A DNA stretch of 64,000 nucleotides from Acidovorax sp. sic0104 (GCF_019219095.1 NZ_JAHUWH010000008.1:124001-188000); one strand, 5' to 3'; counted from the stretch's first letter, positions 1 through 64,000 are shown. Notes: generated by a model not told the origin, from the letters alone. Numbers and translations are program-made.

Positions 1-2
1 TG

Positions 3-119
3 GAAGACCTGACAGCTCGCGGCCGCGACACCGAAAGCCAGGTGCTGGCCCGCGCGGTGAAGTGGCACAGCGAGCACCGTGTGATTCTGAACGGTCACAA
101 GACCGTCGTCTTCCGATAG
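3..119 (+). CDS. C-terminal fragment of an unidentified protein
   Basis: An open frame runs in from the left edge and stops with TAG at 117-119, giving the last 38 residues of a protein. The tail is basic and ends in NGHKTVVFR. The start and most of the gene lie outside the window, and I do not recognise the family from this short piece. The frame ends 18 bp before the LysR regulator on the same strand, so the two could be cotranscribed. No other coding frame fits this stretch better. Confidence 0.5.
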
Positions 120-137
120 CCATCGCATCGCCCGCAG

Positions 138-1043
138 ATGGCCACTGCCGCTCCCTCGTCCTTTCTCAGCAGCGCGGCGCGGCGTATACCGCCCATCCAG
201 TGCCTGCTCACGTTCGAAGCGCTGGCGCGCCTGCGCAGCGTGACGCAGACGGCCGAGGAGCTGTGCGTCACGCCCAGCGCGGTGAGCCACCGGGTCAAGC
301 AGCTGGAGCAGATCCTGGGCGTGCGGCTGTTTGGCCGGGCCGACTTTTCACTGACCACCGAGGGCAGCGCCTACCTGGCCCATGTGCGCGAGGGGCTCGG
401 GGCGCTGCAGCGCTTTCCGGGGGCGGCATCGGCCCCCGGGCGACGGCGGCTCAAGCTGGCCGTCACGCCCACGTTCGCGCGCACCATCCTCATCCCGCGC
501 CTGCGGCAGTTCACCGAGGCCTACCCCGAGATCGACCTCGCGCTGCAGGTGTCCATCCCGCTGCTGGACGTAGTGGCCGAAGACGCCGACCTGATGGTGC
601 GCTTTGGACCCGGCCATTACGCCGACGTGGAGCACGTGGAACTGGCCCGCGACGTGGTCACGCCCCTGGCGTCGCCTGCATTCGTGCGCGAGCATGGCCC
701 CTTCGACAAGCCCGAGGACCTGGAGGGCGTGCCCCTGCTGCGCAGCCCGCTGGAGCCTTGGCGCACGTGGTTCGCCGCCACCGCCCTGGACTGGCCCGAA
801 CCCAGCGAAGGATCGCAGTTCAACGACATCGGACTGATGTGCGACGCCGCTGCCGCCGGCATGGGCGTGGCCCTGGTGCGCCTGAAGCTGGGGGCGCCCT
901 GGCTCGAGAACGGCACCCTGGTGCGCCTGTTCGCCACCGACACGGCCAGCCCCCACGCGCACTACCTGTGCTGGCGCACCGGCACCATGGACCGCTGGGA
1001 GTGCGCAGCCTTTGCCGACTGGCTGCGCAAGACAATGGCCTGA
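138..1043 (+). CDS. LysR-family transcriptional regulator, GcvA-like
   Basis: A 301-residue DNA-binding regulator. The N-terminal winged helix-turn-helix (about residues 15-75) contains the LysR signature: LTFEALARLRSVTQTAEEL followed by TPSAVSHRVKQLE and LGVRLFGR. A periplasmic-binding-like effector domain follows (about 95-300). The PPIQCLLTFEAL opening resembles the GcvA subgroup rather than CysB or BenM types. The usual LysR target is a divergent gene, but here the neighbours run in the same direction (a GNAT gene 99 bp downstream), so the target cannot be read from context. The effector is unknown. The family call is firm; the subgroup is an inference. Confidence 0.9.
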   Translation: MATAAPSSFLSSAARRIPPIQCLLTFEALARLRSVTQTAEELCVTPSAVSHRVKQLEQILGVRLFGRADFSLTTEGSAYLAHVREGLGALQRFPGAASAPGRRRLKLAVTPTFARTILIPRLRQFTEAYPEIDLALQVSIPLLDVVAEDADLMVRFGPGHYADVEHVELARDVVTPLASPAFVREHGPFDKPEDLEGVPLLRSPLEPWRTWFAATALDWPEPSEGSQFNDIGLMCDAAAAGMGVALVRLKLGAPWLENGTLVRLFATDTASPHAHYLCWRTGTMDRWECAAFADWLRKTMA

Positions 1044-1142
1044 GCGCGGCCCTGGCACTTTCCGGCGCGTGCGGCGCCATCCGGGGCCCTCTCGCGCAAT
1101 CCCCCCCGAACGCCACGACACGACACCACCCCACGCAGCCCC

Positions 1143-1688
1143 ATGTCCCTCAGCATCCGCCCCGCCCAGCCTGGCGACGCCGCCGCCATCGCGCGCATCC
1201 ACGTCGCTGCCTGGCAGGCAGCATATGCCGGCATCATCGACGAGGCCTACCTGGCCGCGCTGTCCGCAGCGCAGCGCGAGGCGTACTGGGCCAAGGCGAT
1301 TGCGCAGGGCGACCCGGAGGTCCTGCTCGCGCAGGATGACGGCCAGGGCGGCAACCGCGGCGATGTGGCCGGCTGGATCGCCCTGGGCGACTGCCGCGAC
1401 CCAGGAGCACCTGCCGCGCGCGGCGAGGTCTGGGCGATCTATGTGGACCCCGCCCGCTGGAGCCGGGGCCTCGGGCACGCTCTTTGGCAGCATGCCCGCG
1501 AGCGCCTGCAGGCGCGCGGGAAATCTGAAGCCAGCCTGTGGGTACTGGCGGCCAATGCGCAGGCCCGCGGGTTTTACACCCGGCAAGGCTTTGCACCCGA
1601 GTCCAACGGCGTCAAAAACATTGCGGTGGCGGGCGCTACGCTGCAGGAGCTGCGCTACACGATCCAGCTGCCGCCCAGCCGCACATAG
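1143..1688 (+). CDS. GNAT family N-acetyltransferase
   Basis: A 181-residue protein with the GNAT fold. It begins with MSLSIRPAQPGDAAAIARIHV, typical of the alpha1 region. The acetyl-CoA binding motif A is visible as IYVDPARWSRGLGHALW (about residues 99-115), with the R-G-x-G-type pyrophosphate loop in SRGLGHAL. Motif B follows in LWVLAANAQARGFYTRQGF. The acceptor (amine, peptide or antibiotic) cannot be predicted. It lies 99 bp downstream of the LysR gene on the same strand and may be its target. Confidence 0.9.
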   Translation: MSLSIRPAQPGDAAAIARIHVAAWQAAYAGIIDEAYLAALSAAQREAYWAKAIAQGDPEVLLAQDDGQGGNRGDVAGWIALGDCRDPGAPAARGEVWAIYVDPARWSRGLGHALWQHARERLQARGKSEASLWVLAANAQARGFYTRQGFAPESNGVKNIAVAGATLQELRYTIQLPPSRT

Positions 1689-1823
1689 CTGACGCGGTTT
1701 GCCACGAGCCGGACCGCGTGCACAGCCAGCCAGCCCGCCCGACCGCCCTTGCCAGGATTTTCACGAGCGCCCTCCGAAAATCTCACGCTCGCACCCGCCG
1801 CCATCGCCTACAGTGGCGGCATC

Positions 1824-3353
1824 ATGCAGACCCCCACCCCGCCCGCCTCTTCTCCTGTCGCCCAGGCTCCGGCCAAGCCCACGCCCGCCGAGCGCGCCGC
1901 GCGCCAGGCCGAGGTCGTGCAGGCCCTGGGCCGCGTGGTGCCCGCCCACGCCCTGCTGTGGAATGCCGAAGACACCACGCCGTATGAATGCGACGGCCTC
2001 ACCGCCTACCGCCAGCGTCCGCTGGTGGTGTGCCTGCCCGAGACGTACGACCAGGTGCAGTCCGTGCTCCAGGCCTGCCACCACCTGCAGGTACCGGTGG
2101 TGGCGCGCGGTGCGGGCACGGGCCTGTCGGGCGGCGCCATGCCGCATGCGATGGGCGTCACGCTCTCGCTGGCCAAGTTCAACCGCATCCTGGACCTGGA
2201 CCCGGTGAGCCGCACGGCCCGGGTGCAGAGCGGCGTGCGCAACCTCGCCATCAGCGAAGCCGCCGCGCCCTACCACCTGTACTACGCCCCCGACCCCAGC
2301 AGCCAGATCGCCTGCACCATCGGCGGCAACGTCGCCGAGAACTCGGGCGGCGTGCACTGCCTGAAATACGGCCTCACGGTGCACAACGTGCTGGCCGTGA
2401 GGGGCTTCACCGTGGATGGCGAGCCCGTGGAGTTCGGCAGCCAGGCGCTGGATACCCCCGGCTACGACCTGCTGGCCGCCGTGATCGGCAGCGAAGGCAT
2501 GCTGGCGGTGATCACCGAAGTGACGGTGCGCCTGATCCCCAAGCCCCAACTGGCGCGCTGCATCATGGCCAGCTTCGACGACGTGCGCAAGGCCGGCGAC
2601 GCCGTGGCGGCGGTCATCGCGGCCGGCATCATCCCCGCCGGCCTGGAAATGATGGACAAGCCCATGACCGCCGCCGTGGAAGACTTCGTCAAAGCCGGCT
2701 ACGACCTCACCGCCGAGGCCATCCTGCTGTGCGAGAGCGACGGCACGCCCGAAGAGGTGGAAGAAGAAATCGGCCGCATGAGCGACGTGCTGCGCGCCGC
2801 TGGCGCCACCGCCATTTCAGTGAGCAAAGACGAGCCCGAACGCTTGCGCTTTTGGAGCGGCCGCAAAAACGCCTTCCCCGCCAGCGGCCGCATCAGCCCC
2901 GACTACATGTGCATGGATTCGACCATCCCGAGGAAGCGCCTGGCCGACATCCTGCTGGCCATCCAGGAGATGGAAAAGAAGTACCAGCTGCGCTGCGCCA
3001 ACGTGTTCCACGCGGGCGACGGCAACCTGCATCCGTTGATCCTGTTCGACGCGAATGATGCCGACCAACTGCACCGCTGCGAGTTGTTCGGCGCGGACAT
3101 CCTGGAGACCAGCGTGGCCATGGGCGGCACGGTGACTGGCGAGCATGGCGTGGGGGTGGAGAAGCTGGGCAGCATGTGCGTGCAGTTCACCTCCGGGGAG
3201 CTTGACCAGATGCACGGGCTCAAGGCGGCGTTCGATCCAGCGGGTTTGCTCAATCCAGGCAAGGCGGTGCCCACACTGAACCGCTGTGCGGAGTACGGGA
3301 AGATGTTGGTGCGCGGGGGGCAGGTCAAGCATCCTGACCTGCCGCGGTTTTGA
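1824..3353 (+). CDS. glcD: FAD-linked oxidase, glycolate oxidase subunit GlcD type
   Basis: A 509-residue flavoprotein of the VAO/PCMH family, close to E. coli GlcD in length (about 499). The FAD-binding domain covers about residues 60-240, with the ARGAGTGLSGGAMP loop and the IGGNVAENSGG motif. The C-terminal FAD-oxidase domain ends with NVFHAGDGNLHP, GTVTGEHGVG and FDPAGLLNPGK. The expected reaction is oxidation of glycolate or D-lactate to the 2-oxoacid. The ATG at 1824 starts a homologous N-terminus; an upstream in-frame start would add an unlikely leader. GlcE and GlcF, the usual partners, are not next to it: a repeat block follows directly. It could therefore be a stand-alone D-2-hydroxyacid dehydrogenase. 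Confidence 0.88.
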   Translation: MQTPTPPASSPVAQAPAKPTPAERAARQAEVVQALGRVVPAHALLWNAEDTTPYECDGLTAYRQRPLVVCLPETYDQVQSVLQACHHLQVPVVARGAGTGLSGGAMPHAMGVTLSLAKFNRILDLDPVSRTARVQSGVRNLAISEAAAPYHLYYAPDPSSQIACTIGGNVAENSGGVHCLKYGLTVHNVLAVRGFTVDGEPVEFGSQALDTPGYDLLAAVIGSEGMLAVITEVTVRLIPKPQLARCIMASFDDVRKAGDAVAAVIAAGIIPAGLEMMDKPMTAAVEDFVKAGYDLTAEAILLCESDGTPEEVEEEIGRMSDVLRAAGATAISVSKDEPERLRFWSGRKNAFPASGRISPDYMCMDSTIPRKRLADILLAIQEMEKKYQLRCANVFHAGDGNLHPLILFDANDADQLHRCELFGADILETSVAMGGTVTGEHGVGVEKLGSMCVQFTSGELDQMHGLKAAFDPAGLLNPGKAVPTLNRCAEYGKMLVRGGQVKHPDLPRF

Positions 3354-3386
3354 GCGTCGTTCCAGGTCGGTGAACGTGCCCCCCAC

Positions 3387-3503
3387 CCGTTCGGTTTGAG
3401 CTTGTCGAAACCGGGGCGTCTTACCCCGCCCGTTCGGGTTGAGCTTGTCGAAACCGGGGCGCCTTACCCCCGCCCGTTCGGGTTGAGCTTGTCGAAACCG
3501 GGG
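3387..3503. repeat. three tandem copies of a ~32-bp TTCGGGTTGAGCTTGTCGAA repeat
   Basis: Copies start near 3387, 3429 and 3473, each reading CGTTCGG(G/T)TTGAGCTTGTCG followed by AAACCGGGGCG, with 10-12 bp between them. The same element in the opposite orientation (TTCGACAAGCTCAACCC) recurs at about 4260 and 4737 and, in mutated forms, several times between 5212 and 5480. Similar TTCGACAAGCTCAGC-type elements are widespread intergenic repeats in Burkholderiales. It is not CRISPR: the spacers are short, similar to one another and irregular. Confidence 0.85.
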
Positions 3504-3894
3504 CGCGCTCGCGGGCTCGCTGAGGGGCAGCATGCCTGGTTCAAGGGCGGAGGCCGGGAGTCGCCCGGCGGCGAGTGTCTTTCTTTTGCTTCGCCAAAAG
3601 AAAGGCACCAAAGAAAAGGCGACCCTGCTGTCTGCGACCCCTTCGCTGCGCTGCGGGGCAACCCGGGGTGCTCGGGCGCGGGGTGTGCCGCAGAACTCAC
3701 TGCGCGCCTGCAGCGCTCCGTTCAGACAACTGCGGCAAGTCAGAGCACGAAGGCGTGTGTCCTTCGGCACACGCCCACCCCGCCCCCTGCGCGCCCCAGG
3801 CGCATCCAGAAGGGATGGGGGCCAAACAGCCACACGGGCCATTGCTGCGCTCGGCCCCATCTCGCGGGCGCAAGCGCCACGCGCTGCGCGGGCG
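3504..3894 (-). repeat. inverted copy of the ~470-bp repeat unit
   Basis: This stretch reads CAGAACTCACTGCGCGC, CGTTCAGACAACTGCGGC and TCTTTTGCTTCGCCAAAAGA, the reverse complements of motifs in the three direct copies that follow (GCCGCAGTTGTCTGAACG and GCGCGCAGTGAGTTCTG). It is more diverged than the direct copies are from one another. It therefore forms a large head-to-head arrangement with the copy beginning at about 3895. Confidence 0.75.
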
Positions 3895-4361
3895 GGGCCG
3901 AGCAACGCGATGGCCCGTAGGGCTGTTCGGCTGTCCACCCCCTGCTGGCTGCGCCTGCGGCGGGGCGGTTGCGGGGTGAGCATGCGCGTCGGAGCGCGCA
4001 TGCTTCGTGAACTGACTCGCCGCAGTTGTCTGAACGGAGCGCTGTAGCGCGCAGTGAGTTCTGCGGCGCACCCCGCAACCGCCCCGACGCAGGTTGCCCC
4101 GTAGCGCAGCGCAGGGGCCGCAGACTGGGGGTCGCCCTTTCTTTGGTGACTTTCTTTCGGCGACGCGAAAGAAAGTTACCGCGCCGCCGGGCGCGCACCC
4201 CGGCTCCCGCACTCCACACAAGCACACCACCCAATCAGCGAGCCCGCGAGCAGCACCCAGGTTTCGACAAGCTCAACCCAAACGGGCGAGGGTCAAGGCG
4301 CCCCAACTTCGACAGGCCCAGCCCCGCCTGCGCAGCGCGCGGCGCATGCGCCCGCGTCTTG
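3895..4361 (+). repeat. direct repeat unit 1 (~467 bp)
   Basis: The unit begins GGGGCCGAGCAACGCGATGG, continues through GCCGCAGTTGTCTGAACG, GTGAGTTCTGCGGCGCACCC and GTTGCCCCGTAGCGCAGCGC, and then has an A/T-richer inverted repeat (about 4135-4178). It ends with TTCGACAAGCTCAACCC-type and TTCGACAGGCCCAGCCC-type elements. This copy is the most diverged of the three in its hairpin section. Confidence 0.8.
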
Positions 4362-4836
4362 GGGGCCGAGCAACGCGATGGCCCGTGTGGCTGTTCGGCT
4401 GTTCGGCTGTCCACCCCCTGCTGGCTGGGCCTGCGGCGGGGCGGTTGCGGGGTGGCATGGGCGCCCTAGCGCGCATGCTTCGTGTACTGACTCGCCGCAG
4501 TTGTCTGAACGGAGCGCCAACGGCGCGCAGTGAGTTCTGCGGCGCACCCCGCAACCGCCCCGACGCAGGTTGCCCCGTAGCGCAGCGCAGGGGTCGCAGA
4601 CTGGGGGTCGCCTTTCTTTTGGGTACTTTTCTTTGGCGAAGCAAAGAAGAAGTACCTCGCCCGCCGGGGCGAACTCCCGGCCTCCGCCCTTGAACCAGGC
4701 GCGCCGCCAATCAGCGAGCCCGCGAGCAGCGCCCAGGTTTCGACAAGCTCAACCCAAACGGGCGAGGGGCAAGGCGCCCCAACTTCGACAGGCCCAGCCC
4801 CGCCTGCGCAGCGCACGGCGCATGCCCCCGCGTCTT
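4362..4836 (+). repeat. direct repeat unit 2 (~475 bp)
   Basis: It has the same order of motifs as unit 1 and is nearly identical to unit 3. The internal inverted repeat at about 4611-4655 reads GTACTTTTCTTTG, a GCGAAG loop, then CAAAGAAGAAGTAC, a strong stem. Near identity with the next copy implies recent duplication or gene conversion. Confidence 0.85.
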
Positions 4837-5230
4837 GGGGGCCGAGCAACGCGATGGCCCGTGTGGCTGTTTGGATGTTCGGCTGTCCACACCCTGCTGG
4901 CTGCGCCTGCGGCGGGGCGGTTGCGGGGTGGCATGGGCGCCTTAGCGCCCATGCCTCGTGAACTGACTCGCCGCAGTTGTCTGAACGAAGCGCGGTAGCG
5001 CGCAGTGAGTTCTGCGGCGCACCCCGCAACCGCCCCGACGCAGGTTGCCCCGTAGCGCAGCGCAGGGGCCGCAGACTGGGGGTCGCCTTTCTTTTGGGTA
5101 CTTTTCTTTGGCGAAGCAAAGAAGAAGTACCTCGCCCGCCGGGGCGAACTCCCGGCTCCCGCCCTTGAACTCGGCAAACCGCCAATCAGAGAGCCCGCGA
5201 GCAGCGCCCAGGTTTCGACACGCTCAACCC
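4837..5230 (+). repeat. direct repeat unit 3 (partial, ~395 bp) running into short repeats
   Basis: It starts GGGGCCGAGCAACGCGATGG like the other copies and keeps the hairpin at about 5087-5131. It then breaks down after the TTCGACACGCTCAACCC element near 5212 into a run of about seven variants of the short repeat up to about 5480. The border with the short-repeat run is approximate. Confidence 0.75.
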
Positions 5231-5657
5231 GACCGGGCGGGAGGCAAGGCGCCCCGGTTTCGACAGGCTCAACCCGAACGGGCAGTGGCTGTGCCAAGGC
5301 TTCCACAGGCCCAGCCCAAACGGACGGAGCAGCGATACGCCCGCTGTCGACACGCTCAACCCGAACGGGCGGGGGCAAGGCGCCCCAACTTCGACAAGCC
5401 CGGCCCGAACGGGCTGCGACTGTGCCAAGGCTTCGATAGGCTCAGCCAGAACGGGTAGGGGTGAGGCGCCGGGTTCCACAACCTCAGCCCTCGCGGTGGC
5501 GGCTTCCCCAAGCGCCATGCAGCGCCCCTTCACTGCGTAGTTCTACGGAGCCCCGCGCGTAACCGCACGAATGGCCGCCAACCCGCGCATTTTCTAAAGT
5601 TCTCCCACGGCGCCACAACGGGTGGCACCGGCCCCAAAACACCGGAGAACAAACACC

Positions 5658-6155
5658 ATGCAAAAGACCATCGCCCAGACCGCCGCCGCCATCGCCCTGG
5701 CCCTGATCGCCACCGCCGCCAACGCCGAAGGCGTGCGCACCGAAAGGAACATCTCGCTGGACCTGGCCAACCAGATCGCCGCCCACACCGTGGCCGCCTG
5801 CGCCGCCAACGGCTACAACGTGACAGCCACCGTGGTGGACCGCGCCGGCACCGTGCGCGCCGTGCAGCGCGCCGACAACGCCGGCCCCCACACCCTGGAA
5901 GCCAGCCGCCTGAAAGCCTACACCTCGGCGTCGGCCAAGAACACGACGCTGGCCATCATGGAAGGCTCGCAGAAGAACCCAGCCGCCGCCAACCTGGGCC
6001 AGATCCCCGGCTACCTGCTGCTGGGCGGTGGCGTGCCGCTGAAGGTGGGCAATGAAGTCATCGGCGCCGTGGGCGTGGGCGGCGCGCCCGGCGGCCACCT
6101 GGACGAGCAGTGCGCCCTGGCCGGCATCTCCAAGGTGGCCGAGCAGCTGAAGTAA
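5658..6155 (+). CDS. secreted GlcG/HbpS-family heme-binding-like protein
   Basis: A 165-residue protein with a Sec signal peptide (MQKTIAQTAAAIALALIATAANA, cleavage after about residue 23) followed by a GlcG/HbpS domain. Family features visible are VVDRAGTVRAVQRADNAGPHT, SRLKAYTSASAKNT, GGGVPLKVGNEVIGAVGVGGAPGG and the D-E-x-C-A ending. HbpS binds heme or iron in Streptomyces; GlcG is encoded in the E. coli glc operon but has no proven enzymatic role. The glcD-like gene lies upstream across the repeat block, which may be a remnant of such an operon. Periplasmic location is expected. Confidence 0.88.
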   Translation: MQKTIAQTAAAIALALIATAANAEGVRTERNISLDLANQIAAHTVAACAANGYNVTATVVDRAGTVRAVQRADNAGPHTLEASRLKAYTSASAKNTTLAIMEGSQKNPAAANLGQIPGYLLLGGGVPLKVGNEVIGAVGVGGAPGGHLDEQCALAGISKVAEQLK

Positions 6156-6269
6156 GTCAGCAAGTAAGCAGTTAGCCAAGTAACGCCTGCGGCGCTGCAT
6201 CCCACTGGGTGGTGCGCGTGGGCCGCGCCGTCAACCGCAAAGCTCCATCCGCCGCAAAAGGGACACGCC

Positions 6270-6980
6270 ATGAACCGAACCACCACCTTGCCCCTGGCTC
6301 TGCTGGCCGCTGCGCTACTGCTGGCACACCCCGCGCAGGCTCAGGTGCCGCCCACCGCCGCGCAGACCACCGCCTACCAGGGTCTGCATGCCGCAGCGGC
6401 GCGCGGCGACTCGGCCAAGGTGCAAAAGCTCGTGGCAGCCCGCGCCGATGTGAATGCGCGCGACAGCTATGGCCGCACCCCGCTGCACGTGGCCACGTTC
6501 GCCCGCCAGCGCGACGTGGTCCGCCAGCTGGTGCAGGCCCAGGCCGATATTAATGCGCTGGAGAACGACCGCTACGACGCCGTGACCATCGCCGCCGTGG
6601 CGGACGATGAGGACACGTTGCGCCTGCTGCTGCAACTGGGCGCCAGTGCGGCGCAGGTGACCAGCCGCTACGACGGCACAGCGCTGATCGCAGCTGCGCA
6701 CCTGGGGCACGACGGCGTGGTGCGACAGCTCATCGCGGCCGGGGCGCCGCTGGACCATGTGAACAACCTGCACTGGACGGCGCTGATCGAATCCATCGTT
6801 CTGGGCGACGGGGGCCCGCGTCACCAGGCCACGCTGCAGGCGCTGCTGAAGGCCGGTGCCAGCCAGGCCCTGACGGACCGCCAAGGCAACACGCCGCTGC
6901 AGCTGGCGCGCCAGCGGGGCTACACCGCGATGGCGCAGATGCTGGAAGCGGCGGTCGCAGACGCGGGGCGCTCACGATGA
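6270..6980 (+). CDS. periplasmic ankyrin-repeat protein
   Basis: A 236-residue protein with a signal peptide (hydrophobic LPLALLAAALLLAHPAQAQ, cleavage near residue 25). About five ankyrin repeats follow, recognisable as GLHAAAARGDSAKVQKLVAA, RDSYGRTPLHVATFARQRD, NDRYDAVTIAAVADDEDTL, GTALIAAAHLGHDGVV and RQGNTPLQLARQRGYTAMA. It lies 114 bp after the HbpS-like gene on the same strand. Ankyrin proteins of this size are protein-binding modules, sometimes linked to oxidative-stress protection (AnkB type). The partner is unknown. Confidence 0.9.
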   Translation: MNRTTTLPLALLAAALLLAHPAQAQVPPTAAQTTAYQGLHAAAARGDSAKVQKLVAARADVNARDSYGRTPLHVATFARQRDVVRQLVQAQADINALENDRYDAVTIAAVADDEDTLRLLLQLGASAAQVTSRYDGTALIAAAHLGHDGVVRQLIAAGAPLDHVNNLHWTALIESIVLGDGGPRHQATLQALLKAGASQALTDRQGNTPLQLARQRGYTAMAQMLEAAVADAGRSR

Positions 6981-7004
6981 GGTTGGCCGCGGCCTCGCAC
7001 ACCC

Positions 7005-7060
7005 AATGCTATGAAATAAGTAGCATCCGCCGCAATACCCACAAGCGGTAGCGGCCTGTT

Positions 7061-7070
<10 letters not shown>
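7005..7070. repeat. dispersed small hairpin repeat, copy 1 (overlaps the dbpA 3' end)
   Basis: It reads AATGCTAT, then an A/T-rich gap, AAGCGGTAGCGGCCTGTTTC and ATTCAAAT. The tail covers the last codons and stop (TCA at 7061-7063) of dbpA on the minus strand. It sits between two convergent genes. Compare the copy at 59353-59408, which ends in nearly the same way. Confidence 0.75.
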
Positions 7071-8479
<1,409 letters not shown>

Positions 8480-8623
8480 GCCCCGATTATCCGGCCCGTG
8501 CCCTGGGCGGGGCATTGTCACGGCCCGCCAGCCGCCGCGTCGCCGCCATGCCGCATCCGGGCAACTACCCGAACACGGCACGGGGGTATCGGCTATAACG
8601 ATTGACCAAAGCACGGGTGGGAC

Positions 8624-10699
8624 ATGCCAGACGCCAACAACACTGCAGCGAATGCACCAGGCCAGGGGGGCGCGAGCGATGCGCTGCTGCGCCTGATCGC
8701 CGATTCGGTGCCCGCGCTGATGGCGTATTTCGACGTTCCGCAACTGCGCTGCCGCTTCGCCAACCAGGGCTATGCCGCGTACAACGGCCACAGCACCGAT
8801 TCCATCCTGGGCCTCACGGTGCAGGAGGCCATCGGCGACAAGGCCTGGGCGGCCATTGAACCGCATGTCGAACGCTCCATGCAGGGCGAGCACGTGAAAT
8901 ACACCCGCGAGCAGACCCTGCCCAATGGCGAAGCGCGCATGATCGAGGTCAACCTGATCCCGCACTTCGACGGCAACGCGCACCAGCAGGGCTCGTTCGT
9001 GCTGATCACCGACATCACCGAACGCTGGCGCGCCGAGCGCACCGTGCGCCAGAGCGAAGAGCGCATGCGCAAGTTCACCGAGGCCACGGAAGAGGCCATC
9101 GTGTTCCACCGCGACGGCATCATCACCGACGGCAACGAGGCGCTCACCCGCCTGACCGGCTACGCATTGGCCGAGGTCAGCGGCCTGTCAATCTTCAACT
9201 TCATCAGCCCCGAGTGGCGTACCGTCGCGCTTGACTACACCCGCAGCGGCCGCGAAGACCCCTACGAGGTGACCATCCGCCACAAGGATGGCCATGCCAT
9301 TCCCGTCGAGGTGGTGGGCAAGACCATGCCGCTGCACCATGCGGACTACCGCATTGTTGTGGTGCGCGACATCACCGCGCGCAAGCAGGCACAGGAGCGC
9401 GAAGCCTTCATCGCGCTCCATGACCCGCTCACGCAGTTGCCCAACCGCCACTTCCTGATGGAGCAGTTGTCGCAGGTGCTCTCGCTGGCGCGCCGACGCC
9501 ATGGCCGCGTGGCAGTGCTGTTCGTGAACCTCGACCACTTCAAGACAGTGAACGACTCGCTGGGCCACCACGCAGGCGACCAGCTGCTGTGCAACGTGGC
9601 CGAGCGGCTGCGCCAGGGCGTGCGCGACGCCGATGTGGTGGCCCGCCTGGGAGGAGACGAATTCGTGGTGGTGCTGACAGACGTACAGGGCCAGGACGAC
9701 GCCGCCCGTGTGGCCGACAAGCTCCTGGCGTCCATGCACGGCGCACTGACCGTAGACCAGTTGCCGCTCACCATCTCCCCGTCCATCGGCATCAGCCTGT
9801 TCCCCGAACACGCTGCCACCAGCGACGCGCTGCTGCGCTGTGCCGACGCCGCCATGCACCACGCCAAGGATAGCGGCCGCGGCAACCGCCAGTTCTACGC
9901 CCCTGGCATGGACGCCGGCGGCATCGACGTGCTGCGCCATGAGCGCCAGCTGCGCGACGCCATCCAGACCAACGCCTTCGTGCTGCACTACCAGCCGCAG
10001 ATGTGCCTGGCGGACGGCTCGCTCAAAGGCTTGGAGGCGCTGGTGCGCTGGCAGCATCCCGAACGCGGCCTGGTCGGTCCCGACGAATTCATCACCTTCT
10101 CCGAATCGCGCGGCCTCATCACGCCGATTGGCCGCTGGGTGATGCGCGAGGCCTGCCGCCAGCTCAAGACGTGGCAGGACCAGGGCCTGGCGATGGTGCC
10201 CGTGGCCGTCAACCTCTCGGCGCTGGAGTTCCGCCAACGCGACGTGGCCGGCGAGATCGCCGCCGTGCTGCGCGACACGGGCCTGGCGCCCGAGTTCCTG
10301 GAGATCGAGCTCACGGAGTCGGTGCTGATGCACCAGACCGGCGACGTGCTCAATACCCTGAACGCGATCAAGTCGCTGGGGGTGGGCATCTCCATCGACG
10401 ACTTCGGCACGGGGTATTCATCGCTGGCGTACCTCAAGCGCTACCCCATCGACAAGCTCAAGATCGACCGGTCGTTTGTGGTGGACACCCCGGGCAGTGC
10501 CGACGACGTCGCCATCGTCACCGCCATCGTCCAGATGGGGCGCAGCTTGCAGATCATGACCGTGGCGGAGGGTGTCGAAACACCGGCGCAGGTGGATTTT
10601 CTGGCGGGCCTGGGGTGCGACATGATCCAGGGGCGTGTGGTGTCGATGCCCATGGACATACCTGACGCGCAGCGCTGGCTGCTCGAATTCAAGCCGTAG
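8624..10699 (+). CDS. PAS-PAS-GGDEF-EAL cyclic-di-GMP turnover protein
   Basis: A 691-residue cytoplasmic signalling protein with no membrane segment. Two PAS domains (about 20-140 and 145-255; note FVLITDITERWRAERTVRQSEE and VVVRDITARKQAQERE linkers) precede a GGDEF domain and an EAL domain. GGDEF is intact at 343-347 and an RDAD inhibitory site lies five residues before it. The EAL signature is at 471-473, with ELTES, DDFGTGYSSL and AEGVET all present. Both diguanylate cyclase and phosphodiesterase activity are therefore possible. The PAS ligand is unknown. It is transcribed divergently from dbpA with a 144-bp gap. Confidence 0.93.
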   Translation: MPDANNTAANAPGQGGASDALLRLIADSVPALMAYFDVPQLRCRFANQGYAAYNGHSTDSILGLTVQEAIGDKAWAAIEPHVERSMQGEHVKYTREQTLPNGEARMIEVNLIPHFDGNAHQQGSFVLITDITERWRAERTVRQSEERMRKFTEATEEAIVFHRDGIITDGNEALTRLTGYALAEVSGLSIFNFISPEWRTVALDYTRSGREDPYEVTIRHKDGHAIPVEVVGKTMPLHHADYRIVVVRDITARKQAQEREAFIALHDPLTQLPNRHFLMEQLSQVLSLARRRHGRVAVLFVNLDHFKTVNDSLGHHAGDQLLCNVAERLRQGVRDADVVARLGGDEFVVVLTDVQGQDDAARVADKLLASMHGALTVDQLPLTISPSIGISLFPEHAATSDALLRCADAAMHHAKDSGRGNRQFYAPGMDAGGIDVLRHERQLRDAIQTNAFVLHYQPQMCLADGSLKGLEALVRWQHPERGLVGPDEFITFSESRGLITPIGRWVMREACRQLKTWQDQGLAMVPVAVNLSALEFRQRDVAGEIAAVLRDTGLAPEFLEIELTESVLMHQTGDVLNTLNAIKSLGVGISIDDFGTGYSSLAYLKRYPIDKLKIDRSFVVDTPGSADDVAIVTAIVQMGRSLQIMTVAEGVETPAQVDFLAGLGCDMIQGRVVSMPMDIPDAQRWLLEFKP

Positions 10700-10791
10700 C
10701 AAGAGGCCTGCGCCTGTTTTTGACGGCGCATTGGCTGGCCAAGGAAGGGGGCGGCGCTGAAACACCGCCCCGGCTTGTGGAAAATAGAGGC

Positions 10792-12273
10792 ATGCCCCTT
10801 ATTCCCGACTTCCTCGCCCCCACCCGCCACACCGATCCGGCCGAAGCGCTGGCCCAGGTGCAGCGCATCTACCAGCAACAGATCGGCCACCTGCGCGATG
10901 CCATGCAGCGCTTCGTGGCGGGCGAGACACCCACCAGCTCGGTGCGCGCTTTCTACCCCTTCGTGCGGGTGCACACCACCACCGTGGCGCGGGCGGACTC
11001 CAAGCTCGCCTACGGATTCGTGGAAGGCCCGGGGCGCTACGAGACCACACTGACCCGGCCCGACCTGTTCGCCCGGTACTACGCCGAACAGTTCCGCCTG
11101 CTGCGGGCCAGCCACAACGTCGAGCTGGAGGTCGGCACCAGCGCGCATCCCATCCCGATCCACTTCTCTTTCGCGGAACACGACCACATCGAAGGCACGC
11201 TCACGGCCGAGCGCCGCATGCTGATGCGCGACGTGTTCGACCTGCCCGACCTGGCCGCCATGGACGACGGCATCGCCAACGGCACCTGGCAGGCACGCCC
11301 GGGCGAAGCGCAGCCTCTGTCGCTGTTCACCGCGCCGCGCGTGGACTACTCGCTGCACCGCCTGCGCCACTACACGGGCACGGCGCCCGAATGGTTCCAG
11401 AACTTCGTGCTGTTCACCAACTACCAGTTCTACATCGACGAGTTCGTGCGCCTGGGCCATGCCGAGATGGCAAAGCCCGACAGCGAATACATCGCCTTCA
11501 TCGAACCCGGCAACGTCGTCACGCGCCGGGCGGGCTTGCAGGCCGAACCTGGCGACGAGCTGGGCAGTGCCCCCCCGCGCCTGCCCCAGATGCCCGGCTA
11601 CCACCTGGTGCGCAAGGACGCGAGCGGCATCAGCATGGTCAACATCGGCGTCGGCCCAGCCAATGCCAAGACCATCACCGACCACATCGCCGTGCTGCGC
11701 CCGCACGCCTGGATGATGCTGGGCCACTGCGCGGGCCTGCGCAACAGCCAGCAGCTGGGGGACTACGTGCTGGCCCACGCCTATGTGCGCGAGGACCATG
11801 TGCTGGACGAGGAACTGCCGCTGTGGGTGCCCATTCCGGCACTGGCCGAGATCCAGATGGCGCTGCAGCAGGCCGTGGCCGACGTGGCCCAGGTGCCCGA
11901 AGACCAGCTCAAGCGCATCATGCGCACCGGCACGGTGGCCAGCACCGACAACCGCAACTGGGAGCTGCTGCCCGACAACATGCCCCAGCGCCGCTTCAGC
12001 CAAAGCCGCGCCGTGGCGCTGGACATGGAGAGCGCCACCATCGCGGCCAATGGCTTTCGCTTTCGCGTGCCCTATGGCACCCTGCTGTGCGTGAGCGACA
12101 AGCCCCTGCACGGTGAGATCAAGCTGCCCGGCATGGCCAACCACTTCTACCGCGAGCGGGTGGACCAGCACCTGCGCATCGGCATGCGCGCCATCGAGAT
12201 CCTGCGCAACGGCGGCGTGGACCGCCTGCACAGCCGCAAGCTGCGCAGCTTCGCCGAAGTGGCCTTCCAGTAA
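10792..12273 (+). CDS. amn: AMP nucleosidase
   Basis: A 493-residue enzyme that hydrolyses AMP to adenine and ribose 5-phosphate. The N-terminal AMN domain (VQRIYQQQIGHLRDAMQRF, PFVRVHTTTVARADSKLAYG) is followed by a nucleoside-phosphorylase-like fold with NIGVGPANAKTITDHIAVLRP, MLGHCAGLRNSQQLGDYVLA and the late DMESATIAANGFRFRVPYGTL motif. Length and motif order match E. coli Amn (484). The ATG at 10792 follows GAGG closely. It is followed 32 bp later by a diguanylate cyclase on the same strand, with no obvious functional link. Confidence 0.93.
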   Translation: MPLIPDFLAPTRHTDPAEALAQVQRIYQQQIGHLRDAMQRFVAGETPTSSVRAFYPFVRVHTTTVARADSKLAYGFVEGPGRYETTLTRPDLFARYYAEQFRLLRASHNVELEVGTSAHPIPIHFSFAEHDHIEGTLTAERRMLMRDVFDLPDLAAMDDGIANGTWQARPGEAQPLSLFTAPRVDYSLHRLRHYTGTAPEWFQNFVLFTNYQFYIDEFVRLGHAEMAKPDSEYIAFIEPGNVVTRRAGLQAEPGDELGSAPPRLPQMPGYHLVRKDASGISMVNIGVGPANAKTITDHIAVLRPHAWMMLGHCAGLRNSQQLGDYVLAHAYVREDHVLDEELPLWVPIPALAEIQMALQQAVADVAQVPEDQLKRIMRTGTVASTDNRNWELLPDNMPQRRFSQSRAVALDMESATIAANGFRFRVPYGTLLCVSDKPLHGEIKLPGMANHFYRERVDQHLRIGMRAIEILRNGGVDRLHSRKLRSFAEVAFQ

Positions 12274-12305
12274 TCCAAGCCCCGCCACCGGCCCTGCCTG
12301 CCTCC

Positions 12306-13442
12306 ATGCCCCTGGACTTCCTCACGCTCATGACCGCCATGGCGGCCAACCTGTTCATGATCTCGGCCGGGCTTCCGCTGATCATGGGCCGCGACGTGAG
12401 TCGGGCGGCTCGCCACGTGCAGGCCAGCCTGTTGCTGCAAGCCGTGGCATGGGCGGCGATCATCGCCTCCAGTTCGCTGTGGGACCAGGCGCTGTCCACC
12501 GTGTCCATCGCCTGCAATGCAGCCGCGCAGTGGATGCTCTACCGCGCGCTGGAGGAGTGGCTGGGCCCGCGCCCGCTGCGCCGGGTGCTGCTGGCGCTGG
12601 TGATCGCCGCGCCACTGGGCTACGCGATCGGCTTCGACCACTATGCCTGGCGCGTGGGTTGGGCCAACGGGCTCATGGCCGGCATCCTGTGCATCGTCGC
12701 GCGCGCCACGCTGTACCCGCTGATCCTGGCCGACGTGCGCTGGCGCGGCGTGCTGCTGGGCTGCCTGCTCACGTCGGCCGCATTCACCCTGGCGCGCGGG
12801 CTGCTGGGCGCGTTCACCGACCAGTACCCGAGCTTTCGCACGCCGCACCCGATCAACCTGGCCGCGGCACTGGCTACCAATGTGAGCCTGGTGCTGGGCA
12901 CGGTGGCCGTGCTGGTGGCCTGGCGCTACGAGGCCGAGCAGAAGCTGCGCACATTGGCCATGACCGACGGCCTCACAGGACTGCTCAACCGGCGCGGTTT
13001 CACCAGCCAAGGCGACAACCTGCTCTCCCACGCATGGCGCCACCGGCTTCCGCTCACGGCTCTGATGCTGGATCTGGACCACTTCAAGCGGATCAACGAC
13101 ACGCACGGCCACGATGCGGGCGACCGCGCACTGCAGCTGTTCGCGCGCCTGCTGGGCGACACCTGCCGCAGCGGCGACCTGATCGCCCGGCTGGGCGGCG
13201 AGGAATTCGCGGTGCTGATGCTGCACAACACGGCCGCTGCCGGCGCCGCCTTCGACCGGCGCCTGCGCCACCGGCTGCACGATGCCAGCGCGGCCGAGCT
13301 CGGATTCGTGCTGGACTACAGCGCGGGCATGGCAGCCCTGGTGCCCGGCGAGGCCAGCCTGGCCGCGCTGATGGCCCGCGCCGACAGCGCGCTGTACGAG
13401 GCCAAGACGGCGGGCCGGGGGCGGCTGATGGCGGCGTCATAG
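12306..13442 (+). CDS. membrane-bound diguanylate cyclase
   Basis: A 378-residue protein. The first ~205 residues are hydrophobic with about six or seven membrane helices (FLTLMTAMAANLFMISAGLPL, VLLALVIAAPLGYAIGF, LVLGTVAVLVAWRYEAE and others). A C-terminal GGDEF domain follows, with DGLTGLLNRRGF at its start. The active site is GGEEF (297-301), and RSGD lies exactly five residues upstream as the product-inhibition I-site, so it should be an active, feedback-inhibited cyclase. The N-terminal sensor is not a domain I can name. It lies 32 bp behind amn. Confidence 0.92.
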   Translation: MPLDFLTLMTAMAANLFMISAGLPLIMGRDVSRAARHVQASLLLQAVAWAAIIASSSLWDQALSTVSIACNAAAQWMLYRALEEWLGPRPLRRVLLALVIAAPLGYAIGFDHYAWRVGWANGLMAGILCIVARATLYPLILADVRWRGVLLGCLLTSAAFTLARGLLGAFTDQYPSFRTPHPINLAAALATNVSLVLGTVAVLVAWRYEAEQKLRTLAMTDGLTGLLNRRGFTSQGDNLLSHAWRHRLPLTALMLDLDHFKRINDTHGHDAGDRALQLFARLLGDTCRSGDLIARLGGEEFAVLMLHNTAAAGAAFDRRLRHRLHDASAAELGFVLDYSAGMAALVPGEASLAALMARADSALYEAKTAGRGRLMAAS

Positions 13443-13453
13443 CATCGCCCCAG

Positions 13454-13506
13454 AATGCTATAGTTTAAATAGCAAAAAAATCTCTGCCAACAAGCGGCAC
13501 AGGCCT
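13454..13506. repeat. dispersed small hairpin repeat, copy 2
   Basis: It reads AATGCTATAGTTTAAATAGC, an A7 run, then CTGCCAACAAGCGGCACAGG. It lies between the convergent cyclase and PaiB-like genes, the typical site for this element. Confidence 0.7.
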
Positions 13507-13556
13507 TCCACGAACATGGCCAAGGGTACCGCGACAACACAGGACGCACCTGCGCC

Positions 13557-14195
13557 TCACGGAACTATCAGCCCTGCCACATCCCGCGCTGCACCGGCAG
13601 GCTCCTGCAGCAGGTGCGCGACCACGCTGCGCCGGTCTGCCTCGGTGCGCTGCTGCGACAGAAACCGCTTGCCCACCAGACGGTCCACCGTGATCTCGAA
13701 CCCCACCAGCCGCGCAGCGGCTTCATCGATGAAGGCCGGCTGCGCATCGCCAATGGACCAGGGCTGATCACGGCCACACTCCTGCGCAGCCGCCAGCGCC
13801 CCCAGGTGCGTGCGCACCCAGCCGGCATCGTCCACCCAGCGCAGGCGGCCTCGGGCTTCGGCGGCGGCGTAGTTCCAGCTGGGCGCGAGCCGCCCGCTGC
13901 GCTGGCCGTTGACGTACCAGCGCGGGGAGATGTAGGCATTGGAGGTCTGGAACACCGCCAGCACCTGGGCACCGTCCGGCACCGACTGCGCCATGCCGTG
14001 CGGCCGCGCCACATGGCCACGCAGGCACATGGCGGCGCCTGGCGCCGCCACCACCTCCAGCGGCAAAAGGTCGGCCTGCAGCCCCGCCTCACGCGACAGC
14101 GTGGACAGCGTGACCAAGGTGGCCAGCGGGTGGGCGCGCATCAGAGCGTGCAGTTCGCTCGGGTCGTCGGTTTGGAAGAGGGGTTGGCTGTGCAT
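13557..14195 (-). CDS. PaiB-like FMN-binding negative transcriptional regulator
   Basis: A 212-residue split-barrel flavin-fold protein of the PaiB family. Diagnostic stretches are MHSQPLFQTDDPSELHALM at the start, LATLVTLS, HVARPHGMAQ, VLAVFQTSNAYISPRWY (the H-x-Y-I-S-P-x-W-Y type motif, with N-A-Y here), VPSWNY-like LAPSWNYAAA and GFEITVDRLVGKRFLSQ. In Bacillus PaiB represses protease and sporulation genes; the role in proteobacteria is unclear. An AraC-type gene follows upstream on the same strand (50 bp), suggesting one transcription unit. Confidence 0.9.
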   Translation of the reverse strand: MHSQPLFQTDDPSELHALMRAHPLATLVTLSTLSREAGLQADLLPLEVVAAPGAAMCLRGHVARPHGMAQSVPDGAQVLAVFQTSNAYISPRWYVNGQRSGRLAPSWNYAAAEARGRLRWVDDAGWVRTHLGALAAAQECGRDQPWSIGDAQPAFIDEAAARLVGFEITVDRLVGKRFLSQQRTEADRRSVVAHLLQEPAGAARDVAGLIVP

Positions 14196-14244
14196 GCGGC
14201 TCGGCGTGGATGGGGAGGTGGGGGCCGGTCTGAAGTGATTGGTG

Positions 14245-15162
14245 TCAGTGCCGCGCAGTCTGCCGCCCCACCGCAGTCCGCGTCTTGAAGGTTTCGGACA
14301 ATGGCAGGCTGCGCGCTGGTTCGGGCGCCCAGCGCACCACCGGCGCCGCCTGGGGCAGGGCCGGCGTGAAGCCGCCAAACCGGCGGAACTCGCGCGTCAT
14401 GTGGGCCTGGTCGGCATAGCCGCAGGCCAGTGCCACCTCCGTGATAGACAGCGCCGCACCCGCCTCCAGGCTCGCCAGGGCCTGCTGAAACCGCAGGATG
14501 CCCGCCAGCGTGCGCAGCGGCAGCCCCACGGCGCTGGCGATGTCGCGTCGCAGCCTGCGGCTGGCGGCGTCCCCGCCGCCAGCCCAGGACTCTGCCACGG
14601 CTGCAACAGGCGGCCCGGCGGCATGGCGGGACGCCCCCACCTGCAAGCGCACCTGCAGCTGCGCCAGGGCCGCCAACGCCCTGCCGTGGGCCGCCGTGGG
14701 CTCGACGCACGCGGCCAGGGCGCCCGCGATCGAACACAGCGCTCCGTGCGCGGCGGCCAGCGTGGTGGCGTTCATCAGGTCATCTGCGAGCGCGCCCAAC
14801 GGCTGCAGAAGTCCGAGCACAGCGTCCCCCGCAAGAACCCGGTTGCACAGGCCCCGGGGGGCCACACCCAGGCAGGCACCGCCCCAGCCTATGCGAAACC
14901 GCACCCCCAGCACCACACTGCCCGGGCGCAGCGCAGCCCAGGTGGGCTGGTCGGCAGGGCCGGCAAGCACTGGCCACACCGCGGCCACGTTGCCGTCAGG
15001 CCGCACCGCGCAGTGGACGACCAGGTCCATGCGGCCATCGGGCAGCACGAGCTGCCGGCCCGCGCGCAGCGGGGCGTAGCGCCACACGGCCTCCACACGG
15101 GCAGCGTCCAGCGCCTGCAGCGGCAGCTCGGTGTAGCAGGGGTCTCCGGGTTGGTGTCTCAT
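14245..15162 (-). CDS. AraC-family transcriptional regulator
   Basis: A 305-residue regulator with an N-terminal DUF6597-like cupin region (YAPLRAGRQLVLPDGRMDLVV, typical of this AraC subgroup) and a C-terminal AraC helix-turn-helix pair: LSITEVALACGYADQAHMTR then EFRRFGGFTPA. The RTLAGILRFQQALASLEAG stretch is the linker to the second helix-turn-helix. The ATG at 15162 gives MRHQPGDP, a plausible start; upstream codons are low-complexity. It lies 134 bp from the divergent NodI-type ATPase gene and 50 bp upstream of the PaiB-like gene, either of which may be its target. Confidence 0.9.
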   Translation of the reverse strand: MRHQPGDPCYTELPLQALDAARVEAVWRYAPLRAGRQLVLPDGRMDLVVHCAVRPDGNVAAVWPVLAGPADQPTWAALRPGSVVLGVRFRIGWGGACLGVAPRGLCNRVLAGDAVLGLLQPLGALADDLMNATTLAAAHGALCSIAGALAACVEPTAAHGRALAALAQLQVRLQVGASRHAAGPPVAAVAESWAGGGDAASRRLRRDIASAVGLPLRTLAGILRFQQALASLEAGAALSITEVALACGYADQAHMTREFRRFGGFTPALPQAAPVVRWAPEPARSLPLSETFKTRTAVGRQTARH

Positions 15163-15295
15163 GGCATGCCGCACGGCGCGAGGGGGTGGACGGGAGGGCG
15201 CATGCGCACCATGCCGCAGGCCCGCGCCAGGGACCGTCGCCGGCGCGACGCCAGCGTACCGTGCCCGGGGCGCCGGCATCGCACACAATCGGTGC

Positions 15296-16234
15296 ATGAC
15301 CTCTGCACTCTTTGAAGTCCAGCAACTGCGCAAACGCTACGGCGAGACGACCGTGGTGGACGACGTCTCCTTTGCCATCGCTCCGGGCGAATGCCTGGGC
15401 GTCATCGGGCCCAATGGCGCGGGCAAGACCACCACCATCCGCATGTGCCTGGGCCTCACCGCCCCCGACGGCGGGGCCGTGCGCTTCTTTCCCGACCCCG
15501 GCGCGCAGCCCCTGCACATGCCGCGCGATGCGCTGGCCATCAAGGCGCAGCTGGGCGTGGTCACGCAGTTCGACACCCTCGACCCGGACTTCACCTGCGC
15601 CGAGAACCTGCGCGTGTTCGGCCGCTACTTCGGACTCAAGGGCGCCGTGATGGACGGACGGGTACCGCAGCTGCTTGAATTCGCCGCGCTCACGCACAAG
15701 GCGAACGCCAAGCCCGGGGAGCTGTCGGGTGGCATGAAGCGGCGCCTGAGCCTGGCCCGCGCGCTGGTCAACGACCCCCGCCTGCTGCTGCTGGACGAGC
15801 CCACCACCGGCCTGGACCCCCAGGCCCGCCACCTGATGTGGGAGCGCCTGCAACTGCTGCTGCAGCAGGGCAAGTCCATCCTGCTGACCACGCACTTCAT
15901 GGACGAGGCCGAGCGCCTGTGCTCGCGCCTCCTGGTGCTGGACCACGGCAGGAAGATCGCCGAAGGCCGCCCGCGCGAGCTGATCGCGCAGCACCTGGAG
16001 CCGGATGTGGTGGAGGTGTTCGGCGTGGGCGCCGTGGCGCTCGCCCAGGATGCCGCGCTGCGCGCCCTGGCGGCGCGCGTGGAGATCAGCGGGGAGACGG
16101 TGTTCTTCTACACCCAGAACACCCGCCCATTGCTCCAGGCTCTGGATGCGCACTCCCACCTGCGCACCCTGCACCGGCCCGCCAATCTGGAAGACCTGTT
16201 CCTCAAGCTCACCGGGCGGCAGATTCGCGAGTGA
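15296..16234 (+). CDS. nodI: ABC exporter ATP-binding protein, NodI/DrrA type
   Basis: A 312-residue ABC ATPase. Walker A is GPNGAGKTT (about 40-48), the signature is LSGGMKRRLSLARAL, and Walker B is LLLLDEPTTGLD, followed by the H-loop LTTHFMDEAERL. The C-terminal extension after the H-loop and the FDTLDPDFTCAENLRVFGRYFG stretch are typical of the NodI/DrrA family that pairs with an ABC-2 permease. The matching permease is not adjacent but at 20699-21559, beyond five unrelated genes. NodIJ homologues are common in beta-proteobacteria that do not nodulate, so the substrate is unknown. Confidence 0.9.
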   Translation: MTSALFEVQQLRKRYGETTVVDDVSFAIAPGECLGVIGPNGAGKTTTIRMCLGLTAPDGGAVRFFPDPGAQPLHMPRDALAIKAQLGVVTQFDTLDPDFTCAENLRVFGRYFGLKGAVMDGRVPQLLEFAALTHKANAKPGELSGGMKRRLSLARALVNDPRLLLLDEPTTGLDPQARHLMWERLQLLLQQGKSILLTTHFMDEAERLCSRLLVLDHGRKIAEGRPRELIAQHLEPDVVEVFGVGAVALAQDAALRALAARVEISGETVFFYTQNTRPLLQALDAHSHLRTLHRPANLEDLFLKLTGRQIRE

Positions 16235-16271
16235 CGGCGGTGCAGCGCACGACATGGCCACGCACCGAATG

Positions 16272-16341
16272 CCAATTGCTCCTGAAAAAATAGCTGCCAA
16301 CGCTTACTGGAAAAGCGCCGGCAGCCAATTTTTCTTGAAAG
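16272..16341. terminator. bidirectional hairpin terminator from the small repeat family, copy 3
   Basis: The stem GCTGCC-AA-CGCTT pairs with AAGCG-CC-GGCAGC around an ACTGGAA loop. An A6 run (16285-16290) lies on the left and a T5 run (16329-16333) on the right, so it can terminate transcription in both directions. It lies between the convergent nodI-type and purT genes. Confidence 0.75.
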
Positions 16342-16348
16342 TCCAGTA

Positions 16349-17551
16349 TCACGCCTTGCGCGGCTTGACCTTGCTGGCCGCCAGCTTGGCGTTGCGGCGC
16401 GCGGTGTCCACATCCGCCGCCCGCGCCAGCGCCACACCCATGCGGCGCTTGGCAAAGCTCTCGGGCTTGCCGAACAAACGCAGGTCGGTGTCCGGCACGC
16501 GCAGGGCTTCTTCCACGCCGTCGAAGACGATGCCCTGGGCTTCCACGCCGCCATAGATCACGGCGCTGGCGCCGGGGTTGCGCAGGCCGGTGTCCACCGG
16601 CAGGCCCAGGATGGCGCGGGCGTGCAGTTCGAACTCGCTCTGGTGCTGGGTGCACAGGGTCACCAGGCCCGTGTCGTGCGGGCGGGGGCTCACTTCGCTG
16701 AACCAGACGTCCTGGCCCTTGACGAACAGCTCCACGCCAAACAATCCCTGGCCACCCAGGTTGTCGGTCACGGCCTTGGCGATCTGGCGCGATTTTTCGA
16801 GCGCGGCGGGGTGCATGGGGTGGGGCTGCCAGCTCTCCACATAGTCGCCGCTGACCTGCACATGGCCGATGGGGTCGCAGAAGCTGGTGGCGATCTGGCC
16901 GTCCGCCCCCACCGAGCGCACCGTGAGCTGCGTGATCTCGTAGTCGAAGTCGATGAAGCCCTCGACGATCACGCGGCCGTGGCTCACCCGGCCGCCGGCC
17001 ATGGCGTAGTCCCAGGCCTTTTGCACATCGGCCGGGCCGTCGATCTTGCTCTGGCCCTTGCCGGAGCTGCTCATCACGGGCTTGACGATGCAGGGGTAGC
17101 CGATCCCACTGTCGATGGCCGCCTGCAGCTCTTGCAGCGAGTTGCAGAACTTGTACGGGCTGGTGGGCAGGCCCAGCGTCTCGGCCGCCAGCACGCGGAT
17201 GCCCTCGCGGTCCATGGTCAGGCGCGCTGCGCGGGCCGTGGGGATCACGCGCACGGTACCGGCGGCTTCCAGCTCTTCGAGCATGGGGGTGGCGATGGCC
17301 TCGATCTCGGGCACCACGAGGTGCGGGCGCTCGGCTTCGATCAGCGCCTTGAGCTGCGCGGGGTCGCTCATGGTGATGGTGCGCGCATGGTGCGCCACCT
17401 GCTGGCCGGGCGCATTGTCGTAGCGGTCTACCGCGATGGTCTCCACGCCCAGGCGCTGCAGGGCGATGAGCACTTCCTTGCCCAGCTCGCCGGAGCCCAG
17501 CAGCATGACTTTGGTGGCATGGGGCGACAGGGGGGTTCCGAGGGTGGTCAT
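16349..17551 (-). CDS. purT: formate-dependent phosphoribosylglycinamide formyltransferase 2 (PurT)
   Basis: A 400-residue ATP-grasp enzyme that makes formyl-GAR from GAR, formate and ATP in purine synthesis. Visible features: [21 protein letters not shown] near the N-terminus (residues ~14-34), [17 protein letters not shown], the ATP-grasp lid region [57 protein letters not shown] and [10 protein letters not shown]. Length matches E. coli PurT (392). It is a single gene on the minus strand, ending against the repeat-type terminator. Confidence 0.96.
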
Positions 17552-17875
17552 GTCAGGCTTTCAGAAAATCGAAGGGGTTGGGGGCAGCTGCCGCGCGCAG
17601 ACGCTGGGCCGGATGGGCTGCGGGTCAGTCCAGGCGACTTTAATGCACCCGACGGAGTGCGCCATGGAAGACATTCGAAACGATCAGGCACCGTTGCGCG
17701 CCTGCGCAGGGGCCAAAGTGCAATTTGCGCGCATGCACTCTGCCGGGTGGCGAAGGGCTCGGAGAAAAATATTTTGCGCAGCCTGCATCCAAATGGCGTT
17801 CTCGCGGGTAGTACCTGCAGCAGCCGATCTTCACCGGCCGCTGTCCTTTCCACCCCACTGAAGAAAGAGAACGCC
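17552..17875. other. 324-bp intergenic leader between divergent purT and the DUF3455 gene
   Basis: No gene or repeat copy is seen here. The stretch must hold the purT promoter (reading left) and the promoter of the DUF3455 lipoprotein (reading right), which may be recognised by the ECF sigma factor encoded just downstream. An A/T-richer segment (AAAAATATTTTGCGCAGCC near 17763-17782) is the most promoter-like part. I cannot assign boxes with confidence. Confidence 0.4.
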
Positions 17876-18463
17876 ATGAACAACACCCTGCCCTTGTCCT
17901 CGCGCACCCTGGCCATCGCTGGCGCCGTGACGGCCGCCGCACTGCTGGCGGCCTGCGGATCGATGTCCTCGTCTTCCTCGTCCTCCCGCGCCCCGATGTA
18001 CTCACAGGACAGCCTGCCCGACACCATCAAGGTGCCCGCAGGCAACAAGGTCGCCATGGAGACCGTGGGTGTGGGCGAGATCACCTACGAATGCCGCGAC
18101 AAGGCCAACGCCCCCGGCCAGACCGAATGGTTCTTCGTGGGTCCCAAGGCCGTGCTGAACGACCGCAGCGGCAAGCAAGTGGGCACCTACTACGGCCCGC
18201 CCGCCACCTGGGAGTCGCAGGACGGCTCCAAGCTCACGGCCACGCAACTGGCCGTGGCTCCCTCGGGCACAGGCAATCTGCCCTACCAGCTGGTCAAGGC
18301 CAACCCGGCCATGGGCTCGGGCGCGATGACGGGCGTGACCTACATCCAGCGCGTGGCCCTCAAGGGTGGCGTGGCACCTGCCGCCGCATGCACCGCCGCC
18401 AACAAGGGCGAGCGCCAGATCGTGAAGTACCAGGCCGACTACATTTTCTGGAAGGCCGCGTAA
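17876..18463 (+). CDS. DUF3455 lipoprotein
   Basis: A 195-residue envelope protein. The N-terminus has a hydrophobic segment ending in a lipobox (AAALLAACGS, Cys at about 28) and then a serine-rich linker. The DUF3455 domain follows: PDTIKVPAGNKVAMETVGVG, YECR, W-x-F-V-G-P-K-A-V-L, YGPPATWESQDGSKL and V-T-Y-I-Q-R-V-A. DUF3455 members have no known biochemical function. An ECF sigma/anti-sigma pair follows 155 bp downstream on the same strand, so it is a candidate regulon member. Confidence 0.85.
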   Translation: MNNTLPLSSRTLAIAGAVTAAALLAACGSMSSSSSSSRAPMYSQDSLPDTIKVPAGNKVAMETVGVGEITYECRDKANAPGQTEWFFVGPKAVLNDRSGKQVGTYYGPPATWESQDGSKLTATQLAVAPSGTGNLPYQLVKANPAMGSGAMTGVTYIQRVALKGGVAPAAACTAANKGERQIVKYQADYIFWKAA

Positions 18464-18618
18464 GCCTGCGCCCCGCTGCAGCCCGGCGGGGCCGCCAATT
18501 CCCTTTGGCTCCGCAGGACTGCGCTGGTGTGGAGCGTGTTGCCCGGTACGATGTGTGCCGCCGGGGCTTCCCCGGCAGTCCCGCCCATTCCGCCGACGCG
18601 CACCAACACCTGTCCACC

Positions 18619-19188
18619 GTGCCCCACGAGCCGCCTGTTGACCTTGACTACGAAGCCACGCTGGCCGCCTGCGCCGCGGGCGACCGCCAGGCCATGCGCA
18701 GGCTCTATGAACACGAAGGCGCCCGGCTGCTGGGCGTGGCGCTGCGCATCGTGCGGCAGCGCGCCCTGGCGGAGGACATCGTGCACGACGCCTGCCTGAA
18801 CATCTGGACCCGCGCCGCCAGCTTCGACGCCCAGCGCGGCAGCGCGCGTGGCTGGATCTACAGTGTGGTGCGCAACCTGGCGCTCAACGCCGTGCGCGAT
18901 GCGGGCCGCCATGTCGACGTGGACGATGACACCACCCAAGCCGTGCAGGACGAACAGGCCGCGCTCGCGCACCGCGAAGTGGCCGAGGCCTTCGAGCTGA
19001 ACGCCAGCCTGGGCCGCCTTCAGCATTGCCTGGAAGCGCTGGACCCCGCACGCCGCAGCTGCGTGCTGCACGCTTATGTGGACGGCTGCTCCCACGGCGA
19101 GATCGCCGAGCGCCTGGGCGCACCGCTGGGCACCGTCAAGGCCTGGATACGGCGCAGCCTCGCCTCGCTGCGGGAGTGCATGGCATGA
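18619..19188 (+). CDS. ECF-family RNA polymerase sigma factor (SigK-like)
   Basis: A 189-residue sigma-70 family factor. Region 2 is AGDRQAMRRLYEHEGARLLG, RQRALAEDIVHDACLNIW and GWIYSVVRNLALNAVR. Region 4 is LDPARRSCVLHAYVDGCSHG with the helix-turn-helix EIAERLGAPLGTVKAWIRRS. The stop overlaps the start of the next gene by 4 bp (ATGA), a typical sigma/anti-sigma arrangement. The start is uncertain: I use GTG at 18619, but in-frame GTGs at 18553 and 18529 are possible and no ribosome-binding site stands out. Confidence 0.9.
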   Translation: MPHEPPVDLDYEATLAACAAGDRQAMRRLYEHEGARLLGVALRIVRQRALAEDIVHDACLNIWTRAASFDAQRGSARGWIYSVVRNLALNAVRDAGRHVDVDDDTTQAVQDEQAALAHREVAEAFELNASLGRLQHCLEALDPARRSCVLHAYVDGCSHGEIAERLGAPLGTVKAWIRRSLASLRECMA

Positions 19189-19958
19189 CCGAGCCCACGC
19201 GCACCGCGGCCCCCCCTCTGCCGCCGCAGGACGACGACGCCCTGGCGGGCGAGTACGTGCTGGGCACCCTGCCCGCCGCCACGCGCCATGCGCTGGAGCA
19301 GCGCCTGCCCGCCGACCCAGCGCTGCAGCGCGCCGTGCTCGCCTGGGAGTCGCGTCTGCACCCCTTGACCCAGCTGGCGGAGCCCGTGGCGCCGTCGCCT
19401 CGCCTCTGGGAACGCATTGATGCATCCCTGCAGGCCGTCCGCCCCGGCACCGTGGCGGCCCCTGCCACGACCGGCACTGTGCGCACGAAACCCATCCAAT
19501 CCGCATCGGCCTGGTGGAACCACCTGGGCCTGTGGCGCGCGCTGGCCGGATCGGGCTTTGCGATGGCCGCCGTGCTGGCCGCAGTGCTCGTCACCCGCAC
19601 CGCCCCGCAGGTCGCGCCCACGCAGTTCATGGTGGTGCTGGTGGCACCGCAGGACAAGGCGCCGGGCTGGGTGGTGCAGGCCAGCTCGCCGCGCACCCTC
19701 AGCCTCATCCCGCTGGGCGTGGCCGAAGTGCCTGCCGGCAAGGCGCTCGAATTCTGGACCAAGGCCGACGGCTGGAGCGGCCCTGTTTCCCTGGGCCTGG
19801 TGCAGCCCGGCCAGCCGCTGCAGCTGCAGCTCGACAAACTCCCGCCGCTGCAGCCCAACCAGCTCTTCGAGCTGACCCTGGAGCCCCCCACAGGCTCGCC
19901 CATCGGCAAGCCCACCGGCCCTATCCAGTTCATCGGCCGCGCGGTCAAGGTGCTCTGA
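19185..19958 (+). CDS. anti-sigma factor, RskA/anti-sigma-K type
   Basis: A 257-residue single-pass membrane protein. The N-terminal cytoplasmic part (LAGEYVLGTLPAATRHALEQRLPADP) resembles the anti-sigma domain. A membrane helix follows (GFAMAAVLAAVLV, about residues 126-138). The periplasmic part is an RskA-like domain with MVVLVAPQDKAPGWVVQAS, LIPLGVAEVPAGKALEFWT and PTGPIQFIGRAV. It is translationally coupled to the sigma gene (ATGA at 19185-19188) and should hold it inactive at the membrane. The inducing signal is unknown. Confidence 0.88.
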   Translation: MTEPTRTAAPPLPPQDDDALAGEYVLGTLPAATRHALEQRLPADPALQRAVLAWESRLHPLTQLAEPVAPSPRLWERIDASLQAVRPGTVAAPATTGTVRTKPIQSASAWWNHLGLWRALAGSGFAMAAVLAAVLVTRTAPQVAPTQFMVVLVAPQDKAPGWVVQASSPRTLSLIPLGVAEVPAGKALEFWTKADGWSGPVSLGLVQPGQPLQLQLDKLPPLQPNQLFELTLEPPTGSPIGKPTGPIQFIGRAVKVL

Positions 19959-20045
19959 ATCTCGGCGTGGCGTCACTGGTCGCCCGGCACTGGGGCGACA
20001 AGCACCGCTCGTTCCGCGACCTCCGCACAGGCACGCTCCACGCCA

Positions 20046-20124
20046 GAGCACCCGCGGAACTGGCTCCGCCAGGCCACGGGGTGCGTCCCCCTCTGGGGGA
20101 AGCCGCGCAGTGGCTCAGGGGGCT
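20046..20124 (-). repeat. ~90-bp hairpin repeat (CCCCCTGAG...GGTTCCACGG family), copy 1
   Basis: Read on the minus strand it goes CCCCCTGAGCCACTGCGCGG, CTTCCCCCAGAGGGGGACGC, then a GTGGCCTGGCGGAGCCAGTT segment and CCGCGGGTGC. It has two internal stems (CCCCCAGAGGGGG and CTGGCGGAGCCAG). It begins at the stop codon of cynS and lies between the convergent anti-sigma and cyanase genes. Other copies are at 48480, 56577, 58096 and 59211. Confidence 0.8.
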
Positions 20125-20566
20125 AGTACTGTTTATACGGCAAGAATTTCCCTGACAGCACCACGTTCACGCGGTCGCCCTTGGGGTCGGCCTCGCGCTG
20201 TATGTCCATGCTGAAATCGATGGCACTCATGATGCCGTCGCCGAACTCCTCGTGGATCAGCTCCTTGATCGTGGTGCCGTACACGCTCACCACCTCGTAC
20301 CAGCGGTAGATCAGCGGGTCGGTCGGCACGGGCGTGGGCAGCGAACCTTTGTACGGTACGACCTGCAGCCACTTCTGCTCCTCGGCCGTGAGCCCGAAGA
20401 TCTTGCCCAGCACCTTGGCCTGCTCGGGCGTGGCGGTCATCTGGCCCAGGCACAGCGCGGTGGTCCATTCCTTGGACTGGCCTACCTTCTTGGCGATGGC
20501 GTGCCACTGCAGGCCTTTGGCGACCTTGGTGCTGATGATCTTTTCGGTGACGTCGGTGCGGTTCAT
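20123..20566 (-). CDS. cynS: cyanate hydratase (cyanase)
   Basis: A 147-residue enzyme that converts cyanate and bicarbonate to ammonia and CO2. The catalytic triad typical of cyanase is present: Arg88 and Glu91 in YRWYEVVSVYG and Ser114 in GIMSAIDFSM. The N-terminal helical domain (KGLQWHAIAKKVGQSKEWTTA) and the C-terminal DRVNVVLSGKFLPYKQY are typical. The start is supported by GAGGAGA just upstream of the ATG at 20566. No carbonic anhydrase (cynT) or cynR regulator is adjacent. The gene stands alone between two plus-strand units. Confidence 0.96.
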   Translation of the reverse strand: MNRTDVTEKIISTKVAKGLQWHAIAKKVGQSKEWTTALCLGQMTATPEQAKVLGKIFGLTAEEQKWLQVVPYKGSLPTPVPTDPLIYRWYEVVSVYGTTIKELIHEEFGDGIMSAIDFSMDIQREADPKGDRVNVVLSGKFLPYKQY

Positions 20567-20698
20567 GCGGTCTCCTCAGGGGGGATGAAGGGGCTGAAAA
20601 GGGTACGCCCAGCCACAAGCAATGCCCATGCCCGCACGCCGCACGGCCCTGCAGCGCAGATGCTGGCGGCCGCCGGGATGACGCCTCACAATAGGCGC

Positions 20699-21559
20699 AT
20701 GCAGACCACACCTTCGTCCCCCGCCCAAGGCATCGCCGACGCGCCGCGAGAGCCCTCCCCCTGGCGCCCGCCGCACCTGTCGCAGCGCTGGTGGCCGGTG
20801 TTCCTGCGCAACCTGCTGGTGTGGCGCAAGCTGGCCATCCCCAGCCTGGTGGGCAACATCGCCGAGCCGCTGATGTGGCTGGTGGCCTTCGGATACGGCA
20901 TGGGCGCGCTGGTGGGCCAGGTGAACGTGGGCGGCGCGGGGGGCACGAGCACGCAGGTGCCGTACATCCTGTTCCTGGCCAGCGGCTCGATCTGCATGAG
21001 CGCGATGAACGCGGCGAGCTTCGAGGCCCTTTACTCGGCCTTCTCGCGCATGCATGTGCAAAAGACCTGGGACGGCATCATGAACGCGCCGGTGAGCCTG
21101 GACGACGTGGTGCTGGCCGAGATGCTCTGGGCCGCTTTCAAGGCGCTGTTCACCGTGTCGGCCATCCTGTGCGTGATGCTGGCGCTGGGCATCAGCCACA
21201 GCCCCAAGCTGCTCGTGGCCTGGCCGGTCCTGCTGTTCGTGGGTGTCATGTTCTCCAGCATCGCGCTCATCTTCAACGCGCTGGCCAAGGGTTACGACTT
21301 CTTCACCTACTACTTCACGCTGGTGCTCACGCCGATGATGTTCCTCTCGGGCGTGTTCTTCCCGCGCGAGCAGCTGCCACCCTTGGTACGCGCCATCTCG
21401 GACTGGCTGCCGCTGACCAACGCGGTGGAGCTGGTACGCCCCCTCTTCATGGACCAGTGGCCTGCCCACCCCTGGCGCCACGGCCTGATGCTCGTGGTGA
21501 CCACCGTGGCCGCCTTCTGGGTGGCGCTGGCGCTCACCCGCAAGCGCTTCAAGGCATGA
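20699..21559 (+). CDS. nodJ: ABC-2 type exporter permease, NodJ-like
   Basis: A 286-residue integral membrane protein with about six helices. It shows the NodJ/DrrB signature: VFLRNLLVWRKLAIPSLVGN, PLMWLVAFGYGMGALVG, YILFLASGSICMSAMNAASF, RMHVQKTWDGIMNAPVSLDD, LTPMMFLSGVFFPREQLP and WLPLTNAVELVRPLF. It is the expected partner of the NodI-type ATPase at 15296-16234. That gene is on the same strand 4.5 kb upstream, with purT, DUF3455, the sigma pair and cynS in between. A short PNPOx-like gene follows 22 bp downstream. Confidence 0.9.
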   Translation: MQTTPSSPAQGIADAPREPSPWRPPHLSQRWWPVFLRNLLVWRKLAIPSLVGNIAEPLMWLVAFGYGMGALVGQVNVGGAGGTSTQVPYILFLASGSICMSAMNAASFEALYSAFSRMHVQKTWDGIMNAPVSLDDVVLAEMLWAAFKALFTVSAILCVMLALGISHSPKLLVAWPVLLFVGVMFSSIALIFNALAKGYDFFTYYFTLVLTPMMFLSGVFFPREQLPPLVRAISDWLPLTNAVELVRPLFMDQWPAHPWRHGLMLVVTTVAAFWVALALTRKRFKA

Positions 21560-21581
21560 CCACCGTGTGGCAGCCCCGCCC

Positions 21582-22073
21582 ATGACACTGCAGCTCGACC
21601 CCGACCGCATCGCGATGGTGGCCAAGGGTGTCTCGGCCATCGTCGCATCCTGCAGCCTGGCGCTACAGCCCAGCGTGATGCGCGCGGTCGGCAGCCGCAT
21701 CAGCGCCGACGGGCAGCAGGTCACGGTCTACCTGCGGCGCAGCCAGTCGCGCCAACTGCTTCAGGACATCACCGAGACCGGTCGGATCGCCGTGGTGTTC
21801 AGCGAGCCCGCCACCCATCGAACGCTGCAGCTCAAGGCCTCCGGCGCGGCGCAGCGCCCGGCCACCGACGACGACCTGCCCGTGCTGCAGGCGTACCTGA
21901 AGTCGATGGAGCACGAAGTGGGTCTGGTGGGCTACGGCCCGCGCTACGTAGGGGCCATGCTGGCCGCTCCGCTGGATGATGTGGTGGCCGTGGCCTTCAC
22001 GCCCGACGCCGCCTTCGACCAGACGCCCGGCCCCCGCGCGGGCGCATCGCTGACCGGACCGCAGGGCGCATGA
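21582..22073 (+). CDS. short pyridoxamine-phosphate-oxidase-like (flavin split-barrel) protein
   Basis: A 163-residue protein that looks like a PNPOx-type split barrel: ALQPSVMRAVGSRISADGQQ, VYLRRSQSRQLLQDITETGR, IAVVFSEPATHRTLQLKASG. The function is unknown; such proteins bind FMN, F420 or heme. Its stop overlaps the next start (ATGA at 22070-22073), so it is translationally coupled to a second PNPOx-like protein with a GAF domain. It starts 22 bp after the NodJ-type permease gene, so all three may form one operon. Confidence 0.75.
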   Translation: MTLQLDPDRIAMVAKGVSAIVASCSLALQPSVMRAVGSRISADGQQVTVYLRRSQSRQLLQDITETGRIAVVFSEPATHRTLQLKASGAAQRPATDDDLPVLQAYLKSMEHEVGLVGYGPRYVGAMLAAPLDDVVAVAFTPDAAFDQTPGPRAGASLTGPQGA

Positions 22074-23431
22074 CAAACCCCCACGGCCTGTCGCTGCAAG
22101 CGATCCGCCCCTGCCTGGAGGGCGCCATCCCGGCCATCATGGCCACCTGCGATGCCGACGGCACGCCCAACGTGGCCTACATCTCGCAGGCGGTGTATGT
22201 GGACGAGGCGCATGTCGCGCTCTCCTTCCAGTTCTTCAACAAGACCCGCCAGAATATCCTGTGCAACCCGCGCGCGGCGTTGCTGGTGCTGGACCCGCGC
22301 ACGGCCGCGTTCTACCGGCTGCACCTGTACTACGAACGCACCGAAGACCACGGGCCAGTGTTCGAGAGCATGCGCGCACAGCTGGCAGGCATTGCGTCCC
22401 ATGCGGGCATGGCGGGAGTCTTCGAGCTCAAGGGCTCGGACATCCACCGGGTGGAGCGCATCGAAGCCGTGTCGGGCGACACCCTGCCGCCACCGCCGCA
22501 AAGCCCCGGGCTGCTGCACGCTCTGCGCCTGGGCAGCGAACGCATGTCCCGCTGCATGGGGCTAGACGACTTGCTGGCCTGCACCCTGGCCACCCTGCGC
22601 GACCCGCTGGACATCGCGCACGCGATGGTGCTGATGCTCGACGCAACGGCCGAGCAGCTCTACACCGTGGCAAGCCACGGATACGCGACCTCGGGCGTGG
22701 GCTCGGAGATCAGGCTGGGCCAGGGCGTGATCGGCGTGGCCGCGCAGGAGCGCACGCCGGTGCGCATCAGCCACGTGACCAATGCAGCACGTTACAGCCA
22801 TGCGATCCGCCACAGCCTGGACACGCACGGAGATGCAGGCGCCGCCATGCAGCGCGGCCTGGACATTCCGTACCCCGGCCTACCGGAGCCCCACAGCCAG
22901 ATCGCCGTTCCGCTGGTGTCGGCAGGACGCCTGCTGGGCGTGCTGTTTGCCGAAAGCCCCGAGGACATGCGCTTCGGCTTCGAGGAAGAGGACCTGCTGG
23001 TGGCCCTGGCCGGGCATCTGGCAGCCGCCATCGACCTGCTGCAGGCCGCGCCCGATGCGCCCGCAGAGCCTCCACCGGCAGCGGCCCAGCCCCCGGCACC
23101 GCACGGCGCGGCACTGCGCGTGCGCCACTTCGCCGCCAACGACAGCGTGTTCATCAACGACGACTACCTGATCAAAGGCGTGGCCGGCGCCATCTTCTGC
23201 AAGCTGCTGCGCGACCACCTGGCCAGCGGCCGCGTGGACTTCAGCAATCGCGAACTGCGCCTGGACCCGGCCCTCAAGCTCCCCGACGTGGCCGACAACC
23301 TGGAGGCGCGCCTGTTGCTGCTGCAGCGGCGGCTGCTGGAGAACAGCCCGCACATCCGCATCGAGAAGACGGGCCGCGGCCGCTTTCGCCTGCACCTGCA
23401 GCGCCCCGTGGTACTGGACGCCACCCGGTAG
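22070..23431 (+). CDS. PNPOx-like plus GAF domain protein
   Basis: A 453-residue multidomain protein. The N-terminal PNPOx-like barrel (about 5-140) has GAIPAIMATCDADGTPNVAYI, V-A-L-S-F-Q-F-F-N-K-T-R-Q-N and DPRTAAFYRLHLYYERTEDHG. A GAF sensor domain follows (about 165-330; ATAEQLYTVASHGYA, LGQGVIGVAAQERTPVRISHV, IAVPLVSAGRLLGVLFAESP). After a proline/alanine linker there is a C-terminal ~100-residue region (NDSVFINDDYLIKGVAGAIF, RRLLENSPHIRIEKTGRGRF) that may be a winged-helix DNA-binding domain. A flavin- or redox-sensing regulator is plausible but unproven. Confidence 0.8.
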   Translation: MTNPHGLSLQAIRPCLEGAIPAIMATCDADGTPNVAYISQAVYVDEAHVALSFQFFNKTRQNILCNPRAALLVLDPRTAAFYRLHLYYERTEDHGPVFESMRAQLAGIASHAGMAGVFELKGSDIHRVERIEAVSGDTLPPPPQSPGLLHALRLGSERMSRCMGLDDLLACTLATLRDPLDIAHAMVLMLDATAEQLYTVASHGYATSGVGSEIRLGQGVIGVAAQERTPVRISHVTNAARYSHAIRHSLDTHGDAGAAMQRGLDIPYPGLPEPHSQIAVPLVSAGRLLGVLFAESPEDMRFGFEEEDLLVALAGHLAAAIDLLQAAPDAPAEPPPAAAQPPAPHGAALRVRHFAANDSVFINDDYLIKGVAGAIFCKLLRDHLASGRVDFSNRELRLDPALKLPDVADNLEARLLLLQRRLLENSPHIRIEKTGRGRFRLHLQRPVVLDATR

Positions 23432-23457
23432 CGCCGCCCCCTCGCCGCAGCGGCGTG

Positions 23458-24195
23458 TCAGTGCACCAGGCCGGGCAGCGGCGGCAGGCCCAGGCTGCGC
23501 ATGAGCTTGGCCCACTCGACCTGTGTGAGATGGGGCTGCACGTGGGCCAGCACGGCGGCCAGCACCGGGGCGGGGGCGTGCTGCTGCATGTCAGACAACA
23601 TGACAGTGCGCTCGGCCGGGGACATGAAGGGCACCAGCCAGCGCGCGGTGGCCATCATTTCGTCGGGCGGGATGGAGGCCACGAGCGCATCGTGGATGCG
23701 CACCAGTTCCTCATCGCTGTAGTGCGCCCACAGCACGCGGTTGTGCGCGGTTTCTTCCTCGTGCATGTGCTCGAAGTTGTGCGCGATGAACAGCGCGAGC
23801 TGCCGGTACAGCGCCTGCGCGGTGGCAGGACGGGCGGCGCGGGCGCAAGCCAGCAGGTGCGACACGCCTTCGGCCAGTGCCGATATCGCTTCCTCGTGTT
23901 CGGCATGCTCGGCCTCCACGTCCGCGCACGCGCCCGGCTCGCGCGCTTCCATGGCGGCGTGCACGAACTGGTTTTCGTGGCGCAGGTGCGAGCGGCAGAA
24001 GTCCAGCATCTGCATGACGCGGTCGCAGGTGTGTGCGAACTCCAGGTCGTCGTCCACATCCATGCGGCCCAGGCCCAGCAGCGTGTCGGCCATGTAGGCG
24101 CGCAGGGCCTTGTGGATGCCGGCGTACATGTCCATGCGGGGGGCAGCGGGCTGGGCGCTGGCCAGGGCGGCAATTTCACGGGGGTCGATCTTCAT
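23458..24195 (-). CDS. hemerythrin-like (HHE) domain protein
   Basis: A 245-residue protein with a hemerythrin/HHE cation-binding four-helix bundle. Likely iron ligands are visible as H in MYAGIHKALRAYM, H-x3-E in CRSHLRHENQFVHAAM, H-x3-E in AEHAEHEEAI and H-x4-E in AHNFEHMHEEETAHN. The C-terminal ~70 residues (SIPPDEMMATARWLVPFMSP, LTQVEWAKLMRSLGLPPLPG) form an extra helical part seen in a subset of these proteins. It may bind O2 or NO, or be involved in iron-sulfur repair. It is a single gene, convergent with the GAF protein. Confidence 0.85.
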   Translation of the reverse strand: MKIDPREIAALASAQPAAPRMDMYAGIHKALRAYMADTLLGLGRMDVDDDLEFAHTCDRVMQMLDFCRSHLRHENQFVHAAMEAREPGACADVEAEHAEHEEAISALAEGVSHLLACARAARPATAQALYRQLALFIAHNFEHMHEEETAHNRVLWAHYSDEELVRIHDALVASIPPDEMMATARWLVPFMSPAERTVMLSDMQQHAPAPVLAAVLAHVQPHLTQVEWAKLMRSLGLPPLPGLVH

Positions 24196-24349
24196 GAGGT
24201 TGTTCTCTCTTCCAGGCCGGGTGCACCATGCACCCGCTTCCTTGAAATCAAGTCTATGAATCGCCCGTATCGCCGGCTGTTAAAAAATCCTTAAACGAAC
24301 CCTCAGCCATCCTTAACCAACGCATTCGTGCGGTGCACCGTGAAATACG

Positions 24350-25939
24350 TCACGCAGCGCTGCGCAGCAGATCCACGGCTTTCTCGGCAATCATCACCGT
24401 GGGCGCATTGGTGTTGCCGCTCACGATGCGCGGCATGATGGAAGCGTCCACCACGCGCAGGCCCGACAGGCCGCGCACGCGCAGCTCGCTGTCCACCACA
24501 TCCATCGCGCCAGGCCCCATGCGGCAGGTGCCAACGGGGTGGTAGATGGTGTCCGCGTACTGGCGGATGAACTGCTCGATCTGCGCGTCGGTCTGCGCAC
24601 CGGCCGATGCGGGCAGCTCCCGCGCGCCGTACTGCGCCAGGGCTGGCTGCGCGAGGATCTCGCGCAGGCGTTTGAAGCCCCGCACCATGCGCTGCATGTC
24701 GTCGGGGTCGGACAGGAAACGCGGGTCCACCAGGGGCAGCGCCATCGGGTCCTTGCTCGCCAGCGTGACCGACCCGCGGCTCTTGGGCTGCAGCAGGCAC
24801 ACGTGGGCCGAGTAGCCGTGGCCCAGCACCGTCTTGCGGCCATGGTCCACCAGCTTGCCGATCACGAAGTGCAGTTGCAGGTCGGGCACCGCCTCGGTGA
24901 GGTCGCTCTTGATGAAGCCGCCGGCCTCGGCGAAATTGGTGGTCAGCATGCCAGTGCGGTGCCGGCGCCATTCGCCAATGCCGCGCAGCGTGTTCACGAT
25001 GCCCGTGAGAGACAGGCCGAACAGGTCCTTGAGCCCTGGCGCATCCATCACCTGCACCACATCGGGATGGTCGTGCAGGTGCGCGCCCACGCCGGGCAGG
25101 TGGTGCAACACCGGGATGCCGTGCCGCTGCAGCTGTGCACCGGGCCCCACGCCCGAAAGCATGAGCAGCTGGGGCGACAGCAGCGCGCCGGCGCTCAGCA
25201 GCACTTCACGCGCGGCCTTGACCTGGTGCAGCGCGCCGCCCTGGCGGTATTCCACGCCCACGGCACGCTGACCGTCGAACACGATGCGCGTGGCGTGCGC
25301 TCTGGTGATGACCTGCAGGTTGGGCCGTGCCAGGTGCGGCGTGAGGTAACCCTTGGCCGCGCTGTGGCGCTCTCCGTTCTTGTGCGTGACCTGGTACAGG
25401 CCCACACCTTCCTGCGTGGCGCCGTTGAAGTCGGGATTGTGCGCATGGCCGGCCTGCACCCCCGCTTCGGTGAACAGGCGGCTGAAGCGGTGGGGGCAGC
25501 GCAGGTCCGCCACGTTGAGCGGGCCGCCCTGGGCATGCCAGGCATCGGCGCCGCGCTCGTTGTGTTCGGCCTTCAGGAAGTACGGCCTGACGCCGTCCCA
25601 CCCCCAGCCTGGGTTGCCTTCACTGGCCCAGTGGTCGTAGTCGGCATGCTGGCCGCGCACATAGACCATGGCGTTGATGGAACTGGAGCCGCCCAGCACC
25701 TTGCCGCGCGGCTGGTAGCCCTGGCGGTTGTTCAGTGCGGGCTGTGGCGTGGTGTTCAAGCCCCATCCGTTGAGTTCGAACTTGGCCATGACCGCCAGGC
25801 CCGCCGGGCAGTGGATGAGCACGCTGCTGTCGGCTGGGCCCGCTTCGAGCAGGCACACGCGCACGGACGGGTCTTCGGTCAGCCGGCCTGCCAGCACCGA
25901 GCCCGCCGAGCCGCCGCCGATGACGATGTAGTCGAACAT
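24350..25939 (-). CDS. GMC-family FAD oxidoreductase (choline/alcohol dehydrogenase type)
   Basis: A 529-residue flavoprotein. The N-terminal dinucleotide fold is MFDYIVIGGGSAGSVLAGRL. The GMC signatures are GKVLGGSSSINAMVYVRG and LSAGALLSPQLLMLSGVGP. The active-site region is YHPVGTCRMGPGAMDVVDSE, and a late NTNAPTVMIAEKAVDLL closes the FAD site. It likely oxidises an alcohol; BetA-like and AlkJ-like enzymes share this architecture, so the substrate is open. It is divergent from the 3-hydroxyacyl-CoA dehydrogenase gene (129-bp gap), which suggests a role in alcohol or fatty-acid catabolism. Confidence 0.92.
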   Translation of the reverse strand: MFDYIVIGGGSAGSVLAGRLTEDPSVRVCLLEAGPADSSVLIHCPAGLAVMAKFELNGWGLNTTPQPALNNRQGYQPRGKVLGGSSSINAMVYVRGQHADYDHWASEGNPGWGWDGVRPYFLKAEHNERGADAWHAQGGPLNVADLRCPHRFSRLFTEAGVQAGHAHNPDFNGATQEGVGLYQVTHKNGERHSAAKGYLTPHLARPNLQVITRAHATRIVFDGQRAVGVEYRQGGALHQVKAAREVLLSAGALLSPQLLMLSGVGPGAQLQRHGIPVLHHLPGVGAHLHDHPDVVQVMDAPGLKDLFGLSLTGIVNTLRGIGEWRRHRTGMLTTNFAEAGGFIKSDLTEAVPDLQLHFVIGKLVDHGRKTVLGHGYSAHVCLLQPKSRGSVTLASKDPMALPLVDPRFLSDPDDMQRMVRGFKRLREILAQPALAQYGARELPASAGAQTDAQIEQFIRQYADTIYHPVGTCRMGPGAMDVVDSELRVRGLSGLRVVDASIMPRIVSGNTNAPTVMIAEKAVDLLRSAA

Positions 25940-26068
25940 GTTGTGTTGTCTCCTCCGCCATGCTGCGCAGCGGTTTGTGAACCTGGGGTGGAGGCACGAT
26001 AACCGAACGGTCGTGCGATTCGGCTTACCATCCTGTCCATCCGTTTCACTTTGAAGAGAGCTCTCTAT

Positions 26069-26917
26069 ATGACGATTCAGACCGTTGGCATCATCGGCGC
26101 GGGCACCATGGGCAACGGCATCGCGCAGGCCTGCGCGGTGTCGGGCATTGACGTGGTGATGGTCGACATCTCCGATGCTGCAGTGCAAAAAGGCCTGGCC
26201 ACCGTGGCCGGCAGCCTGGACCGCCTGATCAAGAAGGAAAAGATCAGTGCGGCCGACAAGGACGCGGCGCTGGCACGCATCAAGACCTCCACCAGCTACG
26301 ACGACCTCAAGGCCGCGCAGCTCGTCATCGAGGCCGCCACCGAGAACTACGAGCTCAAGCTCAAGATCCTCAAGCAGGTGGATGCGCTGGTGGGCCCCGA
26401 GGTGCTGATCGCATCGAACACGTCCTCGATCTCCATCACCAAGCTGGCTGCAGCGACCGGCCGTGCCGACAAGTTCATCGGCATGCACTTCTTCAACCCC
26501 GTGCCCATGATGGCGCTGGTGGAGATCATCCGTGGCCTGCAGACCAGCGACGCCACGCACGACGCCGTGAAGGCGCTGGCCGAAGCCCTGGGCAAGAGCC
26601 CCATCACCGTGAAGAACGCACCCGGCTTCGTGGTCAACCGCATCCTGGTGCCCATGATCAATGAAGCCTTCTTCGTGCTGGCCGAAGGCCTGGCCACGCC
26701 GGAGGACATCGACGCGGGCATGAAGCTCGGCTGCAACCAGCCCATCGGCCCGCTGGCGCTGGCCGACATGATCGGCCTGGATGTCTGCCTGGCGGTGATG
26801 GACGTCTACCTCACCGAGTTCGGCGACAGCAAGTACCGCCCCTGCCCGCTGCTCAAGGAAATGGTGGCGGCCGGCCGCCTGGGCCGCAAGACGGGCCGCG
26901 GGGTTTACAGCTACTGA
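26069..26917 (+). CDS. hbd: 3-hydroxybutyryl-CoA dehydrogenase
   Basis: A 282-residue NAD-dependent enzyme oxidising (S)-3-hydroxyacyl-CoA. The Rossmann motif GIIGAGTMGNGIAQACA is at the N-terminus. The catalytic region is MHFFNPVPMMALVEIIRG with the active-site His, and NAPGFVVNRILVPMINEA follows in the C-terminal domain, which ends in GRLGRKTGRGVYSY. Its length (282) matches stand-alone Hbd/PaaH enzymes. The ATG at 26069 is used because MTIQTVGIIGAG is the conserved opening. A crotonase-family gene follows in the same direction. Confidence 0.94.
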   Translation: MTIQTVGIIGAGTMGNGIAQACAVSGIDVVMVDISDAAVQKGLATVAGSLDRLIKKEKISAADKDAALARIKTSTSYDDLKAAQLVIEAATENYELKLKILKQVDALVGPEVLIASNTSSISITKLAAATGRADKFIGMHFFNPVPMMALVEIIRGLQTSDATHDAVKALAEALGKSPITVKNAPGFVVNRILVPMINEAFFVLAEGLATPEDIDAGMKLGCNQPIGPLALADMIGLDVCLAVMDVYLTEFGDSKYRPCPLLKEMVAAGRLGRKTGRGVYSY

Positions 26918-26997
26918 CATGCGCCGATGCGCTGTCCCGATGGGGACGGCGCCCCTGTGCAGTTGGGTTTTCAATCATGGGCCAAGGAGACTTGCCC

Positions 26998-27816
26998 GTG
27001 CCCGACATCACCCCCACCACGCCCCCGCCCGAAGGCTGCATCGACACACAGGTGATCGGCCATGTGCTGCTCATCGGCATCAACCGCCCCGCCAAGCGAA
27101 ATGGCTGGACGCCGCCCATGTTCCGCCAGCTGGCCGAGGCCTACACGCGGCTGGACGATGACCCGGAACTGCGCGTGGGCGTGCTGCACGCCTTCGGCGA
27201 CCACTTCACTGCGGGCCTGGATCTGCCGGCCGTCAGCGCCTACATGCAGCGCGGCGAAAAGGCCATCCCTGAGGGCCTCGTCGAGCCGCACGATTACGGC
27301 CTGCCCGGCTATCGGCGCCGCACCAAGCCCATGGTGGCGGCGGTCAAAGGCATCTGCTTCACGGTGGGCATCGAGCTGATGCTGGGCGCCGACATCGTCG
27401 TCGCGGCGGACGACTGCCGTTTCTCGCAGATGGAGGTGCAGCGCGGCATCATGGCCACGGGCGGCGCCACGCTGCGCATGGCCGAGCGCGCAGGCACGGG
27501 CAATGCGCTTTTGCACCTGCTCACGGCCGACGAGTTCGGCAGCAGCGAGGCCTTTCGCCTGAACTTCGTGCAGAAGGTGGTTCCCGCCGCGCAGCTGCTG
27601 CCCGAGGCCCTTGCCATCGCCCAGCGCATCGAGGCCCAGGCCCCGCAGGCCGTGGTGGCCACGCGGCTCAACGTGCTCAAGGCCATCGAACAAGGCCAGG
27701 CGGCGGCCGTGGCCGAGTTCATCCCGGTGCAAAAGCAGCTGGCCAACAGCGAGGACGCGGCCGAGGGCGTGCGCGCTTTCGTGGAGCGGCGCCCCGCCCG
27801 ATTCACCGGCCGCTGA
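26998..27816 (+). CDS. crotonase/enoyl-CoA hydratase family protein
   Basis: A 272-residue crotonase-fold protein. The oxyanion-hole segments are DHFTAGLDLPAVS and KGICFTVGIELMLGADIVVA. One catalytic glutamate position is kept (FSQMEVQRGI), but the second usual glutamate region reads GTGNALLHLLT, so classical hydratase activity is uncertain; isomerase or thioesterase-type chemistry is possible. GTG at 26998 is chosen over the ATG at 26977 because AAGGAG at 26984-26989 is a good ribosome-binding site for it. It follows hbd by 80 bp and probably shares its transcript. Confidence 0.85.
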   Translation: MPDITPTTPPPEGCIDTQVIGHVLLIGINRPAKRNGWTPPMFRQLAEAYTRLDDDPELRVGVLHAFGDHFTAGLDLPAVSAYMQRGEKAIPEGLVEPHDYGLPGYRRRTKPMVAAVKGICFTVGIELMLGADIVVAADDCRFSQMEVQRGIMATGGATLRMAERAGTGNALLHLLTADEFGSSEAFRLNFVQKVVPAAQLLPEALAIAQRIEAQAPQAVVATRLNVLKAIEQGQAAAVAEFIPVQKQLANSEDAAEGVRAFVERRPARFTGR

Positions 27817-27920
27817 GGTCCGCCCTGCCATCTGCCGCTTGCACCCGCACGCGCGCCGTGCGTGAATAGCACCTTTGCCTGCCGGGCCGCAGCGCCCGGT
27901 CGCAAGACCGCGCCAGCAAC

Positions 27921-27970
27921 AAAAGATTACACAATTCAATTGCACACAATCAAATTTCCCCGCACAATTC
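27921..27970. promoter_or_regulatory. A/T-rich ohrR promoter with a probable OhrR operator
   Basis: In GC-rich surroundings this stretch is conspicuously A/T-rich and contains the perfect inverted repeat CAATTCAATTG (27932-27942), followed by two further ACAAT elements. Known OhrR boxes are AATTG/CAATT-based inverted repeats, and the site lies 34 bp upstream of the ohrR ATG. Autoregulation by OhrR is the likely meaning. Confidence 0.6.
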
Positions 27971-27975
27971 GCTCC

Positions 27976-28446
27976 ATGGCCCGCAGCAAACCCACCACCG
28001 ACACCCCCAGCCCAGCCCTGCTGCGCCTGGACAACCAGGTGTGCTTCGCGCTGTATTCGGCCTCGCTGGCCATGACCAAGCTGTACAAGCCGCTGCTGGA
28101 CACCGTGGGCCTGACCTACCCCCAGTACCTGGTGATGCTGGTGCTGTGGGAGCGCGACGGCGTCACCGTCTCCGAACTGGGCGAGCGCCTGTTCCTCGAC
28201 TCCGGCACGCTCACGCCGCTGCTCAAGCGCCTGGAGAGCATGGGCCTCATCGCCCGCATCCGGGATGCACAGGACGAGCGCCGCGTGCGCATCAGCCTCA
28301 CCGCCCCGGGCCGGGCGCTGCGCGACAAGGCCGAGGCCATTCCGCCCTGCGTGCTCGAAGCCAGCCAGTGCACGGTGCCCGAGCTCACGGAGCTGACCGG
28401 GCAGCTCAAGACCTTCCGCGACCGGATCCAGTCGCCGCCGCGCTGA
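27976..28446 (+). CDS. ohrR: OhrR, MarR-family organic peroxide sensor/repressor
   Basis: A 156-residue MarR-type regulator. The reactive cysteine is Cys23 in LDNQVCFALYSAS, the canonical OhrR position. Two more cysteines (Cys125 and Cys132) in the C-terminal helix make it the 2-Cys type, as in Xanthomonas OhrR. The winged helix contains YPQYLVMLVLWERDGVTVSE and DSGTLTPLLKRLESMGLI, RDAQDERRVRISLT. It represses ohr until oxidised by organic hydroperoxide. ohr follows 76 bp downstream, and an A/T-rich operator lies just upstream. Confidence 0.95.
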   Translation: MARSKPTTDTPSPALLRLDNQVCFALYSASLAMTKLYKPLLDTVGLTYPQYLVMLVLWERDGVTVSELGERLFLDSGTLTPLLKRLESMGLIARIRDAQDERRVRISLTAPGRALRDKAEAIPPCVLEASQCTVPELTELTGQLKTFRDRIQSPPR

Positions 28447-28522
28447 CCCATTGCTGATCCCCCTCCATTTCATTCCCCGTCCACCTTCGGACATTCATTG
28501 ACCCACTGCAAAGGAAGACACC

Positions 28523-28939
28523 ATGACGCAACTCGAAAAAGTCCTCTACACCGCCAAGGCACACGTGACCGGTGGCCGTGACGGCGCCGCCAAGACCGAC
28601 GACGGCCGCCTGGAAGTCAAGCTGTCCTCGCCCGGCACGTCCGGCACGGGCACCAACCCCGAGCAGCTGTTCGCCTCTGGCTACGCAGCCTGCTTCATCG
28701 GCGCGATGAAGGCTGTCGGCGGCAAGATCGGCATCCCCGTGCCGCAGGACGTGTCCATCGACGCCGAAGTCGACCTGGGCCCCATCCCGAACGCCTACGG
28801 CATCGCCGCGCGCCTGAACATCAGCCTGCCCGGCCTGGACAAGGCCACGGCCCAGAAGCTGGTGGACGCAGCCCACCAGGTCTGCCCCTACTCCAACGCC
28901 ACGCGCGGCAACATCGACGTGACCATCACGGTGGTGTAA
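28523..28939 (+). CDS. ohr: organic hydroperoxide resistance protein Ohr
   Basis: A 138-residue thiol peroxidase that reduces organic hydroperoxides using lipoylated proteins. Catalytic cysteines are Cys57 (GYAACFIGA) and Cys121 (HQVCPYSNATRGN), with Arg19 and Glu47 completing the active site. Length is standard for the family. The ATG is preceded by a GGAAG ribosome-binding site. It is the second gene of the ohrR-ohr-DUF1304 unit, only 4 bp before the next gene. Confidence 0.97.
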   Translation: MTQLEKVLYTAKAHVTGGRDGAAKTDDGRLEVKLSSPGTSGTGTNPEQLFASGYAACFIGAMKAVGGKIGIPVPQDVSIDAEVDLGPIPNAYGIAARLNISLPGLDKATAQKLVDAAHQVCPYSNATRGNIDVTITVV

Positions 28940-28943
28940 GCCC

Positions 28944-29327
28944 ATGGGCCGCCAGTTGCTCCCCCGCATCGCGGTGGCCCTCGTGGCCATCGAGCATGCG
29001 TACATCCTGGTGCTGGAGATGTTCTTCTGGAACAAGCCCCTGGGCCTGAAGACCTTCAACCTGACCCAGGAGCTGGCCGACGCCACCACCACGCTGGCGG
29101 CCAACCAGGGGCTGTACAACGGCTTCCTGGCCGCCGGCCTCTTCTGGGGCTTGTTCACCCACAACCGGCTGTTCAAGATCTTCTTCCTGGCCTGCGTGAT
29201 CGTGGCCGGCGTGTTCGGCGCGGCCACCGCCGTGCCCAAGATCTTCTTCACCCAGGCGCTGCCGGCCATCATCGCTCTGGCCCTGGTGCTGGCGCTCGAC
29301 AAGCCGGCCGCCCAGCGCAGCCTGTAA
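28944..29327 (+). CDS. DUF1304 membrane protein
   Basis: A 127-residue integral membrane protein with four hydrophobic segments. It has the DUF1304 layout: VALVAIEHAYILVLEMFFW, then NQGLYNGFLAAGLFWGL, FKIFFLACVIVAGVFGAATA and LPAIIALALVLAL. The function is unknown. It starts 4 bp after the ohr stop, so it should be induced with Ohr under organic peroxide stress. A strong terminator follows 31 bp after its stop. Confidence 0.9.
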   Translation: MGRQLLPRIAVALVAIEHAYILVLEMFFWNKPLGLKTFNLTQELADATTTLAANQGLYNGFLAAGLFWGLFTHNRLFKIFFLACVIVAGVFGAATAVPKIFFTQALPAIIALALVLALDKPAAQRSL

Positions 29328-29339
29328 GCGTCGCCTCCG

Positions 29340-29408
29340 GCAATAGCTACAAAAACAATAGCTGCCACCGCTTGACCATCAAGCGCTGGCGGCTATTTTT
29401 TCTTGAAG
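29340..29408 (+). terminator. strong terminator hairpin, small repeat family copy 4
   Basis: The stem ATAGC-T-GCCA-C-CGCTTGA (29358-29375) pairs with TCAAGCG-C-TGGC-G-GCTAT (29379-29396) around a 3-nt loop, and a T6 run follows to 29401. This is a textbook intrinsic terminator for the ohr operon and the best-folded copy of the dispersed repeat in this window. Confidence 0.85.
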
Positions 29409-29480
29409 CGACGCTTTGCACGGCCGCCTGCAAGCTGGCATTCAGCCACGGGCGCGATGATGGGGCGATAACCTCGCACC

Positions 29481-30239
29481 ATGAAGATCGCACTTCTCTC
29501 CGACATCCACGCCAACCGCCAGGCCATGGACGCCTGCCTGCAGCATGCCCGCGCCCAGGGTGCCGATCAGGTGGCCCTGCTGGGCGACCTGGTGGGCTAC
29601 GGCGGCGAGCCCGGGGCGGTGGTGGACCAGGCCATGGCGCTGGTGCAGGGCGGCGCGCTGTGCGTGCTGGGCAACCACGATGCAATGGCGCTCGCGCCCC
29701 CCGCATCGCCGCGCAACCGCAGCGAGCTGGGCGCGCAGTGGACGCACGACCAGCTCTCGGCCTCGCAGCGCGCCTTCCTGCAGTCGCTGCCGCTCACCGC
29801 GCGCCTAGGGCAAAGCGCGCTGCTGGTGCATGCCAGCGCCGACGCCCCCGCGCAGTGGCGCTATGTGGAAGACTCCAACGCGGCCGAGCGCAGCATGACG
29901 GCCGCGCAGGCCATCGACCCGGCCATCCGCTACGTGTTCGGCGGCCATGTGCATGCGCAGGCGCTGTACTTCCTCACCCCCACGGCCAAGCTCATGCGCT
30001 TTGCACCCGAGCCCGGCGTGCCCGTGCCGGTGCCGCCGCACCGCCAGTGGCTGGCCATCGCGGGCTCGGTGGGCCAGCCGCGCGACGGCGATGCCCGCGC
30101 CATGTATGCGCTGTTCGACGACACGGCCCGGCAGATCACCTTCTACCGCCTGCCCTACGACCACCTGGCCGCCGCCGCCGCCATCCGCGCGGCGGGCCTG
30201 CCCGCGTTCTACGCGGACCGCCTGGAAAACGGGCAATGA
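29481..30239 (+). CDS. calcineurin-like metallophosphoesterase
   Basis: A 252-residue phosphoesterase of the YfcE/ApaH-like superfamily. The metal-site motifs are in order: SDIHAN (7-12), GDLVGYG (35-41), GNHD (64-67), VHAS (116-119) and GHVH (155-158). It probably hydrolyses a phosphomonoester or diester, or acts as a protein phosphatase. The stop is 1 bp before the ATG of a Ser/Thr kinase-USP fusion, so the two are cotranscribed and probably act in one pathway. The YVEDSNAAERSMTAAQAI segment is a subgroup feature I cannot assign. Confidence 0.9.
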   Translation: MKIALLSDIHANRQAMDACLQHARAQGADQVALLGDLVGYGGEPGAVVDQAMALVQGGALCVLGNHDAMALAPPASPRNRSELGAQWTHDQLSASQRAFLQSLPLTARLGQSALLVHASADAPAQWRYVEDSNAAERSMTAAQAIDPAIRYVFGGHVHAQALYFLTPTAKLMRFAPEPGVPVPVPPHRQWLAIAGSVGQPRDGDARAMYALFDDTARQITFYRLPYDHLAAAAAIRAAGLPAFYADRLENGQ

Positions 30240-30240
30240 G

Positions 30241-31683
30241 ATGAAGCTGCTCGCGCCCGGCACCGAGATCGACGGCTTTCGCGTGCGCGATTGCATCCAT
30301 GCGGGCGGCATGGCGCACATCTACGCCGTGGACTACGCGCAGGAAGGCCGCAACCCGGGCTTTGCGATGGCCATGAAGATCCCGCGCATGACGGCGGGCG
30401 ACGGCGCGGAGAACATCGTGGGCTTCGAGGTCGAGCAGCAGATCCTCTCGGTGCTGACCGGCCCGCACGTCCCGCGCTTCGTCGCCGCCGGCGACCTGGT
30501 GCGGCTGCCCTACCTGGTGATGGAGTACGTGGCCGGGCAGACGCTGCAGCACTGGCTGGACACCACGCCCACCCCCGCCGCGCGCACGCCCGAGACCATC
30601 GCCCGCCTGTTTGCCGCCGTGGCCCACGCCGCGCACAGCCTGCACCAGCAGAACGTGTGCCACCTCGACCTCAAGCCCGCCAACGTGCTCATCCAGGGCG
30701 ACGGCAACGCGGTGCTGCTGGACTTCGGCCTCTCGTGCCACGCGCACTACCCCGACCTGCTGGCCGAGGAAATGCGCCAGGCCGTGGGCTCACCCACCTG
30801 GATCGCGCCCGAGCAGGTGGTTGGCGTGCGGGGCGACCCGCGCAGCGACATCTTCGCCATTGGCGTCATGCTCTACGAAGCCGCCACGGGCGAGCTGCCC
30901 TTCGGTGCGCCGGTCACCAACGGCGGCCTGCGCCAGCGCCTGTGGATGACGCCCGCCCCGCCGCGCAAGCACCGCGCCGATGTGCCGCCCTGGCTGCAGG
31001 AGATCATCCTGCGCTGCCTGGAGCCCGAGGCGGTCCGGCGCTACCCGTCCGCCGCGCACCTGGCCTTCGACCTGACCCACCCGGACCAGGTGCTCGTCAC
31101 CGAGCGCGGCCACCGCACACGGCGCACGCCGCTGTTCACCCACCTGCGCCGCTGGCTGCGTGCGGCCGGCATGCACTACCAGCCCAGCCCCCTGCCCGCC
31201 CAGCAGATCGAGGAGACTCCGATCCTCATGGTGGCTGTGCCGCACGAGGACGTGACCGACGCCACGCTGTACTCGCTGCGCCAGGCCGTGGCGCGCTCGC
31301 TGGGCATAAGGCCCGGCGCGCGCCTGGCCTGCGTGACAGTGCTGTCGCCCTCGGCCAGCAGCGCCAGCGACAGCGAGCGCAGCGAGACCACGCTGCACCG
31401 CCAGCACATCGCACGGCTGCGCCAATGGACCCAGGCGCTGGACCTGAGCGCGCACCCGGTGAGCTACCACGTGCTCGAATCCAGCGACGTGGCGCAGGCC
31501 CTGGTGCGCTACGCGGCCGGCAACCACGTCAGCATGATGATCCTGGGCGCGGCCACACACGGCCTGCAGACCCAGCGCTTCTTCGCCACCGTACCCATGC
31601 GCGTGGCGCGCGACGCGCCCTGCACCGTGATCCTCGTGAAGCAAGCCGTGCCGTTCGCGCAACTGGGCGAGCAGGCGCCCTGA
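30241..31683 (+). CDS. Ser/Thr protein kinase fused to a universal stress protein domain
   Basis: A 480-residue cytoplasmic fusion. The kinase (about 10-290) is of the bacterial Hanks type: VAIK-like Lys46 (MAMKIP), catalytic loop HLDLKPANV (141-149), DFG at 161-163 and activation segment GSPTWIAPEQ (183-192). Note that the HRD arginine is replaced by leucine (HLD). The C-terminal domain (about 326-468) is UspA-like, with ILMVAVPHEDVTDAT and ILGAATHGLQTQRFFATV leading to APCTVILVK. There is no membrane helix. It is directly coupled to the upstream phosphoesterase. Confidence 0.9.
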   Translation: MKLLAPGTEIDGFRVRDCIHAGGMAHIYAVDYAQEGRNPGFAMAMKIPRMTAGDGAENIVGFEVEQQILSVLTGPHVPRFVAAGDLVRLPYLVMEYVAGQTLQHWLDTTPTPAARTPETIARLFAAVAHAAHSLHQQNVCHLDLKPANVLIQGDGNAVLLDFGLSCHAHYPDLLAEEMRQAVGSPTWIAPEQVVGVRGDPRSDIFAIGVMLYEAATGELPFGAPVTNGGLRQRLWMTPAPPRKHRADVPPWLQEIILRCLEPEAVRRYPSAAHLAFDLTHPDQVLVTERGHRTRRTPLFTHLRRWLRAAGMHYQPSPLPAQQIEETPILMVAVPHEDVTDATLYSLRQAVARSLGIRPGARLACVTVLSPSASSASDSERSETTLHRQHIARLRQWTQALDLSAHPVSYHVLESSDVAQALVRYAAGNHVSMMILGAATHGLQTQRFFATVPMRVARDAPCTVILVKQAVPFAQLGEQAP

Positions 31684-31782
31684 CTGCGCCGCTTGGCGGG
31701 CAGCAGCCCTGAAACGCCGCGCCTGTCACCCAGGCGCCCCCGCGCGGTTGAGCCGCACAGTGGTTTGCGCTAGCGTGTGGGG

Positions 31783-32883
31783 ATGAGCACCACCACCCTC
31801 CTCGTGCGCCAGGACCAGCTGGCCACCACCCGCCTGCGCACCGTGACCGACGACGCACCGCTGGCCGATGGCCAGATCCGCGTGCGCATCGACCACTTCG
31901 CGCTGACCGCCAACAACATCACCTACGCCGCCATGGGCGAGATGCTGCAGTACTGGCAGTTCTACCCCAGCGGCGAGGCCGGCTGGGGCATCGTGCCGGT
32001 GTGGGGCTTTGGCACCGTGGTGCAGTCGCAGTGCTCTGACGTGGCCGTGGGCGAGCGCCTGTACGGCTACTGGCCCATGGCCGACCAGGCGGTGCTCTCG
32101 CCGCACCGCATCACGCCCGCAGGCTTTGCCGATGGCGCGCCCCACCGCGCCAGCCTGCACGCGGTCTACAACCAGTACCTGCGCACCGCCGCCGACCCGT
32201 TCTACCGGCAGGACAACGAAGACGTGCAGGCGCTGCTGCGGCCCCTGTTCATCACCTCGTGGCTCATCGACGACTTCCTCCATGATCAGCAGTTCTTCGG
32301 CGCCAAGCGCATGCTGCTGTCCAGCGCGTCGAGCAAGACCGCCTACGGCACGGCGTTTCAGCTCGCGCAGCAGGGCGGCATCGAGGTCATCGGCCTGACC
32401 TCTGCGGGCAACGTGGCGTTTTGCGAGAGTCTGGGCTGCTACGACCGCGTGGTCTCCTACGACGCGCTGGAGGGTGCAATCGACGGCGCCACAGCCAGCG
32501 TTTACATCGACTTCGCGGGCAGCGTGGGCCTGCGCCAGCGCATCCATGCCCATGTCACGGGCCTGGCCTACAGCTGCGCCGTGGGCGCGAGCCACGTGCA
32601 GGACCTGGGCGGCGCGGGCCAGCTGCCCGGACCGCGCCCGGTGATGTTCTTCGCGCCCGCGCAGGTCAAGAAACGCAATGCCGACTGGGGCGCACAGGGC
32701 CTGGGCCAACGGCTGGTGGACGCGTGGAACCACTTCAGCACCGCTGTCCAGGCGCCAGGCGCGCCCTGGCTGGCCGTGCAGCACCACACCGGCCCCGACG
32801 CCACGCAGACGCTTTTCACGGCCATGCTGGGGCGCAGCGGCGACCCGCGCACCGGCCACATCGCCACCTTGCGGGAACGGTAA
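31783..32883 (+). CDS. DUF2855 family protein (MDR-like fold)
   Basis: A 366-residue protein of family DUF2855, distantly like medium-chain quinone oxidoreductases. It opens with VRIDHFALTANNITYAAMGE and shows GWGIVPVWGFGTVVQSQ, YGYWPMADQAVL, LLSSASSKTAYGTAFQL (the nucleotide-binding turn position) and VVSYDALEGAI. No zinc ligands are evident. The reaction is unknown. The ATG at 31783 is preceded by GTGGGG. It is followed 34 bp later by an SrkA-type kinase on the same strand. Confidence 0.87.
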   Translation: MSTTTLLVRQDQLATTRLRTVTDDAPLADGQIRVRIDHFALTANNITYAAMGEMLQYWQFYPSGEAGWGIVPVWGFGTVVQSQCSDVAVGERLYGYWPMADQAVLSPHRITPAGFADGAPHRASLHAVYNQYLRTAADPFYRQDNEDVQALLRPLFITSWLIDDFLHDQQFFGAKRMLLSSASSKTAYGTAFQLAQQGGIEVIGLTSAGNVAFCESLGCYDRVVSYDALEGAIDGATASVYIDFAGSVGLRQRIHAHVTGLAYSCAVGASHVQDLGGAGQLPGPRPVMFFAPAQVKKRNADWGAQGLGQRLVDAWNHFSTAVQAPGAPWLAVQHHTGPDATQTLFTAMLGRSGDPRTGHIATLRER

Positions 32884-32917
32884 GACCCAGACGGGCAGCG
32901 GACAGCGACAATCGGGC

Positions 32918-33991
32918 ATGAACCGACCGCCCTCCGGCAACACGCCTGACACTCCTGACACGCCCGCCACCTGCGACCTCCACCCCTACGCCCAGCTCAC
33001 GCCCGACCACGTGCTGGACGCCCTGGCCAGCGTGGGCCTGTACGGCGACGGCCGGCTCATGGCCCTGTCGTCCTACGAAAACCGCGTGTACCAGGCCACG
33101 CTGGAAGACGGCCAGCGCGTGGTCGCCAAGTTCTACCGGCCCGGCCGCTGGAGCGAAGCCCAGATCCTGGAAGAACACGCCCTCGCGGCCGAACTGATGG
33201 CTGCCGAGGTGCCCGCCGTGGGCCCGATGGTGCTGAACGGCCGCACGCTGCACCAGCACGACGGCTTCGCGTTCTCGGTCAGCCCCTGGCGCGGCGGGCG
33301 GCAGCCCGAGCTCGATGATTTCGAGGTGCTCGAATGGATCGGCCGCTTCCTGGCCCGCATCCATACCGTGGGCGCCGCAAAGCCCTTCGTGCACCGCCCC
33401 GCACTGGACCTGGAAACCTTCGCCATCGCATCCCGCGACTGGCTGCTGCAGAGCGAGACCATCCCGCTGGACGTGCAGGCCGCGTGGCGGTCACAGTGCG
33501 ACAATGCTATTGAATTGATAGCTACCAGCGCTTGGTCATCGGGCGCCAACGGCCGTTTTGGCCTGAAAGACGGCACCGCCATCCGCCTGCACGGCGACTG
33601 CCACCCCGGCAACATCCTCTGGACCCCGCTGGATGAATACGGTCGGGGCGGCCCGCACTTCGTGGATCTGGACGACGCCCGCATGGGCCCCGCGGTGCAG
33701 GACCTGTGGATGCTGCTGTCCGGCGACCGGCGCCAGCGCACCCACCAGTTGAGCGCCCTGCTGGACGGCTACGAGCAGTTCCGCAGCTTTGACCGGCGCG
33801 AGCTGGCGCTCATCGAGCCGCTGCGCACGCTGCGCCTGATCCACTACAGCGCCTGGCTGGCCCGCCGCTGGCAGGACCCGATCTTCCCGGCCAACTTCCC
33901 CTGGTTCGGCAGCAGCGACTACTGGCGCGGGCAAGTGGACATGCTCATCGAACAGTGCGAGGCGATGCAGGAAGACCCGCTGGCAGCCTAG
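32918..33991 (+). CDS. srkA: stress-response kinase A (SrkA/YihE/RdoA)
   Basis: A 357-residue kinase of the APH/choline-kinase fold. It has LSSYENRVYQATLEDGQRVV, AKFYRPGRWSEAQILEEHAL, the catalytic RLHGDCHPGNILW and metal site HFVDLDDARMGPAVQDLWML, with FPANFPWFGSSDYW at the end. E. coli SrkA is about 328 residues and counters MazEF-driven death under stress. Between IPLDVQAAW and RLHGDCH an extra ~10 residues are present. The DNA there (33502-33569) is a copy of the dispersed hairpin repeat, read in frame. Confidence 0.93.
   Translation: MNRPPSGNTPDTPDTPATCDLHPYAQLTPDHVLDALASVGLYGDGRLMALSSYENRVYQATLEDGQRVVAKFYRPGRWSEAQILEEHALAAELMAAEVPAVGPMVLNGRTLHQHDGFAFSVSPWRGGRQPELDDFEVLEWIGRFLARIHTVGAAKPFVHRPALDLETFAIASRDWLLQSETIPLDVQAAWRSQCDNAIELIATSAWSSGANGRFGLKDGTAIRLHGDCHPGNILWTPLDEYGRGGPHFVDLDDARMGPAVQDLWMLLSGDRRQRTHQLSALLDGYEQFRSFDRRELALIEPLRTLRLIHYSAWLARRWQDPIFPANFPWFGSSDYWRGQVDMLIEQCEAMQEDPLAA
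33502..33569 (+). repeat. dispersed small repeat copy 5, lying in frame inside srkA
   Basis: The DNA reads AATGCTAT, TGAATTGATAGCTACCAGCG, CTTGGTCATCGGGCGCC, then a GGC..TTTT segment and TGAAAGA. This matches the arms of the intergenic copies at 29340 and 48741. It encodes approximately residues 195-217 of SrkA (DNAIELIATSAWSS then GANGRFGLK) without a stop codon. Confidence 0.75.
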
Positions 33992-34093
33992 CCGACCGCC
34001 ATCGCCATCGCCATTGCCAATTGCCACGGCGTGGTTCGGGTCCTCTCGACTATGCTGGGCGTCCGACCATTGCACCCAAGGGCACAACGCAAC

Positions 34094-34402
34094 ATGAAGG
34101 ACTGGATCCGCAACACCCTTTCGATTCGCCAGAAACGCCGCGCCGCGCCCGTCGGCTCGCTGCCGCCCGTGGGCTCCACCATCATTCGGGGCCCCATCAA
34201 GATGGCCATCACGCACGAAGTGCCTCCCGAGGTGTGGGACTGGCTGGTGCTCTCGGGCTGGCGCAACATGCCCGTGAAGAACGACCGCCGCAAAGGCATG
34301 CTCGCTGCACAGGGCGCGCTCAAGGAACTGATCGACGCCGACCCCCAGGAGCGCAACCGTGCGCACAGCCGCATCCTGGAGCAGGCGCAGGCCGAGGAGT
34401 GA
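34094..34402 (+). CDS. small basic hypothetical protein
   Basis: A 102-residue protein with no domain I recognise. It has a basic N-terminal part (MKDWIRNTLSIRQKRRAAP), a central IIRGPIKMAITHEVPPEVWD followed by WLVLSGWRNMPVKNDRR, and an acidic helical end. There is no signal peptide or membrane helix. Codon use is like the neighbours and the protein looks real: compositionally balanced, with a Trp-rich central motif. It follows srkA by 102 bp on the same strand. Confidence 0.65.
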   Translation: MKDWIRNTLSIRQKRRAAPVGSLPPVGSTIIRGPIKMAITHEVPPEVWDWLVLSGWRNMPVKNDRRKGMLAAQGALKELIDADPQERNRAHSRILEQAQAEE

Positions 34403-34435
34403 TGGCCGTCCTTGCGTGTGGCGCGTGCCAGACGC

Positions 34436-34469
34436 AAAAAAAGCCCGGGTCCTCGCGGGCGCCGGGCTT
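34436..34469 (-). terminator. intrinsic terminator of htpG
   Basis: On the minus strand an AGCCCGG/CCGGGCT stem (34442-34448 with 34462-34468) is followed by a run of seven T (A7 at 34436-34442 on the plus strand). It lies about 60 bp beyond the htpG stop and also faces the small hypothetical gene coming from the left. Confidence 0.8.
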
Positions 34470-34528
34470 GCTGCATCTTGAATGGCTGACGGCATCCCAC
34501 CGTCGAGCGGTGGGGGCCGTTCGGGGCC

Positions 34529-36502
34529 TCAGGCCAGCAGCGCGTTCACACGCTTGACGTAGGCCGCGGGGTCCTCGGGCAGGCCGCCTTCGGCCAGCAG
34601 GGCCTGGTCGAACAGGATGTGCGCCAGGTCGTGGAAGTGCACGCTGCCGTCGAGCTTCTTGACCAGCGCATGCTCGGCGTTCACCTCCAGCACGGGCTTG
34701 GATTGCGGCGCCTGCTGGCCGGCCTGCTTGAGCAGGCGTGCGAGCTGGTTGCTCATGCCGTCGTCCTGCACCACCAGGCAGGCGGGCGAATCCACCAGGC
34801 GGGTGGTCACGCGCACGTCTTCGGCCTTGTCCTTCAGGGCTTCCTTGAGCTTGGCGAGCACGGGCTTGAAGGCTTCGGCGGCTTCCTCGGCGGCCTTTTT
34901 CTCGGCCTCGTCCTGCAGCTTGCCCAGGTCCACCGCGCCCTTGGCCACGCTTTGCAGCGGCGTGCCGTCGAAATCCTGCAGGTAGTTCAGCGCCCACTCG
35001 TCCACGCGGTCGGTCATGAGCAGCACTTCGATGCCCTTCTTCTTGAAGACTTCGAGCTGTGGGCTGTTCTTGGCGGCGGCAAGCGTGTCGGCGGTGATGT
35101 AGTAGATGGCCTCCTGACCTTCCTTCATGCGCGCCTTGTAGTCGGCAAAGCCCACCGTCACGGCGTCGCTGGCGGTGCTGGCAAAGCGCAGCAGCTTGGC
35201 CAGGCGCTCGCGGTTGCCGAAGTCTTCGCCCAGGCCTTCCTTGAGCACGGAGCCGAACTCGCTGTAGAACGCTGTGTACTTGCCTTCCTTGGCCTTGTCG
35301 TCGGCATCGACCACATCGGTCACGCCCTCGGCATTCGCAGCGGTGTCGTGCTTGTCGTGTTTGGCCAGGTCTTCGAGCATGGAGAGCACGCGCTTGGTCG
35401 AACCTTCGCGGATGGCGCGCACGTCGCGGCTTTCCTGCAGCAGCTCACGGCTCACGTTCAGCGGCAGGTCGGCCGAGTCGATCACGCCCTTGACGAAGCG
35501 CAGATAGGTGGGCATCAGCGCCTCGGCGTCATCCATGATGAACACGCGCTTGACGTACAGCTTCACGCCCGCCTTCTTGTCGCGGTTCCACAAATCGAAC
35601 GGTGCCTTGGCGGGGATGTACAGCAGCTGGGTGTACTCGGTGTTGCCTTCCACGCGGTTGTGCGCCCAGGTCAGCGGGGCTTCGTGGTCGTGGCTGATGG
35701 CCTTGTAGAACTCGGCGTATTGCTCTTCGGTGATGTCCTTCTTCGGGCGGGTCCACAGGGCGCTGGCCTTGTTGATGGTCTCCCACTCACCGGTCTTGAC
35801 CATGCCGCCAGGCTGGCGGCCGCCATTCTCGTCCGATGGGTTGATCAACTCGCCGTCCTTCCACTCTTCCTTTTCCATCAGGATGGGCAGGCTGATGTGG
35901 TCGGAGTACTTGGCGATGACGGACTTGAGCTTCCAGGCGTTGAGGTATTCCTCGGCGTCGTCGCGCAGGTGCAGGATGATGCTGGTGCCGCGTGCTGCAC
36001 GGTTGATGGCTTCCACCTCGAAGTCGCCCGTCCCACCGCTCACCCACCGCACGCCCTGGTCGGCCGGCAGGCCGGCGCGGCGCGATTCGACGGTGATCTT
36101 GTCGGCGACGATGAAGCCCGAGTAGAAGCCCACGCCGAACTGGCCGATGAGTTGTGCGTCCTGCTTCTGGTCGCCCGAGAGCTTGCCCATGAAGTCCTTG
36201 GTACCGCTCTTGGCAATGGTGCCCAGGTGGTCGATGGCCTCCTGCTGGCTCATGCCGATGCCGTTGTCAGTGATGGTCAGCGTCTTGGCGGCCTGGTCGA
36301 ACGCGACGCGCACCTCGAGGTTGGGCGCGTCCTCGTACAGGGCGTTGTTGTTCAGCGCCTCGAAGCGCAGCTTGTCGCACGCGTCCGAGGCGTTGGAGAT
36401 CAGCTCGCGCAGGAAGATTTCCTGGTTGGAATACAGCGAGTGCGTGACCAGGTGCAGCAGCTGGGCCACTTCGGCCTGGAAGGACAGGGTTTGCTTGCTC
36501 AT
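34529..36502 (-). CDS. htpG: molecular chaperone HtpG (Hsp90)
   Basis: A 657-residue Hsp90 homologue. The N-terminal GHKL ATPase has [30 protein letters not shown] and [13 protein letters not shown]. The middle domain has [26 protein letters not shown] and [16 protein letters not shown]. The C-terminal dimerisation domain ends in LLA. Length is a little above E. coli HtpG (624). The start is the [12 protein letters not shown] methionine at 36502. A clear sigma-32 promoter lies about 80 bp upstream and an intrinsic terminator follows the gene, so it is a single-gene heat-shock unit. Confidence 0.97.
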
Positions 36503-36583
36503 GGGATGAATGCTCTGGATCAAGGTGAAAAAAAGCGGCGCCGGGCGCGTCCGGTCAGGGCTGCTCGGGCCAGGCAGGCGATG

Positions 36584-36612
36584 ACATGGGGACCGACTGG
36601 CGCTTTTTCAAG
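36584..36612 (-). promoter_or_regulatory. sigma-32 heat-shock promoter of htpG
   Basis: On the minus strand CTTGAAA (36606-36612) is followed after 14 bp by CCCCATGT (36584-36591). This matches the sigma-32 consensus (CTTGAAA, 11-16 bp, CCCCATNT) at every position. It predicts a 5' untranslated leader of roughly 75 nt before the htpG ATG. Confidence 0.88.
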
Positions 36613-36733
36613 GGCAAAGGCCCGCCTGTCCCCCCCCGCGAGGCAGGGCGCTCGCTGCCGCACGTTCGCAGCGGCATGCGGCCTGAAGGGGTAGAGGCCC
36701 GCGCGCACGCGGCGAGGGCCTCGCCCGAAAGCC

Positions 36734-37669
36734 TCAGCCTTCGAGCGTGATGCGCTGCACCAGCGACTGCAGGATCTTGTCGGCCCGGTCGTTGGAAACC
36801 TGGCAGGTGCCAGCGGCCGCGTGGCCGCCGCCGCCGAACTCCAGCATCAGATTGCCCACGTGCACCTGGCTGCTGCGGTCCAGGATGGACTTGCCGGTGG
36901 CGAACACGGTGTTCTGCTTTTGCAGCCCCCACATCACGTGGATGGAGATGTTGCTGTCGGGGAACAGCGCATAGATCATGAACCGGTTGGTCGCCCAGAT
37001 GGTGTCTTCGCTGCGCAAGTCCAGCACCACCAGCTTGCCGATGTCGATGCCGCAGCGCAGCAGCTGCTCCTTCGCCTTGGGCGCGTGCTCGCGGTACAGC
37101 TGCACGCGCTCCTGAACGTCGGGCAGGGCCAGGATTTCGTCGATGGTGTGGTCGCGGCAGTACTGGATCAGGTCCATCATCAGCGCGTAGTTGCTGATGC
37201 GGAAGTCGCGAAAGCGCCCGAGCCCCGTGCGCGAGTCCATCATGTAGTTCAGCAGCACCCAGCCTTGCGGGTCCAGGATGTCCTCGCGCGAATACTGGGC
37301 GGAGTCGGCCTGGTCCACGGCGGCCATCATCTCCTCGGTGACGCGCGGGAACGCGGCCTTGCCCCCGTAGTAGTTGTAGACCACGCGCGCGGCCGAGGGG
37401 GCGTGCGCCTCGATGATGTGGTTCTCGTCGCGGCGGCCGGAGTTGCGCACGGTCTCGGACTCGTGGTGGTCGAACACCAGGTGGGCGCCGGGCACGTAGG
37501 GCAGGTTGGTGGTGATGTCGCGGCTGGTGATGGCGATCTTGCCGTCCTGCATGTCCTTGGGGTGCACGAAGGTGATGTCGTCGATGAGGTCGAGCTCATT
37601 GAGCAGCACGGCGCACACCAGGCCGTCAAAGTCGCTGCGGGTAACCAGGCGGTATTTCACGTCGCTCAC
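36734..37669 (-). CDS. DHH-family phosphoesterase
   Basis: A 311-residue member of the DHH superfamily. It has TRSDFDGLVCAVLLNELDL (motif I), the DHHES motif in HLVFDHHESETVRNSG and EMMAAVDQADSAQY (motif III). A DHHA1-like C-terminal part contains LMLEFGGGGHAAAGTCQV (the GGGH motif). Likely activity is on nanoRNA, cyclic dinucleotides or another phosphodiester; the exact substrate is open. GTG at 37669 is chosen because AAGGAG lies at the right distance upstream of it and an ATG farther up would add an unrelated leader. Confidence 0.9.
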   Translation of the reverse strand: MSDVKYRLVTRSDFDGLVCAVLLNELDLIDDITFVHPKDMQDGKIAITSRDITTNLPYVPGAHLVFDHHESETVRNSGRRDENHIIEAHAPSAARVVYNYYGGKAAFPRVTEEMMAAVDQADSAQYSREDILDPQGWVLLNYMMDSRTGLGRFRDFRISNYALMMDLIQYCRDHTIDEILALPDVQERVQLYREHAPKAKEQLLRCGIDIGKLVVLDLRSEDTIWATNRFMIYALFPDSNISIHVMWGLQKQNTVFATGKSILDRSSQVHVGNLMLEFGGGGHAAAGTCQVSNDRADKILQSLVQRITLEG

Positions 37670-37765
37670 TAGCTTCTCCTTGTTTCGGTTCTCACAGCCG
37701 CATGGTAGCGGCGTCTCCACGTCCGTCCGCACCGTTGGCATCAAAAAGGCACCCTCCGGTCGTTT

Positions 37766-39058
37766 TCACGCGGTCTTCAGCCATTGTTCGACCTGACGGG
37801 CCACGCGCACGTCGTCCAACATCGCCAGATGCCCCATGTTGTGGAACACCGCCTGCCGGTCTTGCGCGAACTGCAGGCAACGCCGCGCATCATCGTGGAT
37901 GCCCAGGGCGCTGCGCAATGGCACCAGGCCGTCTCCCAACAGGCGCTCGGCTACCGGGCTGCGCCGCGGCGCCAACGTGGCCGCCACGGCGCAGCATGCC
38001 ACCCCGGGTGGCAGCGGCACGGGGGTGCGCTGGTCGGGGCTCTTGCGAAAGCGGTCGCGCCCGGCCCAGTCGGCGTCGCACACGTGGCCGTAGCGCAGGT
38101 CGGTGATGCCGGCACTGCGCAGCTGCGCCAGCCGCGCAAAGGGGCGCGAATAGGCAGAGCTGCCCAGCAGCACGTCCACCCAGCTGCCCGCCCGCTCCAG
38201 CGGCGCACCGTGGTGCGGCGTGCCCAGGCACACCAGGTGGCGCAGCAGGCCCCGCCAGCGCGCGGCAGAGGCCTGGTCGCCGGCCGCCGCGTACTGGCAG
38301 GCGCTGCGGGCCACCAGACCGCCCATGCTGTGGGCGAGGATTGCCAGGTCCGTGACCGGCACGGGCCAGACTCCCACCAGTGCGTCGAGCATCCGGGACA
38401 GTTCAGCGCCGTTGGCGGAAGTGTGCAGGCCCGTGTTGTAGCGCAGGTAGACCGGTGTGTATCCCAGCGCCTCTCCCAGGTAGGCGCCGTGGTCGTGGCC
38501 GCCGCGCTGCCACTGCAGGTCGTTCATGCACAGGCCATGCACCAGCACCAGCAGCTTGCCGCTGGCGCGGCCTGCAGCCCCCAGCGCCACCGGATCCAGG
38601 GGAAGGCCGTCCTGATGGAAGCCCATGGGCGTACACAGCGGGTTGCCGTCGGCCTGCAGCCGGTCGCCCATCACGCCGTTCAGCGCCGCCAGCACGGCCT
38701 GGCGCTCCCACTGCACGCCGGCCTCCGCCGGGCCCTGCACCAGGGGCTCCAGCCGCTGCAGGCCCGCCTGCAGGCCGGCGTCCACCAGGCGGGTCACGCC
38801 GCGGATGCTCTGGTAGACCAGCCCGGTAAACCCGCGCGCCTGGCCCGGCTGTGCGCCGCCCGGCAGGCCCAGCGTGCAGAGCACCGATTGGTGCACGCCC
38901 TCGACCACGCGGGTGATGCCCGTGGTGGCCTGGGTGGCCAGCCGGGCCACGCCGCGCAGGTCCGACGCCCGCAGTTGCTGCAACGGGCGCGGTGCCGCCG
39001 ACGGGGCCGCTGGCGGGCGTGACAGAGGGCGTGAACGGGGGCGAGGCGTGGAGGACAT
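37766..39058 (-). CDS. alpha/beta hydrolase, triacylglycerol lipase-like
   Basis: A 430-residue hydrolase. A ~130-residue N-terminal region with helical repeats (GVARLATQATTGITRVVEGV, GLVYQSIRGVTRLVDAGLQA) precedes the alpha/beta core. The oxyanion strand is KLLVLVHGLCMNDLQW. The nucleophile elbow is ILAHSMGGLVARSA. A likely acid is in RLLGDGLVPLRSALG and the His in FHNMGHLAML. Residues CLGTPHHGAPLER are typical of PGAP1/lipase-like proteins. It has no signal peptide. The N-terminal part resembles regions of polyhydroxyalkanoate-associated proteins, but this is a weak resemblance. Confidence 0.85.
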   Translation of the reverse strand: MSSTPRPRSRPLSRPPAAPSAAPRPLQQLRASDLRGVARLATQATTGITRVVEGVHQSVLCTLGLPGGAQPGQARGFTGLVYQSIRGVTRLVDAGLQAGLQRLEPLVQGPAEAGVQWERQAVLAALNGVMGDRLQADGNPLCTPMGFHQDGLPLDPVALGAAGRASGKLLVLVHGLCMNDLQWQRGGHDHGAYLGEALGYTPVYLRYNTGLHTSANGAELSRMLDALVGVWPVPVTDLAILAHSMGGLVARSACQYAAAGDQASAARWRGLLRHLVCLGTPHHGAPLERAGSWVDVLLGSSAYSRPFARLAQLRSAGITDLRYGHVCDADWAGRDRFRKSPDQRTPVPLPPGVACCAVAATLAPRRSPVAERLLGDGLVPLRSALGIHDDARRCLQFAQDRQAVFHNMGHLAMLDDVRVARQVEQWLKTA

Positions 39059-39165
39059 GGCAATGTGTTCAATCGGGCTCAAAAGGACGCCATGGCCGAC
39101 CCCGCGGCCCGCACCCGGTCTGCCGTACCCCCACCCGGCAGGCGGGACCATGCGCTCATGCGGCG

Positions 39166-40188
39166 TCAGAACTGCTCATGCGGCGAGAGGTAGCGCCACT
39201 GCCCCACCGGCAGGTTGCCCAGGGTCACCCGGCCTATGCGGATGCGCTTGAGCCCCACCACTTTCAGGCCCACCTGCTCGCACATGCGGCGGATCTGGCG
39301 TTTCTTTCCCTCGGTGAGCACGAAGCGCAACTGCTCTGGGTTCTGCCATTCGACCTTGGCCGGCTTGAGCGCCTGGCCGTCCAGCGACAGACCATGGCAC
39401 AGCCGCGCGAGCTGCTCGCGCGGGAAGGCTGCCTGCACGTCGGTGGCGATGTCGCCGTACTGCACGCGCACCAGGTACTCCTTGTCCACCGTGGAGTCCT
39501 CGCCGATCAGGTGGCGCGCCACGCGGCCGTCCTGGGTCAGCACCAGCAGGCCCACCGAGTCGATGTCGAGCCGCCCGCAGGGCGCCAGGCCCCGCAACTG
39601 CGGCGGCGAGAAGCGGTTGCGGCTCGGGTCGTCGCGCCAGTGGGTACGGGGGTTGATCAGCGCCACGGCGGGCGTGTGGCCGTCCTCGGCCTGGCCGCTC
39701 ACGTAGCCCATGGGTTTGTGCAGCAGGATGGTGACGCGCTGTTCCTGGAAGCCCTGGGCGACCTTGTCGACCTCGATGCGGTCGGTGGGCAGCACCTGCT
39801 GGCCCATCTCCGCCACCTGGCCATTGACCTTGACCCAGCCCTGCGCCACCCATTCGTCTGCCTCGCGGCGCGAACACATGCCCAATTCAGCCATGCGCTT
39901 GTTCAGGCGCGAGCTGACCAGGCCGTTGGGGGCCACGGTGCGCGCGGCCGGCGCGGGGGGCTGGCGCACCGGGGCGACAAACCCCGTGCCGGACGCGGTG
40001 CGGTAGCCGGACGGTGCAGGCGCACGGGAGGGCCGGGGCGCCGGCGCGGGCCGTGCAGGGGCGGCCTTGGCGGCCTTGCCCGCGATCACGGGACGGCGAA
40101 GCACCGGACGCGGTGCGGACGGGCCGCCGGCATCCGGGACGGGGGCCGCGGTGGGGCCGGCGGGCGGGCGGGAGCTGGAAGAGGACAT
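39166..40188 (-). CDS. rluF: 23S rRNA pseudouridine synthase, RluF-like
   Basis: A 340-residue RsuA-family pseudouridine synthase. An S4 RNA-binding domain (RLNKRMAELGMCSRREADEW) follows an unusual ~95-residue Pro/Ala/Arg-rich N-terminal tail. The catalytic Asp is in CGRLDIDSVGLLVLTQDG, with KEYLVRV and GKKRQIRRMCEQVGLKVVGL. The RRMCE and GQWRYLSP end resemble RluF (U2604) more than RluB or RsuA, but the assignment among these is an inference. The disordered basic tail is common in beta-proteobacterial homologues and may help RNA binding. Confidence 0.88.
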   Translation of the reverse strand: MSSSSSRPPAGPTAAPVPDAGGPSAPRPVLRRPVIAGKAAKAAPARPAPAPRPSRAPAPSGYRTASGTGFVAPVRQPPAPAARTVAPNGLVSSRLNKRMAELGMCSRREADEWVAQGWVKVNGQVAEMGQQVLPTDRIEVDKVAQGFQEQRVTILLHKPMGYVSGQAEDGHTPAVALINPRTHWRDDPSRNRFSPPQLRGLAPCGRLDIDSVGLLVLTQDGRVARHLIGEDSTVDKEYLVRVQYGDIATDVQAAFPREQLARLCHGLSLDGQALKPAKVEWQNPEQLRFVLTEGKKRQIRRMCEQVGLKVVGLKRIRIGRVTLGNLPVGQWRYLSPHEQF

Positions 40189-40294
40189 TGCGCGTATTTT
40201 CGCCTGTGGGCCGGTCGGGCCTTGCGCGCCCGGCGCCAAAAAGACCGGAAACGGTGCCGCTGCGGCACCCGCCACCGGTGAAAAACCGCAAAGC

Positions 40295-42637
40295 TTACCC
40301 CTGGCGCGCCTGCCAGGCCAGGAAATCCTCCACCGGCAGCGGGCGGGTGATGTGGTAACCCTGCGCCTCGTCGCAGGCCAGCACGCGCAGCCGCTCCAGG
40401 ATGCCGGCCGTCTCCACCCCTTCGGCCACCACCGTGAGCCCCAGGTTGTGGGCCAGGTCGATGGTGGAGCGCACGATGGTGGCGTCGTCTTCGCCCACCT
40501 CCATGCCCATCACGAAGGACTTGTCGATCTTGAGCTCGTCCACCGGCAGGCGCTTCAAGTACGCCAGCGACGAGTAGCCCGTGCCAAAGTCATCGATGGA
40601 CAGCTTGAACCCCTGCTCCGACAGCTTGTTGAGCATGGCCTCGGCGCGCAGCGGGTCATCCATGATCGCGCTCTCGGTGATCTCCAGGCAGAACGATGCA
40701 GCCTGCACGCCGTAGCGTGCCAGGATGGCCGCCAGGCGCTGGCTGAGTTCGGGGTCGAGCAGGTCGCGCGTGGACAGGTTCACCGACACCCGCAGGGACA
40801 GGCCCCGCGTGCGGGGTTCGGCCAGCAGCCGGGCCACGGCCTCGAACATCCACAGCGTGAGCTGCCGCACGAAGCCAGTCTGCTCGGCGAACGGGATGAA
40901 CTCGGCGGGCGGCACCAGGCCCCGCTGCGGGTGCGCCCAGCGCACCAGCGCCTCGGCCGCCAGGCCCCCCTGCCCGTGCAGCGCCACCTTGGGCTGCAGG
41001 TACAGGCGCAGTTCGTCCTTCTCCACGGCACGGCGCAGCTCGCTCAGGAGCGACAAGGTGAGCGTGCTGGCCGAATCGAATGTCGCGTCGTACTGCTGCG
41101 CCCCGCTGAGCCTGCGCTTGGCGGCGTACATGGCGATCTCGGAGCGGCTGAGCAGCGTATCGGCATCGTCCGCATCGCCCGGCCAGCACGCAATGCCCAT
41201 GCCCGCGCTCAGGTCCACCGTCTGGTCTTCGAAGGCCAGCGGCTCCTCGAACGAGCGGGCGATGCGCTGCGCCATGTCGTGCGCCGCAGCGGCGTCGGCG
41301 TCGGGCAGCAGCACGGCGAACTCATTGCCGCCCAGCCGCGCCACCATGTCATCGGGTGAGCGCACCTGCTGTCGCAGCCGCTCGGCCACGCCCTGCAGCA
41401 GGCGGTCGCCAAAGGCATATCCGAGCACATCGTTCACGTGCTTGAAGCGGTCCAGGTCGAGCGTGAGCACAGCCAGCGGGCGCGGCGAGGCACCTTGGCC
41501 GGAGCTGTTCGCGATGGCCTGCACGACGGCGTCGCGAAAACGCTCCCGGTTGGGCAGCCCCGTCAGGCGGTCCCAGTAAGCCAGGCGGCGGATCTCCGTC
41601 TGCTGCGTGCCGATGTCCACGCGCATGCGGTCGAACGAGCGCGCCAGGTTGCCGATCTCGTCGGTGCGCCGCGTATGCTCCATCGGCACGTCGTACTCGC
41701 CGCGCGACAGCCGTTGAGTGGCCCCCAGCAGCGAGCGAAGCGGCGTGGCCAGGCGCTGGGCCACCAGGCCCGTGCCGACCGCAAACAGCAGCACACCCGC
41801 CACGGTGATGATGGCCAGCAGCACCTGCAACTGGCGGTACGGCGCCAGCACGTCGTCCACCGAGCGCAGCAGCAGCGCCTCGACGCCGCCCCCCACGCTG
41901 TCCATGCGGACGGCCCGTGCGAGCAAGCTGCCGTCCGCCGTGGTCAGCTCGCCGGCCCCCGCGCCCTGGCGCTTGAGCTGGGCCAGAGGCTCTGCGGGCA
42001 AGGTGGCGACCGGCATGGTCACCGCGCCGGCCTGGTCCTTGATCACCAGCACCACGTGCACCGACAACAGCCGCCGCATCTCGTCCGCCAGAGACTGGTC
42101 GATCGGAAAGCCCATGAGCACCCAGCCGATGACCACGGGCGCTCGCAGCGGCACCATCACGAACTGGTAGGGCACGCCGCCCATCACCGCGATCTGGCTG
42201 CCCTGCGGCTGAGCTGCCAGCGGCGGCACGATCTGGCGCAGCGTGGCGGGGAGCTCCTCCATGCTGTCCGACAGGCTGGCCGCGCGCAGCGTGAGGTCGG
42301 TGCCCAGCAGCGCGGTCACCGCAGCGCCGATGCGGCTGCCGTGGTTCTCGAGCACCGACTGGATGGTCTGCTCGTCCCCAGAATTCACCGCCGACCGGAA
42401 GCCGTAGTCCGCCGCGAGCAGCGCCGAGCCCTGGCGCAGTTTGTCGGCGTTCTGGTCAAGCAGGCGCCGCCAGACGTTCTCGTCCAGGTCGAGCGCCTGC
42501 GCGATCTGGGTGCGGGCGTTGCGCTCGATGCTGGCGCGCACGACCGCGAAGCCTGCGGCCTGCACGATGAGCAGCAACAGCAACGACAGCCCCACCAGCC
42601 GCAGGATGAGGCTGCGCCGGGGCCAGCGCAGCGTCAA
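40295..42637 (-). CDS. membrane HAMP-GGDEF-EAL protein, probably a c-di-GMP phosphodiesterase
   Basis: A 780-residue sensor. An N-terminal helix (LVGLSLLLLLIVQAAGFAVV) and a second (about 283-305) enclose a ~240-residue periplasmic region; a HAMP domain follows (RSLLGATQRLSRGEYDVPME). The GGDEF motif is degenerate (GGNEF, 436-440) and the I-site is displaced, so cyclase activity is unlikely. The EAL domain is intact: EAL at 562-564, EITES, DDFGTGYSSL, EGVET. The start codon is TTG at 42637, overlapping the upstream stop (TTGA), which indicates translational coupling to the cupredoxin gene. Confidence 0.9.
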   Translation of the reverse strand: MTLRWPRRSLILRLVGLSLLLLLIVQAAGFAVVRASIERNARTQIAQALDLDENVWRRLLDQNADKLRQGSALLAADYGFRSAVNSGDEQTIQSVLENHGSRIGAAVTALLGTDLTLRAASLSDSMEELPATLRQIVPPLAAQPQGSQIAVMGGVPYQFVMVPLRAPVVIGWVLMGFPIDQSLADEMRRLLSVHVVLVIKDQAGAVTMPVATLPAEPLAQLKRQGAGAGELTTADGSLLARAVRMDSVGGGVEALLLRSVDDVLAPYRQLQVLLAIITVAGVLLFAVGTGLVAQRLATPLRSLLGATQRLSRGEYDVPMEHTRRTDEIGNLARSFDRMRVDIGTQQTEIRRLAYWDRLTGLPNRERFRDAVVQAIANSSGQGASPRPLAVLTLDLDRFKHVNDVLGYAFGDRLLQGVAERLRQQVRSPDDMVARLGGNEFAVLLPDADAAAAHDMAQRIARSFEEPLAFEDQTVDLSAGMGIACWPGDADDADTLLSRSEIAMYAAKRRLSGAQQYDATFDSASTLTLSLLSELRRAVEKDELRLYLQPKVALHGQGGLAAEALVRWAHPQRGLVPPAEFIPFAEQTGFVRQLTLWMFEAVARLLAEPRTRGLSLRVSVNLSTRDLLDPELSQRLAAILARYGVQAASFCLEITESAIMDDPLRAEAMLNKLSEQGFKLSIDDFGTGYSSLAYLKRLPVDELKIDKSFVMGMEVGEDDATIVRSTIDLAHNLGLTVVAEGVETAGILERLRVLACDEAQGYHITRPLPVEDFLAWQARQG

Positions 42638-43275
42638 GGCAACAACCCCGTCATGCGCACCGATGCGGCGCCGGTGCCCGTGGCGGGCACGGTGATCGCC
42701 TGCTCCAGCGCGGGTGTCCCCACGGGCAGGCGGCTGTGCCAGGTGCGCAGCGTGTAGCTGCCGGGCGGCACGTTGTCGATCTGCGCCCGGCCGCTGGTCA
42801 CCTGGCTGCGGGTATAGAAAGGCGTCTCCACCACCAGGATCCAGCCCACCATCTGGTCATGGATGTTGCAGCCGAGCACCGCCACGCCCGGGCGGTCGAA
42901 CAGCACAGGGTTGGCGGGCGTGCCGGCATAGAGCTTGAGCTCGAACTTCTTGGTTGGAGAGAACGAATACACGTGGTGCCGCACTGAGTCGTTGTTCGGG
43001 AAGCGCACCTCCGAGCCCACCGGCACCACCAGCACCCCGGGAACGAACTGGCGCTTTTCCTGCGCCATCTCCGCGCTGGCCAGCGGCTTGGCCAGCTTCT
43101 TAGCCTCGGTCGAATCCAGGAACACCACCGCATCGGCCACGGGCTTGCCCGTGGCGTCCAGAACGTCCACCTGCACCGTGGCGGCGTGCGCCGCCGGCAC
43201 CACGCCCGCCAGCCCCACGACCCAAGCCATGGCCATTGCCAACCGTGCCACCGCAGTGCGCAGGCAGGCTGTCAT
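42634..43275 (-). CDS. periplasmic cupredoxin-like protein with a type 1 copper site
   Basis: A 213-residue protein with a signal peptide (VVGLAGVVPAAHA, cleavage near residue 31). A plastocyanin-like fold follows with ligands that fit a type 1 copper centre: His100 or His101 in NNDSVRHHVYSFS, then Cys136, His139 and Met142 in GCNIHDQM (C-x2-H-x2-M). A carboxypeptidase-regulatory-like segment (VTSGRAQIDNVPPGSYTLRT) ends the protein. Such proteins are often called methylamine utilization proteins. It overlaps both neighbours by 4 bp and sits between a DUF4394 lipoprotein and an EAL protein. Confidence 0.87.
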   Translation of the reverse strand: MTACLRTAVARLAMAMAWVVGLAGVVPAAHAATVQVDVLDATGKPVADAVVFLDSTEAKKLAKPLASAEMAQEKRQFVPGVLVVPVGSEVRFPNNDSVRHHVYSFSPTKKFELKLYAGTPANPVLFDRPGVAVLGCNIHDQMVGWILVVETPFYTRSQVTSGRAQIDNVPPGSYTLRTWHSRLPVGTPALEQAITVPATGTGAASVRMTGLLP

Positions 43276-44174
43276 GGCTCTATCGCGATGCCCACCAGCG
43301 GCGCGCCTTCGCCCACGCGGCCCAGGAGCCTGGCTGCGCCGGTCTTGAGGTCCACCAGCACAAGGCGCGTCTGCAGGTCTGTGGCGGTGCGCACTGCCGC
43401 CAGGGCCGCATTGCCCACATCGGCAATGTCAAAGGACACATCGGCCAGCGGTCCCAGGCCCAGCGGCCCCACGGTACGCAGCTGGCCTGTGTTGGGCGAA
43501 ACCACCGGCGTCGTGCCCTCGAGCGAGCCCTGCATGACCAGCACGCCCAGCGCGCGGTCGATGGCGTAGTTGGTGGTGATCTTGCTGTCCTGGGTGTTGT
43601 AGGTGTACGCGGCGCCCGCGATATCGGGCGTGCGGCCGGCGTTAACGTCGCTGGCGGCGTAGCGCAGCCACGGGTCGGGCTGCACGCCATCGGCGGCCGC
43701 GTCACCATCCACCACCGCACCGGTATCCGGGTGCAGGCGCAGGTTCAGGCCGGTGTTCGAGACCACGCGGATGCGGTCGGCCGCGGGGTTGAAGTCGAAG
43801 CCGAACACCCGGCCCTTCAGCGGTACCACGGCCGCCGCCGCGCCCACCGGGCGCAGCGCGCCGGACGGGATGTCGAGCGTGTACAGCCGCCCCGACTGCG
43901 CCAGCGCGTACAACACGCCGCGCGCCACACGAAAGTCGATGCCCACCAGCCGCTCGCCTTCTGGCAGTCCAGTGACGGGGCGGCGCTCGAGGACGCGCCC
44001 GGGATCACCGGCGTTGAAGGTGATGAGCTCGTGCGCTGCCGTGACGGCCACCACGAGCTCGCGGCGGCTCGGGTCCGCAGGCGGCGATGTCGAACAACCG
44101 GCGACCACGGCAGCCACCGCCAGCAGCGCACCCATGGCCGGACGGTGCGCAAAGGAAAGGGATTTCAGTGTCAT
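43272..44174 (-). CDS. DUF4394 lipoprotein
   Basis: A 300-residue lipoprotein. The signal is GALLAVAAVVAGCSTSP with the lipobox Cys at about residue 27. The DUF4394 beta-propeller-like domain has LPEGERLVGIDFRVARGVLYAL, VFGFDFNPAADRIRVVS and NTGLNLRLHPDTGAVVDGD, then YTYNTQDSKITTNYAIDRAL. The function is unknown. Its stop overlaps the next start (ATGA at 43272-43275), so it heads a three-gene coupled operon with the cupredoxin and the EAL protein. Confidence 0.88.
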   Translation of the reverse strand: MTLKSLSFAHRPAMGALLAVAAVVAGCSTSPPADPSRRELVVAVTAAHELITFNAGDPGRVLERRPVTGLPEGERLVGIDFRVARGVLYALAQSGRLYTLDIPSGALRPVGAAAAVVPLKGRVFGFDFNPAADRIRVVSNTGLNLRLHPDTGAVVDGDAAADGVQPDPWLRYAASDVNAGRTPDIAGAAYTYNTQDSKITTNYAIDRALGVLVMQGSLEGTTPVVSPNTGQLRTVGPLGLGPLADVSFDIADVGNAALAAVRTATDLQTRLVLVDLKTGAARLLGRVGEGAPLVGIAIEP

Positions 44175-44600
44175 CGTGCGCCTTGAATGTGTAACATGGT
44201 TATAACCGAACATCCTTGCCCCCACACGCGCCACCTTGCGCTCAGGCGCACACGGAATGCTATCATTTTAATAGCTTCAAATGCTATGATACAAGCGCAT
44301 TTAGCCATTCTGGCTCATAATTTCAGACTAGCGCAAGCCCGTACATCGTCTCATCTTACGGCTCTCGCTGCCGCGGTCATTTGTAACAGCCGTCCATGCA
44401 ATTTGGGCATGCGCCCATCCGTAAGCCTCATGCCGGGATGCGTCCTTTCTGCCTACACTGCCCGGCGGGGATGGGCACCGTTATTGCTTGCCATGGCGGT
44501 GTGCTGCGGCGGACTCGCCGTCCACTGTTCCCCAGCCGGCCATTTGATCGACTGACTGATTGTTGTTTGTCCGCTTCTTCACCGAGACCCAAGGAAAACC
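44175..44600. other. 426-bp divergent intergenic region with palindrome and degenerate repeat
   Basis: It is A/T-richer than its surroundings. It holds the perfect palindrome GGTTATAACC (44198-44207), 24 bp upstream of the DUF4394 lipoprotein start and possibly its -10 region or an operator. A degenerate copy of the dispersed repeat (AATGCTATCATTTTAATAGC, about 44254-44325) lies in the middle. The right part must contain the MCP promoter; AAGGAAAA before 44601 is its ribosome-binding site. A 122-codon open frame here has no protein-like features. Confidence 0.5.
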
Positions 44601-46331
44601 ATGCCGGCCGCTTCGTCCTTCAAATCCTTGTCGATCTCCAGCCGCCTCGGACTGGGTTTCGGCTGCGTGCTCGTTTTGCTGCTGGCCGTGGCTGCCGTGG
44701 GCCAGTTGTCCATCGGCAAGATGCACGAGCAGATGCTGCAGATCACTGGCGTAGGAGCCGCCAAGGCCAAGCTGGTCAACAGCATGCTCGAGAGCGTGAG
44801 CGCCATCGGCATCCAGGGGCGCTCGGCTGCCATGCTCAACGACATCGACCCCAAACAGGCACGCGAGCAGATCACCAGCGTGAACAAGACGCTGGCCGAC
44901 TATGCGCGCCAGGAAGCAGCGCTGGCCGAACTGATCAAGTCCGACACAGCCACGCCCGCCGAGGTGAAGCTGCTGGGCGAGGTGCAGGAGCTCGGCCGCA
45001 AGGCGCGCCCGGAGCTCGACAACGCCATCAAGGCCGCCGACGACGGCGACACGGTGAGCGCATCGCTCGCGCTCATGACCCGTGTGGCGCCTGCGGAGAC
45101 CGCCTGGCGCGCCAAGCTTCGCGAGCTCATCGATCTGCAAAACACCTTGAACGCCGAGGCGACCGCATCGGCCGAGGCCACGCAAACTCGCGCCCGCGCG
45201 GTGGGCAGCGTGCTGGTGCTGCTGGCCATCGGCCTGGGCGCGCTGATCGCGTGGCGCATCACCGCCAGCATCACGGCACCCATCGGCCGCGCCGTGGTGG
45301 TGGCCGAGCGAATCGCGCGTGGCGACCTCACCTCCCAAGTCGAGGTGCGCATCCACGATGAAACCGGCCGCCTGCTGGAAGCCATCGCCGCGATGCAGGA
45401 ACGCCTGCGCACCCTGGTCGGCGAGATCGGGCAGACGTCCGACTCCATCCTGGTGGCCAGTTCCGAGGTGGCCTCGGGCAACCTCGACCTGAGCCAGCGC
45501 ACCGAGCAGACCTCGCACAACCTGCAAAGCGCTGCGTCGTCGCTGGTTGACCTGACGGGCACCGTGGCACAAAGCGCGGACTCGGCCCGCCAGGCCAACC
45601 AGCTCGCGTCCACCGCATCGGACGCTGCAACGCGCGGCGGCGAGGTGGTGTCGCAGGTGGTGCGCACCATGGACACCATCAGCGCCAGCTCGCGCAAGAT
45701 CGCCGACATCATCAGCGTGATCGACGGCATCGCCTTCCAGACCAACATCCTCGCGCTGAACGCTGCGGTGGAGGCAGCCCGCGCTGGCGAACAGGGCCGC
45801 GGCTTCGCCGTGGTGGCCGGGGAAGTGCGCAGCCTGGCGGGCCGCTCGGCCAACGCCGCCCGCGAGATCAAGGCCCTGATCGGCGCCAGCGTCGAGCAGG
45901 TGCAGGAAGGCAGCACGCTGGTGCACCACGCCGGCAAGACAATTGAAGACCTGGTGCTGTCGGTACGCCGCGTGTCCGACATCATGGGCGAGATCACTGC
46001 CGCCACGCAGGAGCAGAGCCAGCGCATCGGCCACGTAAGCCAGTCGGTGGGCGAGCTCGAAGAGATGACGCAACAGAATGCCGCGCTGGTCGAGGAAGGC
46101 GCCGCCGCAGCCGACAGCCTCAAGGACCAGGCGGGGCGCCTCACGCAGATGGTGGGCGCGTTCCGCCTCTCGCGCAACGGCGGCGACGCCGACAGCTGGG
46201 AGCCGCAAGCCGTCAGTGCCCCGCCAGCGTCAACCCCGTTGGCCGCGCCAGTCTTGCGCAAGTCAGCAGGTGCAGCGGCACCCCGGCTACAGACACCGCG
46301 CCAGGACCTGCCGTCGCTGCCACGCGGCTGA
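44601..46331 (+). CDS. methyl-accepting chemotaxis protein
   Basis: A 576-residue chemoreceptor. TM1 is about 17-37 ([20 protein letters not shown]), the periplasmic part (about 38-195) is a four-helix bundle of the 4HB_MCP type, and TM2 is about 196-218. A HAMP domain ([20 protein letters not shown]) and the signalling domain follow; the hairpin tip is [20 protein letters not shown] then [17 protein letters not shown]. There is no C-terminal CheR-binding pentapeptide; the tail is Ala/Pro-rich. The ligand is unknown. The gene stands alone. Confidence 0.95.
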
Positions 46332-46347
46332 GGAAACGTGGCACGGC

Positions 46348-46377
46348 AGGCGCATTGCGGCACACCGCGATGCGCCT
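46348..46377. terminator. G/C-rich hairpin between convergent genes
   Basis: AGGCGCAT-T-GCG pairs with CGC-G-ATGCGCCT around a short loop. It lies between the stops of the MCP and the Crp-family gene. There is no T run, so it would be a weak or Rho-assisted terminator. Confidence 0.5.
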
Positions 46378-46389
46378 CGCAACAGGTTC

Positions 46390-47136
46390 TCAGTCCCCAC
46401 CCGGCTGCCCCCGCAGCGCAAAGATGCTGGAGCGCAGCGCCGACAGCTCCAGCACGCGCAGCCCGCCGTACTCCACGCGGATCGCGCCCTGCTCCTCCAG
46501 AGTGGTCAGCGCCTCGTTCACGCGCTGGCGCGACAGCCCCACCAGGTACGCCAGCTCCTGCTGGGTGATGCGCAGCACCTCACCCACGCCCGGGTACAGC
46601 ACCGGGTTGAACAGTGACGCCAGGCTGCGCGCCACTCGCACGTCGGGGTTGCCAAAGCGGTCGATCTCACGCGCAGCGATGAACTGGCCCAGACGCTCAT
46701 TGAGCTGGTTCATCACGAAGCGGTTGAAGCCGATGGAGTGATCCAGCAGCCAGTGGAAGGTGTCGATGGGCAGGCCCGCCACCACGCTCTTCCTCAGCGC
46801 CTGGATGTTGTAGCGGTACGGCTCGCGCTTGAGCGCCGTGCCCTCGCCGAACCAGCCGCCCGGGGGCACGCCGGTGAAGGTCATGGTCTGTCCCTGGGCG
46901 TTGTCGCTGCTCATCTTGAGCAGGCCTTCCACCACGCCAAACCAGTAGGTCACGGGCCGGCCCAGGCGGCACACGTAGTCGCCCGCCTTGGCATCACCCA
47001 CCAACAGAGAGGCCACCGCACGCTCGCGCTCGGGCGGTTGCAGTTGGTCCAGCCAGGGAATGCCGTCGAGCTCTTCGGCGGTGGGCGCCCGACGGCGCTG
47101 GTGCAACGACAGGTCCTGGTGCGTGCGAGGGTCCAT
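46390..47136 (-). CDS. Crp/Fnr-family transcriptional regulator
   Basis: A 248-residue regulator. The N-terminal cyclic-nucleotide-binding-like beta barrel (about 40-150; VCRLGRPVTYWFGVVEGLLK, FTGVPPGGWFGEGTALKRE) lacks Fnr-type cysteines. The C-terminal winged helix has ITQQELAYLVGLSRQRVNEA as its helix-turn-helix; the recognition helix reads SRQRVNEALTTL, unlike the SRETVGR of Crp. The ligand is unknown. A TTGTC-N8-GACAA inverted repeat 46 bp upstream of its start is probably its own operator, shared with the divergent binding-protein gene and repeated before the acyl-CoA ligase gene. Confidence 0.92.
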   Translation of the reverse strand: MDPRTHQDLSLHQRRRAPTAEELDGIPWLDQLQPPERERAVASLLVGDAKAGDYVCRLGRPVTYWFGVVEGLLKMSSDNAQGQTMTFTGVPPGGWFGEGTALKREPYRYNIQALRKSVVAGLPIDTFHWLLDHSIGFNRFVMNQLNERLGQFIAAREIDRFGNPDVRVARSLASLFNPVLYPGVGEVLRITQQELAYLVGLSRQRVNEALTTLEEQGAIRVEYGGLRVLELSALRSSIFALRGQPGGD

Positions 47137-47179
47137 GACAGGGTGCGGCGGGTGCGGCTGATAGGGAAATCCTGATTCG

Positions 47180-47200
47180 AATTGTCGTCAGAAAGACAAA
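47180..47200. promoter_or_regulatory. inverted-repeat operator TTGTC-N8-GACAA, copy A
   Basis: AATTGTCGTCAGAAAGACAA lies in the divergent region between the Crp-family regulator and the LivK-like gene at 47285 (half-sites 47182-47186 and 47195-47199). Copy B at 51571-51590 matches it at 18 of 20 positions. Half-site spacing and location fit a Crp/Fnr-family dimer. Confidence 0.75.
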
Positions 47201-47284
47201 AAAATGCCAATCTGCACTCGATGATGGCCCCTCCTCCGGGCTAGGAACCTGTTCAAGGCCCGGGTCCACCGAGGAGACAACAAC

Positions 47285-48481
47285 ATGAAGAACCACCACC
47301 GATCCACACGCATCGTTGCCACCGCCAAAGAATGCCACAGCCCCGTACGGCGCCAGCTTCTGGCGGCTGCCGCAGCCCTGCCTTTGGCGGGCTTGGCGAG
47401 CGTGACGGGGCCCGCTCGCGCGCAGGAAGGCGCCATCCGCATCGCGCAGTCCACCGCGCTCACCGGGCCGCTGGGCGATCTGGGCTCGGCCATGCACCAG
47501 GGCGCCAAGGCCGCGTTCGCCAGCATCAACGCGCGGGGCGGCGTGAATGGCCGCACCATCGAACTCGTGACCCGGGACGATGCCTACGAGGTGCCCAAGG
47601 CCCTGGCCAACGTCGAACAATTCCTGGCAGACCGCGACGTCTTCGCGCTGTTCAACTGCATGGGCACGCCGATGATCGATGCCATGCTGCCCAAGGTGAT
47701 CGACAGCGGCATCCCGTTCTTTGCCCCGTTCACGGGCGCGCAGCTCAGCCGCACCAAGAACGCGCGCAATGTATTCAACATCCGCGCCAGCTACGCCGAC
47801 GAGGCCGAGAAGCTGGTGCAGCACCTGTCCACCATCGGCATCCAGCGCATCGGCATCGTCTATCAGAACAACTCCTTCGGCAAAGAGGTGTTCGCGTCCG
47901 CCAAGCAGTCGATGGACCGGCTCAAGCTCCCCGAGGCCGCCACGGTGACGGTGGAGAACAACGCGTCGGACGCCGGCACCGCCGCCGCCAAGCTGGCGGC
48001 GGGCAACCTGGAAGCCATCGTGATCGGCCTGGCCGGCAAGCCCACGCTGGAGTTCGTGAAGGCGTTCCGGGCCTTGAAGCGCGGGGTGACGCTGTACGCG
48101 CTGTCGGTCATGGGCACGCCCGCCACCGTCAAGGCCCTGGGCGCCGATGCCACCGGCATGGCCATCTCGCAGGTCGTGCCGCTGCCGTCCAACGCGGTGA
48201 TGCCGGTGGTGCGCGACTTTCAGGCCGCGTGGAAGGCATCGGGTGCCACCGCCGAGCCCTCGCACCTCGCGCTGGAGGGCTACATCAACGCCCGCGTGTT
48301 CGCCGAAGCGCTACAGCGCGCCGGGCGCAACCCGACGCGCGCGGCATTCATCGATGCAAGCTGGAACCTCAAGAAATGGGACCTGGGCGGCTTCGAGGTC
48401 AGCGCCAGCACGCCCGACCGCAATGCGTCGCGCTTTGTCGAGCTGACGCTGGTGGGGCGGGATGGCAGATTTATTAAATGA
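47285..48481 (+). CDS. orphan LivK-like ABC substrate-binding protein
   Basis: A 398-residue periplasmic binding protein of the branched-chain amino acid (type I) family. The N-terminus carries a twin-arginine-like signal (VRRQLLAAAAALPLAG, cleavage after ARAQ near residue 42). The mature part starts with IRIAQSTALTGPLGDLGSAM, typical of LivK-like proteins, with FFAPFTGAQLSRTKNARNVF and IGIVYQNNSFGKEVFAS. No permease or ATPase gene is adjacent; the nearest is the liv operon at 53.7-59.2 kb, which shares its upstream operator. The ligand is probably an amide, amino acid or aromatic acid. Confidence 0.9.
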   Translation: MKNHHRSTRIVATAKECHSPVRRQLLAAAAALPLAGLASVTGPARAQEGAIRIAQSTALTGPLGDLGSAMHQGAKAAFASINARGGVNGRTIELVTRDDAYEVPKALANVEQFLADRDVFALFNCMGTPMIDAMLPKVIDSGIPFFAPFTGAQLSRTKNARNVFNIRASYADEAEKLVQHLSTIGIQRIGIVYQNNSFGKEVFASAKQSMDRLKLPEAATVTVENNASDAGTAAAKLAAGNLEAIVIGLAGKPTLEFVKAFRALKRGVTLYALSVMGTPATVKALGADATGMAISQVVPLPSNAVMPVVRDFQAAWKASGATAEPSHLALEGYINARVFAEALQRAGRNPTRAAFIDASWNLKKWDLGGFEVSASTPDRNASRFVELTLVGRDGRFIK

Positions 48482-48556
48482 CCCCCTGAGCCGCTGCGCG
48501 TCTTCCCCAAGGGGGACGCACCCGGTGGCCCGGCGAAGCCGGTTCCACGGGTGCAC
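48480..48556 (+). repeat. ~90-bp hairpin repeat, copy 2
   Basis: It starts at the stop codon of the binding-protein gene: CCCCCTGAGCCGCTGCGCGT, CTTCCCCAAGGGGGACGCAC, CCGGTGGCCCGGCGAAGCCGG and TTCCACGGGTGC. Internal stems are CCCCAAGGGG and CCGGCGAAGCCGG. Confidence 0.85.
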
Positions 48557-48808
48557 TCGCGTTGGCGGCGTGCGGGCTTTGAGGGTGGTGGGCTGTGGTG
48601 GGCGTTTTCTGCGACGCTATATGTTTGATAGCTGCTGGCGCTTTTTGGATGGGCGGTGGCGGTACGGCGGCGGTAGGCCCGGTGGTGGGGCTGGGGCGCC
48701 GAGGCAGGGCGGCAGGGGAAACTTGGCGCGTCGCCATACCTTCGCTATATTTTTAATAGCTGCCAGCGCTCTCCAGATAAGCGGTAGCAGCCTTTTTTGA
48801 TCAAAAAC
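48557..48808. repeat. intergenic stretch with two small repeat copies (7 and 8)
   Basis: Copy 7 is about 48613-48663 (GCTATATGTTTGATAGCTGC, then TGGCGCTTTTTGGATGGGCG). Copy 8 is about 48741-48806 (GCTATATTTTTAATAGCTGC, then CAGCGCTCTCCAGATAAGCG and a CTTTTTTGATCAAAAA tail), ending 3 bp before the gspB stop. They lie between two convergent genes. Copy 8 offers a T6 run for plus-strand transcripts. No gene is seen here. Confidence 0.75.
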
Positions 48809-49678
48809 CTACTGCGACGCGACGCCGTAGCGGTAGCCGCGGAATGTCCAGACCGTGCGGCCGGGTTCGACGCGTTCGAGCACCAGGCCGGGGGCAGCCT
48901 GGTCGCCCTCATGCAGCACCTGGCCGTTGACGATGGCCATGCGGTAGGCCGGGTTGTTCGAGTGCGTGGCGCCGCTGACCTTGAGCGTGGGCAGTTGCGT
49001 GCGCACCGATTCGGGTAGATCGGCCTGGGCGAAGACCGGGCCGCCCGAGGGCGCCGCGGCGGTGGGCTCGGCCTGGGGGCGCTGCGCGGCCAAAGGTTCG
49101 CGCGCGGCGGCGGATTCGGGCCGGGAGCGGCTGGGCTCCGGCAGGGGCGCGAGCGTGCGGGTGGCGGGTGGCTGCGGCGGCGGTGCTGCCGCCACGGCCC
49201 GTTCGCGCGCGGGTGTGGTGGGCCGCTTGTCGGCCACCCGGGAATCGAGAGGCGGTGGCGATACGGCAGCGGGGCGCTGCGGCGCCGGGGCAACTGCGGC
49301 GGGCGCAGCAGGCACAGGGGCCACAGTCGGTGCGGCAGCTGCCACGGGCGCCTGGGCGGCCGCTGCGGCGGGAGGCGGCACAGGAGCAGGCTGCGCGGCG
49401 GGTATTGCCGGTGGGGCGGCCGCAGGTGGCGTCGCGAGCGCCACTGCGGGGGCGGCCGCCGGCATAGCCTGCCGCTGCATCACCCACCAGGTACCGGCCA
49501 CGGCCACCACGGCCACCGCTGCGGCCGAAGCCACACCGATCAGCACGCCGGACGGGCCGGTGCGCCCCGCCGTCGGCGAGAGTCCGGCGGCTGGCGTTGC
49601 ATGGGTGTGCAGGCCGGGCACAGCGCCCCGGCCTCGTTCGGCGTCCGCGCGCCGCAGCGCATCAAGGATGTAGGACAT
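48809..49678 (-). CDS. gspB: general secretion pathway protein GspB
   Basis: A 289-residue inner-membrane protein. The opening MSYILDALRRADAERGRGAV is the GspB signature. A membrane helix follows (about 43-65, GVLIGVASAAAVAVVAVAGT), then a ~150-residue Pro/Ala-rich periplasmic linker. The C-terminal T2SSB domain contains LPTLKVSGATHSNNPAYRMA, IVNGQVLHEGDQAAPGLVLE and TVWTFRGYRYGV. GspB works with GspA in placing the secretin GspD of the type II secretion system. It starts 2 bp after the gspA stop; no other gsp genes are in the window. Confidence 0.92.
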   Translation of the reverse strand: MSYILDALRRADAERGRGAVPGLHTHATPAAGLSPTAGRTGPSGVLIGVASAAAVAVVAVAGTWWVMQRQAMPAAAPAVALATPPAAAPPAIPAAQPAPVPPPAAAAAQAPVAAAAPTVAPVPAAPAAVAPAPQRPAAVSPPPLDSRVADKRPTTPARERAVAAAPPPQPPATRTLAPLPEPSRSRPESAAAREPLAAQRPQAEPTAAAPSGGPVFAQADLPESVRTQLPTLKVSGATHSNNPAYRMAIVNGQVLHEGDQAAPGLVLERVEPGRTVWTFRGYRYGVASQ

Positions 49679-49680
49679 GG

Positions 49681-51459
49681 TCAGAGCTTGGATTGCAGAC
49701 GCGGTTCATTCACGCCGGTGGCGCGGTTGAGCAGCATGAGGGTCAGGGGGCCAGCGCGGCCGTCGGGCGTCACGCCCTGGGCCAGCTGGAAGCGGTGGAT
49801 GCGCGACTGGCGCAGCGCGGGCGTCATCGGCTTGGCGGGCATGGCACCCGTGCCGCCCGCCGCCTTGCTGGCAAGCCGCTGGTCCAGCCAGGCGGCGCCT
49901 GCGGGCGACTCGGCAATGTCTCCCCTGTCGGGCATGCCGGCCGGGATGCGCCACAGCGTGGCGATATCGCCACGCCAGACCTGGGCCAGCTCGGCCACCG
50001 GCACCTGCAGCGTACGGCCCGCGCCCTCCAGTGTGGCGGTATCGTTGCTCAGGCCCCGCAGCACCACGGAGACGGGGGCTTCGGCCTCTTCCGACGCATA
50101 CAGCCCCAGCAGCACGGGCCGGTCGATCTGGCGCACCAGGTTCAGACCTGCGCGCCGGTTGCGGTAGCACCGCAGGCCGTCGCGCGGCAGGCTGGCGCAG
50201 GCATCCGCGCCGGCGGGGATGCTCACGCCCCAGGCCGACGCCAGGGCCTGCCAGGCACCTGCATCGCTGGCGGGCTGCGATTGCACGAACTGCTCCAGGG
50301 CCGACAGCGGCACGGCGCTGGTCGATGCCGAAGGCGCGGAAGACGGCGCACCCGCGGCGGTTGCCGCCGACGCGGCCGATGCGGCCGATGCGGGCAAGCT
50401 TGCCGGCCGGGCAGGTCCGGATGCCGCCGGCGCCCGTTGCGCCGCCCCGGCTGCGGCAACGGCGGGCGCCACTGCAGCGCCTGCCGTCTCAGTGCGCGCA
50501 GGCTTGGCAGGCCAGCCCCCCAAAGCCCAGCCCGCTGCGGCCACGGCAGCCGCGCCGGCCACGGCGCCGAGGCCGGCTGACGCCCAGCGCGGCCAGGCGC
50601 CGGAAGGCGTGCCCCGCAGGGCCCGGGCCGAGCCGGGTGCATCGAAAACTTCGCGCGCCGCACGGTCCACGATGGCCTTGGAAACCTGGCGGGCACCAGC
50701 CGCGTAGGCCCCCAGCAGCGCACGGTCGCACAGGAGATTGATGCGCCTGGGGATGCCGTGCGAGAGCTTGTGCACGCGCTGGATGGCACGCCGGTCGAAG
50801 GGCAGCGGTCCGTTGAGCCCCGCCACCGCCAGGCGGTGCGCGATGTACTGGTGCGTCTCCTGCTGCGTGAGCGCGCCCAGGTGAAAGCGCGCAATCACGC
50901 GCTGCGCCAGCTGCTCCATCGAGGGCCGCGCCACCATGGCGCGCAGCTCGGGCTGACCAATGAGGATCACCTGCAGCAGCTTGCGCTCGCTGGTCTCCAG
51001 GTTGGTGAGCAGGCGCAGTTGCTCCAGCACGTCCGCCGACAGGTTCTGCGCCTCGTCGATGATGAGCACCGTGTTGCGCCCCGCTCCGTGCGCGGCCAGG
51101 AGCGACGCATTGAGTGGATCGATGTAGTCCTTGACCGTCTCCACGCCGCCCGGCACGGTCGGCTTGTGCGGTATGCCGAACTCGTCGCAGATGGAGCGCA
51201 GCAGCTCGCGCACCGTGAGCTTGGGGTTGAAGATATAGGCCACGTTGCAGTGCTGCGGGATCTGCTCCAGGAAGCAGCGGCACACGGTGGTCTTGCCCGC
51301 ACCCACCTCGCCCGTCAGCAGCACGAAACCGCCGCCTGCGTCCAGCCCGTACAGCAGGTGGGCCAGCGCTTCCCGGTGCCGTTCGCTCATGAACAGGTAG
51401 CGGGGGTCGGGTGCGATGGAAAACGGCGGATGCTGGAGACCGAAAAACGGGGCGTACAT
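49681..51459 (-). CDS. gspA: ExeA/GspA-like AAA ATPase with peptidoglycan-binding domain
   Basis: A 592-residue protein. It opens with MYAPFFGLQHPPFSIAPDPR, YLFMSERHREALAHLLYGL. The AAA ATPase (about 25-270) has Walker A TGEVGAGKTTVCR and Walker B TVLIIDEAQNLS, with IGQPELRAMVARPSMEQLAQ. A membrane helix lies near 305-325, followed by a long Ala-rich linker and a C-terminal peptidoglycan-binding domain (FQLAQGVTPDGRAGPLTLML). With GspB it forms the complex that helps the type II secretin cross the cell wall. It heads the gspA-gspB pair. Confidence 0.93.
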   Translation of the reverse strand: MYAPFFGLQHPPFSIAPDPRYLFMSERHREALAHLLYGLDAGGGFVLLTGEVGAGKTTVCRCFLEQIPQHCNVAYIFNPKLTVRELLRSICDEFGIPHKPTVPGGVETVKDYIDPLNASLLAAHGAGRNTVLIIDEAQNLSADVLEQLRLLTNLETSERKLLQVILIGQPELRAMVARPSMEQLAQRVIARFHLGALTQQETHQYIAHRLAVAGLNGPLPFDRRAIQRVHKLSHGIPRRINLLCDRALLGAYAAGARQVSKAIVDRAAREVFDAPGSARALRGTPSGAWPRWASAGLGAVAGAAAVAAAGWALGGWPAKPARTETAGAAVAPAVAAAGAAQRAPAASGPARPASLPASAASAASAATAAGAPSSAPSASTSAVPLSALEQFVQSQPASDAGAWQALASAWGVSIPAGADACASLPRDGLRCYRNRRAGLNLVRQIDRPVLLGLYASEEAEAPVSVVLRGLSNDTATLEGAGRTLQVPVAELAQVWRGDIATLWRIPAGMPDRGDIAESPAGAAWLDQRLASKAAGGTGAMPAKPMTPALRQSRIHRFQLAQGVTPDGRAGPLTLMLLNRATGVNEPRLQSKL

Positions 51460-51570
51460 CCCATGAGGATACCGCCCCGGTGTGAAGCGTTCCCCTGCGG
51501 GCCGGCTGCCGCAGCATCCGGCACGTTTTCGAGGCCGTTCAGGGTTTCACCCAACAAGGAGTTTCCCGTA

Positions 51571-51615
51571 AATTGTCGTCGGCAAGACAAGATGGCGTCA
51601 AAGTGAGTTCTACAT
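51571..51615 (+). promoter_or_regulatory. operator copy B and probable promoter of the acyl-CoA ligase/liv operon
   Basis: AATTGTCGTCGGCAAGACAA (51571-51590) repeats copy A with only two mismatches, half-sites TTGTC and GACAA with 8 bp between. A TACATT hexamer at 51610-51615 would place the operator centre near -40 relative to a start about 6 bp downstream, the class II activator position for Crp-type proteins. The -10 assignment is tentative. Confidence 0.65.
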
Positions 51616-51744
51616 TCCTTTCAACGCGCCACCCACGCGCTGCCCCGTTGCGCCGTCAACGCGGCAGCGGTCCCGGCAGGCGCAGGATGGACCGACGCCG
51701 CCACAGGCATGCCTGGGCGCCCCTTCTCTCACCCGAGGACCGGA

Positions 51745-53691
51745 ATGAAGACCACGTTCCCCCAGCAACTGCTGCGCCACGCCGCCGAACGCCCCACGGC
51801 GGCAGCCCTGCGTGAAAAAGAGTACGGCATCTGGCAGACCCACACCTGGGCCGACCTGGCGCGACTGGTGGAGCAGGTGGCCGCCGGCCTGCACCAGGCG
51901 GGCCTCAAGCGCCACGAGCACATGGTGGTGATCGGCGCCAACCGCCCGCGCCTGTACGCCACCATGCTCGCCGCCCAGTCGCTGGGCGCCATCCCCGTGC
52001 CGCTGTACCAGGATGCGGTGGCGGCGGAATGCATCTTCCCGCTCAACAACGCCGAGGTGCGCTTTTGCCTGGTCGAAGACCAGGAGCAGGTGGACAAGAT
52101 GCTGGAGATCCGCGAGCAGTGCCCGCAGATCGAACACATCTACTTCGACGACCCGCGCGGCCTGCGCAACTATGCCGAGCAGGGCCTCTATGCGCTCGAC
52201 ACACTGATCGACTCCGGCAAGGCCTTCGTGGCCCAGCACCCTGGGTGGTTCCGCACCGAAGTGGGCAAGGCCAGCCCCGACGACGTGGCCGCGATGTTCT
52301 TCACCTCGGGCACGACGGGCAACCCCAAGGGCGTGGTGCACACCCACAGCACGCTGCTGGACCGCGCGTCCGCTGGCGCCGAGTTCGACAGGCTCACCGG
52401 CAGCGAGGAAGTGCTGGCCTACCTGCCACCCGCCTGGATCGGGCAGAACATCTTCAGCTACGCGCAGTGGCTGTCGTGCGGCTACGTGGTCAACTGCCCC
52501 GAATCGGCCAGCACGGTGTCGATCGACCTGAAGGAAGTCGGCCCCACCTACTACTTCGCGCCGCCGCGCATCTTCGAAGGCCTGCTCACCAGCGTGATGA
52601 TCCGCATGGAGGACGCCGGCGCCATCAAGCGCAAGATGTTCAAGGCCTGCATGGCCGTGGCCCAGCGCGTGGGCCCCGCGCTCATGGACGGCCAGAGCGT
52701 GGGCCTGCTTGACCGCATGAAGTACGCGCTGGGCAACGTGCTGGTATACGGCCCGCTGCGCAACAACCTGGGGTTCAGCCGCGTGCGGGTGGCCTACACG
52801 GCGGGCGAGGCCATCGGGCCCGACCTGTTCACCTTCTACCGCTCCATCGGCATCAACCTGAAGCAGCTGTACGGCTCCACCGAGACCGCCGTGTTCGTCT
52901 GCCTGCAGCCCGACAACCAGGCGCGTGCCGACACCGTGGGCGTGCCGATCCGCGGCGTGGAGATCAAGGTGGCCGACAACGGAGAGATCCTGGTCAAGTC
53001 CGCCGGCCTGCTCAAGGAGTACTACAAGAACCCCAAGGCCACGTCCGAGGTGCTGACCGACGACGGCTGGTACCACACCAGCGATGCGGGCTTCCTCGAT
53101 GCGCAAGGGCACCTCAAGATCATCGACCGCGTGAAGGACGTGGGCCGCATCAAGGGCGGCGCCAACGACGGCGCCATGTTCGCGCCCAAGTACGTGGAGA
53201 ACAAGCTCAAGTTCTTCCCGCACATCAAGGAAGTGGTCGCCCTGGGCGACGGCCGCGAGAAGGTGTGCGTGATGGTCAACATCGACTTCGACGCCGTCGG
53301 CAACTGGGCCGAGCGCCGCAACCTGCCTTACGCGGGCTACACCGACCTGGCGCAAAAGCCCGAGGTGTACGGCCTGATCCGGGAGTGCGTGGAAAAGGTC
53401 AACGCGGACCTGGCCACCGACGCGCTGCTCGCCGGCAGCCAGGTCAGCCGCTTCCTGGTGCTGCACAAGGAGCTGGACGCCGACGACGGCGAACTCACGC
53501 GCACCAACAAGGTCCGCCGTGGCTTCATAGCCGAGAAGTATGGCGTGCTGGTCGACGCGCTGTATGCCGGCCGCACCGAGCAGTTCATCGAAACCCAGGT
53601 CAAGTTCGAGGACGGCCGCACGGGCAGCGTGAGCGCCACGCTCAAGCTGTCCGATGCCAAAACGTTCACCCCCGTGAAGACCGCCGCATGA
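51745..53691 (+). CDS. AMP-forming acyl-CoA synthetase
   Basis: A 648-residue adenylate-forming ligase. The ATP-binding loop is FFTSGTTGNPKGVVHTH; further motifs are YGSTETAVFV, WYHTSDAGFLDAQGHLKIID and RVKDVGRIKGGAND. It is of the long-chain fatty acyl-CoA synthetase type, but its place at the head of a liv transport operon suggests it activates an imported aromatic or aliphatic acid. The ATG at 51745 follows GAGGACCGG. The stop overlaps the livG start (ATGA at 53688-53691). Confidence 0.9.
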   Translation: MKTTFPQQLLRHAAERPTAAALREKEYGIWQTHTWADLARLVEQVAAGLHQAGLKRHEHMVVIGANRPRLYATMLAAQSLGAIPVPLYQDAVAAECIFPLNNAEVRFCLVEDQEQVDKMLEIREQCPQIEHIYFDDPRGLRNYAEQGLYALDTLIDSGKAFVAQHPGWFRTEVGKASPDDVAAMFFTSGTTGNPKGVVHTHSTLLDRASAGAEFDRLTGSEEVLAYLPPAWIGQNIFSYAQWLSCGYVVNCPESASTVSIDLKEVGPTYYFAPPRIFEGLLTSVMIRMEDAGAIKRKMFKACMAVAQRVGPALMDGQSVGLLDRMKYALGNVLVYGPLRNNLGFSRVRVAYTAGEAIGPDLFTFYRSIGINLKQLYGSTETAVFVCLQPDNQARADTVGVPIRGVEIKVADNGEILVKSAGLLKEYYKNPKATSEVLTDDGWYHTSDAGFLDAQGHLKIIDRVKDVGRIKGGANDGAMFAPKYVENKLKFFPHIKEVVALGDGREKVCVMVNIDFDAVGNWAERRNLPYAGYTDLAQKPEVYGLIRECVEKVNADLATDALLAGSQVSRFLVLHKELDADDGELTRTNKVRRGFIAEKYGVLVDALYAGRTEQFIETQVKFEDGRTGSVSATLKLSDAKTFTPVKTAA

Positions 53692-54512
53692 AGCCCGCCC
53701 TCTACCCGCCCGAGAAGGCACACGCCATGACCACAAAGAAGATCGGCGACGTCATCCTGGACGTCAAGAACATCAGCCTGCGGTTCGGCGGGGTGAAGGC
53801 GCTGACCGACATCTCGTTCAACGTGCGCGAGCACGAGATCCGCGCCATCATCGGCCCCAACGGCGCGGGCAAGAGCTCCATGCTCAACTGCATCAACGGC
53901 GTGTACACGCCGTCCGAGGGCTCCATCACCTTCCGGGGCAAGACCTTTGCACACATGAACTCGCGCCAGGTGGCCGAGATGGGCGTGGCGCGCACCTTCC
54001 AGAACCTGGCGCTGTTCAAGGGCATGAGCGTGATCGACAACATCATGACGGGCCGCAACCTCAAGATCAAAAGCAACCTGCTGATGCAGGCGCTGCGGTG
54101 GGGCCCCGCCGAGCGCGAGGAGATCGCCCACCGCGAGAAAGTCGAGCACATCATCGACTTCCTTGAGATCCAGGCGTTTCGCAAGACCCCCGTGGGCCAG
54201 CTGCCCTACGGCCTGCAAAAGCGCGTGGACCTGGGCCGGGCCCTGGCCATGGAGCCGCAGGTGCTGCTGCTGGACGAGCCCATGGCCGGCATGAACGTGG
54301 AGGAAAAGCAGGACATGTGCCGCTTCATCCTGGACGTGAACGACGAGTTCGGCACCACCATCGTGCTCATCGAGCACGACATGGGCGTGGTGATGGACAT
54401 CAGTGACCGCGTGGTGGTGCTCGACTACGGCAAGAAGATCGGCGACGGCACGCCGGATGAAGTGCGCAACAACGAAGATGTGATCAGCGCCTATCTGGGC
54501 ACGAGCCACTAA
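53688..54512 (+). CDS. livG: branched-chain-type ABC transporter ATP-binding protein LivG
   Basis: A 274-residue ABC ATPase. Walker A is GPNGAGKSSM, preceded by ISLRFGGVKALTDISFNVRE. The LivG-type loop VARTFQNLALFKGMSVIDN is present, the signature region is atypical (VGQLPYGLQKRVDLGRAL, with PYGLQ in place of SGGQ), and Walker B is VLLLDEPMAGMN. The ATG at 53688 overlaps the ligase stop; an ATG at 53727 is the alternative start. PYGLQ signatures are usual in LivG members of this kind. Confidence 0.92.
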   Translation: MKPALYPPEKAHAMTTKKIGDVILDVKNISLRFGGVKALTDISFNVREHEIRAIIGPNGAGKSSMLNCINGVYTPSEGSITFRGKTFAHMNSRQVAEMGVARTFQNLALFKGMSVIDNIMTGRNLKIKSNLLMQALRWGPAEREEIAHREKVEHIIDFLEIQAFRKTPVGQLPYGLQKRVDLGRALAMEPQVLLLDEPMAGMNVEEKQDMCRFILDVNDEFGTTIVLIEHDMGVVMDISDRVVVLDYGKKIGDGTPDEVRNNEDVISAYLGTSH

Positions 54513-54528
54513 GGGGCGGGAGAAAAAA

Positions 54529-55458
54529 ATGGCTTTCTTTCTCGAAACACTGATCGGCGGCCTCATGGCCGGCATGCTGTATTCGCTGGTGGCACTGGGC
54601 TTTGTGCTGATCTACAAGGCCTCGGGCGTTTTCAACTTCGCGCAGGGCGCGATGGTGCTGTTCGCGGCACTGGCCATGGCGCGCTTTGCCGAATGGATTC
54701 CCAAGTGGACGGGCATCACGAGCCCCATCGTCGCCAACCTGGCGGCCTTCATCATCGCGGGCGCCATCATGTTCGTGGTGGCCTGGGTGATCGAGAAGCT
54801 GGTGCTGCGCCACCTGGTGAACCAGGAAGGCGCCACACTGCTCATGGCCACGCTCGGGATCACCTACTTCCTTGAAGGCCTGGGTCAGACGATGTTCGGC
54901 AGCGACATCTACAAGATCGACGTGGGCATGCCCAAGGACCCGATCTTCATGCTGGAGAGCATGTTCCAGGGCGGCATCCTGGTGAACAAGGAAGACGTGA
55001 TCGCGGCAGCCATCGCGGCCGGACTGGTGGCCCTGCTGTCGGTGTTCTTCCAGAAGACCTCCACCGGCCGCGCCCTGCGCGCCGTGGCCGACGACCACCA
55101 GGCCGCCCAGTCCATCGGCATTCCGCTCAACCGCATCTGGGTGATCGTGTGGTGCGTGGCCGGCGTCGTGGCCCTGGTGGCCGGGATGATCTGGGGCAGC
55201 AAGCTCGGCGTGCAGTTCTCGCTGACCACCGTGGCGCTGCGCGCGCTGCCGGTGGTGATCCTGGGCGGCCTCACGTCCGTGCCCGGCGCCATCATCGGCG
55301 GGCTGATCATTGGCGTGGGCGAGAAGCTCTCGGAGGTCTACCTGGGCCCGTTCGTGGGCGGGGGCATCGAGATCTGGTTTGCGTATGTGCTGGCCTTGGT
55401 GTTCCTTCTCTTCAGGCCTCAGGGGCTCTTTGGCGAGAAGATCATTGATCGCGTCTGA
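54529..55458 (+). CDS. livH: branched-chain-type ABC transporter permease LivH
   Basis: A 309-residue membrane protein with about eight helices. It shows LivH features: LIGGLMAGMLYSLVALGFVL, IYKASGVFNFAQGAMVLFAA, GRALRAVADDHQAAQSIGIP and the EAA-like loop, ALPVVILGGLTSVPGAIIGG. It starts 16 bp after livG with a GGGAG ribosome-binding site. With LivM it forms the pore of the importer. Confidence 0.94.
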   Translation: MAFFLETLIGGLMAGMLYSLVALGFVLIYKASGVFNFAQGAMVLFAALAMARFAEWIPKWTGITSPIVANLAAFIIAGAIMFVVAWVIEKLVLRHLVNQEGATLLMATLGITYFLEGLGQTMFGSDIYKIDVGMPKDPIFMLESMFQGGILVNKEDVIAAAIAAGLVALLSVFFQKTSTGRALRAVADDHQAAQSIGIPLNRIWVIVWCVAGVVALVAGMIWGSKLGVQFSLTTVALRALPVVILGGLTSVPGAIIGGLIIGVGEKLSEVYLGPFVGGGIEIWFAYVLALVFLLFRPQGLFGEKIIDRV

Positions 55459-55495
55459 ACGGCTCTGACAACAACGACAAGCACAGGAGACCACC

Positions 55496-56572
55496 ATGCT
55501 TTACCGCGAAAACGGCCAGTTCAAGACCAGCTACCGCGCCGACCAGCAGATCTTCCCCATCGCACAGGACCGGCTGGCCATCCTGCTCATCCTGGCCGTG
55601 GCCTTCCTGGTGGTGCCTGCATTCGCCAGCGACTACATCTTCCGCGCCATCCTGATCCCCTTCGTCATCATGGCGCTGGCGGCCCTGGGGGTGAACATCC
55701 TCGTGGGCTACTGCGGACAGATCTCGCTGGGCTCGGGTGCGTTCATGGCGGTGGGCGCCTACGGGGCCTACAACTTCTTCGTGCGCTTTCCGGGCATGCC
55801 GCTGGTTCCGGCCATCATCCTGGGCGGCCTGTGCGCCACGTTCTTCGGCATCCTGTTCGGCCTGCCCAGCCTGCGCGTGAAAGGTTTGTACCTGGCCGTG
55901 GCCACGCTGGCCGCGCAGTTCTTCTCGGACTGGATGTTCCTGCGCATCAAGTGGTTCACCAACAACTCCGACTCGGGCTCGGTGTCGGTGAGCAATCTGC
56001 AGGTGCTGGGCATGCCCATCGAGAGCGCCGCCAGCAAGTACATCTTCTGCCTGGCCCTGCTGGTCGTGGTGGCCCTGCTGGCCAAGAACCTCGTGCGCGG
56101 CGCCATCGGCCGCGAATGGATGGCCATCCGCGACATGGACGTGGCCGCAGCCGTGATCGGCATCCGCCCCATGTACGCCAAGCTCAGCGCCTTCGCGGTC
56201 AGCTCCTTCATCATCGGCATGGCCGGCGCGCTGTGGGCCTTCGTGCACCTGGGCGCATGGGAGCCCGCGGCCTTCTCGGTGGAGGTGTCGTTCCGCCTGC
56301 TGTTCATGGTGATCATCGGCGGCCTGGGCTCCATCATGGGCGCGTTCTTCGGCGCGGCCTTCATCGTGGTGCTGCCCATCGTGCTCAACCAGTTCCTGCC
56401 GGCCTTGCTGGGCCTGTTCGGCATCGAGATCTCCACCGCCGGCATCTCGCACGCCGAGCTGATGATCTTCGGCGCGCTGATCGTGTGGTTCCTGATCGTA
56501 GAGCCGCACGGCCTGGCCAAGCTGTGGTCCACCGCAAAGCAAAAGCTTCGCCTGTGGCCCTTCCCGCATTGA
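55496..56572 (+). CDS. livM: branched-chain-type ABC transporter permease LivM
   Basis: A 358-residue membrane protein with about nine helices. LivM features are NILVGYCGQISLGSGAFMAV, GAYGAYNFF, LRVKGLYLAVATLAAQFFSD, GREWMAIRDMDVAAAVIGI and MVIIGGLGSIMGAFFGAAFI. A ~35-residue hydrophilic N-terminus precedes the first helix. It starts 37 bp after livH with CAGGAGA before the ATG. A hairpin repeat follows 4 bp after its stop. Confidence 0.94.
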   Translation: MLYRENGQFKTSYRADQQIFPIAQDRLAILLILAVAFLVVPAFASDYIFRAILIPFVIMALAALGVNILVGYCGQISLGSGAFMAVGAYGAYNFFVRFPGMPLVPAIILGGLCATFFGILFGLPSLRVKGLYLAVATLAAQFFSDWMFLRIKWFTNNSDSGSVSVSNLQVLGMPIESAASKYIFCLALLVVVALLAKNLVRGAIGREWMAIRDMDVAAAVIGIRPMYAKLSAFAVSSFIIGMAGALWAFVHLGAWEPAAFSVEVSFRLLFMVIIGGLGSIMGAFFGAAFIVVLPIVLNQFLPALLGLFGIEISTAGISHAELMIFGALIVWFLIVEPHGLAKLWSTAKQKLRLWPFPH

Positions 56573-56576
56573 TTGA

Positions 56577-56668
56577 TATGCACCCCCTGAGTCGCTTCGC
56601 GCCTTCCCCCTCTCCTTCGGGAGGGGGACGCCACCGGTGGCCTGGCAAAGCCAGTTCCACGGTGGCGC
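56577..56668 (+). repeat. ~90-bp hairpin repeat, copy 3
   Basis: It reads CCCCCTGAGTCGCTTCGCGC, CTTCCCCCTCTCCTTCGGGA, GGGGGACGCCACCGGTGGCC and TGGCAAAGCCAGTTCCACGG. The main stem closes on a C(TTCG)G tetraloop. It lies between livM and the binding-protein gene, inside the operon. Confidence 0.87.
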
Positions 56669-56759
56669 TGGCCTCGTGCATGCCAGTGCAAAGCTCGCAG
56701 CCCTTGAATCCGTCAGTTTCTTCCCCGTGCTTCAACACATTCATTCAAAGGAGACATCC

Positions 56760-58088
56760 ATGAAGCTTTCGAAACTCGTGATCGCCGCTGCGGTGGTTGC
56801 CGCTGGCGCCTCGTCCGTCGCGACGAGTGCCTTCGCGCAAGCCAAGGAGCAGTTCTTCCCGCTGCTGTCCTACCGCACCGGCCCCTACGCGCCCAACGGC
56901 GTGCCTTGGGCGAACGGCAAGCAGGACTACATCAAGATGATCAACGCCCGCGACGGCGGCATCAACGGCGTGAAGCTCACCTTTGAAGAGTGCGAGACGG
57001 GCTACGCCACGGACCGCGGCGTGGAGTGCTACGAACGCCTGAAAGGCAAGCCCGGCGTGTCGCTGTTCGACCCACAGGCCACCGGCATCACCTTTGCGCT
57101 CACCGAGAAGGCGCCCGTGGACAAGATTCCGCTGATGACACTGGGCTATGGTTTGTCGGTGGCGCAGGACGGCCAGGCGTTCAAGTGGAACTTCCCCTTC
57201 ATGGGCAGCTACTGGACCGGCGCCGACATCCTGATCCAGCACATCGGCAAGACGGCGGGAGGTCTGGACAAGCTCAAGGGCAAGAAGATCGCCCTGGTCT
57301 ACCACGACAGCCCCTTCGGCAAGGAACCTATCCCGCTTTTGCAGGAGCGCGCCAAGATGCACGGCTTCGAGCTGCAGATGCTGCCCGTGACCGCGCCCGG
57401 CGTGGAGCAGAAAGCCACCTGGCTGCAGGTGCGCCAGAGCCGCCCCGACTACGTGCTGCTGTGGGGCTGGGGCGTGATGAACTCCACCGCGCTGAAGGAA
57501 GCGCAGGCCACCGGCTTCCCGCGCGACAAGCTGTATGGCGTGTGGTGGGCCGGCGCCGAGCCGGACGTGCGCGATGTGGGCGAAGGCGCCAAGGGCTATC
57601 ACGCCCTGGCGCTCAACGGCTACGGCACGCAAAGCAAGGTCATCCAGGACATCATGAAGCACGTGCACGACAAGGGCCAGGGCACGGGTCCCAAGGACGA
57701 AGTGGGTTCAGTGCTGTACACGCGCGGCGTGATCATCCAGATGCTGGCCGTCGAGTCGGTGCGCCGCGCGCAGGAGCGCTTCGGCAAGGGCAAGGTCATG
57801 ACCGGCGAGCAGGTGCGCTGGGGCATGGAGAACCTGGCGCTGGACCAGAAGAAGCTCGACGCCATGGGCTTTGGCGGCGTGATGCGCCCCCTGTCCACCA
57901 GCTGCGCCGACCACATGGGCTCCACCTGGGCGCGCGTGCACACCTGGGACGGCAAGAAGTGGGACTTCTCGTCCGACTGGTACCAGGCCGATGAGCAGAT
58001 CTTGAAGCCCATGGTGAAGGCCGGTGCGGAGAAGTACCTGGCGGACAAGAAGATGACGCGGCGAGATGCTGCGGACTGCCAGTCTTGA
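56760..58088 (+). CDS. livK: LivK-like ABC substrate-binding protein of the liv operon
   Basis: A 442-residue periplasmic binding protein. The signal peptide is KLVIAAAVVAAGASSVATSA with cleavage after AFAQ (about 26). The mature part shows FPLLSYRTGPYAPNGVPWAN, IALVYHDSPFGKEPIPLLQE and YVLLWGWGVMNSTALKEAQA. It is longer than amino-acid LivK proteins, as in the subgroup linked to aromatic or carboxylic acid uptake. Hairpin repeats flank the gene on both sides, a layout expected to raise its level relative to the membrane components. GGAG before the ATG is the ribosome-binding site. Confidence 0.92.
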   Translation: MKLSKLVIAAAVVAAGASSVATSAFAQAKEQFFPLLSYRTGPYAPNGVPWANGKQDYIKMINARDGGINGVKLTFEECETGYATDRGVECYERLKGKPGVSLFDPQATGITFALTEKAPVDKIPLMTLGYGLSVAQDGQAFKWNFPFMGSYWTGADILIQHIGKTAGGLDKLKGKKIALVYHDSPFGKEPIPLLQERAKMHGFELQMLPVTAPGVEQKATWLQVRQSRPDYVLLWGWGVMNSTALKEAQATGFPRDKLYGVWWAGAEPDVRDVGEGAKGYHALALNGYGTQSKVIQDIMKHVHDKGQGTGPKDEVGSVLYTRGVIIQMLAVESVRRAQERFGKGKVMTGEQVRWGMENLALDQKKLDAMGFGGVMRPLSTSCADHMGSTWARVHTWDGKKWDFSSDWYQADEQILKPMVKAGAEKYLADKKMTRRDAADCQS

Positions 58089-58397
58089 TTCGGTACATCC
58101 CCCTGAGATGGCGCGGGGGGCAGCCGCCTGAGGCGGCCGCTCTTCGGTGCCGTCCAGGCCTGCGCAGGCAGGCCTGGAGCCGCGGCCCTCAGCCCCCTTC
58201 TCTCGAATCGCTGCGCGATTCGGGAAGGGGGACGACACCGGTGGCCTGGCAAAGCCAGTTCCACGGTGTCACTGGCGATGGCGCAGCGACTGTTTCAAGG
58301 ACCGGTGACGTAGCGGCTGCTTTTGTGGCAGCCGCCAACCCAAAGCGTTGAGTCGTACGCAGCTCTTTGGATTGGCACAGCGAAGGAAGAGAAGACC
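58089..58397 (+). repeat. intergenic region with long hairpin repeat, copy 4
   Basis: Copy 4 (about 58096-58274) keeps the ends of the family (CCCCCTGAG at the start; GGTGGCCTGGCAAAGCCAGT and TCCACGGTG at the end). It carries ~80 extra bp with two more stems (CCAGGCCTGCGCAGGCAGGCCTGG and CGAATCGCTGCGCGATTCG). The remaining ~120 bp lead into livF; AAGGAAGAGAAG before 58398 is the ribosome-binding site. No gene is seen. Confidence 0.85.
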
Positions 58398-59210
58398 ATG
58401 GACACCAACAGCAATATCGTTCTCAACGTCAACGGCATCGAGGTCATCTACAACCACGTGATCCTGGTGCTCAAGGGCGTCTCCTTGCAGGTGCCGCAGG
58501 GCTCCATCGTGGCCATCCTGGGGGGCAATGGGGCGGGCAAGACGACCACGCTGCGCGCCATCTCGAACTTGCTCAAGGGCGAGCGTGGCGAGGTCACCAA
58601 GGGCAGCATCGAGCTGCGCGGCGAGCGCATCGAGAACCTGTCGCCCGCCGACCTGGTGCAGCGCGGCGTGGTGCAGGTGATGGAGGGGCGGCACTGCTTT
58701 GCCCACCTGACGATCGAAGAGAACCTGATGACGGGCAGCTACACCCGCACCAGCAAGGCCGAGATCGCGGCCAACCTGGAGAAGGTCTATAACTACTTTC
58801 CGCGCCTGAAGACGCGCCGCACCTCGCAGGCGGCCTACACCTCGGGCGGCGAGCAGCAGATGTGCGCCATCGGCCGCGCGCTGATGGCCAACCCCAGCAT
58901 GGTGCTGCTCGACGAGCCGTCCATGGGCCTGGCTCCCCAGATCGTGGAAGAGGTGTTCAACATCGTGAAGGACCTGAACACCAAGGAGAAGGTCACATTC
59001 CTGCTGGCCGAGCAGAACACCAACATGGCCCTCAAGTATTCGGACTACGGCTACATCATGGAAAGCGGCCGCGTGGTGATGGACGGCGCCGCGAGCGACC
59101 TGGCCAACAACGAGGACGTCAAGGAGTTCTACCTGGGCGTGGGCGGAGGGGAGCGCAAGAGCTTCAAGGATGTCAAGAGCTACAAGCGGCGCAAGCGCTG
59201 GCTGGCCTGA
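58398..59210 (+). CDS. livF: branched-chain-type ABC transporter ATP-binding protein LivF
   Basis: A 270-residue ABC ATPase. Walker A is GGNGAGKTTTLR, the LivF-type loop is GVVQVMEGRHCFAHLTIEEN, the signature is YTSGGEQQMCAIGRALMANP and Walker B is MVLLDEPSMGLAP. It has a basic C-terminal extension (SFKDVKSYKRRKRWLA) compared with the ~235-residue amino-acid LivF. It completes the importer with LivG, LivH and LivM. The hairpin repeat copy 5 begins right at its stop codon. Confidence 0.93.
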   Translation: MDTNSNIVLNVNGIEVIYNHVILVLKGVSLQVPQGSIVAILGGNGAGKTTTLRAISNLLKGERGEVTKGSIELRGERIENLSPADLVQRGVVQVMEGRHCFAHLTIEENLMTGSYTRTSKAEIAANLEKVYNYFPRLKTRRTSQAAYTSGGEQQMCAIGRALMANPSMVLLDEPSMGLAPQIVEEVFNIVKDLNTKEKVTFLLAEQNTNMALKYSDYGYIMESGRVVMDGAASDLANNEDVKEFYLGVGGGERKSFKDVKSYKRRKRWLA

Positions 59211-59298
59211 CATGCCCCCTGAGGCGCTGCGCGCCGTCCCCCTCAGGGGACGCACCCGGTGGCCCGGCGAAGCCGGTTCCACGGGTGCGCTGGGATGA
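59211..59298 (+). repeat. ~90-bp hairpin repeat, copy 5
   Basis: It reads CCCCCTGAGGCGCTGCGCGC, CGTCCCCCTCAGGGGACGCA, CCCGGTGGCCCGGCGAAGCC and GGTTCCACGGGTGC. The stem GTCCCC-TCA-GGGGAC and the CCGGCGAAGCCGG stem are perfect. It directly follows the livF stop. Confidence 0.87.
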
Positions 59299-59352
59299 GG
59301 CAGTGGCGGCTTTTTTTAGCGGCGTGACCTATTCACCTTTTGTTTACTCCTG

Positions 59353-59408
59353 ATTTCATAGCTGCTGGCGCTTGATGGGTGTGCGGTAGCGGCTTATTTC
59401 ATTCAAAA
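59353..59408 (+). repeat. dispersed small hairpin repeat, copy 9
   Basis: It reads TCATAGCTGCTGGCGCTTGA, TGGGTGTGCGGTAGCGGCTT and ATTTCATTCAAAA. The tail matches the one overlapping dbpA (copy 1). It lies 21 bp before the PaaK-like start, so it could influence that gene's leader as well as terminate upstream transcripts. Confidence 0.7.
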
Positions 59409-59428
59409 CACTGCAGAGGAATCCCGGC

Positions 59429-60676
59429 ATGACGACGTTTTTTGACGCCCAGGAAACCCGGAGCACGGCCGAGCGCGAGGCGGCGCTGCTGGTGGCGTTG
59501 CCGCGGCAGGTGGGGCATGCGCAGCAGAACAGTGCGGCATTCGCGGGCATTCTGGCCGGCGTGGATGCGGCGGGGGTGACCAGCCGTGCGGCGCTGGCAC
59601 GGTTGCCGGTCACGCGCAAGTACGAGCTGCTGGAGCGCCAGCAGGCGCAGCGCGCGAGCAATGTGTTCGGCGGGTTTTCGGCGCTGGGCTTTGGGGCGGG
59701 CATGCCGCGCGTGTTCGCAAGCCCCGGCACCATCTATGAGCCCGAGGGCACGCGGCCCGACTACTGGCGCATGGCGCGGGCGATCTATGCGGCGGGGTTT
59801 CGGCGGGGCGAGCTGATCCACAACAGCTTCAGCTACCACTTCGTGCCAGCGGGTTCGATGATGGAGACCGGCGCCCATGCCCTGGGCTGCACCGTGTTTG
59901 CGGGCGGCACGGGCCAGACCGAGCAGCAGGTGCAGGCCATGGCCGAGCTGCGGCCTGCGGGGTACATCGGCACACCGAGCTTTCTCAAGATCATCGTGGA
60001 GAAGGCCGCCGAGCTGGGCGTGCCCCTGCCCACCGTGACCAAGGCGCTGGTGTCCGGCGAGGCGTTCCCGCCCTCGCTGCGCGACTGGTTCGCCGAGCGC
60101 GGCATCGCGGGCTACCAGTGCTACGCCACGGCGGACCTCGGGCTCATCGCCTACGAGACTGCCGCGCGCGAAGGCCTGGTGCTGGACGAAGGCGTGATCG
60201 TCGAGATCGTGCGGCCCGGCACCGGCGACCCGGTGCCCGAGGGCGAGGTGGGCGAGCTGGTGGTCACCACGCTCAACCCCGACTATCCGCTGGTGCGCTT
60301 TGGCACCGGCGACCTCTCGGCCGTGCTGCCGGGCACCTGCCCCACCGGCCGCACCAACACCCGCATCAAGGGCTGGATGGGACGCGCCGACCAGACGACC
60401 AAGGTGCGCGGCATGTTCGTGCACCCGGGCCAGGTGGCCACCATCGCGCGGCGCTTTCCGCAGGTGGTGCGCGCGCGCCTGGTGGTCAGCGGCGAGATGG
60501 CCAACGACCAGATGGTTCTGCAGGTGGAAACCGTGGAGACGGCCGAAGGCCTGGCGCGCCAGCTCTCTGACGCCATCCGCGAAGTGACCAAGCTGCGCGG
60601 CGACGTGCAGATGGTGGCGCCCGGCACCTTGCCCAACGACGGCAAGGTGATCGAGGACGCCAGGAGCTACAGGTAG
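59429..60676 (+). CDS. phenylacetate-CoA ligase family protein (PaaK-like) with altered ATP loop
   Basis: A 415-residue adenylate-forming protein of the PaaK superfamily. Matches include the middle KIIVEKAAELGVPLPTVTKA, LVSGEAFPPSLRDWF, YQCYATADLGLIAYE and TNTRIKGWMGRADQTTKVRG, then MFVHPGQV, the PaaK-type C-terminal hinge. The usual SSGTTG-x-P loop is replaced by ASPGTIYEPEG, so normal ATP chemistry is uncertain. It follows the liv operon in the same direction and probably handles the same imported acid. Confidence 0.85.
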   Translation: MTTFFDAQETRSTAEREAALLVALPRQVGHAQQNSAAFAGILAGVDAAGVTSRAALARLPVTRKYELLERQQAQRASNVFGGFSALGFGAGMPRVFASPGTIYEPEGTRPDYWRMARAIYAAGFRRGELIHNSFSYHFVPAGSMMETGAHALGCTVFAGGTGQTEQQVQAMAELRPAGYIGTPSFLKIIVEKAAELGVPLPTVTKALVSGEAFPPSLRDWFAERGIAGYQCYATADLGLIAYETAAREGLVLDEGVIVEIVRPGTGDPVPEGEVGELVVTTLNPDYPLVRFGTGDLSAVLPGTCPTGRTNTRIKGWMGRADQTTKVRGMFVHPGQVATIARRFPQVVRARLVVSGEMANDQMVLQVETVETAEGLARQLSDAIREVTKLRGDVQMVAPGTLPNDGKVIEDARSYR

Positions 60677-60923
60677 GGTGCAGCAGCGCCCGCAGCCCGT
60701 GCCGACACATTTGCGCCAGCGCAAGACATGTCCATCCGGCACGTCCGGGAACTGCAGTATTTACCCTAGGTGATGCTCCTGTTTCAATAGCATTTCGCGC
60801 TTGATGCACAGGCGCCGCAGGCCTTTTTCGCTTGAAGACCATGTGGGGGGTGTGCTACGTAATATCCGCAATACCTCGGCAGACCCCCCTCGCTATCATG
60901 GCCCGTCATTTACAGGAGAGACC
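60677..60923. other. 247-bp intergenic region with inverted repeat and small repeat copy 10
   Basis: A perfect TTGCGC-CA-GCGCAA inverted repeat lies at 60711-60724. Copy 10 of the small repeat is about 60781-60838 (TTTCAATAGCATTTCGCGCT, then TGATGCACAGGCGCCGCAGG and CCTTTTTCGCTTGAAG). The leader of the Bug-type gene follows, with ACAGGAGAG before the ATG at 60924. Confidence 0.6.
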
Positions 60924-61913
60924 ATGAAAAAAATGCTGAAACTCGCGCTGATCGCTGCCGCCGCAGTCGCCACCTTTGGCGCCAGCGCCCAAGAGTTCCC
61001 GGTCAAGGACAAGACGATCACGATCGTGGTCCCCTACGCAGCCGGCGGCCCGACCGACCGCGTGGCGCGCGACCTGGCCGAAGCCATCCGCAAGCCCCTG
61101 GGCGGCATCAGCGTGGTGGTGGACAACTCCGCCGGCGCCGGCAGCACCATCGGCTCCGCCAAGGCCGCCCGTGCAGCCCCCGACGGCTACACCCTGCTGC
61201 TCAATCACGTGAGCATGGCCACCATGCCCACCATGTACCGCAAGCTGGCCTTCAACGTGGCCAACGACTTCGAGTACCTGGGCATCATCAACGATGTGCC
61301 CATGACACTCATCGCGCGCCCCACGATGCCCGCGAACAACTACAAGGAACTGGCCGCCTGGCTGCAGCAGAACAAGGGCAAGATCAACCTGGGCAACGCC
61401 GGCCAGGGCTCGGCCTCGCACCTGTGTGGCCTGATGTTCCAGAGCGCCGTGCAGGTCGACATGACTGCCGTGCCCTACAAGGGCACCGCCCCCGCCATCA
61501 CCGACCTGATCGGCGGCCAGATCGACCTGCTGTGCGACCAGACCACCAACACCACCTCGCAGATCGAGGGCAAGAAGGTCAAGGCCTACGCCGTGACCAC
61601 CACCAAGCGTCTGACCACGCCCGCCCTGAAGGACTTGCCCACGCTGGCCGAATCGGGTGTGAAGGACTTCAGCGTGACGATCTGGCACGGCCTGTATGCC
61701 CCCAAGGGCACGCCAGCACCGGTTCTGGCCAAGCTCAACGACGCCCTGAAGGTCGCACTGAAGGACCCCGAGTTCATCAAGAAGCAGGAAGGCCTGGGCG
61801 CCGTGGTCGCTACCGACAAGCGTATCGAACCCGCCGAACACAAGAAGTTCGTGCTGTCCGAAACCGAAAAGTTCGGTGTTGCGATCAAGGCCGCTGGCTC
61901 GTACGCCGACTGA
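60924..61913 (+). CDS. Bug/TctC-family tripartite tricarboxylate transporter binding protein
   Basis: A 329-residue periplasmic binding protein. The signal peptide is [20 protein letters not shown], cleavage after SAQ near residue 23. Bug-family features are [51 protein letters not shown] and [17 protein letters not shown], then [20 protein letters not shown]. The ligand is a carboxylic acid or related compound, not predictable here. No TctA/TctB membrane genes are present, as is common for the many Bug paralogues of Comamonadaceae. A clear terminator follows. Confidence 0.93.
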
Positions 61914-61967
61914 TCGCCCACCGGCCACCGCCAGCCCGCTGCATTGCGCTGCGGGCGGCTCGCCACC

Positions 61968-62000
61968 AGCCACCACGCCCCTGGCCTGGTGGCTTTTTTT
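61968..62000 (+). terminator. intrinsic terminator after the first Bug-type gene
   Basis: AGCCACCA (61968-61975) pairs with TGGTGGCT (61987-61994), and a run of seven T ends at 62000. It separates the two Bug-type genes into different transcripts. Confidence 0.88.
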
Positions 62001-62127
62001 CGTCCGTCCGCCATGGCGCGGCACGCCCGGCGCTTCGGGTAATCCATGTGCCGCCCCTGCGCGAGGCCGCGTAAAAAGAGGTTCAAAGCATCCGTTTGCC
62101 GCCCCCCTTCCTCACGAAAGCCCATCC

Positions 62128-63246
62128 ATGGCGCAGTTGCACAAAGCCCCTTTCCAACCCGCTCGCACCAGCGCGCAGATCCTGGCGCGCACCCAGGCGA
62201 GAAGCCGCCGCAAGGCCGTCGCATTGGCCTTCACATTGAGCGCACTGGGGGCGCTCGCCATCGCCGCCGCAGGCTCGCTGATCGCCCCGGGCACGGCACA
62301 TGCCCAGGCAGCGCCGGCCGCAGGCGGCTGGCCTACCAAGCCCGTGCGCATCGTGGTGCCGTTCGCGCCCGGAGGCACCACCGACATCCTGGCCCGCGCC
62401 ATGGCGCCCGAGCTGAGCCGCGCGTTCGGCCAGCAGTTCATCGTGGACAACCGCGCGGGCGCGGGCGGCAACGTGGGGGCCGAGATCGTGGCCAAGTCGC
62501 CGGGCGACGGCTACACGCTGCTCATGGGTACCGTGGGCACGCACGGCATCAACCGCGCCTTGTATGCCAAGCTTCCCTACGACCCCATCAAGGACTTCGT
62601 ACCCATCACCATGGTGGCCGCGGTGCCCAACGTGATGGTGATGAATGCCGAGAAGGCCAAGGCGCAAGGCATCGCCAATGTGCAGGACTTCATCCGCGTG
62701 GCCAAGGCCAGCCCCGGCAAGATGAACATGGCATCCAGCGGCAACGGCACCTCCATCCACCTCGCAGGCGAGCTGTTCAAGAGCATGACGGGCACGTTCA
62801 TGCTGCACCTGCCCTACCGGGGCTCGGGCCCGGCACTGCTGGACATGGTGGCGGGCAATGCGGACGTGATGTTCGACAACCTGCCGTCGTCCATGGCGCA
62901 GATCAAGGCCGGCAAGCTCACCGCCCTGGCCGTGACGAGCTCGGAGCGCTCCGGCGCCCTGCCCGATGTGCCCACTGTGGAACAGGCGGGCGGCCCCACG
63001 CTCAAGGGTTACGAGGCCAGCTCGTGGTTCGGCCTGCTGGCCCCGGCCGGAACACCACCGGACATCGTGAACCGCATTCAGCAGGAGGTGGCCAAATCGC
63101 TGGCCACGCCGGCCATGAAGGAGCGGCTGCTGGCCCAGGGCGCGATCCCCGGGGGCAACACCCCGGCGGATTTTGCCAAGCACATCGACAACGAGCACAA
63201 GAAGTGGGCCCAGGTGGTGAAGTCCTCGGGCGCCAAGGTGGATTGA
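62128..63246 (+). CDS. second Bug/TctC-family binding protein
   Basis: A 372-residue binding protein with a long N-terminal signal region: [20 protein letters not shown], cleavage after AHAQ near residue 58. The twin Arg may mean a Tat-type signal, but the motif is imperfect. Bug features are [60 protein letters not shown] and [20 protein letters not shown]. An ATG at 62128 follows a pyrimidine-rich leader without a strong ribosome-binding site. It is not closely similar to the preceding paralogue, so this is not a recent tandem duplication. Confidence 0.92.
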
Positions 63247-63313
63247 GGGCCGCAAGCAGGCTGCCACCGCCAAAGCAACGTGCAACGGCCCGGCGCGTGC
63301 GTCTCGCGTCCAC

Positions 63314-63703
63314 TCAGCCCGCAGCGGCGTCAGGCAGCAGGCGCTTCTCGCCCGTGGCGAAGGATGCGCGCTGGATCCGCCCGTCCGCGACCTCGTACAC
63401 GCACAGCATCTCCAGCGTTCCCAGCCCCTCGGGGAAGTTGCGCGTGATCAACTCGTAGTCCACCACCACCCCCCCCACCACGGTGCGCGACAGCAGGCGC
63501 GCATGCAGGTCGGGCTCGGCAAAGCGGGCCAGAAAGCGCGGGCGCATCTCGGCATGGCCCTGCGCCAGGCGCTCGCCGTGCAGCACATGTTGTTGCGCAT
63601 CCTCGGCGTAGGTGGCAAGCAGGGCGTCGATGTCCTTGGCGTTGTAGGCATCGAGCTGAGCCTGAACGACGGCCAGCGGCGATGCATCACCCTCCTGGGC
63701 CAC
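63314..63703 (-). CDS. NTF2-like/SnoaL-like protein
   Basis: A 129-residue protein of the NTF2-like fold: VVQAQLDAYNAKDIDALLAT, YAEDAQQHVLHGERLAQGHA, FPEGLGTLEMLCVYEVADGR then IQRASFATGEK. Such proteins are small-molecule enzymes (isomerases, cyclases) or binding modules; the function is open. The start is GTG at 63703, 2 bp after the stop of the DUF1840 gene, so the two are probably cotranscribed. Confidence 0.85.
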   Translation of the reverse strand: MAQEGDASPLAVVQAQLDAYNAKDIDALLATYAEDAQQHVLHGERLAQGHAEMRPRFLARFAEPDLHARLLSRTVVGGVVVDYELITRNFPEGLGTLEMLCVYEVADGRIQRASFATGEKRLLPDAAAG

Positions 63704-63705
63704 GG

Positions 63706-64000
63706 TTAGACGCCCCAGACGACATCGACGTTCTCCGCCGCACTGCGACGCAGCATGTCGATGAAGGGCGCCACCCGCTGGCGCAGGCGCACGGCATCCT
63801 GGCGGTCGTCGGCAGCGGTGTCGTCCTCTTCGGCGTCTGCTGCCGATGCGGGCAGCGCTTCTTCGGCCGCCACGGCAGCTTCCAGTGCGGCAATGGCGGC
63901 CGGAATCTGCGCTGCCGTCACGATGCCGCTGGCACCGGGCGTCTTGCCCATGAGGGTCACGACCTGACGGCCCTGGGGCTCCAGCATGATCAGATCAGCG
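63706..64000 (-). CDS. DUF1840 family protein (5' end beyond the window)
   Basis: The frame runs from the right edge to a TAA at 63706-63708. The visible part begins ADLIMLEPQGRQVVTLMGKT, which matches the second block of DUF1840 proteins, so the true start lies about ten codons beyond the edge; the internal Met is not the start. An Ala/Glu/Asp-rich middle and a C-terminal APFIDMLRRSAAENVDVVWGV, typical of the family, follow. The function is unknown. Confidence 0.82.
   Translation of the reverse strand, partial: ADLIMLEPQGRQVVTLMGKTPGASGIVTAAQIPAAIAALEAAVAAEEALPASAADAEEDDTAADDRQDAVRLRQRVAPFIDMLRRSAAENVDVVWGV

Follow-up and report, generated by a model that had tools for sequence, protein, structure and literature searches.

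Does a single Crp/Fnr-family regulator control, through one shared operator, both an orphan binding-protein gene and an acyl-CoA ligase-liv operon that lies beyond a gspBA gene pair? This question is raised by a locus of Acidovorax sp. sic0104, for which the window, i.e. the whole stretch of DNA analysed here, comprises 64,000 nt (GCF_019219095.1 NZ_JAHUWH010000008.1:124001-188000). All coordinates are counted from the first letter of the window (Table 1).

Organization of the locus

The gene calls matched those proposed earlier for this DNA (a Crp/Fnr regulator, a LivK-like protein, GspB, GspA, an AMP-ligase and livG-H-M-K-F), and the gene for a PaaK-like ligase was found to come after livF. 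The Liv (HAAT) importer set was shown to be complete, with a Peripla_BP_6 binding protein and a pair each of permeases and ATPases. The presence of a Liv-type importer together with FadD-like and PaaK-like CoA ligases in one operon suggests that an organic acid is taken up and activated.

Table 1. Features of the regulator, livK1 and ligase-liv region of the window
Feature	Position	Strand	Remarks
Crp/Fnr-family regulator, 248 aa	46390..47136	-	cNMP_binding and HTH_Crp_2 domains; recognition helix SRQRVNEAL
GGGAAATCC element	47164..47172		5' of operator 1
Operator 1, TTGTCGTCAGAAAGACAA	47182..47199	+	regulator on one side, livK1 on the other
GATGAT, -10-like hexamer	47220..47225	+	at class II spacing, with 38 bp to the first T of operator 1
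LivK1, orphan Peripla_BP_6 binding protein	47285..48481	+	Tat-like signal; PDB relative 3LOP
GspB-like (T2SSB)	48809..49678	-	half of inserted pair, predicted to be outside the circuit
GspA/ExeA-like AAA ATPase	49681..51459	-	half of inserted pair, predicted to be outside the circuit
GGAGTTTCCC, GG-CC element	51558..51567		conserved 5' of operator 2
Operator 2, TTGTCGTCGGCAAGACAA	51573..51590	+	5' of ligase-liv operon
CGTCAAA	51596..51602	+	near-invariant in family fadD promoters; about -27 to -21
TACATT, -10-like hexamer	51611..51616	+	38 bp from the initial T of operator 2, which centres the site at ~-41.5
FadD-like AMP-forming acyl-CoA ligase, 648 aa	51745..53691	+	
LivG-like ABC ATPase	53730..54512	+	
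LivH-like permease	54529..55458	+	
LivM-like permease	55496..56572	+	
LivK2, binding protein of the ligase-liv operon itself	56757..58088	+	PDB relative 4RU0
LivF-like ABC ATPase	58398..59210	+	
PaaK-like second CoA ligase	59429..60676	+	also in relatives, 3' of the liv genes

Occurrence of the operator pair

Both 20-mers reported in the earlier note were found where it had placed them, with 18 of 20 positions identical, and the exact palindrome TTGTC-N8-GACAA that they contain occurs in the window only at 47182-47199 and 51573-51590. With one mismatch allowed, 0.78 matches are expected by chance. Across the genome (5.82 Mb), four exact sites were observed, compared with three for a reversed control, while the form WTTGTC-N8-GACA was present at 10 distinct places (12 rows, two of which were counted on both strands) and at none in the control. 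Set against the reversed control, these counts make composition by itself no more than suggestive, and it is conservation, not the raw counts, that settles the point.

Conservation within the family

A search with the regulator yielded 80 orthologous loci, from Acidovorax, Polaromonas, Ramlibacter, Comamonas, Diaphorobacter and others; the 73 loci scored for the fadD start were those with a regulator ortholog near an acyl-CoA ligase operon. Within ~200 bp 5' of fadD, the palindrome was identified in all 73 at two or fewer mismatches, and in 70 at one or none, a level of match expected by chance in 0.5% of 200-bp regions. Four gene orders were observed: regulator / fadD (31/73), regulator / livK1-fadD (24/73), regulator / livK1-gspBA / fadD, which is the order of the window (10/73), and regulator / gspBA / fadD (8/73). 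Where livK1 is present, a second, regulator-proximal site was found in 29 of the 34 loci. Loci with gspBA and without livK1 were shown to keep the site at fadD and to lack the regulator-proximal one (8/8), indicating that autoregulation is not essential to the circuit.

Among 251 family genomes, 206 were found to encode both regulator and ligase, five the regulator only, two the ligase only and 38 neither. The two ligase-only cases are located on short contigs and still display the site, CGTCAAA and TANNAT, suggesting that the regulator may be unassembled in these genomes. The site is retained at both positions in relatives that have the regulator and the operon, and its occurrence is not random, as the earlier note had required of a genuine operator. 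The shared operator pair is, on the evidence of these alignments, real and far above chance. That two unrelated 20-mers are alike by accident, as the nearly equal genomic counts of exact sites and control might suggest, has a practically negligible probability, as both positions are conserved across dozens of genomes with a fixed promoter spacing.

Conservation across the order

The order-level set consisted of 250 genomes, 44 of which encode the regulator (E value of 1e-30 or better) and 81 the ligase. Among regulator-bearing loci fetched across the order, the site was present at one or no mismatch in 33 of 37, the others carrying degenerate forms, as against 1 of 37 ligase-liv operons in genomes that lack it (Fisher p = 4e-15), although part of this co-occurrence could reflect a single inherited intergenic region, since the regulator adjoins the operon in most loci. 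The one match among the regulator-less operons is located at -406 and lacks the flanking bases; one regulator-less locus (L183) has retained a degenerate site. The predicted co-occurrence of site and regulator was borne out, as operons in regulator-less genomes lack the site as well.

Many other families, with regulators of ~50% identity, likewise have the site between regulator and ligase. The -10 offset in distant loci was +38 in 28 and +39 in eight of 40 (a number that includes three paralog loci), and 36 of the 40 matched three or all of the four conserved -10 bases at +38/39. One locus outside the order also has a regulator-adjacent site, followed by TATGAT at +39. In one genus (G105 and G188), regulator and operon are located apart and neither genome has a site before fadD; in G105, a site adjoins the regulator.

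In most cases outside the family, regulator and operon are divergent and immediately adjacent, which is likely to be the ancestral state, livK1 and gspBA then being insertions. The operon had been described as distant from its regulator; as the two adjoin one another in many relatives, it is better regarded as an ancestral neighbour from which the regulator was separated by insertion of gspBA. On sequence grounds, conservation of the arrangement extends over an entire bacterial order.

Promoter architecture

Anchored alignment of the fadD promoters revealed the pattern ATTGTCGTY-NN-AA-N-GACA, with CGTCAAA and TANNAT occupying +23 to +29 and +38 to +43, respectively. TANNAT was located exactly +38 from the first base of the palindrome in 70 of 73 loci, and every other offset was seen no more than twice. 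The livK1 promoters exhibited matching geometry, with GATGAT or TAGCAT at +38. When the start is taken ~7 bp past the -10 hexamer, the site is centred at approximately -41.5, which is the class II position; class II spacing is thus present at the predicted promoters, with start positions deduced from the -10 hexamers.

GG-N-CC elements were observed ahead of both sites in relatives, and a search for TAGGG-N4-CCCTA as a genome-wide regulon for the GG...CC element returned one site, compared with three in the control. Similarly, CGTCAAA-N8-TANNAT as a common promoter element gave just one match in the genome. A reading of CGTCAAA as the divergent -35 element (TTTGACG) of the regulator was rejected, since the sequence persists even when that side is occupied by livK1 or gspA.

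The TGTCG...CGTC sequence of the fadD promoter may alternatively represent the -35 and -10 elements of an ECF sigma factor promoter instead of a Crp operator. ECF promoters have a characteristic spacing between these elements, and TGTCGTY and CGTC are both conserved in the family at close to that spacing. However, conservation is as high in the right half GACA as in the left half, CGTC is absent from the livK1 promoters, and outside the family CGTCAAA is gone while the palindrome and the TANNNT spacing are kept. Recognition by an ECF sigma factor was accordingly rejected as highly improbable, given that livK1 promoters and outgroups maintain the palindrome and its -10 spacing without CGTC.

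Proposed control of the two units

We consider it about 80% probable, judging from comparative sequence analysis, that the regulator acts directly as an activator of two class II promoters, one driving the ligase-livGHMKF-paaK-like operon and the other livK1, and that the system is an acid importer with CoA activation. A dimer of the regulator would bind TTGTC-N8-GACAA at both promoters and activate transcription from each. The operon would couple the import of an organic acid, either aliphatic or aromatic, to its activation with CoA, and LivK1 would serve as a second ligand-binding subunit of the same permease. Comparison among relatives shows the site and its fixed -10 spacing, that it depends on the presence of the regulator gene, and that regulator and operon adjoin one another; direct binding, activation, the substrate, the effector and the partner of LivK1 are inferred.

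The proposal made earlier, that both units are under the control of this regulator via a common operator, is supported by conservation at both positions and by loss of the site in the absence of the regulator. The earlier view that gspAB take no part in the circuit also fits, as gspBA appears to have been inserted between the regulator and the operon, and the geometry of the promoter is directed at fadD only.

Repression, or two-way control from a shared site, in place of class II activation is unlikely. Crp/Fnr proteins can repress, as illustrated by HcpR sites over -10 boxes (PMC545781), and in 31 relatives a single site is located between the divergent regulator and fadD genes. Nevertheless, the site is fixed at ~-41.5, clear of the -10 hexamer at both fadD and livK1, and the right half of the operator occupies the -35 position, as in class II activator promoters.

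The regulator and its relatives

The regulator was shown to consist of a cNMP-binding β-roll (PF00027, E 2e-15) and a C-terminal HTH_Crp domain (PF13545, E 8e-13), and scored 41 bits against the NCBIfam CRP equivalog, which has a cut-off of 266. In the recognition helix, almost every ortholog retains S-R-Q, R and N, and the putative operator of the regulator is a Crp/Fnr-type palindrome with CRP-like spacing, TGTC-N8-GACA, the 16-bp core of which is conserved across families. The cAMP-CRP hallmarks RE(T/M)VGR and TGTGA were not found, the helix reading RQRVNE and the half-site TGTC; likewise, the FNR hallmarks (four Fe-S cysteines and TTGAT-N4-ATCAA) are absent from a protein with one Cys and from a site with N8 spacing and TTGTC. 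By hand alignment to G85, E86, R95 and S96 of Clr, the cNMP pocket was observed to keep G-E, with YR, RR or RK at the R-S position. No Cys or His was found in the conserved GGWFGEG segment of the orthologs, the segment in which CooA has its heme ligands. In view of G-E without R-S and the single cysteine, classical cAMP control, FNR-type sensing and CooA-type sensing all appear unlikely. The effector is probably not cAMP, and may be the imported acid or its CoA thioester.

CooA, the CO-sensing activator of Rhodospirillum rubrum, has in common with the regulator the CRP fold, the operator core TGTC-N8-GACA with a left TGTCG, and S-R-Q in the recognition helix (SRQTTSTAL in CooA, PDB 1FT9); its 16-bp operator is TGTCGGCNNGCCGACA (PMC545781). 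The two differ in their targets and inner operator bases, and the heme-ligand Cys/His are absent here. As both the core and S-R-Q are as in CooA, the site can be regarded as a CooA-type half-site at CRP spacing. Escherichia coli CRP/CAP class II promoters similarly have a 16-bp dimer site at ~-41.5 over the -35 region, although with a TGTGA half-site and a RE(T/M)VGR helix; by comparison, the cAMP pocket of the regulator described here appears non-canonical. CAP recognizes its site through R180, E181 and R185, and the CAP cluster of proteins has RE(T/M)VGR (PMC10127613). Q for E at CAP position 181 may account for TGTC in the present site.

The cAMP/cGMP receptor Clr of Sinorhizobium meliloti resembles the regulator in CRP spacing, in a TGTY/RACA-type operator (HGTYHC-N4-GRWACA) and in its DNA-reading α-8 residues R195, K197 and N199 (PMC10127613), which match the R, R, N pattern here. 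It differs in its pocket, where R95-S96 appear to correspond to non-RS residues here, and in its large set of sites identified by ChIP-seq (PMC10127613), whereas the present regulator appears to be dedicated. HcpR, a local Crp/Fnr regulator known from comparative genomics, is likewise encoded beside its target operon and has an 18-bp TTGT...ACAA palindrome, predicted from conserved promoters, but its site is TTGTGA-N6-TCACAA and its targets belong to Hcp/energy metabolism (PMC545781). The expectation that the regulator would have its own specificity is consequently upheld in part: the site differs from TGTGA and TTGAT, yet with a CooA-type core (PMC545781) and an S-R-Q helix it is not unique.

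A paralogous module in the same genome

Three weaker paralogs of the regulator (~36-41% identity) are encoded in the same genome. One of these (36% identity), within C22:389500-407500 (L153), is divergent from an AMP-ligase cluster with a probable binding protein, two permeases and ABC ATPases, beyond which a fadB-like gene is located. The divergent region contains TTTGTCAACGGGACGACA, and TTGTCCCGGGCGGGACAA, which is unchanged in most same-genus genomes, was found 5' of the fadB-like gene. A specificity exclusive to the local regulator is made unlikely by this second regulator-ligase-Liv module with the same operator motif; at least two regulators in one cell probably use operators of the same type.

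Since the paralog sits at a site of the same motif, it could also bind operators 1 and 2. We regard it as rather unlikely, however, that these are bound mainly by another Crp/Fnr paralog (e.g. that at C22:399237), or by several cross-talking ones, such that the local regulator is not the sole or main controller. This possibility gains from the paralog's own divergent AMP-ligase-Liv cluster, its same-motif intergenic and fadB-proximal sites and a recognition helix likewise with S-R-Q and N; it loses from the observations that the site at fadD tracks the local regulator across families, that the local regulator tracks the ligase within the family, and that the sites of the paralog lack the +38 spacing. 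Control by the local regulator remains the preferred reading. A broader scheme, which we consider doubtful, would comprise a Burkholderiales family of heme-less Crp/Fnr regulators with CooA-type recognition, each with its AMP-ligase-Liv module and sensing acyl-/aryl-CoA or free acid, several paralogs sharing one operator in the same cell and cross-talking, and the CGTCAAA of the family marking a further promoter step.

LivK1 and the importer

LivK1 and LivK2 were assigned to different binding-protein groups (nearest PDB entries 3LOP and 4RU0, respectively), which fits with two ligands for one predicted permease. The location of livK1 directly 5' of the ligase operon in 24 relatives makes it plausible that LivK1 feeds the same importer, and it would thereby provide the operon's importer with a second ligand.

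Implications

A literature search retrieved no paper on the regulator, operator or operon, although a RegPrecise entry may exist. The predicted regulon is deeply conserved and constitutes a new example of a well-known type of gene switch. The analysis provides a candidate regulon, operator and promoter architecture for an uncharacterised regulator present in ~84% of the sampled family genomes and order-wide, and links an orphan binding protein to an importer, making both directly testable. Furthermore, CAP, GlxR, Clr, CooA and the group described here form a natural series, in which replacement of E by Q at CAP position 181 may accompany that of TGTGA by TGTC.

Variation of the operon and its operator among relatives

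Among the regulator-ortholog loci of the window's family, L018, L019, L022, L033, L034, L036-L038, L046, L050, L059, L063 and L078 encode a ligase with only ~60% identity to that of the window, while their livG is 91-97% identical and the operator is retained. The ligase appears to have been swapped inside an otherwise conserved operon. In loci L120 and L121, which belong to one family, the operon order is altered, with livG first, followed by a ligase of 38-39% identity; despite this, the stretch between regulator and operon retains a site with this motif, next to the regulator start. The regulator and the ligase operon are separated in one genus (genomes G105 and G188; loci L138, L191 and L192), where the site is retained at the regulator in G105 and the ligase operons of both genomes are without it.

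Elements adjoining the operators

A conserved GG-CC element is located upstream of both operators, reads CTAGGACATTCCCTAG in Ramlibacter-type loci, and is possibly the site of a second regulator. CGTCAAA was observed at a fixed place and nearly invariant in the fadD promoters of the window's family (L005-L084), and was not present in those of other families; livK1 promoters carry TGCCAAT or TGTCAAT at the equivalent position.

Elements adjoining the operators in the window
Element	Position	Form or location
GG-CC palindrome-like element	51558-51567 and 47164-47172	GGAGTTTCCC, GGGAAATCC
CGTCAAA	51596-51602	fadD promoter spacer, about -27 to -21

A paralogous module

The source genome encodes, at a second locus (L153; G000:C22:389500-407500), a Crp-type paralog of the regulator, which is transcribed divergently from a further AMP-ligase-Liv cluster. 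Two TTGTC-N8-GACA sites were identified at this locus, where TTGTCCCGGGCGGGACAA, identical in most genomes of the same genus, precedes a fadB-like gene.
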